Positions 1-64,000 of a DNA stretch of 64,000 nucleotides are shown one piece after another. The notes under the pieces were generated by a model. That model made no database searches. It was not told the DNA's origin and saw nothing but the letters and a program-made list of their open reading frames with translations. This stretch comes from Bdellovibrio sp. NC01 (GTDB lineage: Bacteria > Bdellovibrionota > Bdellovibrionia > Bdellovibrionales > Bdellovibrionaceae). Numbering within the stretch: position 1 is the first letter of the stretch; every line of letters starts with the position of its first letter. The position numbers were made by a program, and so were the translations under genes. The DNA is taken from assembly GCF_006874625.1 (NCBI RefSeq), contig NZ_CP030034.1, positions 2,480,001-2,544,000 of the forward strand, written 5' to 3'.

Positions 1-888
1 CCTTTTGCAATCACAAACGCGAAAGTGACAGGTGCCGGTTATTCTTCAGGGACGCTGGTAACGGCACAAAACAGTCAACTTCGTGGCTTTTCTCTTGAGC
101 AATTCAACGGCACAATTCCAGACCCTGCAGGCAATTGGGCAAAAGGCACTTTTGCAATTCAAGGTCGCCAAGTGGATTACTATGAATATTTGAAACTCGC
201 TTTGGCAACAGATGCGAACGCAAAGATTCGCCCCTTGGAACAATTGAAAGCTGAAATTGATGAAATGTGTTCAGGCTATCAAGACCGTGCCTTAGATGCG
301 CAAAAAGCGATTGATCAAGGCTTGCACTTGCAACCACATCCTGAAACATTGCCGAAGAACATCTTTCAAGCTGATGGTGATTGGGAAAACTATTCGACGC
401 CAGGTCGTGACTTCCGCCTTCGTTCTAACTTCTATGACATCGTGAAGTCGATGAAGAGTTATAACGAGCGTATCAAAGCGCGCGATAACTTGATCGAGTA
501 CTCTGGTGGTAATTTCAAAGCGGAACTTTTAGCGATGGCGAAAGCTGCTGGCGAGTCATGCAAAATATCTTACAAAAACACTCGCGGTCAGACTGTCACG
601 TTCAATCTTCTGGAAGGCTTTTTGCGAGTAAACCGTATGTCTTTCGACCCATATTTCTGTATGGAAAGACGCATGGGCGCAAGCACTCCGCAAGAGCTTG
701 CAAGCTGCTCTGACGACGAAACAAAAACTCGTTGGTACAAAGCTGAGAACTTTATTAGAAATCAGCTCGTAAAAGATACGACTGTTATTTATGGCCAAAA
801 CCTCGAGGAACTCGAAGCCGAAAACGCGAAGAATCCGAATTTCTATCGCTACGATTTCTTGTACTACATCGATAAATACATCCAATAA
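1..888 (+). CDS. Hypothetical protein, 5'-truncated by the window edge
   Basis: The reading frame is open from base 1, so the true start lies upstream and the GTG at 25 is probably internal. About 295 residues are visible. They are mostly helical and charged, with paired cysteines (for example GESCKISY and DPYFCMERR) that fit an exported, disulphide-bearing protein. The C-terminal part is rich in Asn, Glu and aromatic residues. I recognise no domain. Two hairpins lie just after the stop. The gene is followed on the same strand by the beta-barrel/lipoprotein pair but separated by about 170 bases, so it is probably a separate transcript. Coding status is well supported by length and codon use; function is unknown. 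Confidence 0.75.
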   Translation, partial: PFAITNAKVTGAGYSSGTLVTAQNSQLRGFSLEQFNGTIPDPAGNWAKGTFAIQGRQVDYYEYLKLALATDANAKIRPLEQLKAEIDEMCSGYQDRALDAQKAIDQGLHLQPHPETLPKNIFQADGDWENYSTPGRDFRLRSNFYDIVKSMKSYNERIKARDNLIEYSGGNFKAELLAMAKAAGESCKISYKNTRGQTVTFNLLEGFLRVNRMSFDPYFCMERRMGASTPQELASCSDDETKTRWYKAENFIRNQLVKDTTVIYGQNLEELEAENAKNPNFYRYDFLYYIDKYIQ

Positions 889-892
889 TACT

Positions 893-911
893 ACTCCGGC
901 GAAGCCGGAGT
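893..911 (+). terminator. Compact hairpin after the first gene
   Basis: Perfect 8-bp stem ACTCCGGC/GCCGGAGT closed by a GAA loop, starting 4 bases after the stop codon. No T-run follows, so it may act as a transcript 3'-end stabiliser or a weak terminator rather than a classic intrinsic terminator. Confidence 0.5.
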
Positions 912-921
912 GCAAGCCAGC

Positions 922-946
922 CTCCCGTCTCACCCTGAGATGGGAG
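922..946 (+). terminator. Second tandem hairpin
   Basis: CTCCC-g-TCTC pairs with GAGA-t-GGGAG around a 5-base loop, giving nine pairs with one internal mismatch. It sits 10 bases after the previous hairpin and also lacks a T-run. Together they form a double hairpin between the first gene and the barrel gene. Confidence 0.35.
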
Positions 947-1061
947 CGCCAAAGAATGTCACGTGTATAAAGTCTGCGGATTAAGTCTTTTAATTTTGAA
1001 ATGAAGACTATTTCGCCGCGCACAGCTTTTGAAATACATCCCTGTGAATAATGGGGTTGGA

Positions 1062-2204
1062 ATGAAAAGAAGTGCTATATCAACAATTTGTCTCACTCTG
1101 ATACTGAGTATGAAAGCATGGGCGCAAGCTCCTGAAACTCAGCTAAGCACTTCTTTGCCTACACCAAAGAAAGAATCAAAATTCCAAGCTGACTGGCGTT
1201 TACGCATGGCTGGCAACGATTTCCAAGACGATCAAAGCCAATCTAAATACGTTGATATGCGTTTGGATTTACGCGCGAAATACACTCTGACATCTTCATT
1301 CTATTTAGATCTGCAACCGTCAGTGCGTTTGGTTTCAGGCCAATCGCAAACTATTGATGGCGCCGATAAAATGGAAAATAAAATCCTTTTGAATCAGGCG
1401 GCGGCTCATTATAACCCAATCGACAGCTTGCGCCTTTCTGCAGGTGCTTTAAGCCAAAGATATCTTCACTCTAGCCTTCTTATTGACGACATGGCCTTCC
1501 CTGCGGCTCGCGCAATGGCGATCTACAATGGCTCAATCGTGAATACAGGTCTTGCGGTGGAAACAGCAATCCCGACTTCAACATCACTTAGCACAAATAC
1601 GAAAGAGCTAGAACCGACTCCTTCTTTGAACACAGCGACTTTGCTTGCAAACGTGGGCAACAAAGATGCGTTCTGGAAAAATCGCGTTGGTTACTTCATC
1701 TATAACAACTTGCCATCTGCAGTCGCCCAGCAGTCTTTGCTTCTTGGTAACATGCAGATTTCTAACGAATCAGATGCGAAATATGCATTCATCAATAAGT
1801 TCCAAGGTATTGAAGCGTATACAGAGTTGCAATTGCCAGTGCTGACACACTTGGATCTTTTGGCAGGTGCTGAATACTTACATAACGATCAAGTCTCTTC
1901 AGAAGATGCAGATGCTTCATTTTACTGGGGCGGAGGCAACATCCATATGACTAAGAATATGGATTGGACACTGAAAGCCGGTTATTTCTCGGTAGCACCG
2001 GAAGCAGCGGTTGCTTACTTCAACTCTCGTGGATTTGAAACGAATCGTGTTGGTTATGCCGTTGAAACTTCTTTCTCATTCAAGAAAGAGGGCTTCAAGT
2101 TAGGCGTTCAGTACAAAGACGCAGAAGTCATGTACGAAAACCCGGTGCAATCTCGCGAGAAGTTTTTGACGATCAAGCTGGAGACTTTCTATGCAAACAT
2201 CTAA
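1062..2204 (+). CDS. Exported outer-membrane beta-barrel-like protein
   Basis: About 380 residues. The ATG at 1062 is preferred over the in-frame TTG at 1029 because GGGGTTGGA precedes it and it starts directly on a signal peptide (MKRSAISTICLTLILSMKAWAQA, cleavage probably after AWA or AQA). The mature part alternates hydrophobic and polar residues in many short strands (for example YVDMRLDLRAKY, FKLGVQY) and ends in a strand with a nonpolar last residue, as expected of a porin-like barrel in the outer membrane. No family is recognised. Its last 14 bases overlap the start of the following lipoprotein gene, so the two are almost certainly co-translated and may form a complex. Confidence 0.7.
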   Translation: MKRSAISTICLTLILSMKAWAQAPETQLSTSLPTPKKESKFQADWRLRMAGNDFQDDQSQSKYVDMRLDLRAKYTLTSSFYLDLQPSVRLVSGQSQTIDGADKMENKILLNQAAAHYNPIDSLRLSAGALSQRYLHSSLLIDDMAFPAARAMAIYNGSIVNTGLAVETAIPTSTSLSTNTKELEPTPSLNTATLLANVGNKDAFWKNRVGYFIYNNLPSAVAQQSLLLGNMQISNESDAKYAFINKFQGIEAYTELQLPVLTHLDLLAGAEYLHNDQVSSEDADASFYWGGGNIHMTKNMDWTLKAGYFSVAPEAAVAYFNSRGFETNRVGYAVETSFSFKKEGFKLGVQYKDAEVMYENPVQSREKFLTIKLETFYANI

Positions 2205-5200
2205 GCTGTTGCTGTCATTATTCTTAAGCTTAAATGTACTGAGCCTTGCGGCTTGTAACTTGCCATCGCCAAAAGAAAAGAAAGCGGCTGCCGATCAGGT
2301 TACAGCGGAAGCGACTGGTGATCATGATTACCAAACAGAGCTTGCTCAGGCTGCGACTTTCAATATCGAAGCAGCGCCAAGCCGTTCTTCAGTTCTTGAA
2401 GCAACGAAAGAAGGTGCTTTCGCATTGCCAACTGCGAAAGTTTTCAACTTCTATGCGTGTTTGAAAGACATCTACTACAACAAAGTTATTTCAGGTCATA
2501 AATTCCAAATCGATGAAATCAAAAAGACTGTGACAACAGATGCTTCTGGTTGCTTGATCTGGTCTGAAAACATTAAGTACAACTATTTGGCTGATTCTCA
2601 ATACATCAAATTGGATCGCCACGTACGTGGTACTGGTCTTCATAAAGGTGTGCGCACAGTTTCTTTCGCTATCAATCCTTGGTCGCACGGTGAAAACCTA
2701 GCGCCAGTTTTGGATATCAGAAATGAAGACGCCGTTCCAAACTTAGTGAAATCAACAAAACTTTCAGCGTTGGCTTTGCAAGGATATTCAAAAGATTCAC
2801 AACTTCGCACTCGCCCATTGTGGTTGGAAGATGGTCGTTTGTTCGTCACGGAACAAAAACTTACGACTGCTGGTGTTGACTTGCTATTTGAAGTTCGTGG
2901 TGTCCCAGCGATTCAATTGACTAAAATGAATGGCGAGATCTTCTTGCGCAACCTAACAGCAGGTTCATTCAAAACAACTATCAAGTTGATCCACTCTTAC
3001 GTGGAAGGTGGCAAAGAGATTCACCGTCTGCTTGCGCAAACGGCTGCTTTAGATACAAAAATGGAAAACGGCAGCTTGGCTGTTCGTTCACCAATTTCAT
3101 TGTCGGCGATCCCAACTCGCGGTCAATTGGTTTTGGGTGTGCAATTGACACCTGAAAATGCGCCAGAAGGCTTGACTGGCTTTGATGGTATTTACATCCT
3201 TGGCGATTATGACCAAATCAAGGGTTCTTCATTCTTGAAATTGGCTTCGCAAGTAGCCCAAGATCAAAACTTCAAAATTGATAGCTATATCAACGCAGCC
3301 CCAGTTGCGACGATTCAAAATAAAGACACGGGCTCTTCAACAATTAACGAAGACACGTACCAAAAACCAAAGATCGAAGTTTCACAACTTGAGATCAAAA
3401 ACGTGCGCATCGGTGCAGAGACAACTTCAACTCGCGAAGTGGTTTACAACATCAAAGCGTGTGTGAAAAATGGTTTGGATCAAAAATCAACACGCTCGCA
3501 AACTTTCAAGATCACTCGCTTCCGTCAAAATGCAACGGATGCAGCCGATACTTTGACTGTGAAAACAGACAACAACGCGTGCATCACTTGGGATGAAACA
3601 ATCAAGTTTAAATACTTCGATTGCCAACACTACATCAAAGGTTTCGTGCAAATCGCCAATGAAGACTTAGGCATGAACGAAAAATTCGACGTTCTTGTAA
3701 ATCCTTGGGATAACTTCGCTGCCGGCCGTGACATGCGTTACATCAGCAGCACTGAAAAATTGATCCTGGAGTGCAAACAAGAAGACCGTCCACGTTCGCA
3801 ATTGATCGTTGATTACTTCAACTACAGCACTTTGTCTTACGCTTACCAAGTTGATAACTTGATGAACTTGCATGTGGTTAAGAAGATCCAATTGAAAATG
3901 GAACCACGTGTTTTGATGTACTCAAGCTTATCAAACGGTCGTGGTGAAATTGAGCGTCTGCGTGACGGTGTTTACTTGGTGAAATTTGCGATCGTTAAGA
4001 ACCGCGATTACGAAGGTCAAAACACTTACATCACTTCTGCTGAAAAACTTGTAAACGTGATGAGTGGTCAAATCAACACTGATATTTCTTTGGAAACTCA
4101 GGATTTGAAAGCTCTTGGCAACCGTAACAACATGCTTGTCGAGGTGTACCCAGTTGACGAAAGCAAAGTGACTGTTTCCAACGGTGCAATCACTTTGAAA
4201 ACGGCGGGTCCATTGGATTCAGCTATCGACACATCCACAGGTCTTGAAACGCCAACATTTGTGGGTCCTGTTGTCATCAACTTGGATGAAGCAAGCCGTC
4301 CACTGCGTCTGCTTGATGCATCAACTGTGAATAACTTCCTAGTGTCTGGCACTGACAAAGTGACTGTCGCTAAAGGTGTTATCAATGAAGTTGTAAAACA
4401 AGGTTTGCAAGCCAAAGCTCAAGCAGTAAGTGCGCAAAACAAACTGGCAACGAACACGCAGTTCGCTGCGGATCGCAACTTAAGTATCGTGAACTTAAAC
4501 ACGATGGCTGCGAACGACACTCTTGCAAAAGCGATGAATGTGAAGCTTATAAACACACGTTACATCGTCAACAAAGCGGATCTTCAAAACTTGATCAACA
4601 CTGGCACTATGAGCAAAGAAATCGCACAAAAAATGTGTGCTTTCTGGGCCAACGATTTCAGCTCTTCAATTTACGCTGAAAAAGGTGGTGCGTTCATGGA
4701 CATGTTGAAAATGGGCTTCGGTACGGACTGCTTCCATGCAGTTAGCAAAGACCCATCACGCTTCTTCCAGGTTGAAAAACGCTTGGCAGTCAAAGAAGTG
4801 GGCGAAACAAAATACATGAAAGGCTACAACCAAGGTTTGACGGTTGGTACAAGCTTCTCTGTCAGCAATGCACACAATAAGAGCTTTACGAAATCAGTTA
4901 GTATTGCTGGCAAAGCAGGTCTTTCGAAAAAGTTCTTAGATTTGTTCTCGCTAGGTATTGATGTCGGAGCTTCGCTTTCTTGGTCGGTATCTGATTCGCA
5001 AAGTAACAGCAACTCGGTTTCAGTCAGCACTTCAACGTCAATGACTGTGCAACAAAGCTTATTGAAAGTGCGTGTGAACAAATACGAACAATGTGTGATC
5101 GTAAACTTGAATCCATCATTGTTCATCAAAGATCCAAGCTGGTTCGGTCGCCGTGATTACTTGAGCGTGTTGAACCCACGTTTGACGGATGAAGAAAAAG

Positions 5201-5529
5201 CCGGTGTTGCAACTAAAGGTTTGATGATCTGTGAAGGCCAAGTTCGCACGCAACCGTTAGAGGTGACTGAAAACTACTACTTGATCGCGCAAGAAACTAG
5301 CAGTTCACAAATGCAGGATGCTGGTGACGATAGAAACCGTAACTTCTTTATCGCACTTCGCTCAACGACGGATTTCAACCGCTTTGTCACAGCGATCAAA
5401 GGTGAAGCGAAGATTCCGGGCACAGCAGATAAGTCACAAGAGTTGACGAAAGAAGCTGGCAACATGATGGAAAAACTTTTCCAATTGGGTTCTGGTTCTT
5501 ACCCAAGTCATTATCAGGTTACGAAATAA
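2191..5529 (+). CDS. Very large lipoprotein (1112 aa) with an internal duplication
   Basis: The N-terminus is a lipoprotein signal with lipobox SLAAC, so the protein should be lipid-anchored. Two related segments occur, roughly residues 85-290 and 415-630. Each has a Cys-Lys pair near its start, then a GC/AC-[LI]-[IT]-W-[SD]-E segment, IK-[YF]-x-Y, YIK and a VNPW/INPW turn, so the protein contains a duplicated, probably beta-rich module. The C-terminal 250 residues contain a Ser/Val/Thr-rich amphipathic stretch (SWSVSDSQSNSNSVSV) after GTSFSVSNAHNKS, of a kind seen in strand-forming or pore-like regions, though this is only a resemblance. The start overlaps the upstream barrel gene by 14 bases. 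No known family is recognised. Confidence 0.8.
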   Translation: MQTSKLLLSLFLSLNVLSLAACNLPSPKEKKAAADQVTAEATGDHDYQTELAQAATFNIEAAPSRSSVLEATKEGAFALPTAKVFNFYACLKDIYYNKVISGHKFQIDEIKKTVTTDASGCLIWSENIKYNYLADSQYIKLDRHVRGTGLHKGVRTVSFAINPWSHGENLAPVLDIRNEDAVPNLVKSTKLSALALQGYSKDSQLRTRPLWLEDGRLFVTEQKLTTAGVDLLFEVRGVPAIQLTKMNGEIFLRNLTAGSFKTTIKLIHSYVEGGKEIHRLLAQTAALDTKMENGSLAVRSPISLSAIPTRGQLVLGVQLTPENAPEGLTGFDGIYILGDYDQIKGSSFLKLASQVAQDQNFKIDSYINAAPVATIQNKDTGSSTINEDTYQKPKIEVSQLEIKNVRIGAETTSTREVVYNIKACVKNGLDQKSTRSQTFKITRFRQNATDAADTLTVKTDNNACITWDETIKFKYFDCQHYIKGFVQIANEDLGMNEKFDVLVNPWDNFAAGRDMRYISSTEKLILECKQEDRPRSQLIVDYFNYSTLSYAYQVDNLMNLHVVKKIQLKMEPRVLMYSSLSNGRGEIERLRDGVYLVKFAIVKNRDYEGQNTYITSAEKLVNVMSGQINTDISLETQDLKALGNRNNMLVEVYPVDESKVTVSNGAITLKTAGPLDSAIDTSTGLETPTFVGPVVINLDEASRPLRLLDASTVNNFLVSGTDKVTVAKGVINEVVKQGLQAKAQAVSAQNKLATNTQFAADRNLSIVNLNTMAANDTLAKAMNVKLINTRYIVNKADLQNLINTGTMSKEIAQKMCAFWANDFSSSIYAEKGGAFMDMLKMGFGTDCFHAVSKDPSRFFQVEKRLAVKEVGETKYMKGYNQGLTVGTSFSVSNAHNKSFTKSVSIAGKAGLSKKFLDLFSLGIDVGASLSWSVSDSQSNSNSVSVSTSTSMTVQQSLLKVRVNKYEQCVIVNLNPSLFIKDPSWFGRRDYLSVLNPRLTDEEKAGVATKGLMICEGQVRTQPLEVTENYYLIAQETSSSQMQDAGDDRNRNFFIALRSTTDFNRFVTAIKGEAKIPGTADKSQELTKEAGNMMEKLFQLGSGSYPSHYQVTK

Positions 5530-5531
5530 AG

Positions 5532-5560
5532 AAAAGGCTAGGTTCCCCTAGCCTTTTTTA
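5532..5560. terminator. Bidirectional intrinsic terminator
   Basis: Stem AAAAGGCTAGG/CCTAGCCTTTT with a TTCC loop, T-run on the plus strand and A-run on the left side. It sits between convergent genes and includes the stop codon of the minus-strand gene, so it probably ends both transcripts. Confidence 0.9.
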
Positions 5561-6294
5561 ATTTGTAGATATTCACTTAAGAATTCAATGCTGCGAACAC
5601 CAAACCACGAATAAGATTCACCGTTCACAATCGCACCTTCAACACCTAGCGCTTTTAAATCGGCGATTTTTTTAGCAAACGGATAGGGTTCTGAAGAAAA
5701 CAAATACAACGCATCGGGATTGTCTTCTATTTCCAAAACGGGATACTTCTCCCCTTCAGGATAATCAACCATCTTAGCACCCAGTTTTTTTAAAACCGAG
5801 CCGATGTAAGTGTCTTTACTTGCCGCCATCCACGGTTTTTTCCAAATCAGATAAATGACTTCTTTTTCAGAAGAGCTAGCCGGTTTCACCCATTCTTGGA
5901 AGCCAGGGATTTTCTTTGAATCCCACTTTGCCATGGGTGCTTCAAGAATATCCAAGCACTGAACTGCTAATTCCATCAGCACAGGGTTTTCAAATTTTTC
6001 ACCCAAGCGCACGAGTTCTTTCTGCAAAGACTCTAAAGAATTAACGTGAGTATCAAAGTAAGGAACGGGACATTCCTCTGCCATCTCCAGCGGATTTTCT
6101 TCTTGATCCAAAAGCACCAAATCAGGTTTCAAATCAGCGACCAAATCCCAGGAAACATCTTTCGTTCCACCAACGATAGGAATGTTGGTGATCAACTTCG
6201 GAGGATGAATGCAATAACGTGTGCGGCCAACAACATTGACGCCTGCTTTCAAAAGGGTTTCCGTCCAAGACGGCACCATACTCACAACTCGCAT
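5548..6294 (-). CDS. TroA/BtuF-like helical-backbone binding protein without signal peptide
   Basis: About 248 residues. The start is placed at the ATG of MRVVSMVPSWTETL because AGGAGG lies 6 bases upstream; longer in-frame versions lack a ribosome site. The opening MRVVSMVPS-x-TE and the later DLVADLKPDLVLLD segment are typical of periplasmic-binding-protein-like domains of the cobalamin/iron-siderophore class (COG0614). Here the protein begins directly on the domain with no export signal, as in cytoplasmic members often annotated as cobalamin-binding. The WKKPWMAASKDTYIG segment matches the family's second lobe. No transporter permease or ATPase is adjacent, so a role in cobalamin or metal salvage is inference. 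It is convergent with the lipoprotein gene. Confidence 0.75.
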   Translation of the reverse strand: MRVVSMVPSWTETLLKAGVNVVGRTRYCIHPPKLITNIPIVGGTKDVSWDLVADLKPDLVLLDQEENPLEMAEECPVPYFDTHVNSLESLQKELVRLGEKFENPVLMELAVQCLDILEAPMAKWDSKKIPGFQEWVKPASSSEKEVIYLIWKKPWMAASKDTYIGSVLKKLGAKMVDYPEGEKYPVLEIEDNPDALYLFSSEPYPFAKKIADLKALGVEGAIVNGESYSWFGVRSIEFLSEYLQIKKG

Positions 6295-6398
6295 TATTTT
6301 CCTCCTCAGAAAGAATATACAGCGAGCCAATAAGAGTCAAAACTTGACCTCGGCAATAGAGCCAAGGACTATGGTCGCCTAACAATGAGGTGTATTTT

Positions 6399-7691
6399 AT
6401 GACGCAAGTCTTCCCACTACGCGAAAAACCAGCTTTGGCCCCTTACAAAAAGGGCGATGTTCTTGTGTTATTTGGCGAACTATTTTCTCGTGGCTACGCC
6501 AATGGTTTAGTTGAAGAAGCTGAACGTCGTGGCATGACAATCGTGCGTGCAACGGTTGGTCGCAGAGAAAAAGACGGATCTCTTCGTGCATTGACTGCTG
6601 AAGAAACTGCAAACATTCCTCAACCCTTCATCAACGTTCCATTGGAAGCAGGCTTTGACATGGAGCCAGATTCAAAAGGCATCACTCCATGCGATCAGTT
6701 GAAAGACGTGAAGTTGAGCGATTGGACTGAAGCAAAATTGGATTGGAAATCGATTGAAGAGTCGCACCAAAACAGCATCGTGCGCTTCAAAAAGAACACT
6801 GAACTTTTCATGAAAGAACTTGAAAAGCACATCCCAACAGGTGCAAACGTCGTGTTTGCTCACTTGATGGCTGGTGGTGTTCCTCGTACAAAAATCATCA
6901 TGCCTCTTTTGAACCGCACGTTCAAAGGCACTGGCGATCGCCACATCCCTTCACAAACTTTGTTCGATTCTGAAATCGGCAAAATGTGCTTGAAGAACTT
7001 TGTTGAAGTGACGGCTGAAACATTCCGCCATTTGGTAGAAATCTCTGCTCCACTTCGCAAAAAATTGGAAAGCCAAGGTTCGCACGTTTCTTACACAGCG
7101 TATGGCTACCACGGCACTGAAGTGCTGATCAAAGGCCAATACAAATGGCAAACATACACGCCTTACTTCCAAGGTTGGGCAAAAATGGATCTTGAAAAGT
7201 TGTCTGAAAAATTCAGCAAAGAAGGCGTTCATACTTGCGTTTACAACTGCCCAGAGATTTTGACGAACTCAAGCTCTGTATTCCAAGGTGTTGAAGTGTC
7301 TTTGTATCCTCTTTTGGCGGCTTTGCAAATTGACGGCGCCGACAGAAAACATACAGAGCAAGTTTTGGCTGACTGTAAAAAACTTCTTAAAGATGACGTG
7401 ACTTTCGATCAGATCATTAAGTTCACAGACGATTATCTGACAAACAATATCACTCTGACTCACAGTAAGTACGACCTATGGCCACAAAACTCCGACCAAA
7501 AGCAGATGGAGTTCATGCTGGCAAGTTCTGATCATTTGATCAGCCTTCATAAAGATGAAAAACAACTTATTACGTTCGTACTAAGCGAAGTAGTCTTTAA
7601 GTCATGTGGTTATGTGATGCTTCACGATTCATGGGCGCCAAAAGCTCCGGTTTCGTGGATCGGTCACGACCTTGTTGCAAAGTGCATGTAA
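6399..7691 (+). CDS. Probable NAD(P)-dependent reductase-like protein (FabMG-like?)
   Basis: About 430 residues. The ATG at 6399 is chosen because GAGGTG lies 6 bases upstream; a GTG at 6390 overlaps that ribosome site. The N-terminus (DVLVLFGELFSRGYANGL followed by a helix and the strand MTIVRATV) resembles a Rossmann beta-alpha-beta unit. I recall relatives in Bdellovibrio and Leptospira annotated as the enoyl-ACP reductase FabMG family, but cannot verify this here, so substrate and cofactor are open. There is no signal peptide, so it is cytoplasmic. The metallo-hydrolase gene follows after 15 bases on the same strand, so the two probably form an operon. Confidence 0.65.
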   Translation: MTQVFPLREKPALAPYKKGDVLVLFGELFSRGYANGLVEEAERRGMTIVRATVGRREKDGSLRALTAEETANIPQPFINVPLEAGFDMEPDSKGITPCDQLKDVKLSDWTEAKLDWKSIEESHQNSIVRFKKNTELFMKELEKHIPTGANVVFAHLMAGGVPRTKIIMPLLNRTFKGTGDRHIPSQTLFDSEIGKMCLKNFVEVTAETFRHLVEISAPLRKKLESQGSHVSYTAYGYHGTEVLIKGQYKWQTYTPYFQGWAKMDLEKLSEKFSKEGVHTCVYNCPEILTNSSSVFQGVEVSLYPLLAALQIDGADRKHTEQVLADCKKLLKDDVTFDQIIKFTDDYLTNNITLTHSKYDLWPQNSDQKQMEFMLASSDHLISLHKDEKQLITFVLSEVVFKSCGYVMLHDSWAPKAPVSWIGHDLVAKCM

Positions 7692-7706
7692 TTTAAGGAG
7701 CACCGA

Positions 7707-8549
7707 ATGTCAGTGAAAGCCGGCGAAGCTTGGAGTTATCAAAAATACAAGTTTCACGGTCTTTCACTTTCGGGCATCCGCACAGCCATCGCGATGCCGG
7801 AGCTGTCACTCAGCTTCGATGTCGCCCAAGGCTTCCCGTATCTTTTGAACCTAAAACATTTCTTTATCACTCACGGTCACCTAGACCATGCTGCCGGCAT
7901 TCCCTATATCATTTCGCAAAAGGCAATGACCAGCCAAGAGGCCGCGAAGTTTTATATGCCAAAGTCTTTGGTGGAACCGATGGATCAGATCATGAAGATT
8001 TGGGAAAAGATCGAAGGTCATCAATACAAGTACGAGTTCATCGCAGTTGAAGCCGATCAAGAATTTCAGCTCAATCCGCAATGCTACGTGAAAGCCTTTC
8101 CCACCACTCACCGCGTGGAATCGTTCGGTTACACTGTCTTTGAAACCCACAAAAAACTTAAAGCAGAACTTCAAGGACTCACACAAGAGCAGATTATAGA
8201 GCTTCGCCGCAAGGGTGAGGATGTTAATGAGATACTTCATGTTCCAGCCGTAAGCTTCACGGGTGACACTCAAATCGAATTCCTTGATTCTCGTGACTGG
8301 GTTCGCAAATCAAAAGTACTTCTACTGGAATCAACTTACATCGATGATCGCAAGACCATCGAGTCCGCACGCCAATGGGGGCACACCCATATCGAAGAGA
8401 TCATCCCAAGATTGAAAGATATCGAAAGTGAAAAGATCGTCTTGATCCACGTTTCAAGTCGTTACACCGACTACGACATCCAAAAAATGATCGACGATAA
8501 AATCCCCAAAGAATTCCAAGACCGCGTGGTCTTCTTCCCCGGCCGCTAA
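7707..8549 (+). CDS. Metallo-beta-lactamase-fold hydrolase, RNase Z-like
   Basis: 280 residues; the ATG is preceded by AAGGAG. The zinc motif THGHLDH (around residues 55-61) followed by AAGIPYIISQKA is characteristic of the RNase Z/ElaC branch of the metallo-beta-lactamase superfamily. A second metal-ligand His is in TTHRVESFGY, the bridging Asp in SFTGDTQIEF, and a further His in LIHVSSRY. This set fits a two-zinc phosphodiesterase. It could be a tRNA 3'-processing enzyme or a diverged relative acting on another phosphodiester or lactone; sequence alone does not decide. It is downstream of the reductase-like gene and ends at an intrinsic terminator. Confidence 0.85.
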   Translation: MSVKAGEAWSYQKYKFHGLSLSGIRTAIAMPELSLSFDVAQGFPYLLNLKHFFITHGHLDHAAGIPYIISQKAMTSQEAAKFYMPKSLVEPMDQIMKIWEKIEGHQYKYEFIAVEADQEFQLNPQCYVKAFPTTHRVESFGYTVFETHKKLKAELQGLTQEQIIELRRKGEDVNEILHVPAVSFTGDTQIEFLDSRDWVRKSKVLLLESTYIDDRKTIESARQWGHTHIEEIIPRLKDIESEKIVLIHVSSRYTDYDIQKMIDDKIPKEFQDRVVFFPGR

Positions 8550-8550
8550 T

Positions 8551-8579
8551 AAAAAAGGGAAGCTTGTGCTTCCCTTTTT
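8551..8579. terminator. Bidirectional intrinsic terminator
   Basis: AAAAAAGGGAAGC, TTGT loop, GCTTCCCTTTTT, immediately after the stop of the metallo-hydrolase and just before the stop of the convergent minus-strand gene. Confidence 0.92.
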
Positions 8580-8580
8580 C

Positions 8581-9285
8581 TTAGAACATGTCGTTCAAGT
8601 CTAACCAGATTTTGCGTGATTTGGATTTTTTGTTTTTCAGGTACTCAGTCCACTCTGCTGACGAATGCTTGTTCCAGTGTTCCGCCAAATTCGCGGCGAA
8701 AATCAAAGGACCGTAGCCCTGACCAATTTTATCTTTTGGCGGACGAAGAGCTGTTAACATTTCCGGGCCGTAGAAAGCTGAAGGCATCAAACGATCTTTT
8801 TCACCCAACTCGCCGATGATCAAAGCATTGCGAACTTGACCCAAAACTGTGCGGCTTAATGGACCCGAAGCTTCATTGGCACGAGGAGCACCTGCTGAAC
8901 CCACGATAACCAAACCCTTTTCAGCCTTTTGATTCAAAAGCTCAACAAGGTCTTTGTTTTGGTCATTCACTTTCATATTGAAATCAAAAAACACGAAGCT
9001 TGCGCCGTCTGGCAATGAAGACACACGCTCACGCAAAGCTGCCATATCAACCGCACCCTCTTTCGTATAAGGAGTGTAGTTAACGATTTCGCATGATTTG
9101 CAAGATTGGGCATCGAAGACAGGTTTTACTTTTGAATCAAAGTCGCCTTGAGTTTGATTACCAAAGTAAACCACAGTTGTTTTTCCTGATGGCACTGAAG
9201 CATGCGCGAATGCCGCCCCCCAGCACATAAGACCGATCAATGTTCCCGCTAAAGTTCTCATTACACTAAGTTTGTTCATTGCCAT
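8581..9285 (-). CDS. Exported protein of unknown function
   Basis: About 234 residues from the ATG at 9285; an ATG two codons later is equally possible. An upstream in-frame ATG at 9312 lacks a ribosome site, and GGAGGG lies 12 bases before 9285. A Sec signal peptide is clear (TLAGTLIGLMCWGAAFAHA). The mature part opens with TTVVYFGNQTQGDFDS and includes ASFVFFDFNM and GLVIVGSAGAPRA, alternating strands and helices suggestive of a Rossmann-like or caspase/subtilase-type alpha/beta fold. A Cys pair (QSCKSCEIV) could form a disulphide. No catalytic set is evident. The gene is divergent from the phospholipase D-type gene, with about 60 bases between the two starts. Confidence 0.65.
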   Translation of the reverse strand: MAMNKLSVMRTLAGTLIGLMCWGAAFAHASVPSGKTTVVYFGNQTQGDFDSKVKPVFDAQSCKSCEIVNYTPYTKEGAVDMAALRERVSSLPDGASFVFFDFNMKVNDQNKDLVELLNQKAEKGLVIVGSAGAPRANEASGPLSRTVLGQVRNALIIGELGEKDRLMPSAFYGPEMLTALRPPKDKIGQGYGPLIFAANLAEHWNKHSSAEWTEYLKNKKSKSRKIWLDLNDMF

Positions 9286-9344
9286 GAGAAGAGTTTGCCC
9301 TCCGCATCGCATTGCTGTCGACTTTTTTAATTAATTATTGAACA

Positions 9345-10493
9345 ATGCAGCATATGGATTCATGGAGCCGAGTCGACATATTTCATTCAGGTGATGATTA
9401 CTTCAACAGTGTCATTGCTGATATTCGACAAGCAAAAAAGAGCATCTTCATCGAAGGCTATATCTTCGCTATCGACAATCTCACAAAAAATATCCTCAAC
9501 GAGCTTGGCTTCGCACGCAGCCGCGGTTGCAGCGTGAAACTTGTTGTCGATGGCTTCGGTTCTTATAATTACATCCCCGAGCTTTCAAAAATTTGTAACC
9601 AATATGGCATTGAGCTTAGAGTTTTTCATCCAATGCCCTACTTCAAAAGCATCACAAGTCGTTGGCCAAAATGGAGCGACATCAAAATCGCTGCTTTCTT
9701 AAGCCGCATGAATCGTCGCAATCATCGCAAGATTATTTTGATCGATGAAAAAGCCGCGTACCTGGGAAGTCTTAACTTCATTCAAGTTCACTGCGCAAAA
9801 TATGTGGGCCCACTGGCGTGGCGTGATACCGGAGTCAGAGTCGAAGGTCCCGCTGTCAAAACATTGGTGATCGCCACACAGATCACTTACTTGCGGACGA
9901 TTTATCGTGGGATTCTTACCTGGGTCGGTCGCTGGAGAGTACCGAACTCAACATTTTCAAGCGCTTTACAGTTGAACACCACACAGAAAATGCGTCGCGC
10001 TTTGTATCGCGATTTACTGCGTTTACTTTCCCACGCAAACCAACGCATTTACATTACAACGGCTTACTTCCTGCCAAAACGAAGTTTATTGAAAGCATTG
10101 ATCAGGGCTAGCGAACGCGGCGTCGACGTGAAACTGGTTCTGCCTGGTAAATCAGACGTTCCACTAGTTAAATGGGCGGCCTTTAATCTAGTGCGCTTTC
10201 TTTTACACAGTCGCATGCCGATCTATGAATACCAAAAGACAATTCTGCATGCGAAAACCATGATTGTTGATGACCAAGTCTATATCGGCTCATTCAATTT
10301 AAATCATCGCAGCCTGCTCCACGACCTCGAGGTCATCGCACGTTTTAAAGACCCTGAAAGCTTGCGTAATATGGTCGCACAATGGGAACAAGATATTGCC
10401 CACTCTCGCTCTGTCAAAGAGGTGGATTTTAACTCTTCATGGTTCAGCCGTTGGTTTTATAAAATCGCATTTCGCCTTCGATACATGTTGTAA
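9345..10493 (+). CDS. Phospholipase D superfamily protein, cardiolipin synthase-type
   Basis: 382 residues with two HKD motifs: H127-x-K129-x4-D134 (NHRKIILID, then GSLN) and H302-x-K304-x4-D309 (LHAKTMIVDD, then GSFNLNHRS). Two such motifs in one chain form the active site of cardiolipin synthases and related phosphatidyltransferases (ClsA/B/C type). There are no N-terminal membrane helices as in ClsA, so the architecture resembles ClsB, a peripheral inner-membrane enzyme. It would make or remodel anionic phospholipid. The start is ATG 9345; an ATG three codons later is also possible. It precedes the P-loop ATPase gene by 29 bases and may share its transcript. Confidence 0.87.
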   Translation: MQHMDSWSRVDIFHSGDDYFNSVIADIRQAKKSIFIEGYIFAIDNLTKNILNELGFARSRGCSVKLVVDGFGSYNYIPELSKICNQYGIELRVFHPMPYFKSITSRWPKWSDIKIAAFLSRMNRRNHRKIILIDEKAAYLGSLNFIQVHCAKYVGPLAWRDTGVRVEGPAVKTLVIATQITYLRTIYRGILTWVGRWRVPNSTFSSALQLNTTQKMRRALYRDLLRLLSHANQRIYITTAYFLPKRSLLKALIRASERGVDVKLVLPGKSDVPLVKWAAFNLVRFLLHSRMPIYEYQKTILHAKTMIVDDQVYIGSFNLNHRSLLHDLEVIARFKDPESLRNMVAQWEQDIAHSRSVKEVDFNSSWFSRWFYKIAFRLRYML

Positions 10494-10522
10494 GGTCGCC
10501 TATTCTTTGTGACCATAGAGGT

Positions 10523-11125
10523 ATGAATTCACAAGTTAAAGTAGCGATCACAGGTGGGCCTTCCGGGGGCAAAACCACACTCATTGAAACACTTAAAAAA
10601 GAGCTTGGCGCAAAATGCGCAGTCGTTCCTGAAGCTGCCAGTATTTTATATCGCGGTGGTTTTCCACGCTTCAAAGAAGCCCAAGGAATTGTGCACGCGC
10701 AACGTGCGATCTTCTTCACACAACATGAACTTGAAGACATGATCTGCAAAATGAGCGGCAAAAACTTGATCGTCTGCGATCGCGGTACGATGGACAGCTT
10801 GGCCTATTGGCCCGATGCGGATCATGATTTCTTTTCGCAAGTGGACAGCACTCGCGATAAAGAGTTTTCTCGTTATGACTGGGTTATTCATTTAGATACT
10901 GCTGGTAACGATTTTTACGATACTTCAAATCCGATCCGTACTGAAAACTTCGAAGAAGCTTGGGCTTTGAATACAAAAATCAAAGAAGCTTGGGAAGGTC
11001 ATCCGCGCCGTCTGGTGATCACTCACAGCGCTGACTTCTTATCAAAGATCACGACATCATTGGCTGTGATCCGCGCTATCCTTGCACATAAAAATGCTGA
11101 CGAAATTACTAAGGAGCTCCTTTAA
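10523..11125 (+). CDS. P-loop AAA-type ATPase/kinase (NadR-kinase-like)
   Basis: 200 residues. Walker A is GGPSGGKT at residues 11-18, and a Walker B-like strand is LIVCDRGTMDSLAYW. The pattern, with VPEAAS after the first helix and DRG after the second strand, matches the AAA_28/NadR-like domain, a group of small P-loop kinases and ATPases of mostly unknown substrate. A nucleotide- or cofactor-kinase role is inference. Its stop codon overlaps the ATG of the next gene (TAATG), so the ATPase and the large exported barrel protein are translationally coupled, an odd pairing of cytosolic and exported products. Confidence 0.78.
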   Translation: MNSQVKVAITGGPSGGKTTLIETLKKELGAKCAVVPEAASILYRGGFPRFKEAQGIVHAQRAIFFTQHELEDMICKMSGKNLIVCDRGTMDSLAYWPDADHDFFSQVDSTRDKEFSRYDWVIHLDTAGNDFYDTSNPIRTENFEEAWALNTKIKEAWEGHPRRLVITHSADFLSKITTSLAVIRAILAHKNADEITKELL

Positions 11126-12900
11126 TGAAAATCAGTTTGCTTACAGCTTTGACTTTGCTTCTGGCACATTCTTCATTTGCGCAAGCACAATCACGCACTG
11201 ATTTAAAACCCCTCAACTTCCAAGCTGACAAAAACGGATTAGATGTTTTGCCTCAGCGTTTCGAATACTCACTGTGGGATGAAGATCGTTTCTCTATCGG
11301 TGACGTCTTGATTGATTCCCGCCAAGTGACATTCGATTTGGCTCCATCAAAAGATAAAAAGAACCAATACGTGATTCGCTTCACTTGGCCCGCTGGTCTT
11401 TTGCGCGAAGGTCAACTGACGATTAAAAACAACTCTGGTAAAGCCATCATGGCGTCAGAGGTTGATAAGAACGTATTGAAATTCTCACGTGGCACTCCGA
11501 TGGAAGGCCGCGAGAATCTTCGTTCTGACATGGCATCTTTTACGACGACGATTGATTCTAAAATGGTCGACGACATGAAATACCTTCCCTTCATGACGTT
11601 CTGTATTTATCGCGCGACGGAAGGAACTCGTTTGTACTTGTGTTCAAAAGAGCTTTACATCTCTTCAACTCAAGGCCAATTGGCAGTGAAGCCTCGTAAC
11701 TTAAACAAAAAGGTCGCACACGTAGAGATCAACGGAGCCACTGTCGGTAACCAAGGTATCATCTATTTGAACGATCGCACGGAAGCTGTGAACTTCAGAG
11801 GCCAAACGCAATCAGGTTCATTCCTTGAAATCGAAACACGCCGTAACGACGTTGATTTCAAAGACGTTGTTGAAAGCGGCGACAACTTGATCTTGACGGC
11901 TTCAGGGGCCGAGCCTGCTGACGAAAAGAAAGTAAAAAAGATTTCTGCCACTGAATGGCAAGTCACTTTGCCGAAAGAGCGCCCAGTTGTTTACTTGAAA
12001 GGCGAAGGCGACATTCCAATGCGCCAAGAGTTCAACGTTAAAGGAACTTTGCCGCAAGAAAAATTCCGTCCGTATGTTGGCGCGAAATCACAAACTAAAA
12101 CTTACGCTTCATCAGTGACCTTGCAAGTGACTCCCCCACAAGCGGGCACATTGCGTGCGGATTCAACGGATAGCGATGCTCGTTTTGAACCGAACGGATC
12201 TAACTATCGCTGGGCTTTGACTGGAATTCCATCCGGCGAAGCGCGCCGTTACTTGAATGTCGATGCTGAAGGACAAAACTTTGTTGTCGGTTACGATACG
12301 GAACGTGGTGCTCCGTACGCGGTTTATTTAAGCGGCAACTATCAGTTCCCGTCTGGTTTGATTTCTGCAAACATCGGCGCACAATGGTGGATTGAAAACT
12401 TCCTGTTCATGAACTCTTCATGGAGCCGTTTTCACTGGGGCCTAGCGATCGATCACCAACAGCATTTAACAGACAAGGACGACTACGCAAAAGTGGATTT
12501 GACGACAGTTGAGCTTCTATGGAGAGCCAACGCTGGCTTCAACATGGTTGACGACACTTGGGGTTTAATTTTGCCACTTCAAAACGTTAAAGGCGACAGC
12601 AGCAGCGCGATGATGTTTGGTCTTGGTGCTTTCTGGCAAAAACAAATGCAGAAACGCAACTGGGCTCGCTTCATGAATTGGTCGGAAGTGAAACTTCACT
12701 ACTTCTTTGGCAGCTCTGGTGATGACTTCAAAGTAAAAAGCGCTTACCACCTTGAAGGCAATGGCTACAAACGCTTTAAAGAAAAATCAAACTGGTACTT
12801 GAAATACGGTTTGGGTCTTGAGCAATACAAATACGATCCGGCAGCTCCGAAAGAAGACCTAGAGTTTGATGTGAACGCGGGAATCTACTGGCAGTTCTAA
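11125..12900 (+). CDS. Large exported protein with C-terminal beta-barrel-like region; paralog of the 43-45 kb gene
   Basis: 591 residues, with signal peptide MKISLLTALTLLLAHSSFAQA and AAGGAGCTCC before a start that overlaps the upstream stop. The N-terminal two thirds is beta-rich, with repeated Ig-like strands and one possible Cys pair (MTFCIYRAT, LYLCSKELY). The last 200 residues have a strand pattern ending in GIYWQF, typical of an outer-membrane barrel. It aligns by eye with the protein encoded at 43147-45207: PVVYL before an RQEF/RQRL segment, YLNVDAEG/YLNVNFEG, the W-rich segment before W-S-R/WASRQRWG, GAFWQKQM/GVFWARSM, and Y-K-R-F/KRYAF. Function is unknown; surface-exposed structural or secretion-related roles are possible. 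Confidence 0.8.
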   Translation: MKISLLTALTLLLAHSSFAQAQSRTDLKPLNFQADKNGLDVLPQRFEYSLWDEDRFSIGDVLIDSRQVTFDLAPSKDKKNQYVIRFTWPAGLLREGQLTIKNNSGKAIMASEVDKNVLKFSRGTPMEGRENLRSDMASFTTTIDSKMVDDMKYLPFMTFCIYRATEGTRLYLCSKELYISSTQGQLAVKPRNLNKKVAHVEINGATVGNQGIIYLNDRTEAVNFRGQTQSGSFLEIETRRNDVDFKDVVESGDNLILTASGAEPADEKKVKKISATEWQVTLPKERPVVYLKGEGDIPMRQEFNVKGTLPQEKFRPYVGAKSQTKTYASSVTLQVTPPQAGTLRADSTDSDARFEPNGSNYRWALTGIPSGEARRYLNVDAEGQNFVVGYDTERGAPYAVYLSGNYQFPSGLISANIGAQWWIENFLFMNSSWSRFHWGLAIDHQQHLTDKDDYAKVDLTTVELLWRANAGFNMVDDTWGLILPLQNVKGDSSSAMMFGLGAFWQKQMQKRNWARFMNWSEVKLHYFFGSSGDDFKVKSAYHLEGNGYKRFKEKSNWYLKYGLGLEQYKYDPAAPKEDLEFDVNAGIYWQF

Positions 12901-12923
12901 TACAAAAAAATTTGTATCTGACG

Positions 12924-12954
12924 AAAAAGGACTTAGGAAACTAAGTCCTTTTTT
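12924..12954 (+). terminator. Intrinsic terminator with GAAA tetraloop
   Basis: Perfect 13-bp stem AAAAAGGACTTAG/CTAAGTCCTTTTT with a GAAA loop and T-run, 23 bases after the stop of the barrel protein. Confidence 0.95.
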
Positions 12955-13060
12955 ATTTCTCATTGCAGACAGTAAGTCTTCATCACCTAGGTCCCCTGTT
13001 CCTAAGCAGCGATAATCCGTTCACAAATAAAAAGAGTACACTGCAGCTAGGAGGCTTTTT

Positions 13061-13489
13061 ATGGCACTTCAAGCACAACCACAGAACACTTCCACTCCAC
13101 AGAATATAAACAAAGCTACCGACGAAATGTTAGGCAAAAACTTTAGCAAAGCTGATGAAGTTCGCGAATTCCCAATGGGCAAATTGGAACTTATCAAATT
13201 CGGCGACAAAACTGTTGCGAAAGCAACTTTACAACCGGGTTGGGTTTGGTCGAAATCAGTCAAAGACATCGCACAAACTGAAAGCTGCGAAGTTGCGCAC
13301 TTCCAATATCATGCTTCAGGAACTTTGCATGTTAAAATGGATAACGGCAAAGAGCTTGAATTCAAACCAGGAGAAGTCTCTATGATTCCTCCAGGCCATG
13401 ATGCATGGGTCGTTGGTAATGAACCCGTCGTACTGATCGACTTCCAAGGAATGGTCGATTACGCGAAACCAGCACAACATACACATTAA
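13061..13489 (+). CDS. Small cupin-domain protein
   Basis: 142 residues; AGGAGG lies 8 bases before the ATG. The middle part has a single cupin barrel: AHFQYHASGTLHVKMDNG (motif 1 region) and FKPGEVSMIPPGHDAWVVGN (motif 2, with PGHDAW). The PGH...W spacing and the following strand DFQGM are typical of small metal- or ligand-binding cupins. Motif 1 keeps a His (YHASG) but not the full set of metal ligands, so metal binding is uncertain. It is monocistronic, with a terminator directly after the stop. The function of such stand-alone cupins is usually unknown. Confidence 0.85.
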   Translation: MALQAQPQNTSTPQNINKATDEMLGKNFSKADEVREFPMGKLELIKFGDKTVAKATLQPGWVWSKSVKDIAQTESCEVAHFQYHASGTLHVKMDNGKELEFKPGEVSMIPPGHDAWVVGNEPVVLIDFQGMVDYAKPAQHTH

Positions 13490-13493
13490 ATGC

Positions 13494-13525
13494 AAAAAGC
13501 CCCATCACACGACGGGGCTTTTTTT
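13494..13525. terminator. Intrinsic terminator
   Basis: AAAAAGCCCC and GGGGCTTTTT flank a 10-base loop and a T-run follows. It serves the cupin gene and, read from the other side, the convergent RR-PATAN gene whose stop is 24 bases away. Confidence 0.93.
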
Positions 13526-13548
13526 AATTTAATTTTATCAGTGACGAA

Positions 13549-15486
13549 TTAAGCTTTCTTCTTAAAGAAGCCTGAAACCATTTCTTTCAAGTCCATATTG
13601 AAGACGTCTTGCTTTTTGTTCTGCACAGACAACATCGACAGTTCACGACGAGCTGGCATGAATGACGAATCGATTGCCATACTCTTTTCAAATGATTTTC
13701 TAGCACCGACGACGTCACCCTTCGTTTTATTGAATAGACCAATAACGAACGGGAACAAAGCATCGTAACGCTCATCCGGTGGAACTTGCAGAAGTTCCAA
13801 TTCAACTTCTTTCAACAACGCGGCTTTCTTCGCTGGATCGTTGGCCATACCCAACTTCGTCCACGAACTATAAACGTGTAATTGCGCTGCCTGCGGATTC
13901 AGCTTTGCAATTTCAGTCAAGTTTTCAGAAGCTTTTGCGAATTGATTCAATAACAACGACTTCTTCACTTCTTCCATCAACGTGCTAGCACGAAGTTTGG
14001 CTTCGGCTTCGGAACGTTGTGAAGCTTGGCGGAATTGATCGATCTTATTAGTGTCTTGCGCGACAGAAACGGCCTCTTCGACCACTTTCTTCGTTTTTTT
14101 CCACAAACCGTGTACTTCAGATTTTGCATCGGCCGGTTCATCACCAATCAAGGTCATGAACTCTTCCAGCATGGCATCTGGATTTGAAGCACTCATACCT
14201 GTGTTTTCAAGGTAAGCAACAACCTGGAAGCCATTCTTACCATCAAGGTCAGCCCAAATCTTTTTCAAAGCATTCAACTGCTCTTGCGGACTCGCGAAGG
14301 ATGCTCTTTGTGCAAAGACGATCAAGCCCTTCGTTAAAAGGAAATGAATCGCTTTGTAAGTTGCAAGCTCGCTATAGCCTTTAACATCCAACAATTGATT
14401 CAACGTCACTTGATTGTTCAAGCGAGCTGACAGGCCATCAAGAGCCTTAATCAATGACATCTGCAAAGCAGGATGGTCTTCGCGATAAGTTGAACTTTTC
14501 ACGATCACGTTCCCCGCCCACATCATGTATAAAGACTTTAACCAACTTACAGAAATCTTCGATGCAATCCAGTCATGTAAATACAAAGACAATGTATCTG
14601 CATCGATACTTGGATTCATCATATCCACTTCAGCAGAAGCAAAGTTCACACGGATCTTTTGATCGACAATCGTGCGCACCAAGCGAATATTCATTTGCTC
14701 CATCAGGATCAAATCGAACGCATGAGGACTCAATTGATTGTTCTGAATCAGAAAGTTACCAATACGGCGATTGTTTTTATCACGCAAAGCCGTTTGCACA
14801 TCTGCCGGAGTCGCATAACCGCTTTGGATCAACATTTCACCTAAGAACGTTGTTTTATCGTCGACGTCAACGCCCACGATATTACCATTGCAGAACGAAA
14901 TCCCTGACACCGAGCCATCAGAGTTATAGATATTCAAATAACCGCTGCTTTTTGTTTCAACAAGAAGTGAATACAAGAATGGCAAGTCAAAGCCACTGAC
15001 TTCCTCAATCGACTCAATCACCTTTCTTTTTTGGCGATTCGTCACTTTAGGATTCGCAAACATCTGATAAAGAAGTTTGCGGGCACTTGCTTCTTCTTTC
15101 TTCGCAGTTTCTTCTTTTTTCGCAACCAGCTTCAAGACGTCAGGCATTTCAAATGGCTTACGCAAGAATGCAATTGCTTGAGTTTTCTGATTCGCTTCTT
15201 GAATGAATTGTTTGTCAGTGTAAATACCTGACATCAACACGACTTTAAAACGCTGATTTGGATAATTCGCACGCGTGCGCTCGATAAAATCTAAACCCGT
15301 CATTTGCGGAAGAAGACAATCACAGAATAAGAAATCAATTTGGTTTGTGGCGATAACAGTCGTTGCATCGTCAGGTCGCGATGCCAAAAAGACAGAATGC
15401 CCGTCACGACTGAGGATTTCCTTCAGTGCCAGACCGAGTGTTTCATCGTCTTCAAGAATAAGGATTTTCGATTTACTATCTTCCAC
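13549..15486 (-). CDS. Response regulator with PATAN (DUF4388) and TPR-like regions
   Basis: 645 residues from a GTG start, with GAGGAATTC upstream. Residues 1-120 are a receiver domain: acidic pair at LEDDE, phospho-acceptor D56 in FLFCDCLLPQMTGLD, Lys in FLRKPFE. A linker rich in Lys/Glu leads to a PATAN/DUF4388 region around 170-290 (SGYLNIYNSDGSVSGISFC, then GEMLIQSGYATPADV), a domain of Deltaproteobacteria and cyanobacteria proposed to act in signal relay. The C-terminal third is helical and repeat-like (AKASENLTEIAKLNPQ and ARKSFEKSMAID look like TPR units). It has no DNA-binding or output enzyme domain, so it likely works by protein-protein contact within this signalling block. Confidence 0.85.
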   Translation of the reverse strand: MEDSKSKILILEDDETLGLALKEILSRDGHSVFLASRPDDATTVIATNQIDFLFCDCLLPQMTGLDFIERTRANYPNQRFKVVLMSGIYTDKQFIQEANQKTQAIAFLRKPFEMPDVLKLVAKKEETAKKEEASARKLLYQMFANPKVTNRQKRKVIESIEEVSGFDLPFLYSLLVETKSSGYLNIYNSDGSVSGISFCNGNIVGVDVDDKTTFLGEMLIQSGYATPADVQTALRDKNNRRIGNFLIQNNQLSPHAFDLILMEQMNIRLVRTIVDQKIRVNFASAEVDMMNPSIDADTLSLYLHDWIASKISVSWLKSLYMMWAGNVIVKSSTYREDHPALQMSLIKALDGLSARLNNQVTLNQLLDVKGYSELATYKAIHFLLTKGLIVFAQRASFASPQEQLNALKKIWADLDGKNGFQVVAYLENTGMSASNPDAMLEEFMTLIGDEPADAKSEVHGLWKKTKKVVEEAVSVAQDTNKIDQFRQASQRSEAEAKLRASTLMEEVKKSLLLNQFAKASENLTEIAKLNPQAAQLHVYSSWTKLGMANDPAKKAALLKEVELELLQVPPDERYDALFPFVIGLFNKTKGDVVGARKSFEKSMAIDSSFMPARRELSMLSVQNKKQDVFNMDLKEMVSGFFKKKA

Positions 15487-15589
15487 GAATTCCTCATCGG
15501 TTTTAAATACTTATTTATGAAGGCTAAAAACGACAAAGCGGACGTCCATCAGGACCTCCGCCTTGTAAAACTAGACTTAAGACTTAGGA

Positions 15590-16063
15590 TTATTTCTTAT
15601 TAAGGAACTTGAAGTACTTCGATTCGATAACATCCATTTCCATGTCGTTACCATCATCGTCCTTAACTGTAGCTGGCGGGTTCACGCCGCCATCGCTGAA
15701 CTCCGTCCCAAAACGAAACAGGACGTTCTTTTCCGAACCCGCGTCGTCGTTGTAATAAGGAACGAAGAATGAATTTACCTTACCCGTATTAGGCAAGAAA
15801 CCATCAACCATGTTGATCTGGTCAACGATCACTTTTGGGCAGTTGCTAAACGTGACAGGCGCAGAACCGGCTGTACCGATCCATTTGATCCATTCACGAA
15901 TACCGCAAGAGTTGATACTTTTGATGTTCGAAAGTTCAACTTCCACAGCTGGGTTGCCAGCCAAGTTGAATTGAGAGAAATCCACGTCCTCATCGATAGT
16001 TCCCGCCATTTTAACGGTTAACTTATCAGCTGCTTTTTCCATTTTAACGTCGAGTTTACCCAT
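15590..16063 (-). CDS. STAS-domain protein with Cys near the phospho-Ser position
   Basis: 157 residues; AGGAG precedes the ATG at a good distance. Residues 1-110 resemble a STAS domain as in anti-sigma-factor antagonists such as SpoIIAA: a beta strand, then VEVELSNIKSINSCGIREW, where the antagonist family usually has D-S-S-G. Here the residue before Gly is Cys rather than the phosphorylated Ser, so switching by serine phosphorylation may differ or be lost. The C-terminal tail is acidic and Asp/Asn-rich (DDDGNDMEMD). It lies 41 bases downstream of the SpoIIE-type phosphatase gene on the same strand, which strongly suggests a partner-switching pair. Confidence 0.72.
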   Translation of the reverse strand: MGKLDVKMEKAADKLTVKMAGTIDEDVDFSQFNLAGNPAVEVELSNIKSINSCGIREWIKWIGTAGSAPVTFSNCPKVIVDQINMVDGFLPNTGKVNSFFVPYYNDDAGSEKNVLFRFGTEFSDGGVNPPATVKDDDGNDMEMDVIESKYFKFLNKK

Positions 16064-16104
16064 CCGAAATCTCCTAAAAACTCAGATATAATTCTATAAA
16101 TAAT

Positions 16105-18003
16105 TTAAACAGTGCCTTCATGTTTTACTACAAAAAAGGTCACATCATCGACCAAAGGCGCCCCTTGGCGATGGTCTTGAAAGCTGACTGCGAATTTATC
16201 GACTGAATCACCTACGCTTGGATAATCCTTATTTGCAGCGATCAAGGCCTTGATGAATTCCCTTTCACCCCACGCTTCTTTGCCTGGGTTTTGAATATCA
16301 GGGATACCATCAGTATAGAAGAAAACCGCGTCGCCTGCATCAAGCTTGATACTAGTTTCTTCATACACAGAGTCACGCGCTTGTCCCAATCTGGGATTAT
16401 TCACTTCATTTAAAGGGATCAAATCTTTTTTCTTCAAAGGCCCATCGCCTTTTTTCATCAAGAACGGAGCTTCATGAGAAGCGTTACAATAGATCAACTC
16501 ACCCGTATCAAGATCGAAAGATGCTAAGAAGAAAGTCATCATGATGCGACCTCTTGAAACGTCATAGATGGAACGATTCAAAAGCTCCAACGCTTTCGCC
16601 GGAGAGATATCCAACTTCTCGATAATTGTCGAAGCCGATTTTGCCGCACTTGTGATCAACGCCGCCGGAGCACCGTGCCCTGTCGCATCGCCAATCCACA
16701 AGAAGATCTTATTACCGATTTGGCAATAGTGCCACCAGTCGCCACCGCACTCTGATGCCGGTTCATAGTAACCTGCAATCGACAATGGACCGATTTTCGC
16801 GCGCGCTTCAGGGAACAGAGTTTCTTGTACGGTTTTCGCCGTTTGCAGCTCTGATTCCATACGCGCTTTTTCAGCAGTTTGTTCCATCAAACGAGAAACC
16901 TCTGCCGCCATGATATTGAAGTTATCAGCAAGGCTGCCCACTTCATCATTTGAATCAACTTTTACGCGGATGTTGAAGTCGCCTTCAGAAACTTTTTTTG
17001 TTGCCGCGAAAAGATCCGTCAATGCATGGGTCAAACCACTTGATGCAAACAACGAGATAATCACAGTCAAAGAAATCAAAATACCGAAGAAGATCAAAGA
17101 TTTTCTGATCAAGATTTGTACGGCACCCAAGGCTTTCGCTTTTTCAACAGTCGTCACAACCGTTAAATCACCGAAACCCGCTTTTGCAAATGACACCAAC
17201 AACTCCGTACCGTCAGTCGCCTTCACCGTTTCCGCACCCTGTGCGACTTTGCTGCCAGCGTCTTTCAAGAACGAAGGATCGACGATCGCTTGAAGTTTTT
17301 GGCCCGTTGTATTTTCGGGACCAAACAACACAGTGCCATCGCCAGAGATCAGATACATTTTTTGTGAAGAGATCGCGCGGAACATCTCTGCCGATTCGCT
17401 CATTTTCACAACGACCAAGAAAATAGTGTTTCTTGTTTTTGTTTCGTTGCTGACTTTTTCCAAAATCAAAACGCGATCGTCATTGAATGGAACTTTTACG
17501 ACACGGCCTTGTGTATCTGCTTCGCGCAAGTACGTTTGAAATCTGCCACCCAATGTACCAATCGTTTGATCAGTACCCTGTTGAACTTTTTCAAGAGTCG
17601 CATCACGTTGGTAATTTCCATTGACGTCTTTGAATGCCGCAACAGTTTCGATGTTGTATTCATTTTCGAAAATTGAATTTCCGACCGATGTAAATTTCTG
17701 TTGTGACAAGTAATCTTGGAAGATCGGCTTTGTCGTACTCAACACACCATTCAGTTGTGTCTTAATTTGAGTCGCCATTGTTCCCGACATGCTACTTGTG
17801 GAATCGAAAACATAAGCAATCTTATCGTCTTCAAAGATTCTCATCGCTAAAACAAGATAGACTGTCAGCGTGATAAGCGGGATCGACGTTAATAATAGGA
17901 GGATTTTGTATCTTATTGATATGCCACGTTTTTTCACCTGCTCAGTATGCCCTTTCTGACATAAAGCGAAAAGAAATTCTAATTTAGTTAGGCCTAAGTC
18001 CAT
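16105..18003 (-). CDS. Membrane sensor with HAMP and SpoIIE-type PP2C phosphatase domain
   Basis: 632 residues. After a short tail there is a transmembrane helix (around KILLLLTSIPLITLTVYL), an extracytoplasmic sensor region, a second helix (LIFFGILISLTVIISLFAS), a HAMP-like linker (ALTDLFAATKKVSEGDFNI) and a coiled coil. The catalytic part has the PP2C/SpoIIE signatures ECGGDWW, GDATGHGAPAAL, FFYTDGIPD and LVDDVTF. It should dephosphorylate a Ser/Thr-phosphorylated partner, classically a STAS antagonist, and such a gene is next door. The start ATG at 18003 has only a weak ribosome site; a GTG about 22 codons in, after GAGCAGG, is an alternative. It is divergent from the FecR-domain gene. Confidence 0.85.
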   Translation of the reverse strand: MDLGLTKLEFLFALCQKGHTEQVKKRGISIRYKILLLLTSIPLITLTVYLVLAMRIFEDDKIAYVFDSTSSMSGTMATQIKTQLNGVLSTTKPIFQDYLSQQKFTSVGNSIFENEYNIETVAAFKDVNGNYQRDATLEKVQQGTDQTIGTLGGRFQTYLREADTQGRVVKVPFNDDRVLILEKVSNETKTRNTIFLVVVKMSESAEMFRAISSQKMYLISGDGTVLFGPENTTGQKLQAIVDPSFLKDAGSKVAQGAETVKATDGTELLVSFAKAGFGDLTVVTTVEKAKALGAVQILIRKSLIFFGILISLTVIISLFASSGLTHALTDLFAATKKVSEGDFNIRVKVDSNDEVGSLADNFNIMAAEVSRLMEQTAEKARMESELQTAKTVQETLFPEARAKIGPLSIAGYYEPASECGGDWWHYCQIGNKIFLWIGDATGHGAPAALITSAAKSASTIIEKLDISPAKALELLNRSIYDVSRGRIMMTFFLASFDLDTGELIYCNASHEAPFLMKKGDGPLKKKDLIPLNEVNNPRLGQARDSVYEETSIKLDAGDAVFFYTDGIPDIQNPGKEAWGEREFIKALIAANKDYPSVGDSVDKFAVSFQDHRQGAPLVDDVTFFVVKHEGTV

Positions 18004-18047
18004 AAATCTTCTGATCTTTCCTGCCGATAGAGAAATACAGAGGTGTT

Positions 18048-20210
18048 ATGTCACGTTTAGGAAAAACCGAGAAAATCATCTTTTCCACAGCACTTTTTGT
18101 GCTGCTAGCGTTCTCGTACTTTTTGTACGATGATTCTCTTCTATTTCCAAAAGCTCACAACTCGAAGTTAGAGCTCATTGGGGATGTCGCCGTTTCACAA
18201 AACGACGTCAGAAGAAAAAACCTAGATAATTTTAGCTGGCTTCCTGCTTCGCGCACGGACGCTATCTATCAAAACGACTCGATCTTTACTGGTGATCGTT
18301 CTGAAGCCATTATTCAATTGCAAGATGGGACGCAGATTCGTATCCAACCGAATTCTTTGATCACATTGAACATGAAGAACGGTCAAATGAACCTAGACCT
18401 ACGCTACGGTAACTTGGTCGGTGATATCGCGAAAGGTTCTTCTCTTACTATTACCTCTGGTAAAGAAGAATTTAAATTAGAAGGCGATGGCCAAGAAAAA
18501 TCTAAAATCCAATTCAACAAAGCACACTCGGGCACTGTTGATTTGAAATTGATCTCTGGTAAAGCACGCTTCTCTGACGTGAAGAAGAGTGCTGTTAAAA
18601 CTGACTTAACTCGTGACTCTGTTCTTGCCGTTTCTAAACGTGGTGAGATCCAAAAAGTTGAAGCACCAAAAATCCAAGTCGTAACTGCAGAAAAAGAAAT
18701 GACATGGATGCGTACAAATCCAGACGACCCAATGGGCTTCGAATGGAAAGCAACTGGCGACATCGGTAAATACGAAGTTGAAATCTCACCTTCTCCAGAT
18801 TTCGCAACAGTCGCTGCAGCAAAATCAGTGAATGAAATGAAAACGCAAGTGACTGATCCATTGGAGCCAGGCGCTTACTATTGGCGAGTTAAAGCTTACG
18901 ATCGCTTCGGCGAAGTGGGCGCGACTTCAGTACCAAGAAAAATGAATATCACACACTTGAGTCCTCCAGTGGTGACGTTCCCGCAAAAAGATTCTGAAAT
19001 CAGCCTTGAGATGAAAGTGAAATCTCCAGCTGAACTTGTGACTGCAACTGAAATTAAGTGGCAAGCTCCAGTTCAATTGAAACATTTCGTTTATCAGATC
19101 TCTGCCGATCCAAGTTTCGCGCAAGTATTGAGTGAAAACCAAACAACACAATTCAGCGCTTTGTCCCCTCGCCTGTCGTCTGGTAGTTACTGGGTGCGCG
19201 TGGCTGGTCAAACAGAAACAAATGCGATGTCAGGTTGGTCAGAAGCCATTCCATTTAAAATCAACTTGGTAGCGAAAGCAGCACCAGCTCTTCAAGCACC
19301 GGTGTTGGTAGCTCGTCGTATTCAATTCAAAGTGCCATCAGCAAAAGATCGTAATCCTGCAGCAGAACAAGCTCCAAAAATGGAGTGGAAACCTGTCTTG
19401 CAATCGAAGGGTTACCAAGTTCAAGTTTCAAAAGATATTAACTTCAGCAAATTTGAAACTTACGACGTGAACAACACAAAAGTTTCATGGAACCAATACA
19501 AAGCTGGTAAGTCTTACTTCCGCGTTGTTGCTCATGGTGAAAACGGCGAAGTCAGTGAACCGTCAGCAGTCGGTTACGTTGACGTCTTGTTGAACAGCCC
19601 GGTTCTGCAACCACTTCGCCCGATTCGTGCAATTGGCGAATCAAGCTTACCGCGCGAAGCAAATGTATATTGGTCAGAAATTCCACAGGCAAAATCTTAT
19701 CTTGTCGAGTTGGATAAAGGTGGCGATTTCAAAACGCCGCAACAATACGAATTCAAAGGCACGACAGGTCGTTTGACGGTTTCAAACCCAGGCGATTACA
19801 AAGTGCGCGTGGTTGCTTTGGATGAACACAACAAACCATTGACTGATTATTCAAACACAGAAACTTTGCAGTACAGCGTTCACTCTGCCCTGATTACCCC
19901 AGTGCCGCTTGAGCCATACAACAACGTTTCTATCTTCCTACAAAAAACGACAGAACCAGCTATCTGGATCGAATGGAAGAAAGTCAAAGATGCGGAAGTC
20001 TATAAAGTTGAAATCTCTGATAAAGAAGATTTCTCGCGCGTCCTTGTTTCTTCAAATGTAGAGAAGAATCGTTTCCTTATTAAAGACAAAGTTCCACTTG
20101 GCAAATTGTACTGGCGTGTTCGCGCCCAATCAAAAGACGAATCTGAGCTTTCTGATTGGACAGAAAAACGCGAGTTCACTGTTTACCATCAGAAAAATGA
20201 GACCTTCTAG
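18048..20210 (+). CDS. FecR-domain envelope protein with fibronectin III-like repeats
   Basis: 720 residues. The ATG is preceded by AGAGGTG. One N-terminal transmembrane segment (IIFSTALFVLLAFSYFLY) anchors it with the rest outside the cytoplasm. A FecR-type domain follows (SIFTGDRSEAIIQLQDGT around residues 78-95, then NLVGDI), a domain that can sense or bind ligands. The remainder holds about five repeated units each ending in a -[YS]-[YW]-[WFV]-R-V- motif (GAYYWRVKAYD, GSYWVRVAG, KSYFRVVAHG, GDYKVRVVALD, KLYWRVRAQS), as in fibronectin type III modules. It is 3 bases ahead of the CheA-like kinase gene, so it may be the input or surface partner of that kinase. Confidence 0.8.
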   Translation: MSRLGKTEKIIFSTALFVLLAFSYFLYDDSLLFPKAHNSKLELIGDVAVSQNDVRRKNLDNFSWLPASRTDAIYQNDSIFTGDRSEAIIQLQDGTQIRIQPNSLITLNMKNGQMNLDLRYGNLVGDIAKGSSLTITSGKEEFKLEGDGQEKSKIQFNKAHSGTVDLKLISGKARFSDVKKSAVKTDLTRDSVLAVSKRGEIQKVEAPKIQVVTAEKEMTWMRTNPDDPMGFEWKATGDIGKYEVEISPSPDFATVAAAKSVNEMKTQVTDPLEPGAYYWRVKAYDRFGEVGATSVPRKMNITHLSPPVVTFPQKDSEISLEMKVKSPAELVTATEIKWQAPVQLKHFVYQISADPSFAQVLSENQTTQFSALSPRLSSGSYWVRVAGQTETNAMSGWSEAIPFKINLVAKAAPALQAPVLVARRIQFKVPSAKDRNPAAEQAPKMEWKPVLQSKGYQVQVSKDINFSKFETYDVNNTKVSWNQYKAGKSYFRVVAHGENGEVSEPSAVGYVDVLLNSPVLQPLRPIRAIGESSLPREANVYWSEIPQAKSYLVELDKGGDFKTPQQYEFKGTTGRLTVSNPGDYKVRVVALDEHNKPLTDYSNTETLQYSVHSALITPVPLEPYNNVSIFLQKTTEPAIWIEWKKVKDAEVYKVEISDKEDFSRVLVSSNVEKNRFLIKDKVPLGKLYWRVRAQSKDESELSDWTEKREFTVYHQKNETF

Positions 20211-20213
20211 ATC

Positions 20214-22157
20214 ATGAAAATTCAGTACTCCATCTTCGACACCCTACTTGAACCCGTGTTTGTTCTGAACGCAGAACAAAAGGTGGTGTACTGTAATGAA
20301 ACCGCTGCCGTGGTTTGCGATCTGTCGATTCGTAAGATCACAAAAGGCATGAAGTTCTTAGACCTTTTCGAGTTCAGCGAACCGGTTGATGGTTTGAATG
20401 AACTGATTAACATCACAGATCCAACTCCCTACAAAGAAGTGAACTTCAAAACCTCACAAGGTGGCGAAGGCAAGGTGCAAATCACATTGCAACCGATCTT
20501 TGATTCCATGGGAGATAAAAACTGGATCGTGTTCGTGCGTGACGTGACTTTGGAAGAACGTCTGCAAAAGAAATATCGCGCCGAACTTGAGCAAAAAGAA
20601 GATGTCATCAAAGACCTTGAAGACGCCAAAGCTCAATTAGAAAACTACAGTAAAAACTTGGAACAAATGGTCGCTGACAGAACCGCTGAAATCCAGCGAA
20701 TGAATCAGATGATGACCGCGTTACTTGACAGTTTGAACCAAGGCTTCTTTATCTTTAATGCTGAAGGCAAAGTTCTGGAAGTGTCATCCAAAGCTTGTGA
20801 AGCAACCATCGAATGCCGCCCACAAGGCCAATTCATTTGGAATGTTTTAAAACTGCCAGAGAAAAAAGTCGACGGTTTCCAAAAGTGGATGCAAACACTC
20901 TTCATGGAGATGTTGCCGTTTGAAGACTTAGCCCCGCTGGGTCCCGAGTCTTATCCGCACAGCCAAGATCGTAACATCGCCCTTGAATACTTCCCGCTTC
21001 GCAGTGCTGAAGGCACAATGGAAGGCGTCGTGGTTGTTGCCTCTGACATCACATCACTTGTTGAAGCAAAAAAACAAGCCGAGCGCGATCGTGAGTACGC
21101 AAAACTCATCATCAATCTTGTGCAAAATAAAAAAGAAATCGGTCGCTTCATCCGCGAATCTCAGTCGTTGCTATCAGACCTGAAAAAAGGTTTACAAGCT
21201 TCCTGGGAAAGCGCTGACGGCGAATTCCTATTCAGACAGTTGCACACCCTAAAAGGTGGCGCTGCCCTGTTCAGCATTCAGGAAATGGCAGAGTTCTGTC
21301 ATCATGCTGAATCGATTTTAGCAAATTTCAAAGAAGCTGCGTCTGCGGAAACATATCAACAGTTGCAAGCTGAAAGCGTGAAAATCGAAACAGCCTTCCA
21401 AGCATACATCGCTAAGAGCGAAGAGATTTTGGGCTCTTCTGCAATGGCCATGGAACGTCAATTGGAAATTCCAGTTTCAAAATTCCAGTCGGCATTAAAT
21501 AAAATTGAAAGCAAAACGAAGAGCAACGAGATCACTCAATTGCTCTTGGGCGAATTCGCGATGGAATCTATTGGTTCCTTCTTCGCAAGCTACAACGACG
21601 TCGCACAACGAGTGGCGGAAGCTCAGTACAAACAACTGAACCCTGTGCACTTTGAAAATGCAGATCTTAAAGTTCTGCCAGAGATTTATTCAAATCTTTT
21701 TGCGACCTTCGTGCACTCATTCAGAAACTCTGTCGATCACGGTATCGAAAGCCCTTCTGAACGTGAAGAAAATGGTAAGTCCCCTGCGGGTAACATCACA
21801 GTGACTTTCACAGTCAGCCCAGATGCGAAACTCATGATTCGCATTGATGACGATGGCAAAGGGATCAATCCAGAAAAGATCCGCGAAAAGTTCGCGAAAA
21901 AAGGCGTCGATGTTTCTGCGGAAACTGACGCGCAAGTGATTCAACACGTCTTCGACAGTCAATTCTCTACACGCGATCAAGTCACAGAGACTTCAGGTCG
22001 TGGTGTGGGTATGGATGCTATTAAGTATGCTGCTGAAGATTTGGGTGGACGTTGCTGGGTGGACTCTACATATGGAAAAGGCACTTCCCTTTTCGTAGAA
22101 GTGCCTTACATCACAAACTTTACTGAAGAAAAAATCAAAATCATCAAAGCTGCTTAG
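20214..22157 (+). CDS. CheA-like sensor kinase: PAS, PAS, Hpt, catalytic ATPase
   Basis: 647 residues, 3 bases after the FecR-domain gene. Residues 1-115 and about 165-285 resemble PAS domains separated by a coiled coil (EQKEDVIKDLEDAKAQLE). Next comes an Hpt domain with the phosphorylatable H344 in RQLHTLKGGAALF, then a CheA-type catalytic core: H501-x3-N505 (HSFRNSVDHGIE), DDDGKG at 546-551 and SGRGVGMDAIKY near 590. The chain ends soon after the G2 box, so there is no CheW-like domain, unlike chemotaxis CheA. It probably phosphorylates a stand-alone receiver such as the convergent CheY-like protein or the RR-PATAN protein. Confidence 0.85.
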   Translation: MKIQYSIFDTLLEPVFVLNAEQKVVYCNETAAVVCDLSIRKITKGMKFLDLFEFSEPVDGLNELINITDPTPYKEVNFKTSQGGEGKVQITLQPIFDSMGDKNWIVFVRDVTLEERLQKKYRAELEQKEDVIKDLEDAKAQLENYSKNLEQMVADRTAEIQRMNQMMTALLDSLNQGFFIFNAEGKVLEVSSKACEATIECRPQGQFIWNVLKLPEKKVDGFQKWMQTLFMEMLPFEDLAPLGPESYPHSQDRNIALEYFPLRSAEGTMEGVVVVASDITSLVEAKKQAERDREYAKLIINLVQNKKEIGRFIRESQSLLSDLKKGLQASWESADGEFLFRQLHTLKGGAALFSIQEMAEFCHHAESILANFKEAASAETYQQLQAESVKIETAFQAYIAKSEEILGSSAMAMERQLEIPVSKFQSALNKIESKTKSNEITQLLLGEFAMESIGSFFASYNDVAQRVAEAQYKQLNPVHFENADLKVLPEIYSNLFATFVHSFRNSVDHGIESPSEREENGKSPAGNITVTFTVSPDAKLMIRIDDDGKGINPEKIREKFAKKGVDVSAETDAQVIQHVFDSQFSTRDQVTETSGRGVGMDAIKYAAEDLGGRCWVDSTYGKGTSLFVEVPYITNFTEEKIKIIKAA

Positions 22158-22168
22158 CTGCTTAATAC

Positions 22169-22187
22169 ACTTCGGCCTCGCCGAAGT
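22169..22187. terminator. Convergent hairpin
   Basis: Perfect 8-bp stem ACTTCGGC/GCCGAAGT with a 3-base loop, placed between the convergent kinase and CheY-like genes. There is no long T-run, so termination efficiency is uncertain. Confidence 0.55.
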
Positions 22188-22192
22188 AGGAT

Positions 22193-22600
22193 TTACGCTT
22201 TATTGTGCTTCAACCAAGCGGCTTTCAATTTGTCTTCGAAGATTTTCGCAGAAAATGGTTTTACGATATATTGAGAAACACCGGCAAGAACGGCTTCCGT
22301 TACTTGATCGCGTTCTGACTCTGACGTCAAAAGCACGAAGGGAAGATTCACCCATTCTGCTGTCGCACGAACTTGCTTCAACAGATCAAGGCCCTTCATT
22401 TTTGGCATATTCCAGTCGGAAATCACGAGTTGAATCTGTGAACCCGCCACATTGTTCTGCATAAGAATCTTCAGACCTTCCTCACCGTCACCCGCTTCAA
22501 GCATGTTTTTATAACCCATCGCTTTCAGCGTGTTCTTCACAAGATCACGGATAGAAGGCATGTCGTCGATAACAAGAATTTTGGTGTCTGCCGGAAACAT
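22193..22600 (-). CDS. CheY-like single-domain response regulator
   Basis: 135 residues. The ATG at 22600 is chosen because GGTAGGAG lies 8 bases upstream; longer in-frame starts add only non-homologous residues. It is a complete receiver: DD acidic pair (LVIDDMPSIRDL), phospho-acceptor D62 in LVISDWNMPKMKGLD, Thr/Ser in LLTSESE, Lys in IVKPFSA. No output domain is present, so it works as a CheY-type relay or as a phospho-sink. Convergent orientation beside the Hpt/CheA-like kinase makes that kinase the obvious candidate partner. Whether it acts on a flagellar motor or on another target is not visible here. Confidence 0.9.
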   Translation of the reverse strand: MFPADTKILVIDDMPSIRDLVKNTLKAMGYKNMLEAGDGEEGLKILMQNNVAGSQIQLVISDWNMPKMKGLDLLKQVRATAEWVNLPFVLLTSESERDQVTEAVLAGVSQYIVKPFSAKIFEDKLKAAWLKHNKA

Positions 22601-22694
22601 AGAGATAACTCCTACCAAGAAGCTCTGACGATCCAATGTCATCAGAGTGCTGATAGTTCATTTTAGAAAAGAGCTAAAGAATCTCAAAGGTTCT

Positions 22695-23576
22695 TTACAA
22701 GCCTGGACCTTGTGCGGGTGCAAGCCATAGATAATTCGCGCGGCTACCGTACTCGCCCGTTGGGTCCATCTCGCCCTGAATTTCTTCATCCGTAAGACCT
22801 GACGTATTGATTTGCGAGAATGTTAAAAGCGGCGTTTGTGGTGAGCGCACAGAAATTCGCGCTGGCAAGCCCCCACCATATTGCACGTGGAATTCGCCGA
22901 CAACGATCACCAGAACTTGGTCAGGGTGAGCCGCAATGTATTCTGTCGCACGCCACGCCATCGTATCATCCCAAATCGACTGCGCCGCAAAGTAGCGCTC
23001 GCCCGCCTCTGGTGACGGCAAGTGGTTACCCATCGATTCCAAGAAGCGTTTTTTATAAGAATCACGACCGAGTTCAAAATGCGGCGGCAACAACGATTTT
23101 TCCTCGTCATTCAAACTCGCAAGGCCCTGTTTTGAAACTTTCCCCGTCAAAGTGCGTGGCGCGTTTAAAGCCCACGTCATCGCCCCTTCTTCAAGGTTCG
23201 GGAATTGCGCTTGTTTTCGGTAGAAATCAAAAGACGGGCTGCCCCATTGGATCTTTTTAAGGAAGTCCGCTTCGGGAAGTGTTCCTGCACGGTATTGGTT
23301 CAGAAGATCCTGCTCTGTATATGTAAAAAATTCCATGCCGACGGCGACCTTAAGGCCTTTATTACGCAACGCCTGCATGATAGAAACCTGTTCAGACTGG
23401 TGTTCGGCGAGGCCATGGTTCTCCCCGATCACAACTATGGAGCCCGGCGACACAGATGCGACGGTTTCTTCCAAAGTGATGCTTTTTAGGTCGTTTCCTC
23501 TGAAAATGCCCTCAGATTGAGCATGGGCACAGGCAGAAAGTAGGACAGCTACGGTAAAAAGCGCGGCAGACTTCAC
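22695..23576 (-). CDS. ChaN-like lipoprotein
   Basis: About 293 residues. The preferred start is the GTG at 23576, preceded by AGAGGAGGAATC; in-frame ATGs 7 codons earlier lie upstream of that ribosome site. The signal peptide is short and ends in a lipobox (AVLLSAC), so the product is lipid-anchored. The mature part has the ChaN/DUF399 signature VVIGENHGLAEH (GExH, then His), VAVGMEFFT and VIVVGEFHVQYGGGLP, typical of iron-regulated haem-binding lipoproteins such as Campylobacter ChaN. A haem or metal role is known for a few members and inferred here. No haem transport genes are adjacent. Confidence 0.8.
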   Translation of the reverse strand: MKSAALFTVAVLLSACAHAQSEGIFRGNDLKSITLEETVASVSPGSIVVIGENHGLAEHQSEQVSIMQALRNKGLKVAVGMEFFTYTEQDLLNQYRAGTLPEADFLKKIQWGSPSFDFYRKQAQFPNLEEGAMTWALNAPRTLTGKVSKQGLASLNDEEKSLLPPHFELGRDSYKKRFLESMGNHLPSPEAGERYFAAQSIWDDTMAWRATEYIAAHPDQVLVIVVGEFHVQYGGGLPARISVRSPQTPLLTFSQINTSGLTDEEIQGEMDPTGEYGSRANYLWLAPAQGPGL

Positions 23577-23723
23577 GATTCCTCCTCTAGACATCAAATT
23601 GTCTGTTGAAGTTTCCTAGTTCCTTTGATACCTTGAGCCCCTTTGAAAAGGTATTGTCATTTTTACGTGTTACGCAGAGTAGCGGTTTAAGGACGACATT
23701 ACAGATTATATAGGGGCATTAAA

Positions 23724-23903
23724 ATGGCTAAGAAATCAGGAAGAATCATCATCACTCTTGAGTGCACTGAAGCTCGCGCTGAAGGCAAACCAGTTTCTCG
23801 TTACACAACTACGAAAAACAAAACTAAGACTCCAAGCCGTCTTGAGAAAAAGAAATACAATCCAAATCTTAAGCGCCACACAATCCACCGCGAAACTAAG
23901 TAA
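23724..23903 (+). CDS. rpmG: 50S ribosomal protein L33
   Basis: 59 residues starting [17 protein letters not shown], then SRYTTTKNK and [18 protein letters not shown], the standard L33 pattern. It is the zinc-free (C-minus) form: the C-terminal CxxC pair found in zinc-binding L33 is replaced by N-P-N-L, leaving only one cysteine at ECTEA. L33 sits near the ribosomal E site. GGGGC precedes the ATG by a few bases, a weak ribosome site. dcd follows 11 bases after the stop, so the two are likely cotranscribed. The gene is short and easily missed in automated calls. Confidence 0.95.
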
Positions 23904-23914
23904 GAAGCTGCGTA

Positions 23915-24451
23915 ATGATTCTTACAGATCAGCAGATTCTTCAGTTTATGGAAGAGGGTTCAATTAAGGTTGAGCCTTTCCGCAGAGAGTGCCTAGGTAC
24001 GAACTCTTACGATGTTCACTTGGGTAAAACTCTTGCCGTATACGAAGACGAAGTGCTGGATGCTAAGAAGCATAACAAGATTCGTACTTTTGAAATTCCA
24101 GAAGAGGGCTTCGTCTTGATGCCAGACACCCTCTATTTGGGTGTGACTTTAGAGTACACTGAGACTTTGAAGCACGTTCCCTTCTTGGAAGGCAAATCAA
24201 GCGTCGGCCGCCTTGGTATCGACATCCATGCAACTGCTGGTAAAGGCGACGTTGGTTTCTGCAACTTTTGGACTCTTGAGATCTCTGTAAAACAGCCCGT
24301 CCGTGTTTACACTGGAATGCCTGTCGGCCAGTTGATTTACTTTGAAGTGAAGGGCGAGATTCTTACGGCTTATAACGTAAAACCGTCTGCAAAGTATAAC
24401 GACAAAAAGCCGCTGCCAGTGGAATCAATGATGTGGAAAAATTCATTCTAA
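23915..24451 (+). CDS. dcd: dCTP deaminase
   Basis: 178 residues beginning MILTDQQILQFMEEGSIKV, the classic Dcd start. GTNSYDVHLG gives the N-terminal nucleotide-binding part. The core GKSSVGRLGIDIHATAGKGD with the GFCNFWTLEI follow-up matches the trimeric dCTP deaminase/dUTPase fold; the Ser-Arg and Glu (LEI) positions form the catalytic site. The enzyme deaminates dCTP to dUTP for dTTP synthesis, and members of the family that also hydrolyse dUTP exist, so a bifunctional role cannot be excluded. It follows rpmG by 11 bases and its 3' end overlaps the next gene by 19 bases. Confidence 0.93.
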   Translation: MILTDQQILQFMEEGSIKVEPFRRECLGTNSYDVHLGKTLAVYEDEVLDAKKHNKIRTFEIPEEGFVLMPDTLYLGVTLEYTETLKHVPFLEGKSSVGRLGIDIHATAGKGDVGFCNFWTLEISVKQPVRVYTGMPVGQLIYFEVKGEILTAYNVKPSAKYNDKKPLPVESMMWKNSF

Positions 24452-25083
24452 GAATTCTCCTTACAGCGACACTTACACTCAGCCTCGCAGCATGCGGAGG
24501 CGGCGTAGCCGATGATTCTTCATCTGGCCTGGATTCGTACGTCGTTACGAACGGTTCGTTTACATCCACAACATCATCAAATTTATCAGGCTTAGGCGGA
24601 GCACGCTTTATCAATGTCTTAAACGGCATTTTTAGCAGCAACTCCATCGCACTTAAAGCCCAACTGGATGCCACCGGAAATTCAGTCACAGTTTTCATGA
24701 ACACCAGCGCCACAGTGATGACGAACTCATCAGTAGGCGGAATAGCAATCACATTCCAAAGATCCGGCGCAAGCGTTCTAGCAAGCATCGCCGTGAACGG
24801 AAGCAGCGTCTCTGTAAACGCCAGCCAATTAGTATTCTACGTCCCAAGCGCACTTGACGTGATCATCGACGTTCACAACATCAATGCCTCCCAATCAAGA
24901 GTGATGATCTGGAGAAGAGACCTAACAGTTTATAATTCTACAAACGCCGACGTAGACACGAACACCTCATCAGACTACAGCGGCACCTACCCCAACCAGG
25001 GAGGCCAAGGCCAAAACGCCGGCCTATACCTAAACAACGCCACAGTAACAGGCGCAAACATAGGCATCGCCAAAGCCCCATAA
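24433..25083 (+). CDS. Small Ser/Asn/Val-rich lipoprotein
   Basis: 216 residues from a GTG start that overlaps the dcd stop by 19 bases. The leader (FILRILLTATLTLSLAAC) ends in a lipobox. The mature part starts with GGG, is low in charge, rich in Ser, Asn, Thr and Val, and contains beta-strand-like repeats (ASIAVNGSSVSVNASQLVFY), as in many outer-surface lipoproteins. Codon use shifts toward C-ending codons near the 3' end. I recognise no family. No clear ribosome site precedes the GTG, so translation is probably coupled to dcd. It is convergent with the 1013-residue lipoprotein gene across a structured intergenic element. Confidence 0.65.
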   Translation: MEKFILRILLTATLTLSLAACGGGVADDSSSGLDSYVVTNGSFTSTTSSNLSGLGGARFINVLNGIFSSNSIALKAQLDATGNSVTVFMNTSATVMTNSSVGGIAITFQRSGASVLASIAVNGSSVSVNASQLVFYVPSALDVIIDVHNINASQSRVMIWRRDLTVYNSTNADVDTNTSSDYSGTYPNQGGQGQNAGLYLNNATVTGANIGIAKAP

Positions 25084-25177
25084 CAAATTCCAACCATTCA
25101 CACCAAATGGTTCAAGTTGGCCAAGCCAGCACACATCAATTTTTTGAATACGTAAAAATCAGAACAAAAAGAAGCCC

Positions 25178-25197
25178 ATTCCAGCGAAGCGCGGAAT
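25178..25197. repeat. REP-like hairpin
   Basis: ATTCC-a-GCG pairs with CGC-GGAAT around an AAG loop: eight pairs with one bulged A. Size and GC core resemble bacterial REP palindromes. I see no second exact copy in this window. Confidence 0.4.
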
Positions 25198-25230
25198 CGA
25201 AAAGTCGATCAATAATCAATACTAGCAAAA

Positions 25231-25374
25231 ATTTGGTGGAGCTTGTTGGATTCGCCTTGCGCAGGCGGCCTTCGTCGGCGCCACGATGGCGCGAACCGCA
25301 GCGAAGCTGCGGCGACGACTGAGCCCGGACGGCGTGCCGCCGAAGAAAGGTGAAGCCAACAAGCTCCACCAAAT
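25231..25374. repeat. GC-rich element bounded by a perfect 19-bp inverted repeat
   Basis: ATTTGGTGGAGCTTGTTGG (25231-25249) and its exact reverse complement at 25356-25374 bound a 106-base core. Pairing extends inward a further nine positions through one mismatch and one G-U (TTCGCCTT opposite AAGGTGAA), giving roughly 27 pairs. The core contains a second perfect hairpin, CCGCAGC-gaa-GCTGCGG, and other GC-rich complementary words (GGCGGC/GCCGCC). Whole-element folding would give a long branched structure. It could be a non-autonomous mobile element (REP/BIME or MITE-like), a structured RNA or a convergent terminator. No transposase lies nearby. Confidence 0.65.
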
Positions 25375-25393
25375 TCCCCGCGCTAGGCAATGA

Positions 25394-28300
25394 CTACTGC
25401 TCGATCTCCTTGTCGATACCAGGAATCTCAGGAGTGGCAACCTTAGCAGTCTGATCCGCAACGTAACCAAGAACTTGAGCAAGTGCTCCGCGATCGGCCC
25501 AAACGTCCCATTTTTCTGGTTTGCCTTTCCATTTTAGCAAGAACACCAACTTCTCTTTCAAAGTCTCTGGTGGCTTACCGTAGTGAAGCATGAAACAGAA
25601 AATCGCAGGCAAATCGTTTTCAGAAATAGAACCGCTGTCGATTTGATCTTTCGCGAACTCAAGCAACAAACCTTTGAACATGCCGTAAGCTTTCAAAGCT
25701 TCTTGCGTGTTGATGTACCCATCTTTGTTTTTATCGTATCGAGCAAACAACATCTCGATGTACTGAACCACATGCGGAGCCAAACTTAAATCGCCCCACT
25801 TCACAGTTTTCTTCGAGTTCGGAACATAACCAGCCGCTTTGAACACGTTCGTCAAATAATCGTCGAATTCGTCAGCGTCGCTCGCTTTTTTGATGTATTT
25901 CAAATACTCCGGCGTGCCCTTCATATAGGTCGCCATTGAGCGTTTATATGATTTACGAGCGCACTCCACTTTTAACAACGTGCCGTCAACAGGGTCTTTT
26001 TCGTTCGTCAAACAATCGGACTGAAGTTCATTCTTCAAATCCGTATTGATGTTCAAACCTGACCAAATCATACCGACAAGATCCGTGAACTCTTGGAAAG
26101 AGGCGTAGTTGTTACCGTCAGCGTGCGGTGTGAACAAGTTTGCATCGCGGAAACGGGAATCACCAAATGTCGTGTTCGTTTTATCCAACAAGCCCATTTG
26201 GATAAAGATCACTTTCAATTCGTTAAAGCCGTACTGAACCTCTTTAAGAGTCACACCGCTATAATCTGTGATACGATCCATGTCGGTCGCAAAAGAACGA
26301 ATCGCAATACGCGCAATCGCACGATCCAGATTCAACTGTTTCAAACTTTTCTTCGTGTAACTGACGCTGACACGGTTTGAAATAATCAAACGACCTTCAG
26401 AATCTACGATCAATGGCGAAGACGTGTTCGCCATCAACGCGAACTCTTTCAATGCTTCATTCAAAGCCGCAGAGTTGTTTTTAGACTTAGAAGCTTTAGT
26501 GATAAGATCAACGAAATCATCCGGAGTGATGCCTTCGTTTGGCTTCCAATCTTGCGAAAGTTTTGCGATGAACAATTCCGCATCAAGATAGACTTGCAAT
26601 TCTTTGCGCAGAACTTCGATAGAATCCGCGTTCAAAGCATTCGGCACGCTACCCGCGATACGTTTTTTCGGTTCAACCAAAACGTTATTCACGACAACTT
26701 TAACAACCTGATCAAGCGCTGTTTGGTCGATACCTTTTGGCAAGATATCCAAAGTCAGAATATCTTTACCAATCACCGACAAATCTTTGCGAGTGAACTG
26801 ATTGCCATCTTTCACTTGCATCAAGTCTTTAAGGATATTCAACGTTTGATTGACCATCACCGACAAATTGCCGACCGGTTCAGGCTTGTCCCAAGTTACG
26901 TCTTTCAAGAAGTACTTATAATATAAGAAGTCCGTGTAAACGCGGGCCCCGTAACTAAGAACGATACTCCAGTGACCTTTGTTCAAAGTTGAATCGCCAC
27001 CAAGAATGACTTTCTTCACGTCAATCACAGTCGGCAAATATTTCTGAGCGGTCTTCACCAACGAATCGTCCGCTTTTTTCGGCGGATACAGAGCTTCAAA
27101 CTCTTTGGCCAAATTGATTACGTCTTTAAGATCGTAAGAACCTTCGATCAATACGCCCAATTCGCGACCTGTTGATTCCAAGATGAACTGCGCATCCAAG
27201 AAGAACTTTTGCGCTTCTTCTGGCGTGTACATCGTAGGGTCCCAGTCAGCTCCATAGATCGCCCAGAACGGCATGAAACGCTCAACCAATGATTTCAAAC
27301 GGCTGACTTTTAAACGTGCATTCTGGAAGTCATTTGTAGAGAACGATTCAGAACTACCGCCGAACAAAAGCTTTTTAACTTTCATCCCCTCAACAACAAG
27401 TCCTTGAGAGATTTTAAAATCAGGCCAGATTTTTGAAAGCGTCGACAATAAGTCAGCCACTTCATCGCGCGAAACAATACCTTCAGGTTTTTGCGCCGTC
27501 AGATCTTCAAACACGGACAAGATATCTTCAACAGTACGAGACACGTAAGCCAGGCGATAACCTGCACCCGTCTCTTCAGTGCCTTTGATGAAATAGTAAT
27601 AACGAAGATACTGAATGTAACCGCGCGAACCTAACAAAGCGAAACGACGCCATTCGTTGGGTGCAACGACATTTTCATCACCACCGGCTAAGGCTTTTTT
27701 CACCTTTTTTACAGCTGGCATGTATGTTTCAAGCGTGCGAGTGAATTCCCAATCTTCTTCGAAGAATTTAGAGAATTCTTTCATCAAACTTACGAAGTCA
27801 GAAAGTGCATAAGTTTGACCGTTTTCTTCGAACAATGTCGCAAGGGTGCGACCCGCTTTTTGAACGGCAGTATTTGCTTCTTCGAAGTACGCCATGTCCG
27901 TTTGAATATTCGACACGTGAGTCACGGTCCAATTCAAAGCCAAAACTTTCATGTAAGGGTTCAAACCCAAAGTGACTTGGCGGAAGACTTCGAACGTGCT
28001 TGCGGCTTTATCAAGTTCAGCGCGCGTGATGTATTCACGACCGCCACCAACAAGAAGCTGCTTAATTTTCATGAACTCAACTTGCAGTTCAGGAGAAATT
28101 TTTGTTTTTTTAGATTTATCGAAGAAGTTCGACTCTAGGAATGTCGCGATCTCTTGCGACGTATAGCGATCGGCATTGTTACCACGAACGTATTTTTTAA
28201 ACTGGGCAACCGCAGAACCCACACAGTCCCACAAAGCATTCACATCGGGATTTTTTGCTGTCCCTTTGATGAAGTCTTTTACGACGGGACTTGCTGAAGA

Positions 28301-28435
28301 AAGACACTGAGTTCCTGAAAACTCATAAGCATCAGCCGGCGGAGGTGTTTCACCCACACGAGCATCACAGCCCGCTAATAATAAAGCAGCAGCACTTAAG
28401 AGCAAGGCACCCTTAAGTTTAAAATTAGAAAACAT
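25394..28435 (-). CDS. Very large lipoprotein (1013 aa) with repeats and one EF-hand
   Basis: The ATG has GGAGG 8 bases upstream, lying within the overlapping barrel gene. The lipoprotein signal (LLLSAAALLLAGC) ends in lipobox LAGC. The mature chain is helical and built from repeated units: [VM]-K-[IKV]-[KV]-x-[LV]-x-G-G-[GSD] appears at least four times (KIKQLLVGGG, VKKALAGGD, VKKLLFGGSS, VKKVILGGDS), and GSRGYIQYLRYYYF matches GARVYTDFLYYKYF about 300 residues later. Near residue 901 there is a canonical EF-hand loop, DKNKDGYINTQE, which should bind calcium. Function is unknown. It is coupled to the barrel gene just upstream, the same arrangement as at 1-5.5 kb. Confidence 0.8.
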   Translation of the reverse strand: MFSNFKLKGALLLSAAALLLAGCDARVGETPPPADAYEFSGTQCLSSASPVVKDFIKGTAKNPDVNALWDCVGSAVAQFKKYVRGNNADRYTSQEIATFLESNFFDKSKKTKISPELQVEFMKIKQLLVGGGREYITRAELDKAASTFEVFRQVTLGLNPYMKVLALNWTVTHVSNIQTDMAYFEEANTAVQKAGRTLATLFEENGQTYALSDFVSLMKEFSKFFEEDWEFTRTLETYMPAVKKVKKALAGGDENVVAPNEWRRFALLGSRGYIQYLRYYYFIKGTEETGAGYRLAYVSRTVEDILSVFEDLTAQKPEGIVSRDEVADLLSTLSKIWPDFKISQGLVVEGMKVKKLLFGGSSESFSTNDFQNARLKVSRLKSLVERFMPFWAIYGADWDPTMYTPEEAQKFFLDAQFILESTGRELGVLIEGSYDLKDVINLAKEFEALYPPKKADDSLVKTAQKYLPTVIDVKKVILGGDSTLNKGHWSIVLSYGARVYTDFLYYKYFLKDVTWDKPEPVGNLSVMVNQTLNILKDLMQVKDGNQFTRKDLSVIGKDILTLDILPKGIDQTALDQVVKVVVNNVLVEPKKRIAGSVPNALNADSIEVLRKELQVYLDAELFIAKLSQDWKPNEGITPDDFVDLITKASKSKNNSAALNEALKEFALMANTSSPLIVDSEGRLIISNRVSVSYTKKSLKQLNLDRAIARIAIRSFATDMDRITDYSGVTLKEVQYGFNELKVIFIQMGLLDKTNTTFGDSRFRDANLFTPHADGNNYASFQEFTDLVGMIWSGLNINTDLKNELQSDCLTNEKDPVDGTLLKVECARKSYKRSMATYMKGTPEYLKYIKKASDADEFDDYLTNVFKAAGYVPNSKKTVKWGDLSLAPHVVQYIEMLFARYDKNKDGYINTQEALKAYGMFKGLLLEFAKDQIDSGSISENDLPAIFCFMLHYGKPPETLKEKLVFLLKWKGKPEKWDVWADRGALAQVLGYVADQTAKVATPEIPGIDKEIEQ

Positions 28436-29873
28436 ATGTCATGCCTCCGTACACACGGTCATTGGCGCGGAATTCATTCAAGAAACCCGATTTATCGTAG
28501 TTCTCGTCTTGAACTCCTAATACGTCAGCCCCTGCGACAACAGCCCACTTCTGATGTGGGTAATACAAGAATTCTGTGTTGAGCAAAGAACCACGTTGGT
28601 CATAATCGTAAAGATACTTAAAGCGAGTCACAAACGGACGACGGAAGAATGTCGCCACTTGGCCTTCTAATTTCACTTGAACCGCGTCTGTAAATTTCAA
28701 ACGCGAATCAAACATCGTGAAAGAATCCGGCGTACCATTCGCAGTGATATCCTGAATACCACCGCCAACAACTTTCAAATATTCGAATTGCACTGTGATC
28801 GGACGAACCAAAATGTTCGCCATCGAAAAATCAATTGCCGCTGAATAGGCCTGAAGCGGTTTTAACTTTTGGATTGAAAGATCGCCATCAGGACGAATCT
28901 CTTTAGGGTCATCGGCCAAGTAAGAAATCGAGGCTTTCAAGCTTCCGAATGTATAACCCAAATCCATCGAACCAATGCGGTGATAAGTCACTTCCGGCGT
29001 CACCGTCACATCGACTTTATCGGCCGAAATGTTTTTATAAGCGGCACGTTTCAAGATCAATTCATTCACTGGCAAGTAACCACCAGAAACCACGATCCAC
29101 GGACCGCTTTCCTTATTACCGATACGACCCATCATCGCCCCACCGCCGTTTTTCACGAGGTCAAGCTGATCGGGAATATCTAATTTATAAGAGATCGTAT
29201 TGATATTGGAATTGAAGTCGTAATCACGAGAAGGTGGACGATACCAACGACTGTCAGCAGCTAGGCCCCCGTTGTCTTCACGAATATCAGGGCCCATGTT
29301 TGGAATATTGAACGTCGTACCGAACGCTAAGATTTCCCAACCCTGAGTATTATAATCGATGAACAGACCTGCCAAGCCCTCTTCCTCGGGACGAAGAGCA
29401 TCGATCGAGTACACCGGTTGCCATAAACCTAAATTCCAACGGTGATCGACCTCACTCCATTCCTTTTTCTTACGGCCCAAAGAGATCTTCAAATTGCCCA
29501 AGCCACGTGACGACATATACGCCTCGTGCACCATGGTGTGAGATTGGCCCTTACTGAAGAACGTACCGCCTGAAGCGTCGGCCGCGAAATCAAGAATCGA
29601 AGTTTCTTTTAATAACGACAAACGCGCAGAAAGAAGTTGGCTGTACGTCAAACCCGGTTGTTCCGGGATCGGCGTCAGATACTGCATGTTTTCAACACGG
29701 ATTTGCCCATAGACCTGCATGGGCTTCGAAGATGATGAAGACTCTTCAAGCGGATTTTGCAAAGAGCTCACGCCCTCAGCTTGAGGCAATTTCAAGCTGG
29801 TAGTTTGCGCTTTAGATTTTGGAATCATCACAACGCTAAAAAGTAACGCCGCGAGATATGATTTACCCCTCAC
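28425..29873 (-). CDS. Outer-membrane beta-barrel protein
   Basis: 482 residues from a GTG start (AGAGGAT upstream) with signal peptide SYLAALLFSVVMIPKSKAQ. The rest is rich in alternating strands with aromatic ends (LGNLKISLGRKKKEW, VTVQFEYLKV, TRFKYLYDYD) and ends in the strand VYGGMTYVF with a terminal Phe, the classic barrel-assembly signal of outer-membrane proteins. The overall plan (short N-terminal low-complexity segment, then about 16 or more strands) resembles porins or alginate/phosphate-porin-like proteins, but no family can be assigned. The last 11 bases overlap the start of the 1013-residue lipoprotein gene, implying translational coupling and a probable shared role. Confidence 0.8.
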   Translation of the reverse strand: MRGKSYLAALLFSVVMIPKSKAQTTSLKLPQAEGVSSLQNPLEESSSSSKPMQVYGQIRVENMQYLTPIPEQPGLTYSQLLSARLSLLKETSILDFAADASGGTFFSKGQSHTMVHEAYMSSRGLGNLKISLGRKKKEWSEVDHRWNLGLWQPVYSIDALRPEEEGLAGLFIDYNTQGWEILAFGTTFNIPNMGPDIREDNGGLAADSRWYRPPSRDYDFNSNINTISYKLDIPDQLDLVKNGGGAMMGRIGNKESGPWIVVSGGYLPVNELILKRAAYKNISADKVDVTVTPEVTYHRIGSMDLGYTFGSLKASISYLADDPKEIRPDGDLSIQKLKPLQAYSAAIDFSMANILVRPITVQFEYLKVVGGGIQDITANGTPDSFTMFDSRLKFTDAVQVKLEGQVATFFRRPFVTRFKYLYDYDQRGSLLNTEFLYYPHQKWAVVAGADVLGVQDENYDKSGFLNEFRANDRVYGGMTYVF

Positions 29874-30042
29874 ATAATCCTCTGGATATTAGTCCAGGGG
29901 ATAGAGAACTAGAAACGCCGGTTTGAGTCAACGGGGCCCTGTGTCCAAAAGGACTCAGATCAAATATAACGGCCTTCAAGGTAAAAAATCTGGGTTTGGT
30001 TGAAAAACTTTCCTCGGAAAATCTGATGCTTAGCACTCTCGA

Positions 30043-30780
30043 TTAGAGCAAGTGCTCCAATAGCCATTTTGGATCATCCACCGGAATATCGTGCCCCGCC
30101 CACGGGTGCATCGCCGCTTTCAGATTCCAAGCTTGCGCGATGTTCGGAGTGCACGATGGATTCACCAAACGATCGCCATGACTTCCGATCAATTGAATAT
30201 CGCCAGGAGCTTCTTTGGGAAACGAATACGAAGCGGCGGCTTTTAATTGGCGTACAACGTTCAGAACCTGCATCGGATTTTCACGAGAGTACTCGATCAT
30301 CGCTGGCATCTCGGCTTCGCGACGTTCATGGTTATTTACGACCATTCCTAAAATTGTCTTTTCCCAGCGCGCTGGGTCCTTCGCAAATGTTAACGATAAA
30401 CTTGGAAGATAATTGTGCAACATGAAGCGATCATAAAACGGAGAAAAGCTCGAAGAACTTGTACAAACCAAAAACGCTTTTTCAATTTCGTGAGGATACT
30501 GACGCATCCACTCGACCGTGATCATCGCGCCCAAAGATACTGATAAAACTTTGAATGGCACTTTCTCTTTCACGAACTGAGAGCGTTCGCGCAAGTCTTT
30601 GACGAATTCAGCAACTGTCAGAGGGCTCTTTTCAGCAAAGCGTTCGCCATTGCCTTTCAGATCCAGGAATTCAAACTGATCATTGGGAAATTTCTTTTGA
30701 ATTTCTGTCGCAAAACTGCCCCAGTGCCCGCGTCCACGAGCCAAACCACGCAGTAAAATCCAACGATTAGTATTTTGCAT
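30043..30780 (-). CDS. Alpha/beta hydrolase
   Basis: 245 residues. The fold is alpha/beta hydrolase: WILLRGLARGRGHWG (oxyanion-hole region), a nucleophile elbow at VLSVSLGAM (S-x-S-x-G instead of the usual G-x-S-x-G), an acid strand at IQLIGSHGDRLV and the catalytic His in HPWAGHDIP. It resembles small carboxylesterases of the BioH/MenH type, with no signal peptide, so it is cytoplasmic. Substrate unknown. It is the second gene of a two-gene operon; its start overlaps the end of the M14 peptidase gene by 14 bases, which suggests a shared pathway, for example processing of ester- or peptide-linked envelope material. Confidence 0.8.
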   Translation of the reverse strand: MQNTNRWILLRGLARGRGHWGSFATEIQKKFPNDQFEFLDLKGNGERFAEKSPLTVAEFVKDLRERSQFVKEKVPFKVLSVSLGAMITVEWMRQYPHEIEKAFLVCTSSSSFSPFYDRFMLHNYLPSLSLTFAKDPARWEKTILGMVVNNHERREAEMPAMIEYSRENPMQVLNVVRQLKAAASYSFPKEAPGDIQLIGSHGDRLVNPSCTPNIAQAWNLKAAMHPWAGHDIPVDDPKWLLEHLL

Positions 30781-31780
30781 ACCACAACTCTTTCGCTTTG
30801 TTTTCGAATTCGCGTATTTCTAATTCTGAAAGATCAATCCACTCGGGCGAGTGCACGGCGCGAATTAAAAACTCCATCAACGTATTATGACGACGCAACG
30901 TACGACGATGACGGTGACCAATCAACGGATTAAACGGCCCATCACTGCGGAAAATTTGCCATGGATTTTTCTTGAGCCACATCCACGAGCCCATTTCCAG
31001 ACACAACGGCAGATAATGCTTCCCGCGCGCCAAACCTTGATGCTGATCGTAAATATAATCCCACAAATCACCGTGAGTCGTGTACGTCCCCGCTTGAGGC
31101 TCCACACGATAAAAGTGATAAGGATACGTTTTTTCAAGCAATGAGTTGAACGAATACAACTGCGCCACTTCTGGAAATGGCTTCAGCGTGCGCGCATAAG
31201 GAAACCATAAACGATCCTGCAAACCAAAACCCGAATGCAAATCCAAAGTGATCGCTAATTTACTGTCAGCGATTTCAGACTGCACACCACGAATCAGTGC
31301 TTGCGCTTCCACTTCCATTGGAGCACCCGCTTCACCGCGATACCACGGCAATTTGCGAGTGTAACGATGACCGCCTAAAAAACGTGGTGGATCATCGGCT
31401 TCGACCGGCGCATTTCGCATCAGATCGACACCGCGAGGATTGCTGCGCATTTTTTTAGCGATCCCGATAGGATTTACTGTGGGAATAAAAAAGATTCGGA
31501 TGTCTTCCAAAGTTCTTTGCAAGCCCTTGTCCCACACAATGAGTTCTGCCAAGGAATTCAACAACGCGACAGTCACTTGCGAGCCGATACGCTCAAGACC
31601 GTGAACTCCACCCACGAAGCCTAGAACAGGCGCTTCGGGATTCGTTGTTCCAAATGAAAGCTTATAGATGGGCATACGCACATCTCCATCCTCACTGTAG
31701 GCCAACACTTCGGTGCGTGCGGCAGATCCCAGCTCGGAAATACGCTTTTCAATTTGCTGAATTTCTAAAATAGAAGACAT
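30767..31780 (-). CDS. M14-family zinc carboxypeptidase
   Basis: About 337 residues. I favour the ATG at 31780 (MSSILEIQQIEKRI); in-frame starts up to 31816 exist and none has a strong ribosome site, so the 5' end is uncertain. Zinc ligands fit the M14 pattern: H-x-x-E in GGVHGLERIG, and a third His in LDLHSGFG. The arginine segment SNPRGVDLMRN matches the substrate-binding region, and the catalytic Glu is probably in LCLEMGSW. These peptidases trim C-terminal residues from peptides or peptidoglycan stems. There is no signal peptide, so the target may be cytoplasmic muropeptides. It overlaps the alpha/beta hydrolase gene by 14 bases and is divergent from the DUF1338 gene. Confidence 0.8.
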   Translation of the reverse strand: MSSILEIQQIEKRISELGSAARTEVLAYSEDGDVRMPIYKLSFGTTNPEAPVLGFVGGVHGLERIGSQVTVALLNSLAELIVWDKGLQRTLEDIRIFFIPTVNPIGIAKKMRSNPRGVDLMRNAPVEADDPPRFLGGHRYTRKLPWYRGEAGAPMEVEAQALIRGVQSEIADSKLAITLDLHSGFGLQDRLWFPYARTLKPFPEVAQLYSFNSLLEKTYPYHFYRVEPQAGTYTTHGDLWDYIYDQHQGLARGKHYLPLCLEMGSWMWLKKNPWQIFRSDGPFNPLIGHRHRRTLRRHNTLMEFLIRAVHSPEWIDLSELEIREFENKAKELWYAKY

Positions 31781-31896
31781 GGAAACCATTGTTGGCGAAA
31801 TCATCCCTGGTTCCAAACATTAACGCTCGCAGCCATCGGGAGCATTTGCTCCAATTCCCGAACCAGGGTTATTCTTTCACCCACAGGAGAATTACT

Positions 31897-32700
31897 ATGA
31901 TGAGTCTTGATACTTTGTTGGACAAAATGTGGGTTGATTATTGCCAACTAAACCCTGCTGCGAAACGCATCTATGATCTCTTCACAGCACAAGGTGAAAC
32001 GGTTTTGAATGACCATATCGCCCTTCGCACATTTAACCATCCACGCTTGGGTATTCAATCTCTTGCAAAACAATTCAAAAAATTCGGATACGTAGAATCT
32101 TCGCAAGAATATTTCTTCACAGAAAAAAAACTTTACGCGAAACACTTCGAACATCCAGATGAAACAAAACCAAAAATTTTCATCAGCGAATTGGAACTAG
32201 AAAAAGTTTCTCCATTTGTGCGCGAAACGATGAACCGTTTGATCGAAAGCATTCCCCAATCTTTGATCGACAGCGAAACATTCTCGATGGATGGTCGTCC
32301 GTGGGATATGAGCTTTGAATTGTATTCGCAACTTGCTAAAGAAAGTGAATATGCTTCTTGGGTTGCAGCTTACGGTTTCCGCCCAAATCACTTCACTGTG
32401 AATATCAATGCTTTGAAAAAATTCGACGACATCAAAGACTTGAACAACTTCTTAAAATCCAACGGCGTGATCTTGAATTCGTCAGGTGGCGAAGTCAAAG
32501 GCACACCTGCCGATTATCTAGAACAAAGCTCAACAATGGCTTCCGAAATTCCTGTGAAATTCACAGATGGCACTCACAACATCCCTGGTTGTTACTATGA
32601 GTTTGCGAAACGCTACCCAATGGCGAATGGCAAATTGTACCAAGGCTTCGTTGCGAAATCGGCTGACAAGATTTTCGAAAGTACGAACAAGACAAAATAA
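31897..32700 (+). CDS. DUF1338 / 2-oxoadipate dioxygenase-decarboxylase-type protein
   Basis: 267 residues. The ATG at 31897 follows ACAGGAG with good spacing; the frame continues upstream without a ribosome site. The start (LLDKMWVDYCQLNPAAKRIY) and the metal-ligand segments LNDHIALRTFNH, RPNHFTVNIN and CYYEFAKRY (His, His, Glu) match the DUF1338/HglS family, Fe(II) enzymes that convert 2-oxoadipate to 2-hydroxyglutarate in lysine breakdown. This protein is shorter than the roughly 460-residue HglS, so its substrate may differ. It is monocistronic and ends at an intrinsic terminator. In a predator it could serve use of prey lysine, but that is inference. Confidence 0.85.
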   Translation: MMSLDTLLDKMWVDYCQLNPAAKRIYDLFTAQGETVLNDHIALRTFNHPRLGIQSLAKQFKKFGYVESSQEYFFTEKKLYAKHFEHPDETKPKIFISELELEKVSPFVRETMNRLIESIPQSLIDSETFSMDGRPWDMSFELYSQLAKESEYASWVAAYGFRPNHFTVNINALKKFDDIKDLNNFLKSNGVILNSSGGEVKGTPADYLEQSSTMASEIPVKFTDGTHNIPGCYYEFAKRYPMANGKLYQGFVAKSADKIFESTNKTK

Positions 32701-32720
32701 AACCATACAGTCTAAAATGC

Positions 32721-32748
32721 AAAAAGCCCGGGATGACCGGGCTTTTTT
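32721..32748 (+). terminator. Intrinsic terminator
   Basis: AAAAAGCCCGG, 5-base loop, CCGGGCTTTTTT, 20 bases after the DUF1338 gene stop. It also lies between convergent genes and may serve the minus-strand HD-GYP gene. Confidence 0.95.
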
Positions 32749-32768
32749 ATTCTGACAACGAAGTCAGA

Positions 32769-33416
32769 CTAAGCAATTTTTTTGATAAGTAAATGATGTG
32801 TATCTTGATCGACATCCTGATTTTGCCAATCCGGGTGGGCCTGCAAGAAGATCTTCACAAGCTGCGAATCGAACTGTGTGCCCGAGCAACGTTTGAGCTC
32901 TTCATAAACAACTTCATTTGGAAGTCCTTTACGATAAGCGCGTGTTTGCGACATAGCATCGTAGGTATCTACCACCAGAATAATGCGCGCAAGCACAGGA
33001 ATTTCGTCACCCAAGATTTTATCAGGATACCCCGTACCGTCGACACGCTCATGGTGACCACGAATACCGGGAAGAATTTCTTTAAAAAACTTATGACGAG
33101 CTAATGGCTGTACGATTTCTTCTGAAAGCACAGGATGGCTTTTCATAATCGCAAGTTCGTTATCGTCGAGTTTGCCAGGTTTAGCGATAATTGATTGGGA
33201 CACGCCCATTTTACCGATGTCATGAAAGAGGCCCGCAAATTCTGCGAGTTTTTGTTCGTACTCATTGAGGCCAGCGTCGCGTGCAAGCTTGCGCGACATT
33301 TCGCCAACGCGGCAGCAATGCGCATAAGTCACTGGATCAACGACCTTCAAGGCCTGCATCAATGCTTGAGCCGATTCATAGGCCCATGCAGGAATATCTC
33401 CCCAGGTTGACGACAT
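32769..33416 (-). CDS. HD-GYP-domain protein
   Basis: 215 residues. The ATG at 33416 has AAGGGGAAC upstream, better than the in-frame ATG 5 codons before. The entire protein is an HD-GYP domain: FAGLFHDIGKMGVSQ (HD motif), MKSHPVLSEE, IRGHHERVDGTGYPD (HHE...GYP motif) and LVVDTYDAMSQTRAYR. Active HD-GYP proteins hydrolyse cyclic di-GMP to GMP or pGpG, a pathway important for motility and predation decisions in Bdellovibrio. All metal-ligand and GYP residues are kept, so activity is likely. It carries no receiver or sensor domain, so it may be regulated by expression level or by a partner protein. Confidence 0.9.
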   Translation of the reverse strand: MSSTWGDIPAWAYESAQALMQALKVVDPVTYAHCCRVGEMSRKLARDAGLNEYEQKLAEFAGLFHDIGKMGVSQSIIAKPGKLDDNELAIMKSHPVLSEEIVQPLARHKFFKEILPGIRGHHERVDGTGYPDKILGDEIPVLARIILVVDTYDAMSQTRAYRKGLPNEVVYEELKRCSGTQFDSQLVKIFLQAHPDWQNQDVDQDTHHLLIKKIA

Positions 33417-33580
33417 TAGTTCCCCTTTCATTCCCTACTACACTTGTCGGAGTCCTGGTAAACAAACTTTACAGTCGCAGATGACGCAAGAACAGGACCT
33501 CGTCTCAGACAGAAACAGATCCAAGTTGACAGCACGGACCCTCGATTGAAAAAATTTAGAAGCAACAAGCGAGGATCATA

Positions 33581-34273
33581 ATGAGACAAACATTTTTCAT
33601 CACGGCTGCTCTGACAATGTCTTTGAGTCTCCTAAGCTTTTCCCAAGATGCCCATGCGCAAAAAATCAAAGTGCGTAAGGTCCAGGGCAATAAGGCTATC
33701 GTCGAGTTCACGGGCAACTTAAACCAAGGATCGACATACGATTTAATCTCTCCCGATGAGTTCGGCGGCGAAGAAGCTTCCAACAATCGCAAGTACGTCG
33801 TGGGCGTAAACTTCGCGATGACAAATACCAAAGCCGATGCTGCAAACTCTGTGAACATCACGACTTTCAATTTGGCTGCCCGCTTTGGTTGGAACTTTGG
33901 TAGTTTCGAAATCGGTCCGATGGTGGGTTATGCATCAACAATCGCTGATTTGACTTCAACGACTTATAAGCTTGGCGCATTCGCTGACTTTAACATCATC
34001 CCTAATATTCCAGGTGAAGCATTCTTGTACGGCATTGGCGGCACAGGCTCGTTCGGTCAACACGATCCAGGTTCTGACACGGTTGTCGGCGATTATAAAT
34101 ACGATTTGTTCGAAGCGTTTGTGGGACCTTTTGTGAAATGGTTCCCGACAGGCGGTCCTTATGGTTTCCGTCTTGATGCCGGTTACATTTATCAACGCCA
34201 AAGCACGAATACGATCGGTACGATCGCTGTTTCAGGTTTTGCCGGAAACTTTGGTTTGTTCGCGTACTTCTAG
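33581..34273 (+). CDS. Small exported outer-membrane beta-barrel protein
   Basis: 230 residues; AGCGAGGA precedes the ATG. Signal peptide MRQTFFITAALTMSLSLLSF...AHAQ with cleavage near AHA. A short N-terminal lysine-rich strand pair (KIKVRKVQGNKAIVEF) leads into a barrel with strands such as TTFNLAARFGWNFGSFEIG and GFRLDAGYIYQR, ending NFGLFAYF with a C-terminal Phe. Eight to ten strands fit the OmpA/OmpW-like small-barrel size, but no family is recognisable. It is monocistronic and carries its own terminator. Confidence 0.75.
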   Translation: MRQTFFITAALTMSLSLLSFSQDAHAQKIKVRKVQGNKAIVEFTGNLNQGSTYDLISPDEFGGEEASNNRKYVVGVNFAMTNTKADAANSVNITTFNLAARFGWNFGSFEIGPMVGYASTIADLTSTTYKLGAFADFNIIPNIPGEAFLYGIGGTGSFGQHDPGSDTVVGDYKYDLFEAFVGPFVKWFPTGGPYGFRLDAGYIYQRQSTNTIGTIAVSGFAGNFGLFAYF

Positions 34274-34307
34274 GCTGGTTTACACGTCGATTTAGGATTT
34301 AAAAAAC

Positions 34308-34345
34308 AAAAAGCCCGCGACCTTTTCAGTGCGCGGGCTTTTTTT
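34308..34345 (+). terminator. Intrinsic terminator
   Basis: AAAAAGCCCGCG and CGCGGGCTTTTT flank a 12-base loop and a T-run follows, 34 bases after the small-barrel gene. It is convergent with the poly-Gly lipoprotein gene and may serve both. Confidence 0.93.
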
Positions 34346-34393
34346 TATTTTCTTATAAAAGCTTTCTATACAGCGGCTATGCCGTCGTAGAGA

Positions 34394-35299
34394 TTACCAG
34401 TTGAAGCTAGATTCGTCGTAGCCCCAGCCAGCCAAAGCTTTTTTGTACATACCTTTCATGAACTTTTGAGCTTGGTATGGTTTCAAACCAAGAGCAGCAG
34501 CAGAACGGTTTGTAACATCTTGCATACCAGCTTTATCACCAGCAGCTAGATCTTTAACAGCAGCCAAAGCGTCAGAGAATTGCACGCCGAATACTGCTTT
34601 GAAAGTTTTGTCCATGTCTTTCTCAGAAGTAGTACCGCGTTCAGCAGCAGCTACCGCCCAAGAGTTCAATGCAGACGCAACTGCAGTCGCTTTATCTTGT
34701 TTGAAACCGTAGTCTTTAACAAGTTTATCAGCAGCCATTTTAACAAGTTGTTTGTTAGATTCAGAGTTCAAAGCAGCAAAGTTTGAATCTGAAGCTGAGC
34801 TAGAACCATTTTCGTTGATTGCTTGACCGTAGTTACCTGCGTATTGGTTTGCAGAGTAAAGAACGCCGTTTTTACCCAACCAGTATGTACCGTTAGATAC
34901 GTTTTCCCAGTAAAGACCAGTAGTACCTACACCGATAGTTGAACCGCCAACATAACCAGCGAATTGAGATGCGCTAGCGTAGTATTGGAAGTGGCCCAAA
35001 TCGTCGTAAACTGCTGCTTGACCAGAACCGTCGAATTTTACGTACCAAAGGTCGTCTGAACCATAACCGTATTTGTTGTAGTCAGGGTCAGCAGTTACTT
35101 TAATGCGCGCGCCAGTTTGATGGCTGAATGTGCAACCTGGAGTTGCTTGTTGAGTTGTACATACGTCACCGTAAACTGTTTCGTATGGATAGTAGATCAC
35201 TTGGCCGCCACCGCCGCCACCACCACCACCGCCGCCTCCGCAGGCTGCGAATCCAGTAACAACTGCTGTCGCTAATAATGCTCTTAATACGTTTTTCAT
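34394..35299 (-). CDS. Lipoprotein with a 12-residue poly-glycine start
   Basis: 301 residues. The ATG at 35299 follows GGGGAGGAAC; an in-frame ATG 6 codons upstream lacks a ribosome site. Lipobox FAAC, and Cys20 is followed at once by twelve Gly, so the anchor is a flexible leash. Residues 35-150 are aromatic- and Gly-rich with a YYPYETVYGD start, perhaps a small beta domain. The C-terminal half is Ala-rich and helical (AALNSESNKQLVKMAADKLV, then LKPYQAQKFMKGM). No family recognised. The glycine codons form a GGN tract of 36 bases. It follows the subtilisin gene on the same strand with about 30 bases between, so cotranscription is likely. Confidence 0.75.
   Translation of the reverse strand: MKNVLRALLATAVVTGFAACGGGGGGGGGGGGQVIYYPYETVYGDVCTTQQATPGCTFSHQTGARIKVTADPDYNKYGYGSDDLWYVKFDGSGQAAVYDDLGHFQYYASASQFAGYVGGSTIGVGTTGLYWENVSNGTYWLGKNGVLYSANQYAGNYGQAINENGSSSASDSNFAALNSESNKQLVKMAADKLVKDYGFKQDKATAVASALNSWAVAAAERGTTSEKDMDKTFKAVFGVQFSDALAAVKDLAAGDKAGMQDVTNRSAAALGLKPYQAQKFMKGMYKKALAGWGYDESSFNW
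35204..35239 (-). repeat. GGN trinucleotide tract encoding twelve glycines
   Basis: Twelve consecutive Gly codons on the minus strand (CCN triplets on plus), with mixed third bases. Slippage in steps of three would change leash length without a frameshift; this is not a phase-variation tract in the usual sense. Confidence 0.6.
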
Positions 35300-35331
35300 A
35301 TGATGGTTCCTCCCCATTTATTTATTTTGTA

Positions 35332-38300
35332 TTAGTAACTCAACTTCACTCTGAGGATTTTATTTCCACAGAAGTAGTCGAACGAGTGAGCCCCCTGCTC
35401 GCCCTCAAACACCGGAGTGTCGAGAGGTCTACAACCCGCCGAAGACTTAAATCTCAGGCGCGCCGGTGACACCAGTTCAACCGCAGTTCCATCCTTTGCA
35501 AAAACCGGTACCAACATTTTGACACCACGGCTGAGACCCGAAGTCTCTGTCGTGAACAGTGCTGGCAGCTTCGTTTTCGCATCGCGCGAATCACTCAGCG
35601 TTAGAGGGTTATAAAGCGCTGTCATCAGAGAGGCAGGGAAGAAAGTATAACGTTCCATGCTCTTGCTAATGACACCGTTATTCAGAAGATCGTGATACTC
35701 GATTTCTGAGTTCGTAAGGACAAAAGCACCTTTGCGATTTTGCCCTGTGAACGCTGCTCTGACGCGCAATGCGGAGTCAAATTGGGACCGTTGTGCACCA
35801 AGTTGTTGATCCAACAACTCCCAGTTCTTGTTATCGAAGATCGATAATCTTTGCTGACGGTTTAGTCCTTCACCGAACCAAAAGCTACCTGCGAATTCAT
35901 CATTGCTATAATCTAATGACTGAACTTCGCCCACCAACGTATCCAAGATGTTGCGATAAGATTCTTTGTTCGCAAAAAGATCCAGCTCCATGAAGTTCTG
36001 CACTTGGCCGCCGACCATCTCACCAACGGCGAAACTATACAAGTACGAGGGCTTAGCTTCTGTACCCTGATTTTTTGCGAGCAGTACCGGAACGATGCCC
36101 GCCTCTGCCTGCGTTTGACGCGGTTGAATCACGTCGATGATTTTATAGCCGTTATAGTCTTCAACAGCTTTCAACTCATTCTTCTCATTCAAATAATAGA
36201 AGCGCATTTTCGCGGCTTCGTTATCATCTGGATTTTCCCAACGATCTTTAAGCGAGCGTTTCTTAGCTGGATCTTTACCACTTCCCACCCACGCTGGGCG
36301 TTTCGTGTTACCCACTTTTTGCCAGAAGATATTAAACGGCATTTGCGCGATTTTGCTGTCATACGCAAAGCTATCGATCAACTTCATGCGGTTGTCGAAA
36401 ACAAAGAAACTTGTTGGCGATGGAGGAGCATCATCTTCTTCGCTCTTATCTTCAAGAACGCCCAAGACGTAATCGCTTTGACCATCGTTATTCATATCCA
36501 TACGAGCCATCACCTGCTCGTTGAAATTATCAGAGTTGCCATCGATACGAATCTTCGCACCTGTTGCACCACCAGCAGTCACGTAGCTGTCTTGGCCTTT
36601 GTTTGCAACAAGCCACAATTGCCATGCATTGCGATTTTGGGAAACTGCAAAGTAATCGCGAAGTTCTGGATGAGCATCCAAATTTTGATCCACTGGCATG
36701 AACGACGTGCGCACGCCAATTGGTAAACCTGTGATGTTCATAGTTCTGATATCAGAAGCCACCGTGTCTGGAGTCAGCGCCACCGTCACTTCGTTTTCGA
36801 AAACATAACGACGAGCCGCTTGACCATTCACACTGACATCAACAGTTAAATCCAATTCACTTGGAATGCGTGATTGCGATGGATTCGCAGTATCGACGAT
36901 GTCCATTTGTACAACGTAGTTACGCTCTTCACCCATTTTCCATGTCGCAGGATATGGAGCTGCTTCTTTGATCGCCGTGATCCATGGGCGAACAGCTTCT
37001 GGATGCGGCTTTAAGAAATTCGCATTCATTTTCACTTGCGAGATATCAACGGCTTGCCACTTGTTCACAAATGAAATTTGATAGCTCAAGGTTTTGCTTT
37101 GACGATCCCAAGGGATTTCAACTTTTTCTTTTGTCGCAGGGACAATCAAAGGTTGCGCTGTGACTTTCAAGGCCCCTTCAAGATTCATGTTTCCGGCAAT
37201 AGCGTATTTTGTGTAACTTTCTTTTTCCGGATCAAGGCTCTTAGGTGTCGTATTAGGGAGACCTTCCACAAGGCTCAAGTTCGTCAGTAGCGGACGTGCA
37301 GAAAGGATCAGACGAGGATAAATCTCTTCCGCAGGAATACCACGCGCTAACATTTCAGCAATCGCAGCTGTCACGAAAGGAGTTGCCTGAGACGTACCCG
37401 ACAAGAATTCGTAACCCAATGTTGAGCGGAAACGGATAGGACGTTTGCTTTCAGGATAAGTGCTTAGGATGTTCACACCTGGAGCCACGATATCAACGCC
37501 ACTACCGAAGTTTGAAAAGTGCGCCATTGCGCCGTCAGGACCCGCAGCACCCACACAGATCACGTTCTTGTAAGCACAAGGACGAAGAAGTGCGCGAGTG
37601 GAGTCATTCCCTGCTGCCGCAACGATAATCACGCCACGGGATTGAGCTTCAGCGATCACTTGTCTCATAAAATCAGAATCAACAACTTGTGGCCAACCCA
37701 TAGAGAAGTTGATCACCTTTGCACCCGAGCGCATCGCATAGATCACGCCACGTGCAACCATGTCACCCAAACTGCGATTGATTTCAGCTTTACCTTCTTC
37801 AGTCGGAGAATCCGTAATAGACAACGGCTTCATCGGTTCACTTGGTTGGGTACCGATCACTTGCACCGGCAAGATTTCAACGTTTTGACTTAAACCACGA
37901 ACACCGATGTTGTTATCGGCAATCGCAGCGATAATACCAGATACGTGTGTCCCGTGACCTTGACTGTCGTCAAAATCAGGACGACCCATGATGTTTGCCG
38001 CGTTCGTACCACCCAGCAAAGACCACCCCTGGCAATCTAGTGGGTAACCGTTCTTATCTTGATCGACTTCAGGATTTTTTAGATCCATCCATTTTTGTTC
38101 GCAGACTTTGCGATCAGAATCTTCAAGACACTTTTTGAATTTTTCAAGCGCTTTACATTCTGATTCATTACGGTGGATCACACCTTTTAAATCCGGATGG
38201 TCTGCTTGAATACCTGTATCCAATACAGCCACGATCACTTTTTTAGGCGCTTTATAAGGAGCTGGCAAACGAACATCTTCACCCGCACGTGCTTGCACGC

Positions 38301-38442
38301 GGTAGATGTGCAAAGGATCTAAGTCGATCGTTTGCATTTGGCCTTGATTATTTAAACCCCACTGCGCATCACCGAATGGATCCGCAGCATGGGCTGACAA
38401 TGACAATGTAGTGGCAATAAAGCTTGCGACAAAGAGTTTCAT
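35332..38442 (-). CDS. Exported subtilisin-like serine protease (S8) with beta-rich C-terminal extension
   Basis: 1036 residues; AAGGAGGG precedes the ATG, which overlaps the upstream stop (TAATG). Signal peptide MKLFVASFIATTLSLSAHA. The catalytic triad is complete: D75 in VAVLDTGIQADHP, H163 in GHGTHVSGI, S351 in LSGTSQATPF, with oxyanion N279 in AAAGNDS. The mature enzyme starts almost directly with the catalytic domain, so an I9-type propeptide is absent or minimal. Residues 420-1036 are beta-rich and include a DMNNDGQSDYVLGV loop like the calcium loops of FG-GAP/VCBS repeats, which may bind calcium or targets. It belongs to the exported-protein block and is likely secreted during predation. 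Confidence 0.88.
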   Translation of the reverse strand: MKLFVASFIATTLSLSAHAADPFGDAQWGLNNQGQMQTIDLDPLHIYRVQARAGEDVRLPAPYKAPKKVIVAVLDTGIQADHPDLKGVIHRNESECKALEKFKKCLEDSDRKVCEQKWMDLKNPEVDQDKNGYPLDCQGWSLLGGTNAANIMGRPDFDDSQGHGTHVSGIIAAIADNNIGVRGLSQNVEILPVQVIGTQPSEPMKPLSITDSPTEEGKAEINRSLGDMVARGVIYAMRSGAKVINFSMGWPQVVDSDFMRQVIAEAQSRGVIIVAAAGNDSTRALLRPCAYKNVICVGAAGPDGAMAHFSNFGSGVDIVAPGVNILSTYPESKRPIRFRSTLGYEFLSGTSQATPFVTAAIAEMLARGIPAEEIYPRLILSARPLLTNLSLVEGLPNTTPKSLDPEKESYTKYAIAGNMNLEGALKVTAQPLIVPATKEKVEIPWDRQSKTLSYQISFVNKWQAVDISQVKMNANFLKPHPEAVRPWITAIKEAAPYPATWKMGEERNYVVQMDIVDTANPSQSRIPSELDLTVDVSVNGQAARRYVFENEVTVALTPDTVASDIRTMNITGLPIGVRTSFMPVDQNLDAHPELRDYFAVSQNRNAWQLWLVANKGQDSYVTAGGATGAKIRIDGNSDNFNEQVMARMDMNNDGQSDYVLGVLEDKSEEDDAPPSPTSFFVFDNRMKLIDSFAYDSKIAQMPFNIFWQKVGNTKRPAWVGSGKDPAKKRSLKDRWENPDDNEAAKMRFYYLNEKNELKAVEDYNGYKIIDVIQPRQTQAEAGIVPVLLAKNQGTEAKPSYLYSFAVGEMVGGQVQNFMELDLFANKESYRNILDTLVGEVQSLDYSNDEFAGSFWFGEGLNRQQRLSIFDNKNWELLDQQLGAQRSQFDSALRVRAAFTGQNRKGAFVLTNSEIEYHDLLNNGVISKSMERYTFFPASLMTALYNPLTLSDSRDAKTKLPALFTTETSGLSRGVKMLVPVFAKDGTAVELVSPARLRFKSSAGCRPLDTPVFEGEQGAHSFDYFCGNKILRVKLSY

Positions 38443-41400
38443 TATTTGAACCCTCCTTGAGTACGATCCAGTTCTATTGGCGAAATACGTGTTTTCGTCG
38501 CGAACATGTTGATCAAACCGTTTGCGTAATCCAAATTTTTCTTCGGATCGCCCAATGTGTTTGAGAAGTATTCGATATCCCCGTCTTCATCACCAGTACG
38601 GAAACCGTTGATGCGCACGAAGAACACATAGTTTTCAGGGCCCAAGAATTTCAACAACTGTGGCAATGGGATTTCTTCATCCAAGATATAAAGAACCGAA
38701 GTCATCCACTTCGTTTGTTCTTTTTTATCTTTCGGATATGAACGAGCCATGTTGATCAAGTTTTTCACCCACGGCATCAAGCATTGATAGTAAGTGCCGT
38801 TCACCCAGTAACCAGAGTTGGTGTTACTCACGTGATCACGCTGTCTTGATGTTTGTTCCGAGTGCGCTTGTTCACACATGTTGTTGAACCACGCAAGACC
38901 CGTTTTGTAATCGCCATTACCAAAGATCTTCATCAAATCGTCGAAGAACTCGCGGTCGTTGGCCTTTGCAGGTTTACCCATTTTTTCGCTTAATTTTTGG
39001 AACAAGCGTCCAAAGAATCTTGCGTTATCAACATCTTTACCATCAGCATCCGGTTGCAACACAAGGTCACGGATTTTATCCAAACCACCTGGCAACACTG
39101 ACAACTGCGCTGTGACACGATAGAAGTCTACAGACGTGACTGTCGAGAACGCTTCAGGTTCAACCAAACGGTAGTTCGCAACAGTCGTGCCTTTGAATTG
39201 ACCTTGAACTTCATCAATAAGGTTTAAGAATTTCTTCTTAGATAAATGCCAGCCTCCCCACACGTGTTGAAGGATAGCTACTGACGGATATTGTTTTTGG
39301 TTTACTGTAAGATCCGACTCCGTTGTTGCCGTTCTCCAGTAAGCTTTACCAAATGGCGTATTGGCTGGATTCGGGTCATCGCTGTCACCAAGGCTGACTT
39401 GCGCTTTAGGCTGCCATTTATTGATAATGCCAGTGATCCAGTCCATCGCAAAACCAAGAAGGTCACGACCGACAAGCTCGCCTTTTTTGTTCGAGAACAA
39501 AGTCACTTCTTCATCTTTAGGATCAAGTTCTGGAGCATCCACGCTACGTGGGTAGCGGATTTTCAATAAATGATCTTCATTCAAAGAATCTACACGTTGC
39601 GCAAGCAAGCGCGTGCGAATTTCGCGAGTTTTCAAGTTGTGATCGATTTCAAACTTTTGGAATTTGAATTTTGAATACAACAACTCGGTATCGTTATCAC
39701 GGAACAACGAATACAGAACTGGTTTTAAGTTTTTACGAGTATCCAAGAACGTTTTCACGTACTTGTTATCAGTTTGTGACAAATCCAACTGCTCGGCCAT
39801 TTCAGGACGGTAGTCGATCACGAAAGCATCGGTGTGAAGATCCGTGATGTTTGTTTGCGCACGTACTTTCAAGAGATTGATGAAGTAGTTGATGTCCAAC
39901 GTCATGCCCAAGGCTGTTGACGATTGTTTTCTAACGAAAACTTGAACGCCTTCACTTGTTCTCATGAAACTTGTTTGTGACAAGATCACACGTGAACCGT
40001 CGACACCCAAAGCAACTGTATTTAAGAAGTCTAACGGAGTGATACCCATCAAAGTATCAATCGACGCAGACACTTGTGCGTAAGCAGCTAGAGCCACCGA
40101 ATCTGTGATCGTGAAGACTTCGCCTTCACGAAGATCAGACAAGAATGCATCCAGAGGAATTTTTGTTGGCGCTTTGCCATCGCCAGGAACTTGAACTGTG
40201 TCAGATGCTTTTGGATCTGTTTGTCCAAGCACCGCACCTAATTTTTCCATGAATCTTGGAATCACAAGATTTTGCCATGGAACTTTCACGCCCTCTTGAA
40301 TTGAAAGCAACGGACGAACGTGAGTGTAATCACGTGTGATCATCAAGTTCGCGCCACCCACAGGACTGATTTTAGGAACACCATCCAAAGCCATGAAGTA
40401 ACCCACACTGCCCGTCAGTGATAAGTTATCCACCAATTGGATCGCAGCCGATGAACCATAGTATGTACCCGTCGTAACCTGACGACCGGCATTCATCGAC
40501 AGACCCGCTACAGGTCCACCCCACGCTTCAACCGGTTGATACAACGGTTCACGCGGATTCGTTCTGATGTGATCGATAATACGTTTTTGAATTTCGTTAC
40601 CACGTTTAACAGCAAGGTCCGACGTGCTTAAGAAAGCCAAATGTTCGTTGATGTGATTGATCGCAGTTTGGATCAATGCTGTCTTACCGCGAATACCCAA
40701 GTAACGTTGCAAGTCACCATCTTGGAATGGCGATTGACGATCACCATGAGCAAAACGTTGCGGATAACCAGGAGCGAACTCCTTCATCACTTTACCGTTT
40801 TGTACTAAGCCTGAAGGTGACGTGATATCCAATGACGGACTTGGCCAGCCCGCAGAGTTTGGAAGATTGAAAAGTTCCAAACCGTTTTTCGCGCGGTAAT
40901 AAAGTTTTGCAAGAACCAAAGATTCAAGCTCTGCCGGGAAAGCCCCCGCTTTGACAATGTCAGAAAAATCTTTCGTTGAAAGTCTTTGCAAACGACGCAT
41001 CAACCAACGCGCATCTTCGTAAGTACAAGCAGCGAATGACTCTGCCGAAGGATGAGTCAGCACCACATTGCCTGAAAGAACGGAACCCAATTTTGGAGAG
41101 AAACGGTTGATACTTTCTGGAACGTCCACCAACGTAAATGGCAAAATCAACGCGCGATACGCACGGTATTTTGAATAACGTTGTACGGCCGCCAACTGCT
41201 CTGGGAAATTTGGATCTGGAGCCATACCCCAGTGAATATCGAAATACTCATCAGAAGCGGGTTCAAGAACCGCGTCAGAGAAAACTACAGAGTGATTTTG
41301 TTTGTTGTCTTCGATCACCCAGTTACGGCTGGCAAGATCGACGATCATGTACTGTTCAGCGTTCGTTAAGAAAGTCTGTTTTTCTTCTTCGCTATTAAAG

Positions 41401-41879
41401 AACACGCGAAGGTTTTTGTAGTATTTCGGAGAAGCGACGTAGTAACCAAGTTTTCTTAAAAGAGCGGCTCTCATCAGAGCTGTGTGCGAATAACGTGAAA
41501 GACTGAAGCGGTAGAATTTAGTTGGATCTTCTTGGCTTTGAACACGAGACATGTACGTGAAAGCCTTACGGATTGCGGCTTCTTCTGACAGGAACTTCAC
41601 ACCCGTGGGTCCGTTCGGGTATGCGCCAGCCACTTCTTCTGTCGCAGGATACGTGCGATCTTGCCACATTTTATTGTCAGCGGGATTGTAAAGGCTGAGG
41701 TCGGTGCCCTTCTGAGCCATCGCTGCGGCTTGACCGACATCAATAGCTTGGCCAGAACCTGCGATAAGGTCTGCGGCAGGCTTCTTTACTGAATTGAGCG
41801 GCAACGAAACGCTTTCCGCGCTCGCGATCGACAGCGCCATGAGGCACAAGGCGAAGACGATAACTATTCTTAATGACAT
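38442..41879 (-). CDS. Large exported protein of unknown function (1145 aa)
   Basis: The ATG at 41879 follows GAGGTTCGG; the frame extends 16 codons upstream without a ribosome site. Signal peptide MSLRIVIVFALCLMALSIASA. The mature chain is mixed alpha/beta and has a few Cys pairs (FAACTYED; NMCEQAHS and YQCLMPW near the C-terminus). The middle holds strand-rich repeats (GSVGYFMALDGVP, YTHVRPLLSIQEG) resembling a barrel or barrel-like sheet, while both ends are helical. No domain is recognised. Its stop overlaps the subtilisin start (TAATG), so the two are tightly coupled. A role as a partner, substrate or secretion aid of the protease is inference. Confidence 0.75.
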   Translation of the reverse strand: MSLRIVIVFALCLMALSIASAESVSLPLNSVKKPAADLIAGSGQAIDVGQAAAMAQKGTDLSLYNPADNKMWQDRTYPATEEVAGAYPNGPTGVKFLSEEAAIRKAFTYMSRVQSQEDPTKFYRFSLSRYSHTALMRAALLRKLGYYVASPKYYKNLRVFFNSEEEKQTFLTNAEQYMIVDLASRNWVIEDNKQNHSVVFSDAVLEPASDEYFDIHWGMAPDPNFPEQLAAVQRYSKYRAYRALILPFTLVDVPESINRFSPKLGSVLSGNVVLTHPSAESFAACTYEDARWLMRRLQRLSTKDFSDIVKAGAFPAELESLVLAKLYYRAKNGLELFNLPNSAGWPSPSLDITSPSGLVQNGKVMKEFAPGYPQRFAHGDRQSPFQDGDLQRYLGIRGKTALIQTAINHINEHLAFLSTSDLAVKRGNEIQKRIIDHIRTNPREPLYQPVEAWGGPVAGLSMNAGRQVTTGTYYGSSAAIQLVDNLSLTGSVGYFMALDGVPKISPVGGANLMITRDYTHVRPLLSIQEGVKVPWQNLVIPRFMEKLGAVLGQTDPKASDTVQVPGDGKAPTKIPLDAFLSDLREGEVFTITDSVALAAYAQVSASIDTLMGITPLDFLNTVALGVDGSRVILSQTSFMRTSEGVQVFVRKQSSTALGMTLDINYFINLLKVRAQTNITDLHTDAFVIDYRPEMAEQLDLSQTDNKYVKTFLDTRKNLKPVLYSLFRDNDTELLYSKFKFQKFEIDHNLKTREIRTRLLAQRVDSLNEDHLLKIRYPRSVDAPELDPKDEEVTLFSNKKGELVGRDLLGFAMDWITGIINKWQPKAQVSLGDSDDPNPANTPFGKAYWRTATTESDLTVNQKQYPSVAILQHVWGGWHLSKKKFLNLIDEVQGQFKGTTVANYRLVEPEAFSTVTSVDFYRVTAQLSVLPGGLDKIRDLVLQPDADGKDVDNARFFGRLFQKLSEKMGKPAKANDREFFDDLMKIFGNGDYKTGLAWFNNMCEQAHSEQTSRQRDHVSNTNSGYWVNGTYYQCLMPWVKNLINMARSYPKDKKEQTKWMTSVLYILDEEIPLPQLLKFLGPENYVFFVRINGFRTGDEDGDIEYFSNTLGDPKKNLDYANGLINMFATKTRISPIELDRTQGGFK

Positions 41880-41992
41880 ACCGAACCTCAAATCTGGTGT
41901 CAAAAGGACCCGAAACCGGCTCAGCAAGGACTAGGCCACATTACGGCACCACCATGCAAAAACCACCCGGGCATCAGTTTCATCTGGAACAG

Positions 41993-42021
41993 AAAAAGCC
42001 TCCGGTTTCCGAAGGCCTTTT
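41993..42021 (-). terminator. Terminator-like hairpin downstream of the papain-like gene
   Basis: On the minus strand AAGGCCTTCGG-aaa-CCGGAGGCTTTTT gives a 10-pair stem with one mismatch, then a T-run. It separates the papain-like gene from the 1145-residue gene, so those are probably separate transcription units. Confidence 0.75.
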
Positions 42022-42054
42022 GGAAAATTTATATCTGTGCTTAAAAGAACCGCA

Positions 42055-43044
42055 CTATTTGCAGACTGCTTGATAGTGCTTTAACAGCGCTCTTTCGAAG
42101 TCACCGCGCTCGTCTTCACTCACAATGAAAGTTCCAAGCGCTGCGTTAGTCCCGAGTACTGTCGGAGCATAGAACTGTTGTGACGTAGGATCGAAAATTA
42201 CCGACTGATCGCGAACAGGTTGATTAGAGTCATACACCGTAAATCGAATGACACCCGAAGCATCTTTCGTGAACGACTTCGCCATCACCACGTGTTGGGT
42301 TGTTTGATCGACGCGCAAGTTGATCAACGTTAAACGTTTACCGCTAAGGTTTCTCATCAACTGATTTGCGGTTTCCACGTTCGTGCCTTGATCGCGCGCA
42401 CCAGAGCCCGCCCCCATGCCGATGTTACCAAAACGGAAAAAACGGAAAGATTGGTTATACTCTACTTCACCTTTAAATCGGCGCACTTTTCCTGTTTCGC
42501 CTGAGATACCGTTGGCCATATCTGTCCAAAGATTTTGTCCACCTTTGAAGTATCCTTGCCCCAAAGAGTTTTCCGACAATTTGAACACTTCATAATTGCG
42601 CAAAGGGAACTCTCTCACTTTTTCTGGATGATCGTAATCTAGTGACGGTTCGCTTCGACGAATCATGTTTAACACTTTTCTTGTCTGCTCTTCCGAATGA
42701 TCCACCGATGACTCGTTATAACGAGCAAGGTACGAGAACATGCGCTGAGTGCTGCTTAAAGCCCAGCAGTTCGCGATAGGAAACCCGCCACTATTAAATG
42801 CCCAGTTCTCTGTCGGGATGTTGCGTACTTCGTCGAAAGCATCGTCGCGAATCGCCGCATAAATCGCAGCTGTAGAGATATTATTGCAACTAAGATTACG
42901 AACTAAAGAGTCCGTGATGATTTTATCTGAGATTTTCGTTTTGGAGTCGCCGCCAAATCCCCAACCGTAAGCTTTTTCAGCCGTTAGGAATAGAGATGAA
43001 GCCACACTTAATGTGAAGACGGTAAAAATAAAAATTGCTCTCAT
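42055..43044 (-). CDS. Exported protein, possible papain-like cysteine protease
   Basis: 329 residues. The ATG at 43044 follows GAGGAAC, with a signal peptide (AIFIFTVFTLSVASSLFLTA). Residues 88-100, FPIANCWALSSTQ, carry the C-W-A-x-S pattern around the papain nucleophile (C93). A His follows in TTQHVVMAKSF (H251) and a polar pair in VYDSNQP (D272/N274), the order and spacing of a papain/transglutaminase-fold triad. A further Cys near the N-terminus (NLSCNN) may form a disulphide. This is a fold-level guess; I cannot name a peptidase family. The gene stands between the barrel paralog and the 1145-residue gene, and is bounded by a hairpin on each side. Confidence 0.65.
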   Translation of the reverse strand: MRAIFIFTVFTLSVASSLFLTAEKAYGWGFGGDSKTKISDKIITDSLVRNLSCNNISTAAIYAAIRDDAFDEVRNIPTENWAFNSGGFPIANCWALSSTQRMFSYLARYNESSVDHSEEQTRKVLNMIRRSEPSLDYDHPEKVREFPLRNYEVFKLSENSLGQGYFKGGQNLWTDMANGISGETGKVRRFKGEVEYNQSFRFFRFGNIGMGAGSGARDQGTNVETANQLMRNLSGKRLTLINLRVDQTTQHVVMAKSFTKDASGVIRFTVYDSNQPVRDQSVIFDPTSQQFYAPTVLGTNAALGTFIVSEDERGDFERALLKHYQAVCK

Positions 43045-43115
43045 GGTTACGTTCCTCGATGGGAAGACCAGAGAGCAATTCACAAACCACCATCAGATCG
43101 TGGTTATTTAGTCTA

Positions 43116-43140
43116 CACCTGTCTAAGCCCTAGACAGGTG
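43116..43140. terminator. Perfect hairpin between barrel paralog and papain-like gene
   Basis: CACCTGTCTA and TAGACAGGTG pair perfectly around a 5-base loop, with no T-run. A smaller hairpin (AACCAC/GTGGTT at about 43085-43105) follows in the direction of transcription. Possible transcript-stability or attenuation elements. Confidence 0.55.
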
Positions 43141-43146
43141 ACATTC

Positions 43147-45207
43147 TTAGAAGTTCAAACCCACACCGACTGTTCCGTAGAAGGTGTTCAACTCTGCTTT
43201 CTGATTTTGCGCCGTATCCGTGAAGGCATAACGTTTATAACCAAAGCCTGCTTCACCGTACAATGATTCAGTCCACAAAACTTTACCGTGGAAGTTCAAT
43301 GACATTGATGAATTCAACGTCACGTTGCTGTCCATCGACTGAGTATAATAGATGAATTCCATATCAACCCATTTTGGATAGCGCATGAATTCAAGAACGT
43401 TGAACAGATCATCGATACTCTTCGGCATTGAACGTGCCCAGAAGACACCGCCGCCCAACATTGGCGCTTTCAACTCATCAAATTTTACGCTTTGATAAGA
43501 ACCCAAAAGACCCACAGATTCGTCACGATTCCAAAGACCTGGAGTAAAACGATATTTCAAATCGACCGTCAATACACTCAAAGGAGCGGTACGACCTGTT
43601 GCTTTATCAACCGTCAATTGATTGAAAGATTGGAAGTATTTTGCAGCGATACCCCAACGTTGGCGAGACGCCCAATAATTTGTCCAACCGAAAAGGTCTT
43701 CAAACCACTGATTGTATGCAAGCTCGCCCAAGAAGATCAAAGTGCCTGATGCACTGACCGCCGAAAGACGCGCTGACAATTCACGAGGATAACCTTTGTA
43801 GATTTCGAAATACGATTTATAAGTCTTACCTTCGAAGTTTACATTCAAGTACGAGCGATTGATTTGACCACGCTCTGTCGCTTTAAATTTCCAATAAAAG
43901 TGACCAGGATCTTTTTCGTCTTGTTCGACTGAATTCTGTGTCGATGTCACTTCTGAAGTCGGTTGTTTACGACCTTCAAGTTTAATACCGTCAATATACG
44001 TGCCCGTTGGCGTGCGTTTGCTTAAGTAAACGCGCGATTGGCTGCGTGGAATTTCAGAAAGCTCTAAACGTTGTCTGAAGACACCGCCACCTTGACCTGG
44101 CAAATAAACGACTGGATTACTTGTTGGCACTGCCGCCGCCCAGAATTTACGTGGATCACCAATCGTCGCTTCAAAGCCGATCATTTTCGTCAGGTTCGAG
44201 TATTGATCTGGATTTAGGATGATCGATTTTCCGACAGGGCGAGTGTCATAACCTACAACACGCAAAATTTTTGGATTTTTTGTGTCCGCGATATCCATCA
44301 ATTGCAACTTGTTCGGCATCACGACGAATTCATAGCTTTCGCCAGTTGCAAGTTCCGCATAAAAACCTGTTGGCACATCCGTCGCAACTTGAACTGTTTT
44401 CTTTGTTGGAGCGTCTTCGTTATTTACAAGGACACGTGGATTGTTTTTCTCGCCACGCGTTTTACCCATCGCAAGACCTTGCGGAGTTTTCTTCACAGCA
44501 TAACGTTGCGAGCACAGTTTTGTTTGATTGCGACCCTCTTCAGAGCTTAAGCAGAAACGGAATGATTCGTTGATATTTGCAAACGCACCTGCTTCATTCA
44601 CGTTCAAAACCGCATATTGAGTGGCAAAGATTCCGCCACGCAAATTTGAAGCTTGAGTACCTGCGCCAAGAAGAGTCTTCTTCCACCCGTCTAATTTCTG
44701 ATTCCACTCTGTGATATCCGCAGCAGAGATTTTTGTTCTCCACAACACGGCTCCGGTGCGCGAAATCATTTCAAGTGTTCCAGAAGAGATCAATCTGTCG
44801 GGCCACGCCATAACAAGAGCTAATTGATCAGCTTGGTTCGCTGCCACGACTTGATTGATTTGTGAATGCGTTTTTCCCAATGGCAACAAGCCAAAGTAAA
44901 AATTCTTTTCATTCAACGAAACATTTCCGACGCGCAGATTTTTACCAGCGTCGCTTAAATCATAATCAAGCTCTAATGGCGGCAAGATCAAACCGTTGTC
45001 GATCTGATCGAAATACATCGCCTTGTTAAATTCTTTTGTCGCCGCAGTTTTCAATAATGAACGCTGAGGAGCTGGAATGTCTTCAGCCTCTTGAGCTGGA
45101 ACATTTACAGAGGGTGCAGAGCTTTGCGTTGAAGCGGCTTCTTGAGCCCGTACCGAAGAACCCAGAACTAATAAAAGGGGCAATACCAGATGCTGCGCAA
45201 TATTCAC
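43147..45207 (-). CDS. Large exported beta-barrel protein; paralog of the 11-13 kb gene
   Basis: 686 residues. The GTG at 45207 is preferred because GAGGTAAACATC precedes it and the signal peptide (NIAQHLVLPLLLVLGSSVRAQ) starts right there; longer in-frame versions only add unlikely residues. The N-terminus is a Pro/Glu/Ser-rich stretch, then two beta-rich domains (one with a Cys pair, FRFCLSS and TKLCSQR), then a barrel-like C-terminus ending GTVGVGLNF. It aligns by eye with the 591-residue protein at 11125-12900 across the PVVYL, YLNV, W-x4-W-x-R and GVFW/GAFW segments. The family is unknown to me. It is the first gene of the minus-strand exported-protein block. Confidence 0.8.
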   Translation of the reverse strand: MNIAQHLVLPLLLVLGSSVRAQEAASTQSSAPSVNVPAQEAEDIPAPQRSLLKTAATKEFNKAMYFDQIDNGLILPPLELDYDLSDAGKNLRVGNVSLNEKNFYFGLLPLGKTHSQINQVVAANQADQLALVMAWPDRLISSGTLEMISRTGAVLWRTKISAADITEWNQKLDGWKKTLLGAGTQASNLRGGIFATQYAVLNVNEAGAFANINESFRFCLSSEEGRNQTKLCSQRYAVKKTPQGLAMGKTRGEKNNPRVLVNNEDAPTKKTVQVATDVPTGFYAELATGESYEFVVMPNKLQLMDIADTKNPKILRVVGYDTRPVGKSIILNPDQYSNLTKMIGFEATIGDPRKFWAAAVPTSNPVVYLPGQGGGVFRQRLELSEIPRSQSRVYLSKRTPTGTYIDGIKLEGRKQPTSEVTSTQNSVEQDEKDPGHFYWKFKATERGQINRSYLNVNFEGKTYKSYFEIYKGYPRELSARLSAVSASGTLIFLGELAYNQWFEDLFGWTNYWASRQRWGIAAKYFQSFNQLTVDKATGRTAPLSVLTVDLKYRFTPGLWNRDESVGLLGSYQSVKFDELKAPMLGGGVFWARSMPKSIDDLFNVLEFMRYPKWVDMEFIYYTQSMDSNVTLNSSMSLNFHGKVLWTESLYGEAGFGYKRYAFTDTAQNQKAELNTFYGTVGVGLNF

Positions 45208-45324
45208 GATGTTTACCTCGTCAGTTGCCATAATTTTAGTGAATGCGAGGTTTCGTAACAAGCTAAATTGTTGGACTGTCTGGGATTTTCGGATTATAGG
45301 TGAGGGGCACTTACAAGGAGTCCT

Positions 45325-46047
45325 ATGTCTTCCGCTCGCACCGTTTACCACATGAGACTTAAAGAAATCATCGACCACACCCCGACAGTCCGGGAACTTG
45401 TGCTTGAAACGGAAAATCCAGCCGAATTTAGCTATAAAGCTGGGCAATTTGTGATGTTGAACGTCCCCCAGGGCGAAGCAAAACCGATTTTGCGTGCTTA
45501 CTCGATCGCATCTGATGACCGCAATAAAAAAGGTTTCCGTCTTCTTTTCAAATTCGTTGAAAACGGCATCGCCTCGACTTTTGTTTGGGCTTTGAAAGGT
45601 GGCGAGCTTTTAAATTTCACAGGACCTTTCGGCAAAGTGTTCTTCCAAGAACCTCCGACAGAGCAAATCGTCTTCTTGAATACGGGCACAGGTCTTTCAC
45701 AACACATCTGCTATTTGCTTTCTAAAAAAGAACAATATCCAAATCTTCGTTACCGTATGCTGTTTGGCGTGCGCAGCGAAAAAGATATGTACTACCAACC
45801 TGAACTTGAAGCGCTGGCAAAAGAACTTCCTGATTTCAAATACGAATTTGTATTGAGCCGCCCTAGCGAAGATTGGAAAGGCAAAAAAGGCTACATCCAA
45901 AACTTCATTTCTGAATTCGATTATAAAAACATCCCGACGACGTTCTATATGTGCGGTAACGGCGGCATGATCAAAGAAGTGAAACATCAATTGATCGAAG
46001 TGGACGGTATCGAGAAAACTCGTATCTGGGCAGAGGCGTTTGACTAA
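45325..46047 (+). CDS. Ferredoxin-NADP reductase-type flavin oxidoreductase
   Basis: 240 residues; ACAAGGAG precedes the ATG. An FNR module: FAD-binding barrel with the R-x-Y-S motif (LRAYSIASDD), then a nucleotide-binding half with GTGLS (LNTGTGLSQHICYLL) and CGNGGMIKEV near the C-terminus. No iron-sulphur or reductase fusion domain is attached, so it likely passes electrons between NAD(P)H and a ferredoxin, flavodoxin or thiol partner. The last eight bases overlap the TTG start of the DMT-transporter gene. It is divergent from the barrel paralog, with about 120 bases that must hold both promoters. Confidence 0.85.
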   Translation: MSSARTVYHMRLKEIIDHTPTVRELVLETENPAEFSYKAGQFVMLNVPQGEAKPILRAYSIASDDRNKKGFRLLFKFVENGIASTFVWALKGGELLNFTGPFGKVFFQEPPTEQIVFLNTGTGLSQHICYLLSKKEQYPNLRYRMLFGVRSEKDMYYQPELEALAKELPDFKYEFVLSRPSEDWKGKKGYIQNFISEFDYKNIPTTFYMCGNGGMIKEVKHQLIEVDGIEKTRIWAEAFD

Positions 46048-46936
46048 GAATCGCGCCGCTCTTGAATTGATCTTTGCCGGAGTCCTGTGGGGCTTCGGCT
46101 TCGTCGCTACGGTGTGGGCATTAGAAGCCTTCACTCCGACAGAAACTTTGATCTATCGTTTCCTTGTCGCCAGTGTGATTGGCGAAGTGATTTACCTGAT
46201 CGTACGCGGTCCCGCTTTAAGATCAGCCAAAGAAGATTTCTTACGTGCCTTCCCTGCTGGTGCTTTGCTTGGCAGCATGTTGCTTCTGCAGGCGATTGGC
46301 TTGAAATACACATCAGCGACAAAGAGTGGTTTCATCACAAGTCTTTATGTGATTTTGGTTCCGCTTGCGAACACTTTGATTTTTAAAACCCCAAGTCACT
46401 GGCGCAATTACTTATTGGCGGCACTCGCCTTGGTGGGAACATTTATTCTGATGAATGCGACGCTGGTCGGAATTAACGTTGGCGATTTGTGGACTGTGGC
46501 ATGTTCGATTCTTGCGACGTTTCACATCATCTATATCGGTCGCATTTCTGCAAAAGTGGGCAATGCCTTTCGCTTTAATAACTTTCAATCTCTATGGAGT
46601 TTGTTTTTCTTAATTCCACTTTTATTCATGCAAGACACGATTGCATGGAAAGTCACAAATCCCCATGCATGGATGGGTGTCTTAGCTTTGGGCTTGGGTT
46701 CAAGTGTGATTGCTTTTTATTTACAGGTGCGCACGCAAAGAATTTTATCGGATACGACAGCAAGTATGCTGTTTCTGTTGGAATCCCCGTTTGCGGCGAT
46801 ATTTGGATTTTTACTTTTGAATGAGCGCCTGACAGTGTTTCAAACATCAGGCGCCGTGATCATTATGATCGCTTCTATCCTTCAGATTCTGTGGGACCCT
46901 TCTTCAAAGACCACAGAAACGCAACCAAAACAATAA
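46040..46936 (+). CDS. EamA/DMT-family membrane transporter
   Basis: 298 residues, ten hydrophobic segments in two EamA repeats; the repeats begin at LELIFAGVLWGFGFVATV and VGDLWTVACSILATFHIIYI. The start is a TTG overlapping the upstream stop, with GAGG just before it. DMT-family transporters move amino acids, metabolites or drugs; nothing in the sequence fixes the substrate. The last 62 bases of this gene overlap the 3' end of the convergent DUF475 gene, so both coding regions share DNA there, an unusual arrangement that should constrain both C-termini. Confidence 0.88.
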   Translation: MTKNRAALELIFAGVLWGFGFVATVWALEAFTPTETLIYRFLVASVIGEVIYLIVRGPALRSAKEDFLRAFPAGALLGSMLLLQAIGLKYTSATKSGFITSLYVILVPLANTLIFKTPSHWRNYLLAALALVGTFILMNATLVGINVGDLWTVACSILATFHIIYIGRISAKVGNAFRFNNFQSLWSLFFLIPLLFMQDTIAWKVTNPHAWMGVLALGLGSSVIAFYLQVRTQRILSDTTASMLFLLESPFAAIFGFLLLNERLTVFQTSGAVIIMIASILQILWDPSSKTTETQPKQ

Positions 46937-47903
46937 CTGCTCCGATAAGGCCCGTAACCCACTCTGGAAAATGCAAGAACGGATCCGTCAGCATGATCGC
47001 TGCCAATGTTCCGATCGCATAAAAAGCGCCATGCTCAAGGTACGCAAATTTCGTTAAAGCTTCTTTTTCGACGAACATAATCGTCAAGCTTCGAACGAAG
47101 AAGGCTCCAATACTTAGACCTACCATGATGATGAAGAGATTGTGAGTGATTGCAAATGCACCAACAACGCCGTCAAAGCTGAAAGAGGCATCCAGAACTT
47201 CCAAGTAAATGAACATCGCCGCACTGGCTTTGTGCATATCCTTCATCGTATCTTCTGTTGCTTCCATGAAAGCGCCAATACCATCCACAGCGACAAAGGT
47301 AATCAAACCCGCAAGTCCAGACACCAAGAACGAGAAGTTCTCTTTTTCTGGAAGAAAGTGCGAAATCGTCACAAGCACGACCACACAAACGGCCATTTCA
47401 ACGGCTTCCACTTTTCCTAAAATCGCAGCAGGCTTTTCAATCCAAGTAATCCAGTGCTCTACCTTTTCAGAGTCATAAAAATAACTCAAAGCCACCATCA
47501 ACAGGAAAGTTCCACCAAATGCCGCTACTTCTAAGTGCGCAGAGATCATCAGCTTCGCATATTCGTCTGGCTTAAATGCCGCAAGTTTTAAAGCGCTGAA
47601 CGGATCGATCTTTGCCACAACAGCAACGATCAATAGTGGAAATACCAAACGCATTCCGAAAACCGCGATCACCATCCCCCATGTCAGGAAACGTTTACGC
47701 CATACTTCTGTCATATTCTTTAATACAGAGGCATTCACGATCGCGTTATCGAATGATAAAGAAATCTCAAGCACCGCTAAAACCGCGGCGATAAACAATG
47801 CTTCGAGCGCCTTCGCCGTCGTTCCACCGTAGTAATGACCAATAAAGTACGAAGCAATTAAACCAAAAATTGAAAAGACAATGGAGCCTCTGAAATATTT
47901 CAT
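46875..47903 (-). CDS. DUF475/TerC-like membrane protein
   Basis: 342 residues, about nine transmembrane segments. ISLSFDNAIVNASVL and LDASFSFDGVVGAFAIT are the two conserved acidic-Asn/Asp motifs of the TerC/DUF475 group, inside membrane segments, where the Asp/Asn residues probably coordinate metal. TerC-type proteins are linked to tellurite resistance, manganese export and membrane protein homeostasis; DUF475 members are poorly characterised. The start ATG at 47903 has only a weak ribosome site. It shares 62 bases tail-to-tail with the DMT transporter gene. Confidence 0.87.
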   Translation of the reverse strand: MKYFRGSIVFSIFGLIASYFIGHYYGGTTAKALEALFIAAVLAVLEISLSFDNAIVNASVLKNMTEVWRKRFLTWGMVIAVFGMRLVFPLLIVAVVAKIDPFSALKLAAFKPDEYAKLMISAHLEVAAFGGTFLLMVALSYFYDSEKVEHWITWIEKPAAILGKVEAVEMAVCVVVLVTISHFLPEKENFSFLVSGLAGLITFVAVDGIGAFMEATEDTMKDMHKASAAMFIYLEVLDASFSFDGVVGAFAITHNLFIIMVGLSIGAFFVRSLTIMFVEKEALTKFAYLEHGAFYAIGTLAAIMLTDPFLHFPEWVTGLIGAVIVLVAFLWSLKKGPTESEG

Positions 47904-48108
47904 AATTCATGATGTGCTCGATTCCCCGAGGCTTGTCAAATTTGAAGTCAATCTTTGCGAACTTCAGTAAAATTCCGAGTGTATTCGAGTCCTAAGCAAA
48001 GCTTGAAACTGACACTTTCGCTTACAGCTTGAACACTTTTCTTTAACTTCTGTGAACAATGACAAATAGGCTCGTGAATTTCTGCGTTTCGAAAGTTTTA
48101 AATAACGA

Positions 48109-48288
48109 ATGAACTTTCGCCACTGCCAGAGCTTCGACAAATTCATGGAAACATTGGGAACGCCTCAGGGTGAGAATCAAAATACCTTTCAGCTAGTTGC
48201 CTCACTTTTCATTCATATTCCCTTACCCATTTTGCTTGGTATCGCTCTTGCCTTATCTGCTGAAAAGGTCAAACCGCGAGTGCTTTGA
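48109..48288 (+). CDS. Possible 59-aa small membrane protein
   Basis: MNFRHCQSFDKFMETL, a polar linker, then one hydrophobic segment (LVASLFIHIPLPILLGIALA) and a short basic tail. A single-pass small protein is possible. No ribosome site precedes the ATG, and the stop codon lies inside the terminator stem, so this may be a chance frame over a leader or small RNA. Confidence 0.25.
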   Translation: MNFRHCQSFDKFMETLGTPQGENQNTFQLVASLFIHIPLPILLGIALALSAEKVKPRVL

Positions 48289-48295
48289 CCTTTTT
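48263..48295 (+). terminator. Intrinsic terminator just upstream of a lipoprotein gene
   Basis: AAAAGGTCAAA, 10-base loop, TTTGACCTTTTT. It ends 13 bases before the lipoprotein start, so it either ends an upstream short transcript or works as an attenuator in the leader of the lipoprotein mRNA. Confidence 0.85.
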
Positions 48296-48308
48296 CATCG
48301 GAGGATTC

Positions 48309-49253
48309 ATGAAGATCGTTGTAGGTATTTTGTCGGCGCTATCTATGTCATTGATGGCCTGTGATACGCCCGTCAAGTTCGAGCAAATCGATCTTGGAAG
48401 CAAGCTGTCTGATCCTGGTATCACACCCCCGCCTGTTCCCGAAATTTCCTTCGTCAAAACTTCGGGCGCTTGTGCGGCAGACAGCTCTACAAATGTGACT
48501 TCGTGTTTGAAGTGCGCGATTCCTCCACTGCCAGAGGTGAAGCCGCCGATGTCGTTGAAGGCGACTCAACTGATGAATATTATGGCGACAGCGTGCCCGA
48601 TCAATCGTGCTTATTATGGAAATAAATTTGCGGCGACGACAATCGCTGACCATTTAGCAAAACTCAATCGTTGCAGCCCCACCGCTTATCCTGACAGCGC
48701 ACCTGATGCGGGACAAAACAATGTCGTGCAACGCTTGCTTGGCGGTGACAGTGCCTTGTTGAATAAGATGTTCACCGGATTATGGTATAAACCACCCTAT
48801 TCAGATTATTTTGAAACTTATTTTGGCTTAGAAGTCGGTCAAGCGATCCAAGTATTCTGCGAACAAAGCGTGCCGAACATTTCAGGCATCTTGGTGCCTT
48901 CTTCGACAGCGCCAAATCCTTATGGTCCACGTTGGGAATCTGGCGATCCAATGCCCGACATGTACGTGAAGGCGAACGATTACCGCGATGGCTTAGCATA
49001 TTGTATTCAAGAAAGTAAGCGCAACCCATGGCAACCTTCAGGAGCGCCACCTGTCGCAAAAAAATGTTCTTATCAAACGATGTCAGGCCCCGCAGGTTCC
49101 GAGGTCAACGCTCAAGTTTCCGCCTGGTTAGCGGCAGGATTTAAAGTCGGAGCGGATTTGAAAAACCAAGGTTTGTGTTCAGCTGTCTCGTCCTTGGCAG
49201 AAATTCAATCCTACCAAGGAGAGATCACAGTCGGCGCTTATATCTGTCAGTAA
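48309..49253 (+). CDS. Cys-rich lipoprotein
   Basis: 314 residues; CGGAGGATTC precedes the ATG. Signal MKIVVGILSALSMSLMAC with lipobox LMAC. The mature part is Pro-rich at first, then holds about nine further Cys (for example GACAADSS, TSCLKCAIPP, TACPINRAYYG, VFCEQSV, AYCIQES, KKCSYQT, GLCSAVS, YICQ at the very end), enough for four disulphides. That points to an extracellular or outer-leaflet globular domain. No family is recognised; it could be a carbohydrate-related or allergen-like fold, but there is no firm motif. The stop is one base from the uvrA stop (convergent). Confidence 0.75.
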   Translation: MKIVVGILSALSMSLMACDTPVKFEQIDLGSKLSDPGITPPPVPEISFVKTSGACAADSSTNVTSCLKCAIPPLPEVKPPMSLKATQLMNIMATACPINRAYYGNKFAATTIADHLAKLNRCSPTAYPDSAPDAGQNNVVQRLLGGDSALLNKMFTGLWYKPPYSDYFETYFGLEVGQAIQVFCEQSVPNISGILVPSSTAPNPYGPRWESGDPMPDMYVKANDYRDGLAYCIQESKRNPWQPSGAPPVAKKCSYQTMSGPAGSEVNAQVSAWLAAGFKVGADLKNQGLCSAVSSLAEIQSYQGEITVGAYICQ

Positions 49254-49254
49254 A

Positions 49255-51861
49255 CTATTTCAAAACAGTCTTCAGGAATTTTCCTGTTTCACTGTCTTTC
49301 ACTTTAGCGACCTGCTCTGGTGTACCGGTTGCGACAATACGTCCGCCACCTTTACCGCCATCAGGTCCTAAATCAATCACGTGGTCTGAAGCTTTGATCA
49401 CTTCTAGATTGTGCTCGATAACTAAAAGAGTGTTGCCTTGATCGGCAAGCTCTTGAATCAGTTCGACCAGTTTGCGAACGTCATCGAAGTGCAAACCAGT
49501 TGTCGGTTCATCCAGGATGTACAATGTTTTTCCTGTACCACGTTTTGAAAGCTCTTTTGAAAGCTTCACACGTTGCGCTTCACCACCCGACAATGTGGTC
49601 GAGCTTTGTCCCAACGTCATGTAATCCAAACCCACTCGGTGCAAAGTTTCAAGCTTGCGATGGATGTGCGAATGATTGCGGAAGAACTCAAGTGCTTCGC
49701 CCACATTCATATCCAATACGTCAGAAATAGATTTGCCTTTGTATTTGATATTTAAAGTTTCGCGATTGTAGCGCTTGCCCAAACATGTGTCGCAAGTCAC
49801 GAAGACGTCACTTAAGAAGTGCATCTCCATGCGGATTTGCCCGTGCCCCATACATGTCTCGCAACGACCACCTTTGACGTTGAAACTAAAACGACCCGGT
49901 TCATAACCGCGCAGTTTCGAGTCCGGAAGATTGGCGAACAAATCACGAATCATCGGGAACAATCCCACATACGTCGCTGGAGTCGAACGTGGCGTACGAC
50001 CAATCGGTCTTTGATTGATATCGATCACCTTATCAATTTTATCCAAGCCTTCGATTTTTTTGTAAGCCGACGGAATAGCTTGTGCATCATAGAAGTGCTT
50101 CGCCAAAATTTTGTAAAGCGTATCGATGATCAACGTACTCTTACCAGAACCAGAAACACCCGTCACGGTCGTGAAAGTACCCAGAGGCAATTCCATGTCG
50201 ACATTTTGCAAATTGTTTCCTGTTGCACCAAGCAGGCGCAATTTATCGCCATTGCCTTTGCGACGCGCTTTCGGAATTGGAATACTGATTTCGCCTTTAA
50301 GATATTTTCCCGTCAAAGAGTTAGGATTATTTTCTAACTCTTGCGGCGTCCCCTGCGCCATCTTTTCGCCGCCCAAGCGACCTGCACGAGGTCCCAAGTC
50401 GACAACAAAGTCGGCGTAACGAATGGTATCTTCGTCATGCTCTACCAACAAAATGGTATTCCCGCGATCTTTAAGTTCACCAATGATATCTAGCAAACGA
50501 TGATGGTCACGCGGATGCAAACCAATACTTGGTTCGTCCATCACATACAGAACCCCAATCAATGAAGATCCGACTTGTGTTGCCAAACGAATACGTTGTG
50601 CTTCACCACCTGATAACGTACGCGAAGTACGACTCAGAGACAGATAGGAAGTTCCCACGCGAATCAAATAATCCAGACGTGAAACGATTTGCTTCACGAT
50701 TTTTTCCGCGATCAATTGATCTTTCGGTTTCCACTTTAATTTAGAAATCCAATCACGCAATTCAACGGCACTTAAATCAGAAAGTTCCGCGATCGTGTGT
50801 TCCGCCAATTTAATATTCAACGCTTCAGGTTTTAAACGCGTGCCATGGCAATCAGGGCAATCGTTCAAAATCATTTCTTCTGATTCTTCATCGTCGTCAT
50901 CAGAAGCTTTTTTACCTTTGTATTTGTAAACGACCTTATCAAGTTTTTTGCCGCCCACCTCACCGTCAGAAAACTGTTCTTCTTCGACAAGATCGATGGT
51001 GCCTAAGCCGTTACATGTCGGGCACGCTCCACGGGGATTGTTGAAACTGAAAAGACGCGGTTCAATTTCGGGGAAGCTATAACCACATTCTGGACACGCC
51101 GAATGCAAAGAATAATTCGTGCGTTCGCCATCCAATGTTTCAATGATCACACGACCGTTCGCCATAGAAAGTGCGGTATTGATACTTTCCGACAAACGCA
51201 GCTTCATAGAGTCTTTAAGAATCAATTGATCGACAACCAAGTCGATATCATGGGTTTTGGTTTTTGCAAGCTTCGTCGCTTTATCAAGATCAATCATCTT
51301 GCCGTCGACTTTCGCTTTCACGAAACCTTTTTTAGCCCAACGTTGGAATTCAGCTAGGAACTCCCCTTTTTTACCGGAAGCCATGGGCGCTAAGACATAA
51401 AATTTGGCACCCGCAGATTTTTTCATGATGTCTTCAATAATCTGCTGCGGCGTTTGACTTGCGACAGGAATGTGATGAATCGGACATTCCGGCACGCCGA
51501 GTTTTGCATAAAGCAGACGCAGATAATCGTAGATCTCTGTGACGGTCCCTACTGTCGAACGCGGATTCGTGCTGACAGATTTTTGGTCGATCGCAATAGC
51601 CGGTGATAAACCTGTGATGGAATCTACTTCTGGTTTCTTTAATTGCTCAAGAAAGTTACGTGCGTAAGCAGAAAGACTTTCAACATAACGACGTTGTCCT
51701 TCGGCATAAACCGTATCAAACGCCAGCGAAGATTTACCGCTACCGCTAAGACCCGTGAACACTGTGATCTTATTTCGAGGAATCACAACGCTGACGTCTT
51801 TGAGGTTGTGTTCTTTTGCACCTTTAACGACGATGCCGTCTTCAATTTCAGAGTGTGCCAT
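49255..51861 (-). CDS. uvrA: UvrABC system protein A with shortened insertion domain
   Basis: 868 residues, against about 940 in E. coli. It recognises helix-distorting DNA damage and loads UvrB in nucleotide excision repair. First ABC half: Walker A GLSGSGKS (37-44), UvrB-binding region (CPIHHIPVAS onward), a zinc module CPECGYSF...CPTCNGLG, signature SGGEAQRIRLATQ. Second half: GVSGSGKST, zinc-binding CETCMGHG...CDTCLGKRY, SGGEAQRVKLSKE, LDEPTTGLHF. Between CPTCNGLG and CPDCHGTRL only about 50 residues remain where E. coli has about 130, and they are acidic (ASDDDDEESEE): the insertion domain that contacts DNA is largely missing, while both catalytic halves are intact. It is convergent with the Cys-rich lipoprotein gene. 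Confidence 0.95.
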   Translation of the reverse strand: MAHSEIEDGIVVKGAKEHNLKDVSVVIPRNKITVFTGLSGSGKSSLAFDTVYAEGQRRYVESLSAYARNFLEQLKKPEVDSITGLSPAIAIDQKSVSTNPRSTVGTVTEIYDYLRLLYAKLGVPECPIHHIPVASQTPQQIIEDIMKKSAGAKFYVLAPMASGKKGEFLAEFQRWAKKGFVKAKVDGKMIDLDKATKLAKTKTHDIDLVVDQLILKDSMKLRLSESINTALSMANGRVIIETLDGERTNYSLHSACPECGYSFPEIEPRLFSFNNPRGACPTCNGLGTIDLVEEEQFSDGEVGGKKLDKVVYKYKGKKASDDDDEESEEMILNDCPDCHGTRLKPEALNIKLAEHTIAELSDLSAVELRDWISKLKWKPKDQLIAEKIVKQIVSRLDYLIRVGTSYLSLSRTSRTLSGGEAQRIRLATQVGSSLIGVLYVMDEPSIGLHPRDHHRLLDIIGELKDRGNTILLVEHDEDTIRYADFVVDLGPRAGRLGGEKMAQGTPQELENNPNSLTGKYLKGEISIPIPKARRKGNGDKLRLLGATGNNLQNVDMELPLGTFTTVTGVSGSGKSTLIIDTLYKILAKHFYDAQAIPSAYKKIEGLDKIDKVIDINQRPIGRTPRSTPATYVGLFPMIRDLFANLPDSKLRGYEPGRFSFNVKGGRCETCMGHGQIRMEMHFLSDVFVTCDTCLGKRYNRETLNIKYKGKSISDVLDMNVGEALEFFRNHSHIHRKLETLHRVGLDYMTLGQSSTTLSGGEAQRVKLSKELSKRGTGKTLYILDEPTTGLHFDDVRKLVELIQELADQGNTLLVIEHNLEVIKASDHVIDLGPDGGKGGGRIVATGTPEQVAKVKDSETGKFLKTVLK

Positions 51862-51969
51862 AATCTCATCATTCTAAGCTGACGGGACAAGCTCCACAAG
51901 CTTCACCCCACCTTTTTGCATTTCACCGCAACGCAAGATGAGCATCGCTCCATTCTACTGTCAAAAAAC

Positions 51970-52073
51970 GGAGCCTATTTAAAAAATCCAGATGAAAGGC
52001 GCGAGGAGGAAGGCATACTTCTCGTACGTCGACGACGAACAACGCAGTCAGCTGGACCTTTTAAAGAGGCTCC
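51970..52073. repeat. About 104-base intergenic repeat with inverted ends
   Basis: The ends are imperfect inverted repeats (GGAGCCTATTTAAAA and, on the other strand, GGAGCCTCTTTAAAA, pairing on through TCCAG-TGA), closing over a GC-rich core with words such as GGCGCGAGGAGG, TACTTCTCGTACGTCGACGA and CAACGC. From general knowledge, this closely resembles an intergenic repeat common in Deltaproteobacteria and other Proteobacteria (flanks like AAAAAGTCCA...GCGTTG...CGACGTACG...CGCGCC...TCTGGACTTTT). It ends exactly at the stop codon of the minus-strand gene, where it may act as a transcription terminator. No second full copy is seen here. Confidence 0.65.
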
Positions 52074-53429
52074 CTAGAGGCCGAAGCCGCAGGTCGATTT
52101 TAGGAAAGCATCGAAGTCGGAGTCTGAGAAATATTTGAAGTGCGCCGAAGAATGTTCGGAGCGATCAGGCCACAGTTTTTTAGCTGGCACGGTGCACGTT
52201 TTGCCTTGCTTGGTGATAACAGCATTGGCCGCTTTAAGGCGGGGCTCGTCGCCACGTGTATCTACGCGCACCATCACGCCATTGCCATGATAAGAAACTT
52301 TGGCGGGCTGCAAAGACTTTCCACCACTGGTCATAGCGCCGTCTTCACTTAAAACGCCGCCAATAACTTTTTTGCTATTTTTATCAAAGGTCACGGTTTC
52401 GCCCGTTGGCAACGTCACGATTTGTTTGTCGCCCTCGATACGCACATTGGGAATCGTCTTCCGTGGAAAGACCATCATGTATGTTTCTTGTGTTTGGCTG
52501 ATCGTACCGTTAGGCATGTCGCTGATCGCAAAACCTAAATCCTGACGAGCATTGCCTTCGTGATAAAACGCCCATTCACGGCTGCGATTGGCATCCCCTG
52601 CCGACACGATATTGTTGGGACCACGATTGCGGAATTTAAAATTGCCCGGCTGAGAGTCGCCTTCATATGTGCAGTAATCGATGGCGCCTTGGCCCGATCC
52701 ACAACGGGTCGGACGAATGCCAAATGGATTTTGCGTGCGCGTCGGCGGAATAATGCGCCCCGAATCCTGCGACGATTTCGCAGTGAATGTCGGCGGATTG
52801 GTGTCCTCATTAATTCCGACATCGCGCGAATGAACTTTCGCTAATTCACACTCTGGACAAGGGCCACCCGGCTTACCATGATTCGCCAAAGTCTTATTAG
52901 CGTCTTGAACTTTGCGCACTAACTCTTCAGCATCATCTTTCGGTAATTTATCAGAGGCTTTTTTTGTGATGACGGGTTTCTTTTCCTCAACCTTTTTCGG
53001 CTCAGGCTTTTTTTCTTCTTTTGGTTTTTCAGAAGCGGGATCGCGCACTGCCGGAGTTTCGCGAATAGTTTTTGTCTCTTTCGCGTTGGCTACGTCTTTA
53101 GTTTCTTGATCTTTTTGGGCGGCTTGTTCGTTTTCATAAACCTTCATGTCAGGATCAGAGGTGCGATAATAAACCCACGCCTCTTCGCCTTTGCGCGGAC
53201 CTGAAGTGATCGCGACTTTTAAGCCGTAATTGCCAGAAGAAAACTGTTTTGTTTCTTGGATTTTTCCGCGCGTGCCCGGCGGCAAAACGAACTTCACGTT
53301 GTTCGTGCTTTTTAGAAAATTCGCGGAGGATCTGCCGTTCAAATATCCTTCCAGCTCAACGATGCCATCTTTGGCAAAGCCTAAGCTAAAAAGGACAATG
53401 AATATCGTTAGATACTTAAAGAGCCGCAT
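52074..53429 (-). CDS. Exported protein with Lys/Glu/Pro linker
   Basis: 451 residues. Signal MRLFKYLTIFIVLFSLGFA. Residues 25-90 look like a small SH3-like barrel (RGKIQETKQFSSGNYGLKV, EEAWVYYRT). A charged linker (KPKEEKKPEPKKVEEKKP) spans 110-165, typical of flexible periplasm- or wall-spanning spacers. The C-terminal 250 residues, with several Cys (GPCPECELA, TRCGSGQG, DYCTYEG, KTCTVPA, STCGFGL), form an unknown domain. The only start that keeps the signal peptide is the ATG at 53429, which lies inside a strong hairpin. It is downstream of the Fur-family gene on the same strand. Confidence 0.75.
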   Translation of the reverse strand: MRLFKYLTIFIVLFSLGFAKDGIVELEGYLNGRSSANFLKSTNNVKFVLPPGTRGKIQETKQFSSGNYGLKVAITSGPRKGEEAWVYYRTSDPDMKVYENEQAAQKDQETKDVANAKETKTIRETPAVRDPASEKPKEEKKPEPKKVEEKKPVITKKASDKLPKDDAEELVRKVQDANKTLANHGKPGGPCPECELAKVHSRDVGINEDTNPPTFTAKSSQDSGRIIPPTRTQNPFGIRPTRCGSGQGAIDYCTYEGDSQPGNFKFRNRGPNNIVSAGDANRSREWAFYHEGNARQDLGFAISDMPNGTISQTQETYMMVFPRKTIPNVRIEGDKQIVTLPTGETVTFDKNSKKVIGGVLSEDGAMTSGGKSLQPAKVSYHGNGVMVRVDTRGDEPRLKAANAVITKQGKTCTVPAKKLWPDRSEHSSAHFKYFSDSDFDAFLKSTCGFGL

Positions 53430-53450
53430 AGATTTCTCTATCGGCTCTTT
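53418..53450. promoter_or_regulatory. Hairpin containing the start codon of the linker protein gene
   Basis: On the minus strand AAAGAGCCG-ATAGA, GAAA loop, TCTAT-g-CGGCTCTTT: 14 pairs with one bulge. The bases AT of the start codon are paired and the upstream ribosome site is within the left arm. Read on the plus strand it looks like a terminator with a T4 tail. It could terminate the Fur-gene transcript or control translation of the exported protein. Confidence 0.7.
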
Positions 53451-53458
53451 TATGAGGA

Positions 53459-53476
53459 ATCATTAGTTACAATGAT
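53459..53476. promoter_or_regulatory. Palindrome ATCATT-N6-AATGAT
   Basis: Perfect 6-6-6 inverted repeat between the Fur-family gene and the linker-protein gene. Half-sites resemble Fur-type words (AATGAT), but spacing differs from a standard Fur box, so a regulator site is only a possibility. Confidence 0.3.
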
Positions 53477-53500
53477 AGAAACTGAGACGTTAAGTCTGCT

Positions 53501-53998
53501 CTACAAGCCCTTGGCCTGGCAGTCAGGGCATACGCCGTAAAGCTCAAGAATATGATGAGTCAGGCGGTAACCAAATTGGTTTGCGACCTTCTCTTGCAAG
53601 CTTTCGATGGCGCGGTTTTCAAACTCACAGATCTTACCACAACGAACACATGTTAAGTGGTCATGGTGACCTTTTGGAGTCAGCTCATAACGAGCCGGCA
53701 ACCCACCCATACGCACTTCTGTCACGAATTGACCTTCAGTGAGCGTGCGAAGAAAACGGTACACCGTCGCAAAACCAATATCTGGATGATCTTTGTTTAA
53801 TTTCTCATACAGCTCTTGCGCCGTAACGTGACGACGACCCTCATGGAGAGTTTTAAGAATGGCCATACGCTGACTAGTGACTTTGAGGTTCAGGGCGCGA
53901 ATGATTTTTTTAAGTTCACCCTCATCAAAAGAATCATGATGAATCACGATATCATCATCATGTTGACGTGGTAGAACTGGAACTGAATCTCGACCCAT
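53501..53998 (-). CDS. Fur-family metal-responsive regulator
   Basis: 165 residues. The ATG at 53998 follows GAGGTG; an in-frame GTG 5 codons upstream has no ribosome site. N-terminal winged helix (KVTSQRMAILKTLHEGRRHVTAQELYEKL, then IGFATVYRFLRTL), then a dimerisation and metal part: HHDHLTCVRCGK (H111, H112, H114, C117, C120) and CPDC (C157, C160), a structural zinc site as in Fur/Zur/PerR. Which metal it senses is undecided. The neighbour folE2 encodes a zinc-independent enzyme often Zur-controlled, so Zur is a reasonable guess, while the operator-like site upstream looks Fur-like. The N-terminal extension of about 25 acidic/His residues (HDDDIVIHHDSFDEGE) is unusual for the family. Confidence 0.87.
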   Translation of the reverse strand: MGRDSVPVLPRQHDDDIVIHHDSFDEGELKKIIRALNLKVTSQRMAILKTLHEGRRHVTAQELYEKLNKDHPDIGFATVYRFLRTLTEGQFVTEVRMGGLPARYELTPKGHHDHLTCVRCGKICEFENRAIESLQEKVANQFGYRLTHHILELYGVCPDCQAKGL

Positions 53999-54050
53999 AG
54001 GCACCTCGGTCACTTTTATAGGTGAAAACGGGTCTCATTGTCACGCGTTC

Positions 54051-54065
54051 TAATAACGATTATCA
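54051..54065. promoter_or_regulatory. Fur-box-like operator
   Basis: TAATAACGATTATCA; on the minus strand TGATAAT-C-GTTATTA, matching 12 of 14 positions of the 7-1-7 Fur-family consensus TGATAAT-N-ATTATCA. It lies between folE2 and the Fur-family gene, upstream of the latter, fitting autoregulation. Confidence 0.55.
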
Positions 54066-54073
54066 ATTAGATT

Positions 54074-54985
54074 TCAAAAACTGCGTAATTTTAAGCCCTT
54101 AGAGATGTGAGAAACAGCGTTGTGAGGGTGTAAACTCTCCACATGGCTGAATTCAGCCACATAATCGAGGATCTCTTTCTTTTGATCCAAGAGCTCTTTC
54201 ACTCGGCGAGCGGCGTCTTCACAGAACATCAAGTTTTGCCCGTTGCGAAGGGCGAACTCCTGCTCATCTTCACGCTTCACGGCTCCTTGCACGGCTGTTT
54301 GCAAAGCTTCTTCAACGTAGTCAATCAACGCGCCGTAATTGAAATCAGGACCGACTTCGGCTTTTACGCGAGCGAAACTACGTTGCGCATGCGGAGTCGC
54401 CACGATTCCTTGAGTTGTTCCCAACCACGAATGGATCACGTCGAAATCGACGCTTTCTTGCGAGAACTGTTGTTTGAAATTGTCTTGAATCAACTGACGC
54501 GACAACGCCGCTGAAGCCGGGCATGTGCTTGAGTATGTGACAACCACTTCAACGTAGTATTTTTTCGTGCCGTTTTCGTTGAATGATGAAAGCACCACTG
54601 GATACGAGCGCCATGCTTGATTCGCACTCTTCAAAGCTTTACGCACAAGTGGTGCTTCGAAGTTCACTTGCACCAATGCTTGTGTGGAAAGTTCTTCGTG
54701 GGTTTTCAAAAACTCATCTGTCGCTTGGCCCAAAAGGCCCAACGTCATTTCATTTTTTGTCAAAACATCTTGAGTGATCAAATACAAACGCGACATGTGA
54801 ATGCCACGAGAAGGCTTTTTATCCAAGCTGACTTTCGCATCCACACGCGCAGGAATACGGTACGTGCCATCTGCTTGTTTCAACATGATTGGCAACTCGA
54901 TCGAGCCCATACCAACCCAGTCGATGGGTGCGAATTTTTCTGTGTGAGTTTCTTTAGCTACGTCAGGAAGATTTTTGTTCGTCAT
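54074..54985 (-). CDS. folE2: GTP cyclohydrolase FolE2 (type IB)
   Basis: 303 residues. It converts GTP to 7,8-dihydroneopterin triphosphate, the first step of folate (and queuosine-type) synthesis. Landmarks: DWVGMGSIELPI at the start of the domain, the metal-site Cys155 in YSSTCPASAALS, TPHAQRSFARV, and the C-terminal NLMFCEDAARRVKELL and HPHNAVS. FolE2 works with Mn or Fe rather than needing zinc, unlike FolE1, and in several bacteria it is expressed under zinc limitation by Zur control. Here the Fur-family gene follows on the same strand with 75 bases between. The start at 54985 has GAAGGG upstream. It is divergent from maf. Confidence 0.93.
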   Translation of the reverse strand: MTNKNLPDVAKETHTEKFAPIDWVGMGSIELPIMLKQADGTYRIPARVDAKVSLDKKPSRGIHMSRLYLITQDVLTKNEMTLGLLGQATDEFLKTHEELSTQALVQVNFEAPLVRKALKSANQAWRSYPVVLSSFNENGTKKYYVEVVVTYSSTCPASAALSRQLIQDNFKQQFSQESVDFDVIHSWLGTTQGIVATPHAQRSFARVKAEVGPDFNYGALIDYVEEALQTAVQGAVKREDEQEFALRNGQNLMFCEDAARRVKELLDQKKEILDYVAEFSHVESLHPHNAVSHISKGLKLRSF

Positions 54986-55047
54986 GATGGGGCCCTTCTA
55001 CCGCATTTTCAGAGACATTACACCCCTTTTGAAATATAAACAGCTAC

Positions 55048-55614
55048 ATGAGAAAACAACTGATCCTTGCTAGCACTTCGAAATATCGCCAAGAGTTATT
55101 GCACCGCCTGAATGTGCCTTTTACAGCCATGGCCCCTTTATTTGATGAAGAAAAGCACAAAGACCCGTCACTTGCGCCCCGCGCGTTGGCAGAAAAGCTC
55201 GCATTCCTGAAAGCTCAAAGCCTGAAAGGCGAAGGTAAAGTAGTCATTGGCGGCGATCAGCTGGTGTCCTTTGAGGGTCGTATTATCGGCAAATCTCATA
55301 CGACGGAACGCGCCGTAGAACAGCTGATGGCGATGCAGGGCAAGATTCATGAGCTTGTGACCGCGATCTGCGTGTTTGATGGCGATCAGGCTATTCCCTA
55401 CACTGACATCACTCGTATGCATATGAAGAAAATGACCATTGAGCAGGCCCAGCGCTATGTGGAGCTGGATCAAGCCACGGACTGTGCGGGCAGTTATAAA
55501 ATTGAAAAGCACGGCATTAGCCTGTTTGATAAGATCGAAAGCGAAGATTTTACGGCCATCCAAGGTTTACCCTTGATTGCTCTACGAAAAATATTAGAGA
55601 ATCATCTTCCCTAA
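55048..55614 (+). CDS. maf: Maf-family nucleotide pyrophosphatase
   Basis: 188 residues. ILASTSKYRQELLHRL is the Maf opening motif and VVIGGDQLVSFEGRIIGK is the family's catalytic Asp segment; DQATDCAGSYKIEK and IQGLPLIALRKIL complete the pattern. Maf proteins hydrolyse non-canonical nucleoside triphosphates (such as dTTP/UTP analogs or m7GTP) to monophosphates for pool cleaning, and are linked to cell-division control in some species. The subfamily is undecided, though the STSKYR start looks closer to the YceF (m7GTP) branch. It is followed after 20 bases by cdd, so the pair forms a nucleotide-metabolism operon. Confidence 0.88.
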   Translation: MRKQLILASTSKYRQELLHRLNVPFTAMAPLFDEEKHKDPSLAPRALAEKLAFLKAQSLKGEGKVVIGGDQLVSFEGRIIGKSHTTERAVEQLMAMQGKIHELVTAICVFDGDQAIPYTDITRMHMKKMTIEQAQRYVELDQATDCAGSYKIEKHGISLFDKIESEDFTAIQGLPLIALRKILENHLP

Positions 55615-55634
55615 TTTTTTGAATAAGGACTTTC

Positions 55635-56039
55635 ATGACAGACCTACAAAAGAAACTTTTTGATGCCGCTTGTATCGCTCAAAAAAGAGCCCACGCTCCC
55701 TATTCTGGCGCCTTGATTGGTGCAGCTGTTTTGACAGGCGACGGTCAAATTTTTTCGGGCTGCAATGTCGAAAATGCTTCTTACGGCGGAACTGTGTGCG
55801 CAGAACGTGTCGCCATTTGGAAATCTGTCAGCGAAGGCGCTAAAAAAGAAATCAAAGAAGTGATGGTTGTTAGCGACGCTGATAAACCCTGGCCACCGTG
55901 CGGTTTCTGCCGCCAAGTGATCGCGGAATTTGGCTCGGAAGACACTGTGATATACACAGCCAATCTGGCCGGCAAAATGAAAACTTTCAAATTTGGAGAT
56001 ATTTTCCCAGAGGCGTTTACGCCGAGTCATTTAGATTAA
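55635..56039 (+). CDS. cdd: Cytidine deaminase
   Basis: 134 residues, the size of the homotetrameric class. The zinc-site and catalytic motifs are intact: NVENASYGGTVCAERVAIW (C-A-E) and WPPCGFCRQVIAEFG (P-C-x-x-C). The enzyme deaminates cytidine and deoxycytidine to (deoxy)uridine for pyrimidine salvage, plausible in a predator that takes nucleosides from prey. GAATAAGGAC precedes the ATG. It follows maf on the same strand and ends at a terminator. Confidence 0.95.
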   Translation: MTDLQKKLFDAACIAQKRAHAPYSGALIGAAVLTGDGQIFSGCNVENASYGGTVCAERVAIWKSVSEGAKKEIKEVMVVSDADKPWPPCGFCRQVIAEFGSEDTVIYTANLAGKMKTFKFGDIFPEAFTPSHLD

Positions 56040-56063
56040 TCTACGTTTCTCAAGTTAAAAGTG

Positions 56064-56095
56064 AAAAAGCCGGTTTCTGCCGGCTTTTCTTTTTT
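56064..56095 (+). terminator. Intrinsic terminator
   Basis: AAAAAGCCGG, 6-base loop, CCGGCTTTTC followed by more T, 24 bases after cdd. Confidence 0.93.
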
Positions 56096-56170
56096 CGACG
56101 CCTTGAAAATAAAAAAGCCAGAATCGCTTCCAGCTTCTTTTCGTAGCTTCTTAAACTTTCAGTGCAAGCT

Positions 56171-57256
56171 TTATAGATAACTTTCAAAATATTGATTGAA
56201 GTCACCTTGGCGATTTTGCAATTGGTTTTTCAACGCACGTACTTTCATCGCGTACTCAACAAAACCTTTTTTCTTTTCTTTACCAAGGATCGTTTCCATT
56301 TGAGTTAGCAAAGATAACGCTTCGACTCTGCGATCTTCAATGACTGAACGCACAGGCTGCACTTGCGCCGGTTCAACAGAAAATTGCACGCGCAATCCAA
56401 AGTGATCTGACAATGGCTTGCGAGGAGTTCCGCGCAAATTAATTTCGCCATCATAAGCGCGTAAGTGAGTGGTCGCACGACCGACATTCGAGAAAAAGAT
56501 GTAATCAAGAATGTGATCGCTTAATAACCAACCCAACGGATTTCCTGCGCAGTATGTACACAGACCTTTTGGATATGTGCCTCCCACGGTCTCAAGCAAC
56601 GAATCGTGCACACCGAGCAGTGACATAATCACAGATCTTTCCAATGAATGTTCATCACCATTGAAATCGCCAGATAATAAAAGTTTTAAGTCTGTATTTT
56701 GCAAGCGCCACTGCAACAAATCCACGATCTGTGTCAAACGCACAGCTTGGCTTGTTGGGTGAAGATGTGTGTTCATGAAATAGAAATCTTCATCGATTCC
56801 ATACATTGAAGCTTGGACAACGTGGAAAGCTTTTTTGACGTTAAACATTTCGCGACCGCGATCCAAAATATTGCCGTCGCTATTAATATTGAAATCATGG
56901 GTTTCAGTTTTCTTCATATCGGCCATCATCAACGACATGACACCGATTTTTTCCTGACGATTTGGTGAACTGATTGTGTAAAGACTCTTTAAACCATTTT
57001 CAACTTGATTGATTTGCGAATCGTTCCAAACTTCCTGCAAGTGAATGATATCGCAACGAGGTTTTCCTGTCAGTTCCGCCACCATGAAATCCGTACGCTC
57101 TTCTTTGCGAGAAGCATAGATGGGCCCATAGGCGTTAAAGTTTTGCATACAAAAGTGCGGCGGATTGGGATCAGCCTGCCAATACATCTCCGCCAACGCG
57201 GAAACGCTTGTCAGTAGCAAACTTGTGGTTACAAAGAACTTCTTCATTGAAAGCAT
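56171..57256 (-). CDS. Exported endonuclease/exonuclease/phosphatase-family protein
   Basis: 361 residues; AAAAGGATG precedes the ATG. Signal MKKFFVTTSLLLTSVSALA. The EEP (DNase I-like) motifs are present in order: HLQEVWND (catalytic Glu), MNTHLHPTSQ, LLLSGDFNGDEHS (Asp/Asn), HILDYIFFS and LSDHFGLRVQF (Asp-His). The family includes secreted nucleases, sphingomyelinases and inositol phosphatases; the HLHP and SDHFG pattern is common to DNase and sphingomyelinase types, so substrate is open. Exported and in a predator, an attack on prey nucleic acid or lipid is plausible. A helical C-terminal tail (about 60 residues, MKVRALKNQLQNRQGDF) follows the domain. A weak terminator-like hairpin lies downstream near 56110-56137. 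Confidence 0.85.
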   Translation of the reverse strand: MLSMKKFFVTTSLLLTSVSALAEMYWQADPNPPHFCMQNFNAYGPIYASRKEERTDFMVAELTGKPRCDIIHLQEVWNDSQINQVENGLKSLYTISSPNRQEKIGVMSLMMADMKKTETHDFNINSDGNILDRGREMFNVKKAFHVVQASMYGIDEDFYFMNTHLHPTSQAVRLTQIVDLLQWRLQNTDLKLLLSGDFNGDEHSLERSVIMSLLGVHDSLLETVGGTYPKGLCTYCAGNPLGWLLSDHILDYIFFSNVGRATTHLRAYDGEINLRGTPRKPLSDHFGLRVQFSVEPAQVQPVRSVIEDRRVEALSLLTQMETILGKEKKKGFVEYAMKVRALKNQLQNRQGDFNQYFESYL

Positions 57257-57355
57257 AGAAGCATCCTTTTCAATTCTCGTGCAAAGACGAAACGGGCTCT
57301 AGTTCATCCAATTGAAAAGGAGCTGTCAATGTCTTAGACAGGGACGCGCTAGGAC

Positions 57356-57387
57356 GCGCCCTTCAACTTTTGGAGGTTGAAGGGCGC
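57356..57387. terminator. Strong hairpin downstream of the pore-former-like gene
   Basis: GCGCCCTTCAAC and GTTGAAGGGCGC pair perfectly (12 pairs) with an 8-base loop, 10 bases after the stop of the minus-strand gene. There is no T-run, so it may protect the transcript end or pause RNA polymerase. Confidence 0.65.
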
Positions 57388-57397
57388 TTGATGCGAA

Positions 57398-59029
57398 TTA
57401 GTTCGTCGAGGGATCAAGAACTGGCGCACTGCCAGGATTGCGCAGGTTGATATCGTAGAAATTTCCTTCCACATCAAAAACTCTTAAAACATAGTTGCGG
57501 TCTGTGATACCAGCTGCACCCGAGCGGAACCAGCTGACGCGATAACTGCGGTCTGCGGCGCGGGCGTTACAATTACCCCACTCACCCCTCCAGCAGTATT
57601 GCTCGGTTGTACGCGATAACGAGATGTAACTATTTAAAGCGATCGTGTTACTTGCCAAACGATCTACATCATCGGCTGACAAAGAGCGAATCAACTGACC
57701 ATTTTCATAAAGCTCGGCAGAGTTAATGAAGCTTGCATAACGAAAGCTCACACTTGGGTAATAAGTTGTACTGATCACATAACGCTCAGGGCCCGCATTG
57801 TAATAAGCAGACGAAGCTCCGCTCCAGCCATTGAACGTCGCAAATGATAAGTTCATAGCCGACAAAATATTGGCAAAACGTGGCGGCACAGGACGAGGAC
57901 AGCCGCTCAAGCGCGTCGCCTTTTGACAAGTCGTGATCGCATCTTCAATAGAATCTTGAACTTTCACCAGACGATCAGACTCTGCTTCAATAGCCGCAAC
58001 CGCTTCGTTGGAAAGTTTAAAATAGCCATTATCAAGACTTCCTAGAATTTCATCCAAAGCCCCTAGGCGAATGCTCACTTTTTCCAAATTCACTTTATGG
58101 GCCGCGATGCTTTGCTGAAGATTTGGAATCAGACGAGCGCGATCCTCCTGAATGTCGGCAGTCAAAGTATTCAAAACACTTTGATCGTTGAACGAATACA
58201 CCGGAGCATTTTCATAATCAATTTTTGTCAAAGTGTCTGCCATCGCTCTTCGCAGCGCCAGAAGATTGCCCGGATCACTGGAAAGAATCGCCATCGGACC
58301 TTCGACTTTATCACGCGCAAAGTTTTGATAAACTGACACTTTGTAAGTCATTCCCGAATCGATTTTCTTGATATCAGAAAGAAAACTTCCACTATGTTCC
58401 GCGCCTAATTTTCCGATACTTGCTTGCGCACTCAGCTGCGCACGGATTTGTTCGGCCTGCTGTGAACTTGAACTTGTAAATTCAAATAGCACGGCCACTT
58501 CCGCTTTTTTAGTAATACCGGTCACCAGATTTCTTCCACACTGGGTCGCAAAGTATTCAGAGTCTTTGCGTTCCACCGCCTGCGCCAAGATGCGCTGCCC
58601 TTTTTCCGTCAGCAGGATCTCGCCCGAGGTTTCCATATTATAAGTTCTTGAACCGACCAGCGCCCAGCGCACCGTGCGCGCTTTTTCAAGCTCCGTTTTT
58701 CGGCGTGAAAACGAAGCATCTATTTTGGCGCCAATGCCCATGATACGGGCTTTCGCTTTTGCTGCGGCTTCCATGGCGATAAGGGAATCGACCTCTTTCA
58801 AAGCTTCAGTATAGTCTTCAGTAAAATTATCCTGACCCGATGGCACAAAGGCTTTTGCATTATGTGTGAAACATCCATAGATCATTTTGTTTTCTGATGG
58901 ATACAGAGGGTCCCAAGGTGCCCCCAAAGCAAGCTGAAGATCTGGAGTATAAGTTTGTAAAGCCGCTTTTGCGGTCGTGGCCATCAAGGTACTTGAGACA
59001 ACTAACAGTCCCGTCATTAACTTTTTCAT
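57398..59029 (-). CDS. Exported protein with MACPF-like features (tentative)
   Basis: 543 residues; AGGAGATTAAA precedes the ATG. Signal MKKLMTGLLVVSSTLMATTAKA. The region 60-290 is helix/strand mixed and includes YFATQCGRNLVTGITKKAEV, then VLFEFTSSSSQQAEQI. The pattern of CG followed by hydrophobic pairs and then a strand of alternating polar/nonpolar residues is reminiscent of membrane-attack/perforin-like proteins, but no signature is firm. A coiled-coil helix (LIPNLQQSIAAHKVNLEKV) and a C-terminal beta-sandwich-like domain with Cys pairs follow. If pore-forming, it would fit a predator, but this is speculative. The TIGR02147 regulator gene is 117 bases upstream on the same strand. Confidence 0.7.
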   Translation of the reverse strand: MKKLMTGLLVVSSTLMATTAKAALQTYTPDLQLALGAPWDPLYPSENKMIYGCFTHNAKAFVPSGQDNFTEDYTEALKEVDSLIAMEAAAKAKARIMGIGAKIDASFSRRKTELEKARTVRWALVGSRTYNMETSGEILLTEKGQRILAQAVERKDSEYFATQCGRNLVTGITKKAEVAVLFEFTSSSSQQAEQIRAQLSAQASIGKLGAEHSGSFLSDIKKIDSGMTYKVSVYQNFARDKVEGPMAILSSDPGNLLALRRAMADTLTKIDYENAPVYSFNDQSVLNTLTADIQEDRARLIPNLQQSIAAHKVNLEKVSIRLGALDEILGSLDNGYFKLSNEAVAAIEAESDRLVKVQDSIEDAITTCQKATRLSGCPRPVPPRFANILSAMNLSFATFNGWSGASSAYYNAGPERYVISTTYYPSVSFRYASFINSAELYENGQLIRSLSADDVDRLASNTIALNSYISLSRTTEQYCWRGEWGNCNARAADRSYRVSWFRSGAAGITDRNYVLRVFDVEGNFYDINLRNPGSAPVLDPSTN

Positions 59030-59146
59030 TTTAATCTCCTGGCAGAGTTCTATCGACGACATTGTCGATGCGACAGAATCTAAGCCCTGCGGAAATTTTA
59101 AAATAGATTAAGTTAATTAAAGATTAGCTGTTTTTTTAAGTTTTGC

Positions 59147-59959
59147 TTAAGCTTTTTCCAGATCAAAAAAGTCTAACGAAAACCCGTAAATCCGCTGTTC
59201 TTCTGAATCTTTAGTTATCGTCACCATCTCTTCCATGCAGTGATTTATGACCTTCTTCAAGCGGGCCACGTCTTTGGCTGCCAAGGTGAAGATCGCGGAA
59301 TAGTGAGCCTCTTCAGCATTGTCAGAATCCAAGGCACCAAACGCCAAAGCGCGGGTATTTAAATGGTATTGCTTTACAAAGGGCGATCCCCGCTCGAGAT
59401 AGTTTTCGGTCGCACCTGGCACATAGTGCGAACCTTGCTGCTTCACCAGTTGTGCTTCAAGCAAGAACTCCAGACATTTATTCAAACGTTTATCAGAGAT
59501 TCGAAATGCCTTTTTCAATGCTTCCTTCGTGCGCAGGTGAGGAATGGTTACTGCCATGTGAATCAGGTTGTATTCAAACGAAGAGTAGTAAATGCTTTGT
59601 TCTTTTTCACTTAAGCTGTTTTTAATTTCTTTGCGCTTTAAATAACTCAATTGCTCTTCTTTAAAGGCTGCAATTTGCTTCTGAAAAAACTTACCCAAGC
59701 TCGCTGTTCCTGCGCGATCCTTTTGCAAAAGTAGTAAAAAGAAATGGCTTTCTTTTTCTGAATGACTGAAGAAGTGATTGGCTTTATCTCCCTGCTCAAG
59801 ACTCAGGTGCGCAGTCCCATTAAGAACTTGCGAAATATACGCCGACTGACAATCCAGCGCGGCGGCCAAAGCGGATTTTGAACCCCTCTCCTGGTCACAG
59901 CGTTGTTGCAGATAGCTCTTATAGTCGTCGAAATCGAACAGATTTTTAATTTTTGCCAT
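59147..59959 (-). CDS. TIGR02147-family regulator
   Basis: 270 residues. The opening (FDFDDYKSYLQQRCDQ, then SALAAALDCQSAYISQVLNG, a helix-turn-helix-like part, and LSLEQGDKANHFF) and the later core (SSFEYNLIHMAVTIP, then LNKCLEFLLEAQLV) match the TIGR02147 family, proteins of Fibrobacter and Bdellovibrio with an N-terminal lambda-repressor-like DNA-binding region and a C-terminal DUF4423 effector domain. Role unknown, probably transcriptional. It lies just upstream of the pore-former-like gene on the same strand, which is its likely target or operon partner. Confidence 0.85.
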   Translation of the reverse strand: MAKIKNLFDFDDYKSYLQQRCDQERGSKSALAAALDCQSAYISQVLNGTAHLSLEQGDKANHFFSHSEKESHFFLLLLQKDRAGTASLGKFFQKQIAAFKEEQLSYLKRKEIKNSLSEKEQSIYYSSFEYNLIHMAVTIPHLRTKEALKKAFRISDKRLNKCLEFLLEAQLVKQQGSHYVPGATENYLERGSPFVKQYHLNTRALAFGALDSDNAEEAHYSAIFTLAAKDVARLKKVINHCMEEMVTITKDSEEQRIYGFSLDFFDLEKA

Positions 59960-60107
59960 ACTTAAGATTATCTTTAAGTAATACTAAAATAAAGTGCAAT
60001 TTACTGACTTGTCCAAGCCTTTGACAATAAACCCCTCACGAGTGCCATTATAAACGTTTTAAAGTGGGAACACTGCTTGCTCTAATTGTTCCTTAAGGAG
60101 CCTTGCC

Positions 60108-60668
60108 ATGATGAAACAAATTCTGTCTTTGCTGTTTCTAAGCTTGATGATGATCTCTGCGACAGCGTTTGCTGGATTTGCTGACTTGGGCAGACCAGAA
60201 CTTCCCTCTCGCGACAGACTTCCCGTTCGCATCGGCAATGAGCCCGTCATCGGGGCTTTACCGAAAAAGCCCCTGTTTCCTTCCAACGGCTTGGGCGGAG
60301 TCACCGTTGTTGGTGGCGTCATGTACACTGACGATTGTATGAAGTTCGTTAATGAACACGTGGCAAGTACCTATGAGCATGATGATCAATTGAAGTTTCA
60401 ACTTGCAGAAGCCGTCGTCAATATCGTGACGATTGAGCAGCTTTTAAAACGTCGTAGCGAGTGGCGCCCGTTAACTCCCTCTGAATCATCTGTAAAAGAA
60501 ATCATCGCTGAAGGCACAGCACAGATGAAAACGGATACCCGCGACTATCTGACAGCAAAATGTGATCGCCGCCAGAATTTAGCGATCATCCAAATCATTC
60601 GCTCAGCCCACGTGATGTACTTCAAAGAAGCGATCGCCGTTTTGAAAGAAACCACGAACTTGCTTTAA
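60108..60668 (+). CDS. Small exported protein
   Basis: 186 residues; TTAAGGAG precedes an ATGATG start. Signal KQILSLLFLSLMMISATAFA. The mature part has a Pro-rich start (LPKKPLFPSNGLGG) and then helices rich in Ala, Glu and Ile (FQLAEAVVNIVTIEQLL, IIRSAHVMYFKEAIAVL). One Cys pair (DDCMKFV, TAKCDRR) may form a disulphide. No domain recognised; likely periplasmic or surface-associated. It is divergent from the TIGR02147 gene and convergent with the PTPS-like gene, 8 bases apart. Confidence 0.75.
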   Translation: MMKQILSLLFLSLMMISATAFAGFADLGRPELPSRDRLPVRIGNEPVIGALPKKPLFPSNGLGGVTVVGGVMYTDDCMKFVNEHVASTYEHDDQLKFQLAEAVVNIVTIEQLLKRRSEWRPLTPSESSVKEIIAEGTAQMKTDTRDYLTAKCDRRQNLAIIQIIRSAHVMYFKEAIAVLKETTNLL

Positions 60669-60676
60669 TTATAACT

Positions 60677-61294
60677 TTAAAGAGTCAGCTCGAAATCTTC
60701 ACCAAGATAATGAAGAGTCACCGAAGCAAGAGAACTGCCGTCGGAAAGAAACATTCCCCGATGGGCTTGCAACTGCTCGCGCAATTGAGATGGATTTTTA
60801 GGCGCAAGATTTTTTAGAATTTTGAAACCTTCGTGTTGGAAATCGATTTCTGAATGGGCCGCGCGCAACCAAGAAAATTCAATTTTTAGAAGGTCGAAGT
60901 CTTCAGGTTGAAGGGCGAATGCCTCCAAGTAATGTTGGTACTTGATGGTCATCGTATCTTCCGCTTGCTCATTACTCCAAGCAAACGACCACGAACGCTC
61001 TTCGCGAAACTCGACACTGACGAGTTCTGCTTTTTCTGTGGCTGCCCGTTCTTGCAAAAAATCACGGGCAAATGCCATCACCTCATCAAGTGACGATTCA
61101 AAAATGGATTCCTGCATCTCATAACGAAGTTCAGAAAGCCATTTATCAACTTCCACAAGATTGACGGTCATGCCTGACAGCGGATTGATCTCTTTTGAAA
61201 AGCCAGCGGATAGATAAAACAAAAAACCCCGTCTTTCAGACGAGGTTTTCTGCATCAGGATTCGTACTGGAACTTCGCGTACGAACTGCAACAT
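60677..61294 (-). CDS. 6-pyruvoyl-tetrahydropterin-synthase-like protein lacking the zinc histidines
   Basis: 205 residues. FLFYLSAGFSKEINPLSGM, then TVNLVEVDKWLSEL, align with QueD/PTPS strands and the GM-[VW]-[VI]-[DN]-[FL] turn, and ESSLDEVMAFARDFLQER matches the later helix. But the HGH zinc ligands and the catalytic Cys/His of QueD are absent here, so it is probably a non-catalytic relative. The start overlaps the PpiD-like gene's end (TAA-G-ATG). A strong terminator-like hairpin lies inside its first 30 codons, which raises doubt about how much of the N-terminus is really translated. Confidence 0.6.
   Translation of the reverse strand: MLQFVREVPVRILMQKTSSERRGFLFYLSAGFSKEINPLSGMTVNLVEVDKWLSELRYEMQESIFESSLDEVMAFARDFLQERAATEKAELVSVEFREERSWSFAWSNEQAEDTMTIKYQHYLEAFALQPEDFDLLKIEFSWLRAAHSEIDFQHEGFKILKNLAPKNPSQLREQLQAHRGMFLSDGSSLASVTLHYLGEDFELTL
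61223..61249 (-). terminator. Terminator-like hairpin inside a coding region
   Basis: On the minus strand AAAACCTCGTCT-gaa-AGACGGGGTTTT: 12 pairs with one G-U, then TTGTTTT. It lies 47 bases after the stop of the PpiD-like gene and encodes residues 16-24 or so of the PTPS-like frame. Probably an intrinsic terminator or attenuator for the upstream gene. Confidence 0.75.
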
Positions 61295-61295
61295 C

Positions 61296-62327
61296 TTACT
61301 GCAATGCCTGTGTATTCATAGTGATGTGAGATTTCGCACGGAATTGGTTGATCCATGCTTCAAACATGCCGTCAGCGCGACGCTTTTGCATCATTTCGAC
61401 TAGCATTGGCTCAGCCGCTTTGCCTTCTTCAATTTTAGTTTCTTTCAATTTCAAAACGTATTTTACGTTGCCATCACGAACAACACGTTTCAACAACGGT
61501 TGTGTTTTAGAAAGCTCAAACACAGCGTCAGTTGCAACAGCACTAGTAATTTTTGGGAAATTTTCAGTACCCAACTCAACCAAACCAGTTTCTTCCCAAG
61601 AAGCTTTGATTTCTTTAAGCTGTGCGTTTACGGCTGCTTCGTCACCTTTTGCCAAAGCTTGATCGATCGCATTAATAGCAGCTTCAGCTTTTTCTTTAGA
61701 AAGAGCTTTTGATACGGCTTCTTGATCGATCTTAACGAAAGCGATGTTGATTTTTGTGCCGCGCAGTTCTTGCAGCTTCTTCATTTCAATCGCAGATGGT
61801 TGACCTACAAGTTCAAACAAGTGACGGATGCGAACGTTCGCAATGTCTTTACGAACTTTGTTTTCGAAATCACCCGCTGAAGAGTGCGTCGCTTCCAAAT
61901 AACGAGTGTAGAATTCACGTTGGAATTGACCGTTTTGTTGGAAGAAAGGGATGTCTTTAACGATGAAATCACGAACTTCTGCGTCAGTCGCCAAAATGCC
62001 TTCAGATTGTGCAGCTTGAGAAACCAATTCGTTACGCACCAAGTTTTCCAAGGCTTGCTGACGAAGTAGTTGACGCTGAGAGCTAAAGTCCATTTGCGAG
62101 CCGAACAGGTTTTGATAGTACTGTTGCACACGGTTTTCTTCCTGTTGGAAGTCCGCGATAGAGATCAAAGAGTTGTTCACGCGAGCGACAGAACCAACAC
62201 CCGCGCCAAGACGACCTGGCAAACCGAAAAATACGAAAACAAGAATGATAGCACCGAAGAGAACGATCGCTGTCGCGTTCTTCGCTGAGAGTTTTCTCTT
62301 CATTTTATCTGCCATAGTGTCGCTCAT
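61296..62327 (-). CDS. SurA/PpiD-like N-terminal chaperone protein, no PPIase domain
   Basis: 343 residues; AAGGAACTATTT precedes the ATG. A short cytoplasmic tail, one transmembrane helix (TAIVLFGAIILVFVFFGL) and then a SurA_N-type chaperone region (VARVNNSLISIADFQQEE, then QRQLLRQQALENLVRNELV), as in PpiD. PpiD would continue with parvulin PPIase domains; none is recognisable here, and the chain ends in a helix-rich part with an MQKRRADGMFEAWINQFRAK tail typical of the family's C-terminus. It likely holds unfolded envelope proteins at the periplasmic side of the inner membrane. The PTPS-like gene follows with a 1-base gap, and mreC starts 164 bases away divergently. Confidence 0.82.
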   Translation of the reverse strand: MSDTMADKMKRKLSAKNATAIVLFGAIILVFVFFGLPGRLGAGVGSVARVNNSLISIADFQQEENRVQQYYQNLFGSQMDFSSQRQLLRQQALENLVRNELVSQAAQSEGILATDAEVRDFIVKDIPFFQQNGQFQREFYTRYLEATHSSAGDFENKVRKDIANVRIRHLFELVGQPSAIEMKKLQELRGTKINIAFVKIDQEAVSKALSKEKAEAAINAIDQALAKGDEAAVNAQLKEIKASWEETGLVELGTENFPKITSAVATDAVFELSKTQPLLKRVVRDGNVKYVLKLKETKIEEGKAAEPMLVEMMQKRRADGMFEAWINQFRAKSHITMNTQALQ

Positions 62328-62491
62328 AAATAGTTCCTTCCTTGAACTCCCCGCCTCGCGCGGAAAGTTGCGATGTCAATTAGCCAGAACATTAGCCAAC
62401 TATTTTTATATTTTTTCAAGTGGAAATTGTTGAATTCCTTAACTCTTTTGAATAGCGTTGGGATGTAGCTGACAGCTTAGGTAGGTGACAT

Positions 62492-63529
62492 TTGAACTTT
62501 TTCAACTTTGATCTCAAGAAACTCGTGCTTATTGGAATCGTGCTGGCTTTGCCACTCCTTTCCATCAATATGCAGCAAAGACCGCAAGAGTCGCACTGGT
62601 TGGTAAAACCATTCAGTCTTCTCGGCTCCGCTGTGTCCGAAACATTTTATAGCTTCAGCCACGGTGTCAAAGGCACGACAGCCATGTACGTGGATTTGAT
62701 CAACATCAAAAAGCAAAGCGAAGAATTGCACAGCGCAAATAACGAACTTCAAGCGCGTTTAGAAAAGATGAATGAGTTGTCTTTGGAAAATGATCGCTTG
62801 CGCGAGCTTCTTTCTTTCAAACAACAAACTAAGATGTCTTTAACTTCAGCGCAAGTTATCGGTCGCGATCTGGTTATCGATCACAACACGATCACAATTA
62901 ATAAAGGAACACAGGATGGCATCAAAGCCGGCCAAGCTGTTGTGACAACAGGTGGTGTACTTGGTTACATCTTTAAACCAGAACCGTTCACGGCTCACGT
63001 GATGTTGATTACAGATCGTTATGCGGTTGTTGACGGTATCGTTCAAAGAACTCGTGCTCACGGTATCGTTGAAGGCAAAAGCCAAAACGGTTGCGCCTTG
63101 AAATACGTGGAAAGAACAGAAGACGTGAAACAAGGTGACCTGGTTGTCACTGGCGGCCTTGATAACATCTTCCCTAAAGGTTTCCCGGTTGCGATCGTTG
63201 AAAGCGTTGAAAGAAAAACCTTCAGCGTTTCTTTGAAAGTCGATTTGCGCCCGGTAGTTGATCCTTATAAAGTTGAAGAAGTGTTCGTTGTGGTTGATGC
63301 AGCCAAAGAAGATTTCGGCGATAAGTATGCACTTCCAGGCACAACTGCGGCTGATGCAACAGCAGTTCCCGGCACAGGCGCAACTCCTTCGGCCGCAGCG
63401 ACACCTGCTGCTTCCCCTGCTGCAACAACGGCGACCGCTCCTGTAGCGCCAGCAGCGCCATCTGCAAAACCGGCGACTCCTAAGCCAACAACGGCGACGA
63501 CTGCCAAGCCTGAGGAGAAAAGACAGTGA
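62492..63529 (+). CDS. mreC: Rod-shape-determining protein MreC
   Basis: 345 residues from a TTG start, with TAGGTGAC upstream. One N-terminal membrane helix (LKKLVLIGIVLALPLLSI), a coiled coil (EELHSANNELQARLEKMNEL, then LENDRLRELL) and the double beta-barrel part (VIGRDLVIDHNTITINKGT, VTTGGVLGYI, GDLVVTGGLDNIFPKGFPV) are all typical MreC. It links the MreB cytoskeleton to the peptidoglycan-elongation enzymes in the inner membrane. About 60 residues of Ala/Pro/Thr-rich tail (PAASPAATTATAPVAP), an unusual extension, follow the core. The stop overlaps the mreD start (GTGA), so the two are translationally coupled. Confidence 0.93.
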   Translation: MNFFNFDLKKLVLIGIVLALPLLSINMQQRPQESHWLVKPFSLLGSAVSETFYSFSHGVKGTTAMYVDLINIKKQSEELHSANNELQARLEKMNELSLENDRLRELLSFKQQTKMSLTSAQVIGRDLVIDHNTITINKGTQDGIKAGQAVVTTGGVLGYIFKPEPFTAHVMLITDRYAVVDGIVQRTRAHGIVEGKSQNGCALKYVERTEDVKQGDLVVTGGLDNIFPKGFPVAIVESVERKTFSVSLKVDLRPVVDPYKVEEVFVVVDAAKEDFGDKYALPGTTAADATAVPGTGATPSAAATPAASPAATTATAPVAPAAPSAKPATPKPTTATTAKPEEKRQ

Positions 63530-64000
63530 AATTGCGCTGGAACTTCTTGTTAAACTTTTTAATTCTGCTTGCTGCTTTGTTAGCAGTTGCAGGATTCCAG
63601 ACGACGTTCTGGTTTCAGCTCTTCGGCAATGTGCCTGCACCTTTGTTGTGGTTGAACCTTATCGTCTATGTGACTCTTTATCGTAAACCCTTCCCAGCGA
63701 TCTTCACGGTTTATGCAATGGGCTTCATTTTGCTCACATTTACTGCGATGCCACTGAAGATGATGTGGATTACTTTGCTGATTCTCTTTACGTTGGTCTA
63801 TTTGATCAAGAGTCGCGTCTTTTGGTCAGGCTCAGGTTATTATACAATCATGTGCGGATTCTCTGCCGTGGCCTATCACCTGATTTTCTTCTTCACTTCA
63901 TTGGTGTTAGAGAAAAACCCCGCGAGCTTCGAGATTGTCGATCGCTTGGTACAAATTATTCTAACTCCTTCATTTGCGTTTCCTATGTACTGGATCCTCG
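63526..64000 (+). CDS. mreD: Rod-shape-determining protein MreD, 3'-truncated by the window edge
   Basis: About 158 residues visible from a GTG that overlaps the mreC stop by four bases; GGAG precedes it inside mreC. All visible sequence is membrane-spanning helices with short loops (FLLNFLILLAALLAVAGF, LLWLNLIVYVTLY, PAIFTVYAMGFILL, LLILFTLVYLIKS, MCGFSAVAYHLIFFF), the MreD pattern. It joins MreC and RodA/PBP2 in the elongation complex. The rest, and any RodA or PBP2 gene, lie beyond the window. Confidence 0.85.
   Translation, partial: MKLRWNFLLNFLILLAALLAVAGFQTTFWFQLFGNVPAPLLWLNLIVYVTLYRKPFPAIFTVYAMGFILLTFTAMPLKMMWITLLILFTLVYLIKSRVFWSGSGYYTIMCGFSAVAYHLIFFFTSLVLEKNPASFEIVDRLVQIILTPSFAFPMYWIL

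Follow-up and report, generated by a model that had tools for sequence, protein, structure and literature searches.

A hairpin element of Bdellovibrio as a probable member of an interspersed DNA palindrome family found behind gene 3' ends

What is the element with inverted ends that fills the gap between two convergent genes of Bdellovibrio sp. NC01, and is it DNA that has been copied about the genome or the template of a structured RNA? The window, a stretch of 64,000 nucleotides (contig NZ_CP030034.1, positions 2,480,001 to 2,544,000), had been read from its letters and open reading frames only. This sequence-only reading proposed a discrete element with perfect 19-bp inverted ends in a convergent gap, to be checked by BLASTN against the whole genome and by a covariance search across copies. 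The position between two convergent ORFs was confirmed (Table 1). The inverted ends are also present but measure 20 bp rather than 19 bp (AATTTGGTGGAGCTTGTTGG and its reverse complement), and an extra CTAGC/GCTAG pair lies outside them at 25222-25226 and 25382-25386. Inside the terminal arms lie a further, imperfect stem and the branched core. When folded as RNA, the element gave a minimum free energy of -91.1 kcal/mol against a shuffled mean of -55.3 (z -9.33, with 0 of 200 shuffles as good), and when folded as DNA it gave z -9.62. We estimate that a perfect 20-bp repeat with its arms so close would be expected by chance about 1e-5 times in 64 kb, and the copies found elsewhere settle that the hairpin is not a product of chance.

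Table 1. Positions in the window of the element, its parts and the neighbouring open reading frames.
Feature	Position	Strand	Basis or remark
Whole element including the outer CTAGC/GCTAG pair	25222..25386	(-), the sense strand of the upstream gene	Fold; conserved ends GCGGGGATTTG...CAAATTTTGC in other copies
Left terminal arm, perfect 20-bp	25230..25249	none	Inverted-repeat match
Right terminal arm, perfect 20-bp	25356..25375	none	Inverted-repeat match
Conserved 72-nt branched core	25267..25338	+	Covariance model R1, 97.5 bits
Core stem P2, 5' side	25272..25277	+	Partner 25313-25318; both-side changes in 5/6 pairs
Core hairpin P2a, GCGCCA-CGA-TGGCGC	25278..25292	+	Core alignment/covariation
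Core hairpin P2b, CCGCAGC-GAA-GCTGCGG	25296..25312	+	Variable, covarying; both-side changes in 5/6 modelled pairs
Core hairpin P3, GCC-CGGAC-GGC	25323..25333	+	Core alignment/covariation
1013-aa ORF with the element in its 3' flank	25394..28435	(-)	TAG stop 25394-25396, 55 nt from core
216-aa convergent ORF on the other side	24433..25083	+	

A BLASTN search of the NC01 genome with a 156-base query at E < 1e-4 returned 21 rows. Two come from the element itself, one of them a self-match on the reverse strand, and the remaining 19 represent 18 further copies. The aligned part of the query was mostly positions 30-130, the core. Forty-three cores from 18 genomes were aligned and used to build a covariance model, R1, of the 72-nt core, with which 26 copies were found in the 3.98-Mb NC01 genome (G000) and copies were found in 22 of the 24 genomes of the genus, B. 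bacteriovorus HD100 (G005) among them. Across the family 24 of 66 genomes have copies, and the only ones outside the genus are G035, from another genus, with four matches (best E 8e-8), and G082, with one match at E 0.007. Read by eye, the G035 copies have similar ends, including a similar GGGGATTT end, and in two of them a terminator stands ahead of the element. With 26 copies and strong covariation, this is not the single-copy sequence lacking covariation that the sequence-only reading had named as counting against its own proposal. The same reading had suspected a decayed relative near 51886. The partly similar word pair does exist (ACAAGCTCCA at 51887-51896 and GCTTCACC at 51900-51907), but the family model, searched at E up to 10, matched the window only at the element itself and the site was rejected as a family member. 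A 401-base stretch of the window locus found no match in the plasmid collection, and the exact 21-base core pattern gave 0 stretches in viral contigs. Counted by eye, 19 of the 26 NC01 copies lie within the first 1.2 Mb of the contig; no replication-strand bias was evident when the copy list was judged by eye.

The core and the arms behave differently. In the 43 aligned cores 98.1% of the stem cells are paired, and both sides have changed in 14 of the 25 pairs, giving a covariation score of 0.318 against 0.091 for shuffled alignments and no more than 0.084 when slid. While the core is constant, the arms of about 50 bp are nearly unrelated among copies yet still paired; L163 and L167, for example, have cores 98% identical and arms that look unrelated. 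A median of 48 Watson-Crick pairs was found within 75 nt on each side of the core in 117 copies. The outer ends are common to many copies; on the sense strand the 5' end reads GCGGGGATTTG(C) and the 3' end either CAAATTTTGC or CAAATCTGTGC. Variants of the core also occur: in L017 another hairpin is nested within P2a, and L182 (684-818) and L188 (1653-1789) have enlarged cores of 135 and 137 nt.

Placement was examined in the same 117 copies, from 98 loci of 11 genomes (G002, G014, G006, G019 and G020 in part only); a further 12 loci with 14 matches stand outside these counts. The copies are not independent since orthologous ones are included. Genes were called with a simple codon-score script and terminators with a simple in-house rule, which missed a terminator at L165 that was seen by eye and called a false one inside the element at L219. 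Read opposite to the plus strand of the window, the copies are in sense with the upstream gene. The stop codon of a sense gene lies less than 450 nt upstream in 94 of the 117 and less than 200 nt upstream in 85, leaving 32 outside the 200-nt limit with this simple gene caller. Where the stop is within 90 nt (61 copies), no intrinsic terminator intervenes in 60, and where it is further away (24 copies), an intrinsic terminator intervenes in 23 by script and in the 24th, L165, by eye. The T-tract of the preceding terminator begins at a distance of 55-103 nt from the core. Genes that have no intrinsic terminator bear the element directly behind the stop codon, and the others bear it behind the T-tract of the terminator. 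In the NC01 genome 19 of the 26 copies fall within the 200 nt by script, and L016, behind a small ORF recognised by eye, is the twentieth. An opposite-strand gene ends within 450 nt on the other side of 68 of the 117 copies (median 196 vs 72 nt), and the larger distance to that gene end is as expected for convergent gaps. Close pairs of copies were all arranged (-)(+), pointing outward (9 of 9, among 84 copies of six genomes), which would follow if the two copies of a pair were attached to one convergent gene each. No common function of the upstream genes in NC01 was seen by eye; among them are genes that we take to encode EF-G, signal peptidase and CheW. TAG stops appeared over-represented directly before copies (29 of 61 vs 11 of 43 window genes, p 0.03 with orthologs uncollapsed). 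A literature search on insertion behind terminators found nothing useful.

We conclude, with a probability of roughly 0.6, that the window element is a copy of an interspersed Bdellovibrio family of DNA palindromes which lie in one orientation directly behind gene 3' ends. Directly observed are the many copies, the conserved core and end motif, the rule of orientation and placement, the presence, absence or internal deletion of copies in different species, and the arms that change together.

The manner in which the arms change was followed in 24 comparisons of orthologous copies from close species. Among 1148 scored cells of the arms, 47 had gone from one Watson-Crick pair to another by a double change, 7 had a double change of another kind and 99 had changed on one side only. 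In the core 536 pair cells were unchanged; six had a single change, two a compensated double change and one a double change of another kind. When the comparisons were cut to 20 so that three-way sets were not reused, 40 arm pairs had changed on both sides, where 5.6 would be expected if the sides changed independently, and 37 of the 40 were still Watson-Crick. Nine compensated pairs lay side by side, compared with a mean of 4.1 and a maximum of 10 in 1000 permutations. L201 and L211 have the same 5' side for about 130 nt but differ at clustered positions of the 3' arm, and the copy in G001 is an almost perfect palindrome. Either the one arm has been rewritten from its partner, or it decayed alone in the sister. 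Multi-base compensated changes of this kind are described for template switching in PMC8794818.

A structured RNA would be expected to pass through G-U intermediates as its stems covary. In the core only 8 of 2604 standard pairs (0.3%) are G-T, the column pair 18-89 being excluded since many copies have a loop there, whereas 38 of 564 (6.7%) are in 26 distinct tRNAs from two of the repeat-bearing genomes (p 7e-22). Isolated mismatches in the arms, scored on the sense strand, are G-T in 65 cases and A-C in 81 (p 0.21), and the single changes of the ortholog comparisons comprise 25 G-T and 29 A-C, in both cases without strand preference. The near absence of G-T from the core and the lack of strand preference in the arms indicate that the pairing is maintained in the DNA itself, whether mutation or selection acting on DNA is responsible. 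The covariation is then not evidence for an RNA, although an RNA may still exist, and it points to DNA template switching as a better explanation than selection on RNA.

The proposal that the element is a structured RNA in the 3' UTR of the upstream gene, serving as a 3'-end protector, a protein-binding site or a source of small RNA with the sense strand functional (minus in the window), is nonetheless the alternative that survives best, though we consider it unlikely. It would account for the fixed orientation behind stops and for the conserved branched core with its covarying stems, and it draws on a published transcript. APsRNA6 is listed in PMC3627812 as an attack-phase transcript of HD100 at 1338787-1339441 (+), and the HD100 copy at 1339161-1339234 (-) falls within it, so the sense strand of that copy is transcribed. 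A transcript of the family is known in this indirect way, from published HD100 data alone, and an overlap of one copy with one of the eight listed sRNAs can be chance. Besides the scarcity of G-U in the core and the lack of any G-U excess in the arms, the 24 copies behind an intrinsic terminator lie outside the main transcript, and Rfam gave no match in the window at the gathering score and below it only chance-level ones. In G005 the sole match to the c-di-GMP-I riboswitch, at 1073868-1073951 on the minus strand, lies within the merRNA published for HD100 in PMC3627812, in keeping with the identity of G005 as HD100. The APsRNA6 locus was considered as an empty site and rejected; it is a pair, single copies of which are core-deleted in HD100 and G002.

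If the family is DNA, it may have moved. The analysis turned up neither a linked transposase nor a target-site duplication nor a clean empty site; CTAG flanks the window copy on both sides, and CTAG is itself palindromic. The reading as an IS-derived MITE, fossil or still active, that belongs to a Y1/TIRYT transposase or one of another kind agrees with the multiple copies, the inverted ends, the cores that are genome-specific in several genomes and the presence of Y1_Tnp genes in 21 of the 24 genus genomes (79 matches). In NC01 21 of the 26 cores are closer to cores of the same genome than to those of other clades, a likeness that is weaker elsewhere (8 of 16 in G017 and 7 of 14 in G023). However, of the 79 matches eight Y1 loci were examined, and R1 found no element at them up to E 5. 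Several of these eight loci have terminal repeats unrelated to the palindrome family, and a linkage to Y1 or RAYT genes was rejected for the eight. Three genomes without Y1_Tnp still hold copies (12 in G012, 6 in G016 and 11 in G007). The exact end motif occurs nine times in the NC01 genome, always at a known copy, and hence no autonomous version is seen there. Taken on its own the MITE reading is quite improbable. The family is probably non-autonomous, and it was probably mobile at some time. The Y1 loci L244, L245, L247, L248 and L249 have terminal repeats of their own, several of the AAAAGG(T/C)(A/G)CCTGC type, which resemble the TIRYT elements described in PMC3733652. A wider end-motif scan of NC01 gave 33 sites, 14 at known copies by coordinate and 19 elsewhere; 16 of the 19 were folded and none was the element. 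Among them was L346 (G000:C1:3136677, about 1476-1600), a different strong hairpin with family-like ends (GGGATTTGC...GCAAAGCAC) and a core unlike that of the family, perhaps a sister family of the repeat.

The history of a single site was followed in the orthologous gap. The gene upstream of the window element is present in all 24 genus genomes, and the gap at its 3' end holds the element in four of them (G000, G019, G011 and G022), with different arms in G019 and in the G011/G022 pair. By eye, a short remnant of the ends of the element can also be made out in G019, and in G021 a decayed stretch resembling the G011/G022 copy. An ordinary intrinsic terminator is found instead in G002, G023, HD100, G015, G009 and G004, and in many other genomes the two genes abut or overlap. 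No match was found in 15 additional MAG loci of this gap, some of them likely from the same species as genomes already used. From the present, remnant and core-deleted states across species it follows that elements come, go and decay; many nonetheless persist, and close species share many copies at the same gene end, so the family may have spread long ago and may have a fixed function. A terminator or insulator substituting for an intrinsic terminator would suit this exchange, and the lower frequency of a preceding terminator in element genes (24 of 85 vs 21 of 43 window genes, p 0.03 with orthologs uncollapsed), but it is the least probable reading, given that by eye the arms are not consistently followed by a T-tract and most copies end in one of the two common 3' motifs, that 24 copies are already preceded by a terminator, and that the APsRNA6 end stated in PMC3627812 falls beyond the HD100 copy.

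Several classes of repeat can be compared with the palindrome family. YPAL, ERIC, bcr1 and MITEs are larger palindromic repeats of 100-200 bp, hairpin-forming and interspersed, and to that extent the Bdellovibrio repeat is alike; it differs in having its orientation tied to gene 3' ends and in surrounding a constant core with arms that are unrelated but paired. Integron attC sites are recognised by GTTRRRY-type core sites and a nearby integrase. REP units, as described in PMC3733652, are 20-40 bp long, tagged GTAG or CGTC and linked to RAYT transposases. REP and BIME repeats share with our family their many extragenic palindromic copies at gene ends and their oppositely oriented pairs, whereas the Bdellovibrio element is about 165 bp long and has a branched core, a linked RAYT was not found for it (8 Y1 loci), and GTAG stands near the end of some copies without being constant. 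The TIRYT-linked families treated in that publication are likewise moderately abundant inverted repeats in genomes with Y1 transposases, but the Y1 genes examined in Bdellovibrio bear other terminal repeats than the palindrome family. Hairpins maintained by template switching, as presented in PMC8794818, are similar in their multi-base compensation and in arms rewritten from each other, although they were described in RNA genes and the present case is an interspersed DNA repeat. The portions of the Bdellovibrio literature that were searched contain no account of such a family, which seems to be undescribed, also in the model strain HD100.

For the DNA palindrome family the following mechanism may be envisaged. 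Copies would form hairpins or cruciforms in DNA during replication, and template switching within the hairpin could rewrite one arm from the other, so that pairing would survive even as the arm sequences drift. A putative host or mobile factor, which may spread the element or use it, would recognise the constrained core together with the GGGGATTTG/CAAAT ends. The conservation of the core implies a function that the reading as a DNA palindrome leaves unnamed. By analogy with the similarly placed REP/BIME repeats, the family could plausibly act in DNA topology or at the 3' ends of transcripts. A bolder version, which we hold only tentatively and regard as doubtful, is that of a mobile or maintained DNA hairpin which recognises where transcription ends, set in one orientation behind stops and terminators, with a putative machinery reading the core as single-stranded DNA, and which forms a physical boundary at the 3' ends of genes in predatory bacteria.

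The palindrome family is a natural case in which covariation, usually read as proving a functional RNA, is better accounted for by template switching in DNA. In this family insertion or retention is tied to gene 3' ends, and it offers >100 loci at which to test what acts at the sites where transcription ends.

Follow-up and report, generated by a model that had tools for sequence, protein, structure and literature searches.

A three-gene cassette in Bdellovibrio sp. NC01, encoding a large protein modelled as an outer-membrane β-barrel (BIG), a subtilisin (S8) and, at this locus and many others, a lipoprotein (LIPO), appears to be a cell-surface protease machine that has not been described before. 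The chance that the three products form a tripartite outer-membrane protease system, in which BIG exports or displays S8, is considered to be about even. The cassette lies in the 64,000-nucleotide stretch of DNA analysed here (the window), which belongs to a genome of one contig (3,975,853 bases). Judged by the gene content of this site in related genomes, it is composed of BIG-S8-LIPO and runs from 41879 to 34394 on the minus strand. BIG (38442..41879) encodes 1145 aa from the ATG at 41879, S8 (35332..38442) encodes 1036 aa and LIPO (34394..35299) encodes 301 aa. The BIG stop and S8 start codons overlap in the minus-strand pentamer TAATG (38440..38444), with one shared base at 38442.

Two further minus-strand genes precede the cassette, namely BAR (43147..45207; 686 aa, an exported barrel-like protein) and PAP (42055..43044; 329 aa, a papain-like exported protein). 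An initial annotation had grouped all five as open reading frames for exported proteins and had pointed out the stop/start overlap; both observations hold, and an N-terminal signal sequence can be read by eye in BAR, PAP, BIG, S8 and LIPO. The barrel paralog mentioned there was likewise recovered: a paralog of BAR lies at 11125-12900 of the window (plus strand; 22% identity across most of its length, E 1e-27). The label papain-like, given to PAP as a candidate assignment, is reasonable because Cys93, His251 and Asp272/Asn274 are invariant among 16 homologues. PAP is mostly restricted to the genus and occurs at other sites in LBG001 (G104) and G148.

The grouping of the five genes as one block did not survive comparison with genomes in which this site has no cassette. 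The order uvrA, TerC-like, EamA, FNR, BAR, PAP, OMP and HD-GYP is collinear with NC01 in SKB1291214, G118 and KM01 (flanking genes were named by reading, with a Pfam check on FNR only), and in all three BIG, S8 and LIPO are precisely gone from between PAP and OMP. In a fourth genome, G154, the site lacks BIG, S8 and LIPO and also PAP. BAR is thus retained in 4/4 of these genomes and PAP in three, which marks both as mere neighbours of the cassette. KM01 and G154 carry a divergent BIG-S8 pair at another site. A search with the NC01 LIPO sequence in six genomes without the cassette at the site gave no match in five and a marginal match in G154. Furthermore, a predicted terminator hairpin at 41993..42021 (minus strand; -17.4 kcal/mol, z -2.95) separates PAP from BIG and forms the upstream boundary of the cassette, and a second hairpin (34308..34343, minus strand; -22.6 kcal/mol, z -4.7) lies 3' of LIPO. 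Since the first terminator splits PAP from BIG and the last three genes form a separate cassette, the five genes are not one unit. Together with the promoter-like motif described below, the terminators suggest that the cassette is a transcription unit of its own. In a plasmid search, the cassette was unmatched. In B. bacteriovorus HD100 a rhomboid gene (PF01694, with a weak rhombosortase match; L041:843-1565) adjoins the cassette, and other strains have a different gene in that place.

The coupling of a large partner to the subtilisin, proposed from the single locus, extends across the phylum Bdellovibrionota. Full or partial BIG matches were found in 100 of the 192 phylum genomes by single-sequence search and in 105 by profile, a count that takes in distant orphan paralogues. 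Strong BIG matches mark 80 non-redundant loci; three at contig edges and one frameshifted fragment were dropped, leaving 76 that could be assessed. S8 is the next gene on the same strand in 75/76 of these, down to ~20% identity, with one locus (L140) counted as linked across a short spurious ORF. The sole exception, L110, has BIG without S8 and retains the usual downstream neighbour, a gene of ~500 aa on the opposite strand. In 44/74 loci the called overlap between BIG and S8 is exactly 1 or 4 nt, and nearly all others have either a larger overlap arising from start choice or a gap within 11 nt. The pair loci cover at least nine family-level groups, with identities from 20 to 81%; they are related by descent, so that 75/76 does not represent independent trials. 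Distance matrices of BIG and S8 correlate at r 0.97 (permutation maximum 0.36, n=2000), a value that shared descent alone can also give. Paired BIG-S8 paralogues within one genome were observed as well.

Distant BIG-like proteins of 1.06-1.30 kaa occur without S8, alone or in tandem (L127-L136), and share with BIG chiefly a patch around residues 232-388; such relatives can therefore work without S8. A scan of 84,980 species for exactly conserved peptides returned 46 loci, whose titles were Bdellovibrionota, unspecific metagenome-assembled genomes (MAGs) or one misnamed MAG; the scan sees exact conserved peptides only and does not prove absence beyond Bdellovibrionota. One locus titled Streptomyces griseus (L102) has a BIG gene at 47% identity and is probably a misnamed Bdellovibrionota MAG. 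In B. bacteriovorus kdesi (L109), the BIG gene is broken into two ORFs, of 216 and 746 aa, and the adjoining S8 is intact; the break may be an assembly error, since this genome has been flagged as possibly unfinished (PMC11656739).

The third gene is less uniformly placed. In NC01, LIPO has a lipobox and the sequence AAC-Gly12, in which the lipidated cysteine is immediately followed by a Gly12 tether. In 49/76 pair loci, a lipoprotein-like gene encoding 150-400 residues on the same strand is found no more than two genes from the pair, and 37 of these genes match the LIPO profile; the lipobox baseline in other genes is 8%, a contrast that is indicative because the two figures were counted differently (49/76 combines four neighbour slots with profile matches). 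The LIPO-type gene sits upstream or downstream of BIG-S8 from locus to locus. A cysteine followed by a glycine run is seen in many of the neighbouring lipoproteins, including that of Halobacteriovorax marinus SJ (L061).

A sigma-54 (-24/-12) type motif, TGGCCTAGTCCTTGCT (TGGC-N7-TTGCT; 41923..41938, minus strand), lies ~45-60 nt 5' of the BIG start codon, and RpoN (sigma-54) is encoded in the NC01 genome. The window contains two matches to the motif compared to 1.7 expected, so that a single match means little, and the case for sigma-54 rests on conserved position. The pattern TGGCN7TTGC[AT] occurs upstream of BIG in 15/69 loci, mostly Bdellovibrionaceae, against ~0.6 expected at 0.025 per kb, and the loci that bear it include some in which BIG is just 45-53% identical. 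No such match was seen ahead of BIG in strain W (L042) or outside this mostly Bdellovibrionaceae clade.

A connection with predation comes from B. bacteriovorus HD100, in which the rhomboid gene is next to LIPO. Bd2426 is annotated as rhomboid-like (PMC3818213), and interpolation between S8 gene positions places the paired subtilisin at ~Bd2427-2430. On these two grounds S8 is equated with Bd2428, BIG with Bd2429 and LIPO with Bd2427. Lambert et al. (PMC2797640) report that Bd2428 is up-regulated at 30 min of predation and count it with the 14 'predatory genes' identified by Tudor 2008 through mini-Tn5 insertion, the mutant being published as predation-deficient. LIPO, which lies downstream, might be affected as well by an insertion in Bd2428. 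Bd2428 was also one of the S8 proteases recovered from killed prey in the empty-bdelloplast secretome, a proteome that also contained some proteins of lysed predators (PMC11003981). The main text of a Tn-seq study gives no Bd2427-Bd2429 mutant, and the main text of an exit-phase proteome paper does not mention Bd2428 (PMC12546842). Neither of the two sequenced epibiotic predators (P. exovorus JSS and Ca. B. qaytius) carries the cassette, nor does the periplasm-invading SKB1291214. The earlier suggestion of a predation-related system accordingly finds support in the Bd2428 literature for some predators, and these absences indicate that the cassette is not required by the lifestyle.

BIG could be placed in no sequence family of Pfam, NCBIfam or the PDB, and a PDB profile search returned nothing credible. 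A RAP domain was considered and rejected: 13/39 members matched (best E 0.0008), and NC01 BIG, at 17 bits, fell short of the 24.2 cut-off. The AlphaFold model (39 sequences; pLDDT 86, pTM 0.82) contains a signal peptide, a periplasmic domain of mixed fold (~22-440) and a barrel of 14 long strands between residues 451 and 1095, with a 155-residue insert bearing two conserved cysteines between the last two strands. The best 50 VIA-align matches were all outer-membrane barrels (50/50; Z 9.4-13.9), with the 14-strand CymA at the top (Z 13.9, rmsd 6.7 over 255) and OmpG also among them (Z 12.6). Foldseek with the same model gave no significant match (best E 0.026); thus, the likeness is attributed to common architecture and not to family membership. 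Loops after odd strands (9, 63, 3, 52, 16, 10 and 155 residues) are longer overall than those after even strands (4, 13, 1, 2, 39 and 39), as would be expected with a periplasmic N-terminal domain. Alternation of hydropathy along the strands exceeds that of shuffled sequences when all strands are taken together (p 0.001), with few strands significant singly. By these criteria BIG looks like an outer-membrane β-barrel with a periplasmic domain, both barrel and orientation being predictions from the model.

The same structure would also suit nutrient uptake, in which surface S8 would cut prey proteins, LIPO would catch the peptides and the barrel would import them in a SusCD-type or other porin-plus-enzyme manner. 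The top structural matches, CymA and OmpG, are substrate pores built of 14 strands, a single cassette holds lipoprotein, barrel and hydrolase, and prey protein is the food of predators. Nevertheless, uptake seems unlikely, given that no TonB-dependent receptor or SusD-like family was found in BIG members (Pfam), and that induction at 30 min and the presence of Bd2428 in prey not invaded suggest a secreted role.

S8 is a true subtilase. It scores 152.1 bits against PF00082 (cut-off 21.8), a family matched by 41/41 S8 members, and the residues Asp75, His163 and Ser351 and the oxyanion Asn279 are present in 41/41. The catalytic domain (~20-428) is modelled close to deseasin MCP-01 (Z 41.7, rmsd 2.0 over 306) and thermitase (Z 40.6) and is followed by a ~600-residue all-beta C-terminal region that is specific to the pair and shows repeated four-strand groups in the structure model. 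Searches with these 608 C-terminal residues gave no second match in NC01 or HD100. An FG-GAP/beta-propeller assignment for the region was considered on the basis of three weak FG-GAP matches and the four-strand repeats, and was not adopted, as there was no PDB profile match. With a score of 138.6 against the mycosin equivalog (cut-off 278.75), S8 is not assigned to the mycosins.

A subtilisin of this kind might instead mature BIG or LIPO, so that BIG would be both substrate and effector. There is a precedent in dentilisin, in which PrcA is cut by PrtP, the subtilisin of the same operon (PMC8167434), and the insert between the last two strands, with its conserved cysteines, could be a processed loop. 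This is a rather remote prospect, since S8 is much bigger than a processing role would call for and its C-terminal region is conserved and pair-specific, and since Bd2428 was detected in killed prey, away from the predator.

Co-regulation alone, in which one operon would encode an exported protease together with an outer-membrane protein that is unrelated to it and works separately, gains some ground from the many other exported Bdellovibrio proteases without such a partner, and from the fact that contact between BIG and S8 is something we infer. It is difficult to reconcile with linkage in 75/76 loci at phylum distances (20-30% identity), with paired paralogues in one genome and with the joint absence of BIG, S8 and LIPO, and is considered improbable. 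Lastly, the lack of a clear propeptide in the NC01 subtilisin was confirmed, only 27 residues preceding the first tryptophan of the mature domain. This feature, together with translational coupling that makes BIG first, would fit BIG as an intermolecular chaperone standing in for the missing propeptide, an idea that was rejected as scarcely credible because 18/41 paired subtilisins have propeptide-sized N-termini (104-184 residues ahead of the catalytic domain) and keep BIG all the same, and because a 1145-residue barrel of the outer membrane is not a likely foldase.

Among the partner roles first put forward (folding aid, inhibitor, substrate or secretion partner), that of secretion or surface partner therefore fits best, given that BIG models as an outer-membrane barrel, and that of folding aid fits poorly. 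In the proposed export or display mechanism, BIG would be translated just ahead of S8, with coupled translation, and would be inserted into the outer membrane through its 14-strand barrel, its large domain facing the periplasm. There it would act as a dedicated partner that either exports S8 or keeps it on the cell surface, and the contact between the two would be made through the pair-specific C-terminal region of S8. LIPO may be a flexible accessory tethered by its poly-Gly segment. In B. bacteriovorus, Bd2429-Bd2428-Bd2427 would be turned on by the sigma-54 promoter early in prey invasion, and S8 would act on envelope or periplasmic proteins of the prey. Between the two modes, export is favoured because Bd2428 has been found outside the predator and its partner is barrel-like.

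A broader formulation is held only tentatively: that this is a new form of subtilisin delivery, by a 14-strand barrel unrelated to Omp85/TpsB and a poly-Gly lipoprotein, present across Bdellovibrionota and controlled by sigma-54 in Bdellovibrionaceae during prey invasion. If BIG is an exporter, it would represent a secretion route beyond the known type V families. The consulted reports of Bd2428 as a predation gene or as a protein of killed prey name no partner; a barrel-like partner conserved throughout the phylum would shift the question from which protease is involved to how a predator moves a protease through its own outer membrane. The presence or absence of the cassette at one site in several Bdellovibrio strains provides a natural test.

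The closest parallel among known systems is dentilisin (PrcB-PrcA-PrtP) of Treponema denticola, an outer-membrane protease complex encoded by a three-gene operon (PMC8167434). As in the cassette, a small lipoprotein is accompanied by a large accessory gene located just 5' of a subtilisin with a unique C-terminal domain (PMC8167434), and the combination of lipoprotein, accessory protein and subtilisin recurs in the phylum, with LIPO beside BIG-S8 at many loci. The two differ in that PrtP and PrcA are lipoproteins and PrcA, of ~70 kDa, is not described as a barrel, whereas S8 has no lipobox. No sequence relation was found for BIG, and S8 scores 100.8 against the PrtP equivalog, below the cut-off of 300.

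The subtilisin autotransporters NalP, SphB1 and Ssp also have a subtilisin brought to the surface by an outer-membrane β-barrel. Their barrel has 12 strands and is fused to the protease, with passenger and β-domain in one polypeptide as in type Va systems generally, whereas BIG and S8 are separate ORFs at every locus looked at, and for BIG 14 strands are predicted, along with a periplasmic domain. No autotransporter Pfam domain was found in BIG or S8 members. The arrangement of a barrel gene adjoining the gene for a large exported protein resembles two-partner secretion (TpsB/TpsA, type Vb). Unlike in that system, POTRA, ShlB and Omp85 domains were found in 0/39 BIG members and the TPS domain in 0/41 S8 members (Pfam), and the barrel is predicted to have 14 strands and not 16. 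Within Bdellovibrio itself, Bd2269 is a secreted S8 protease of B. bacteriovorus involved in predation and prey exit (PMC12546842). At G000:C1:2345809-2348716, NC01 has two tandem subtilase genes of ~558 aa where HD100 has one (Bd2269 by position). Bd2269 is a separate, smaller S8 gene, and the paired S8 is set apart from it by its barrel partner and its C-terminal region.
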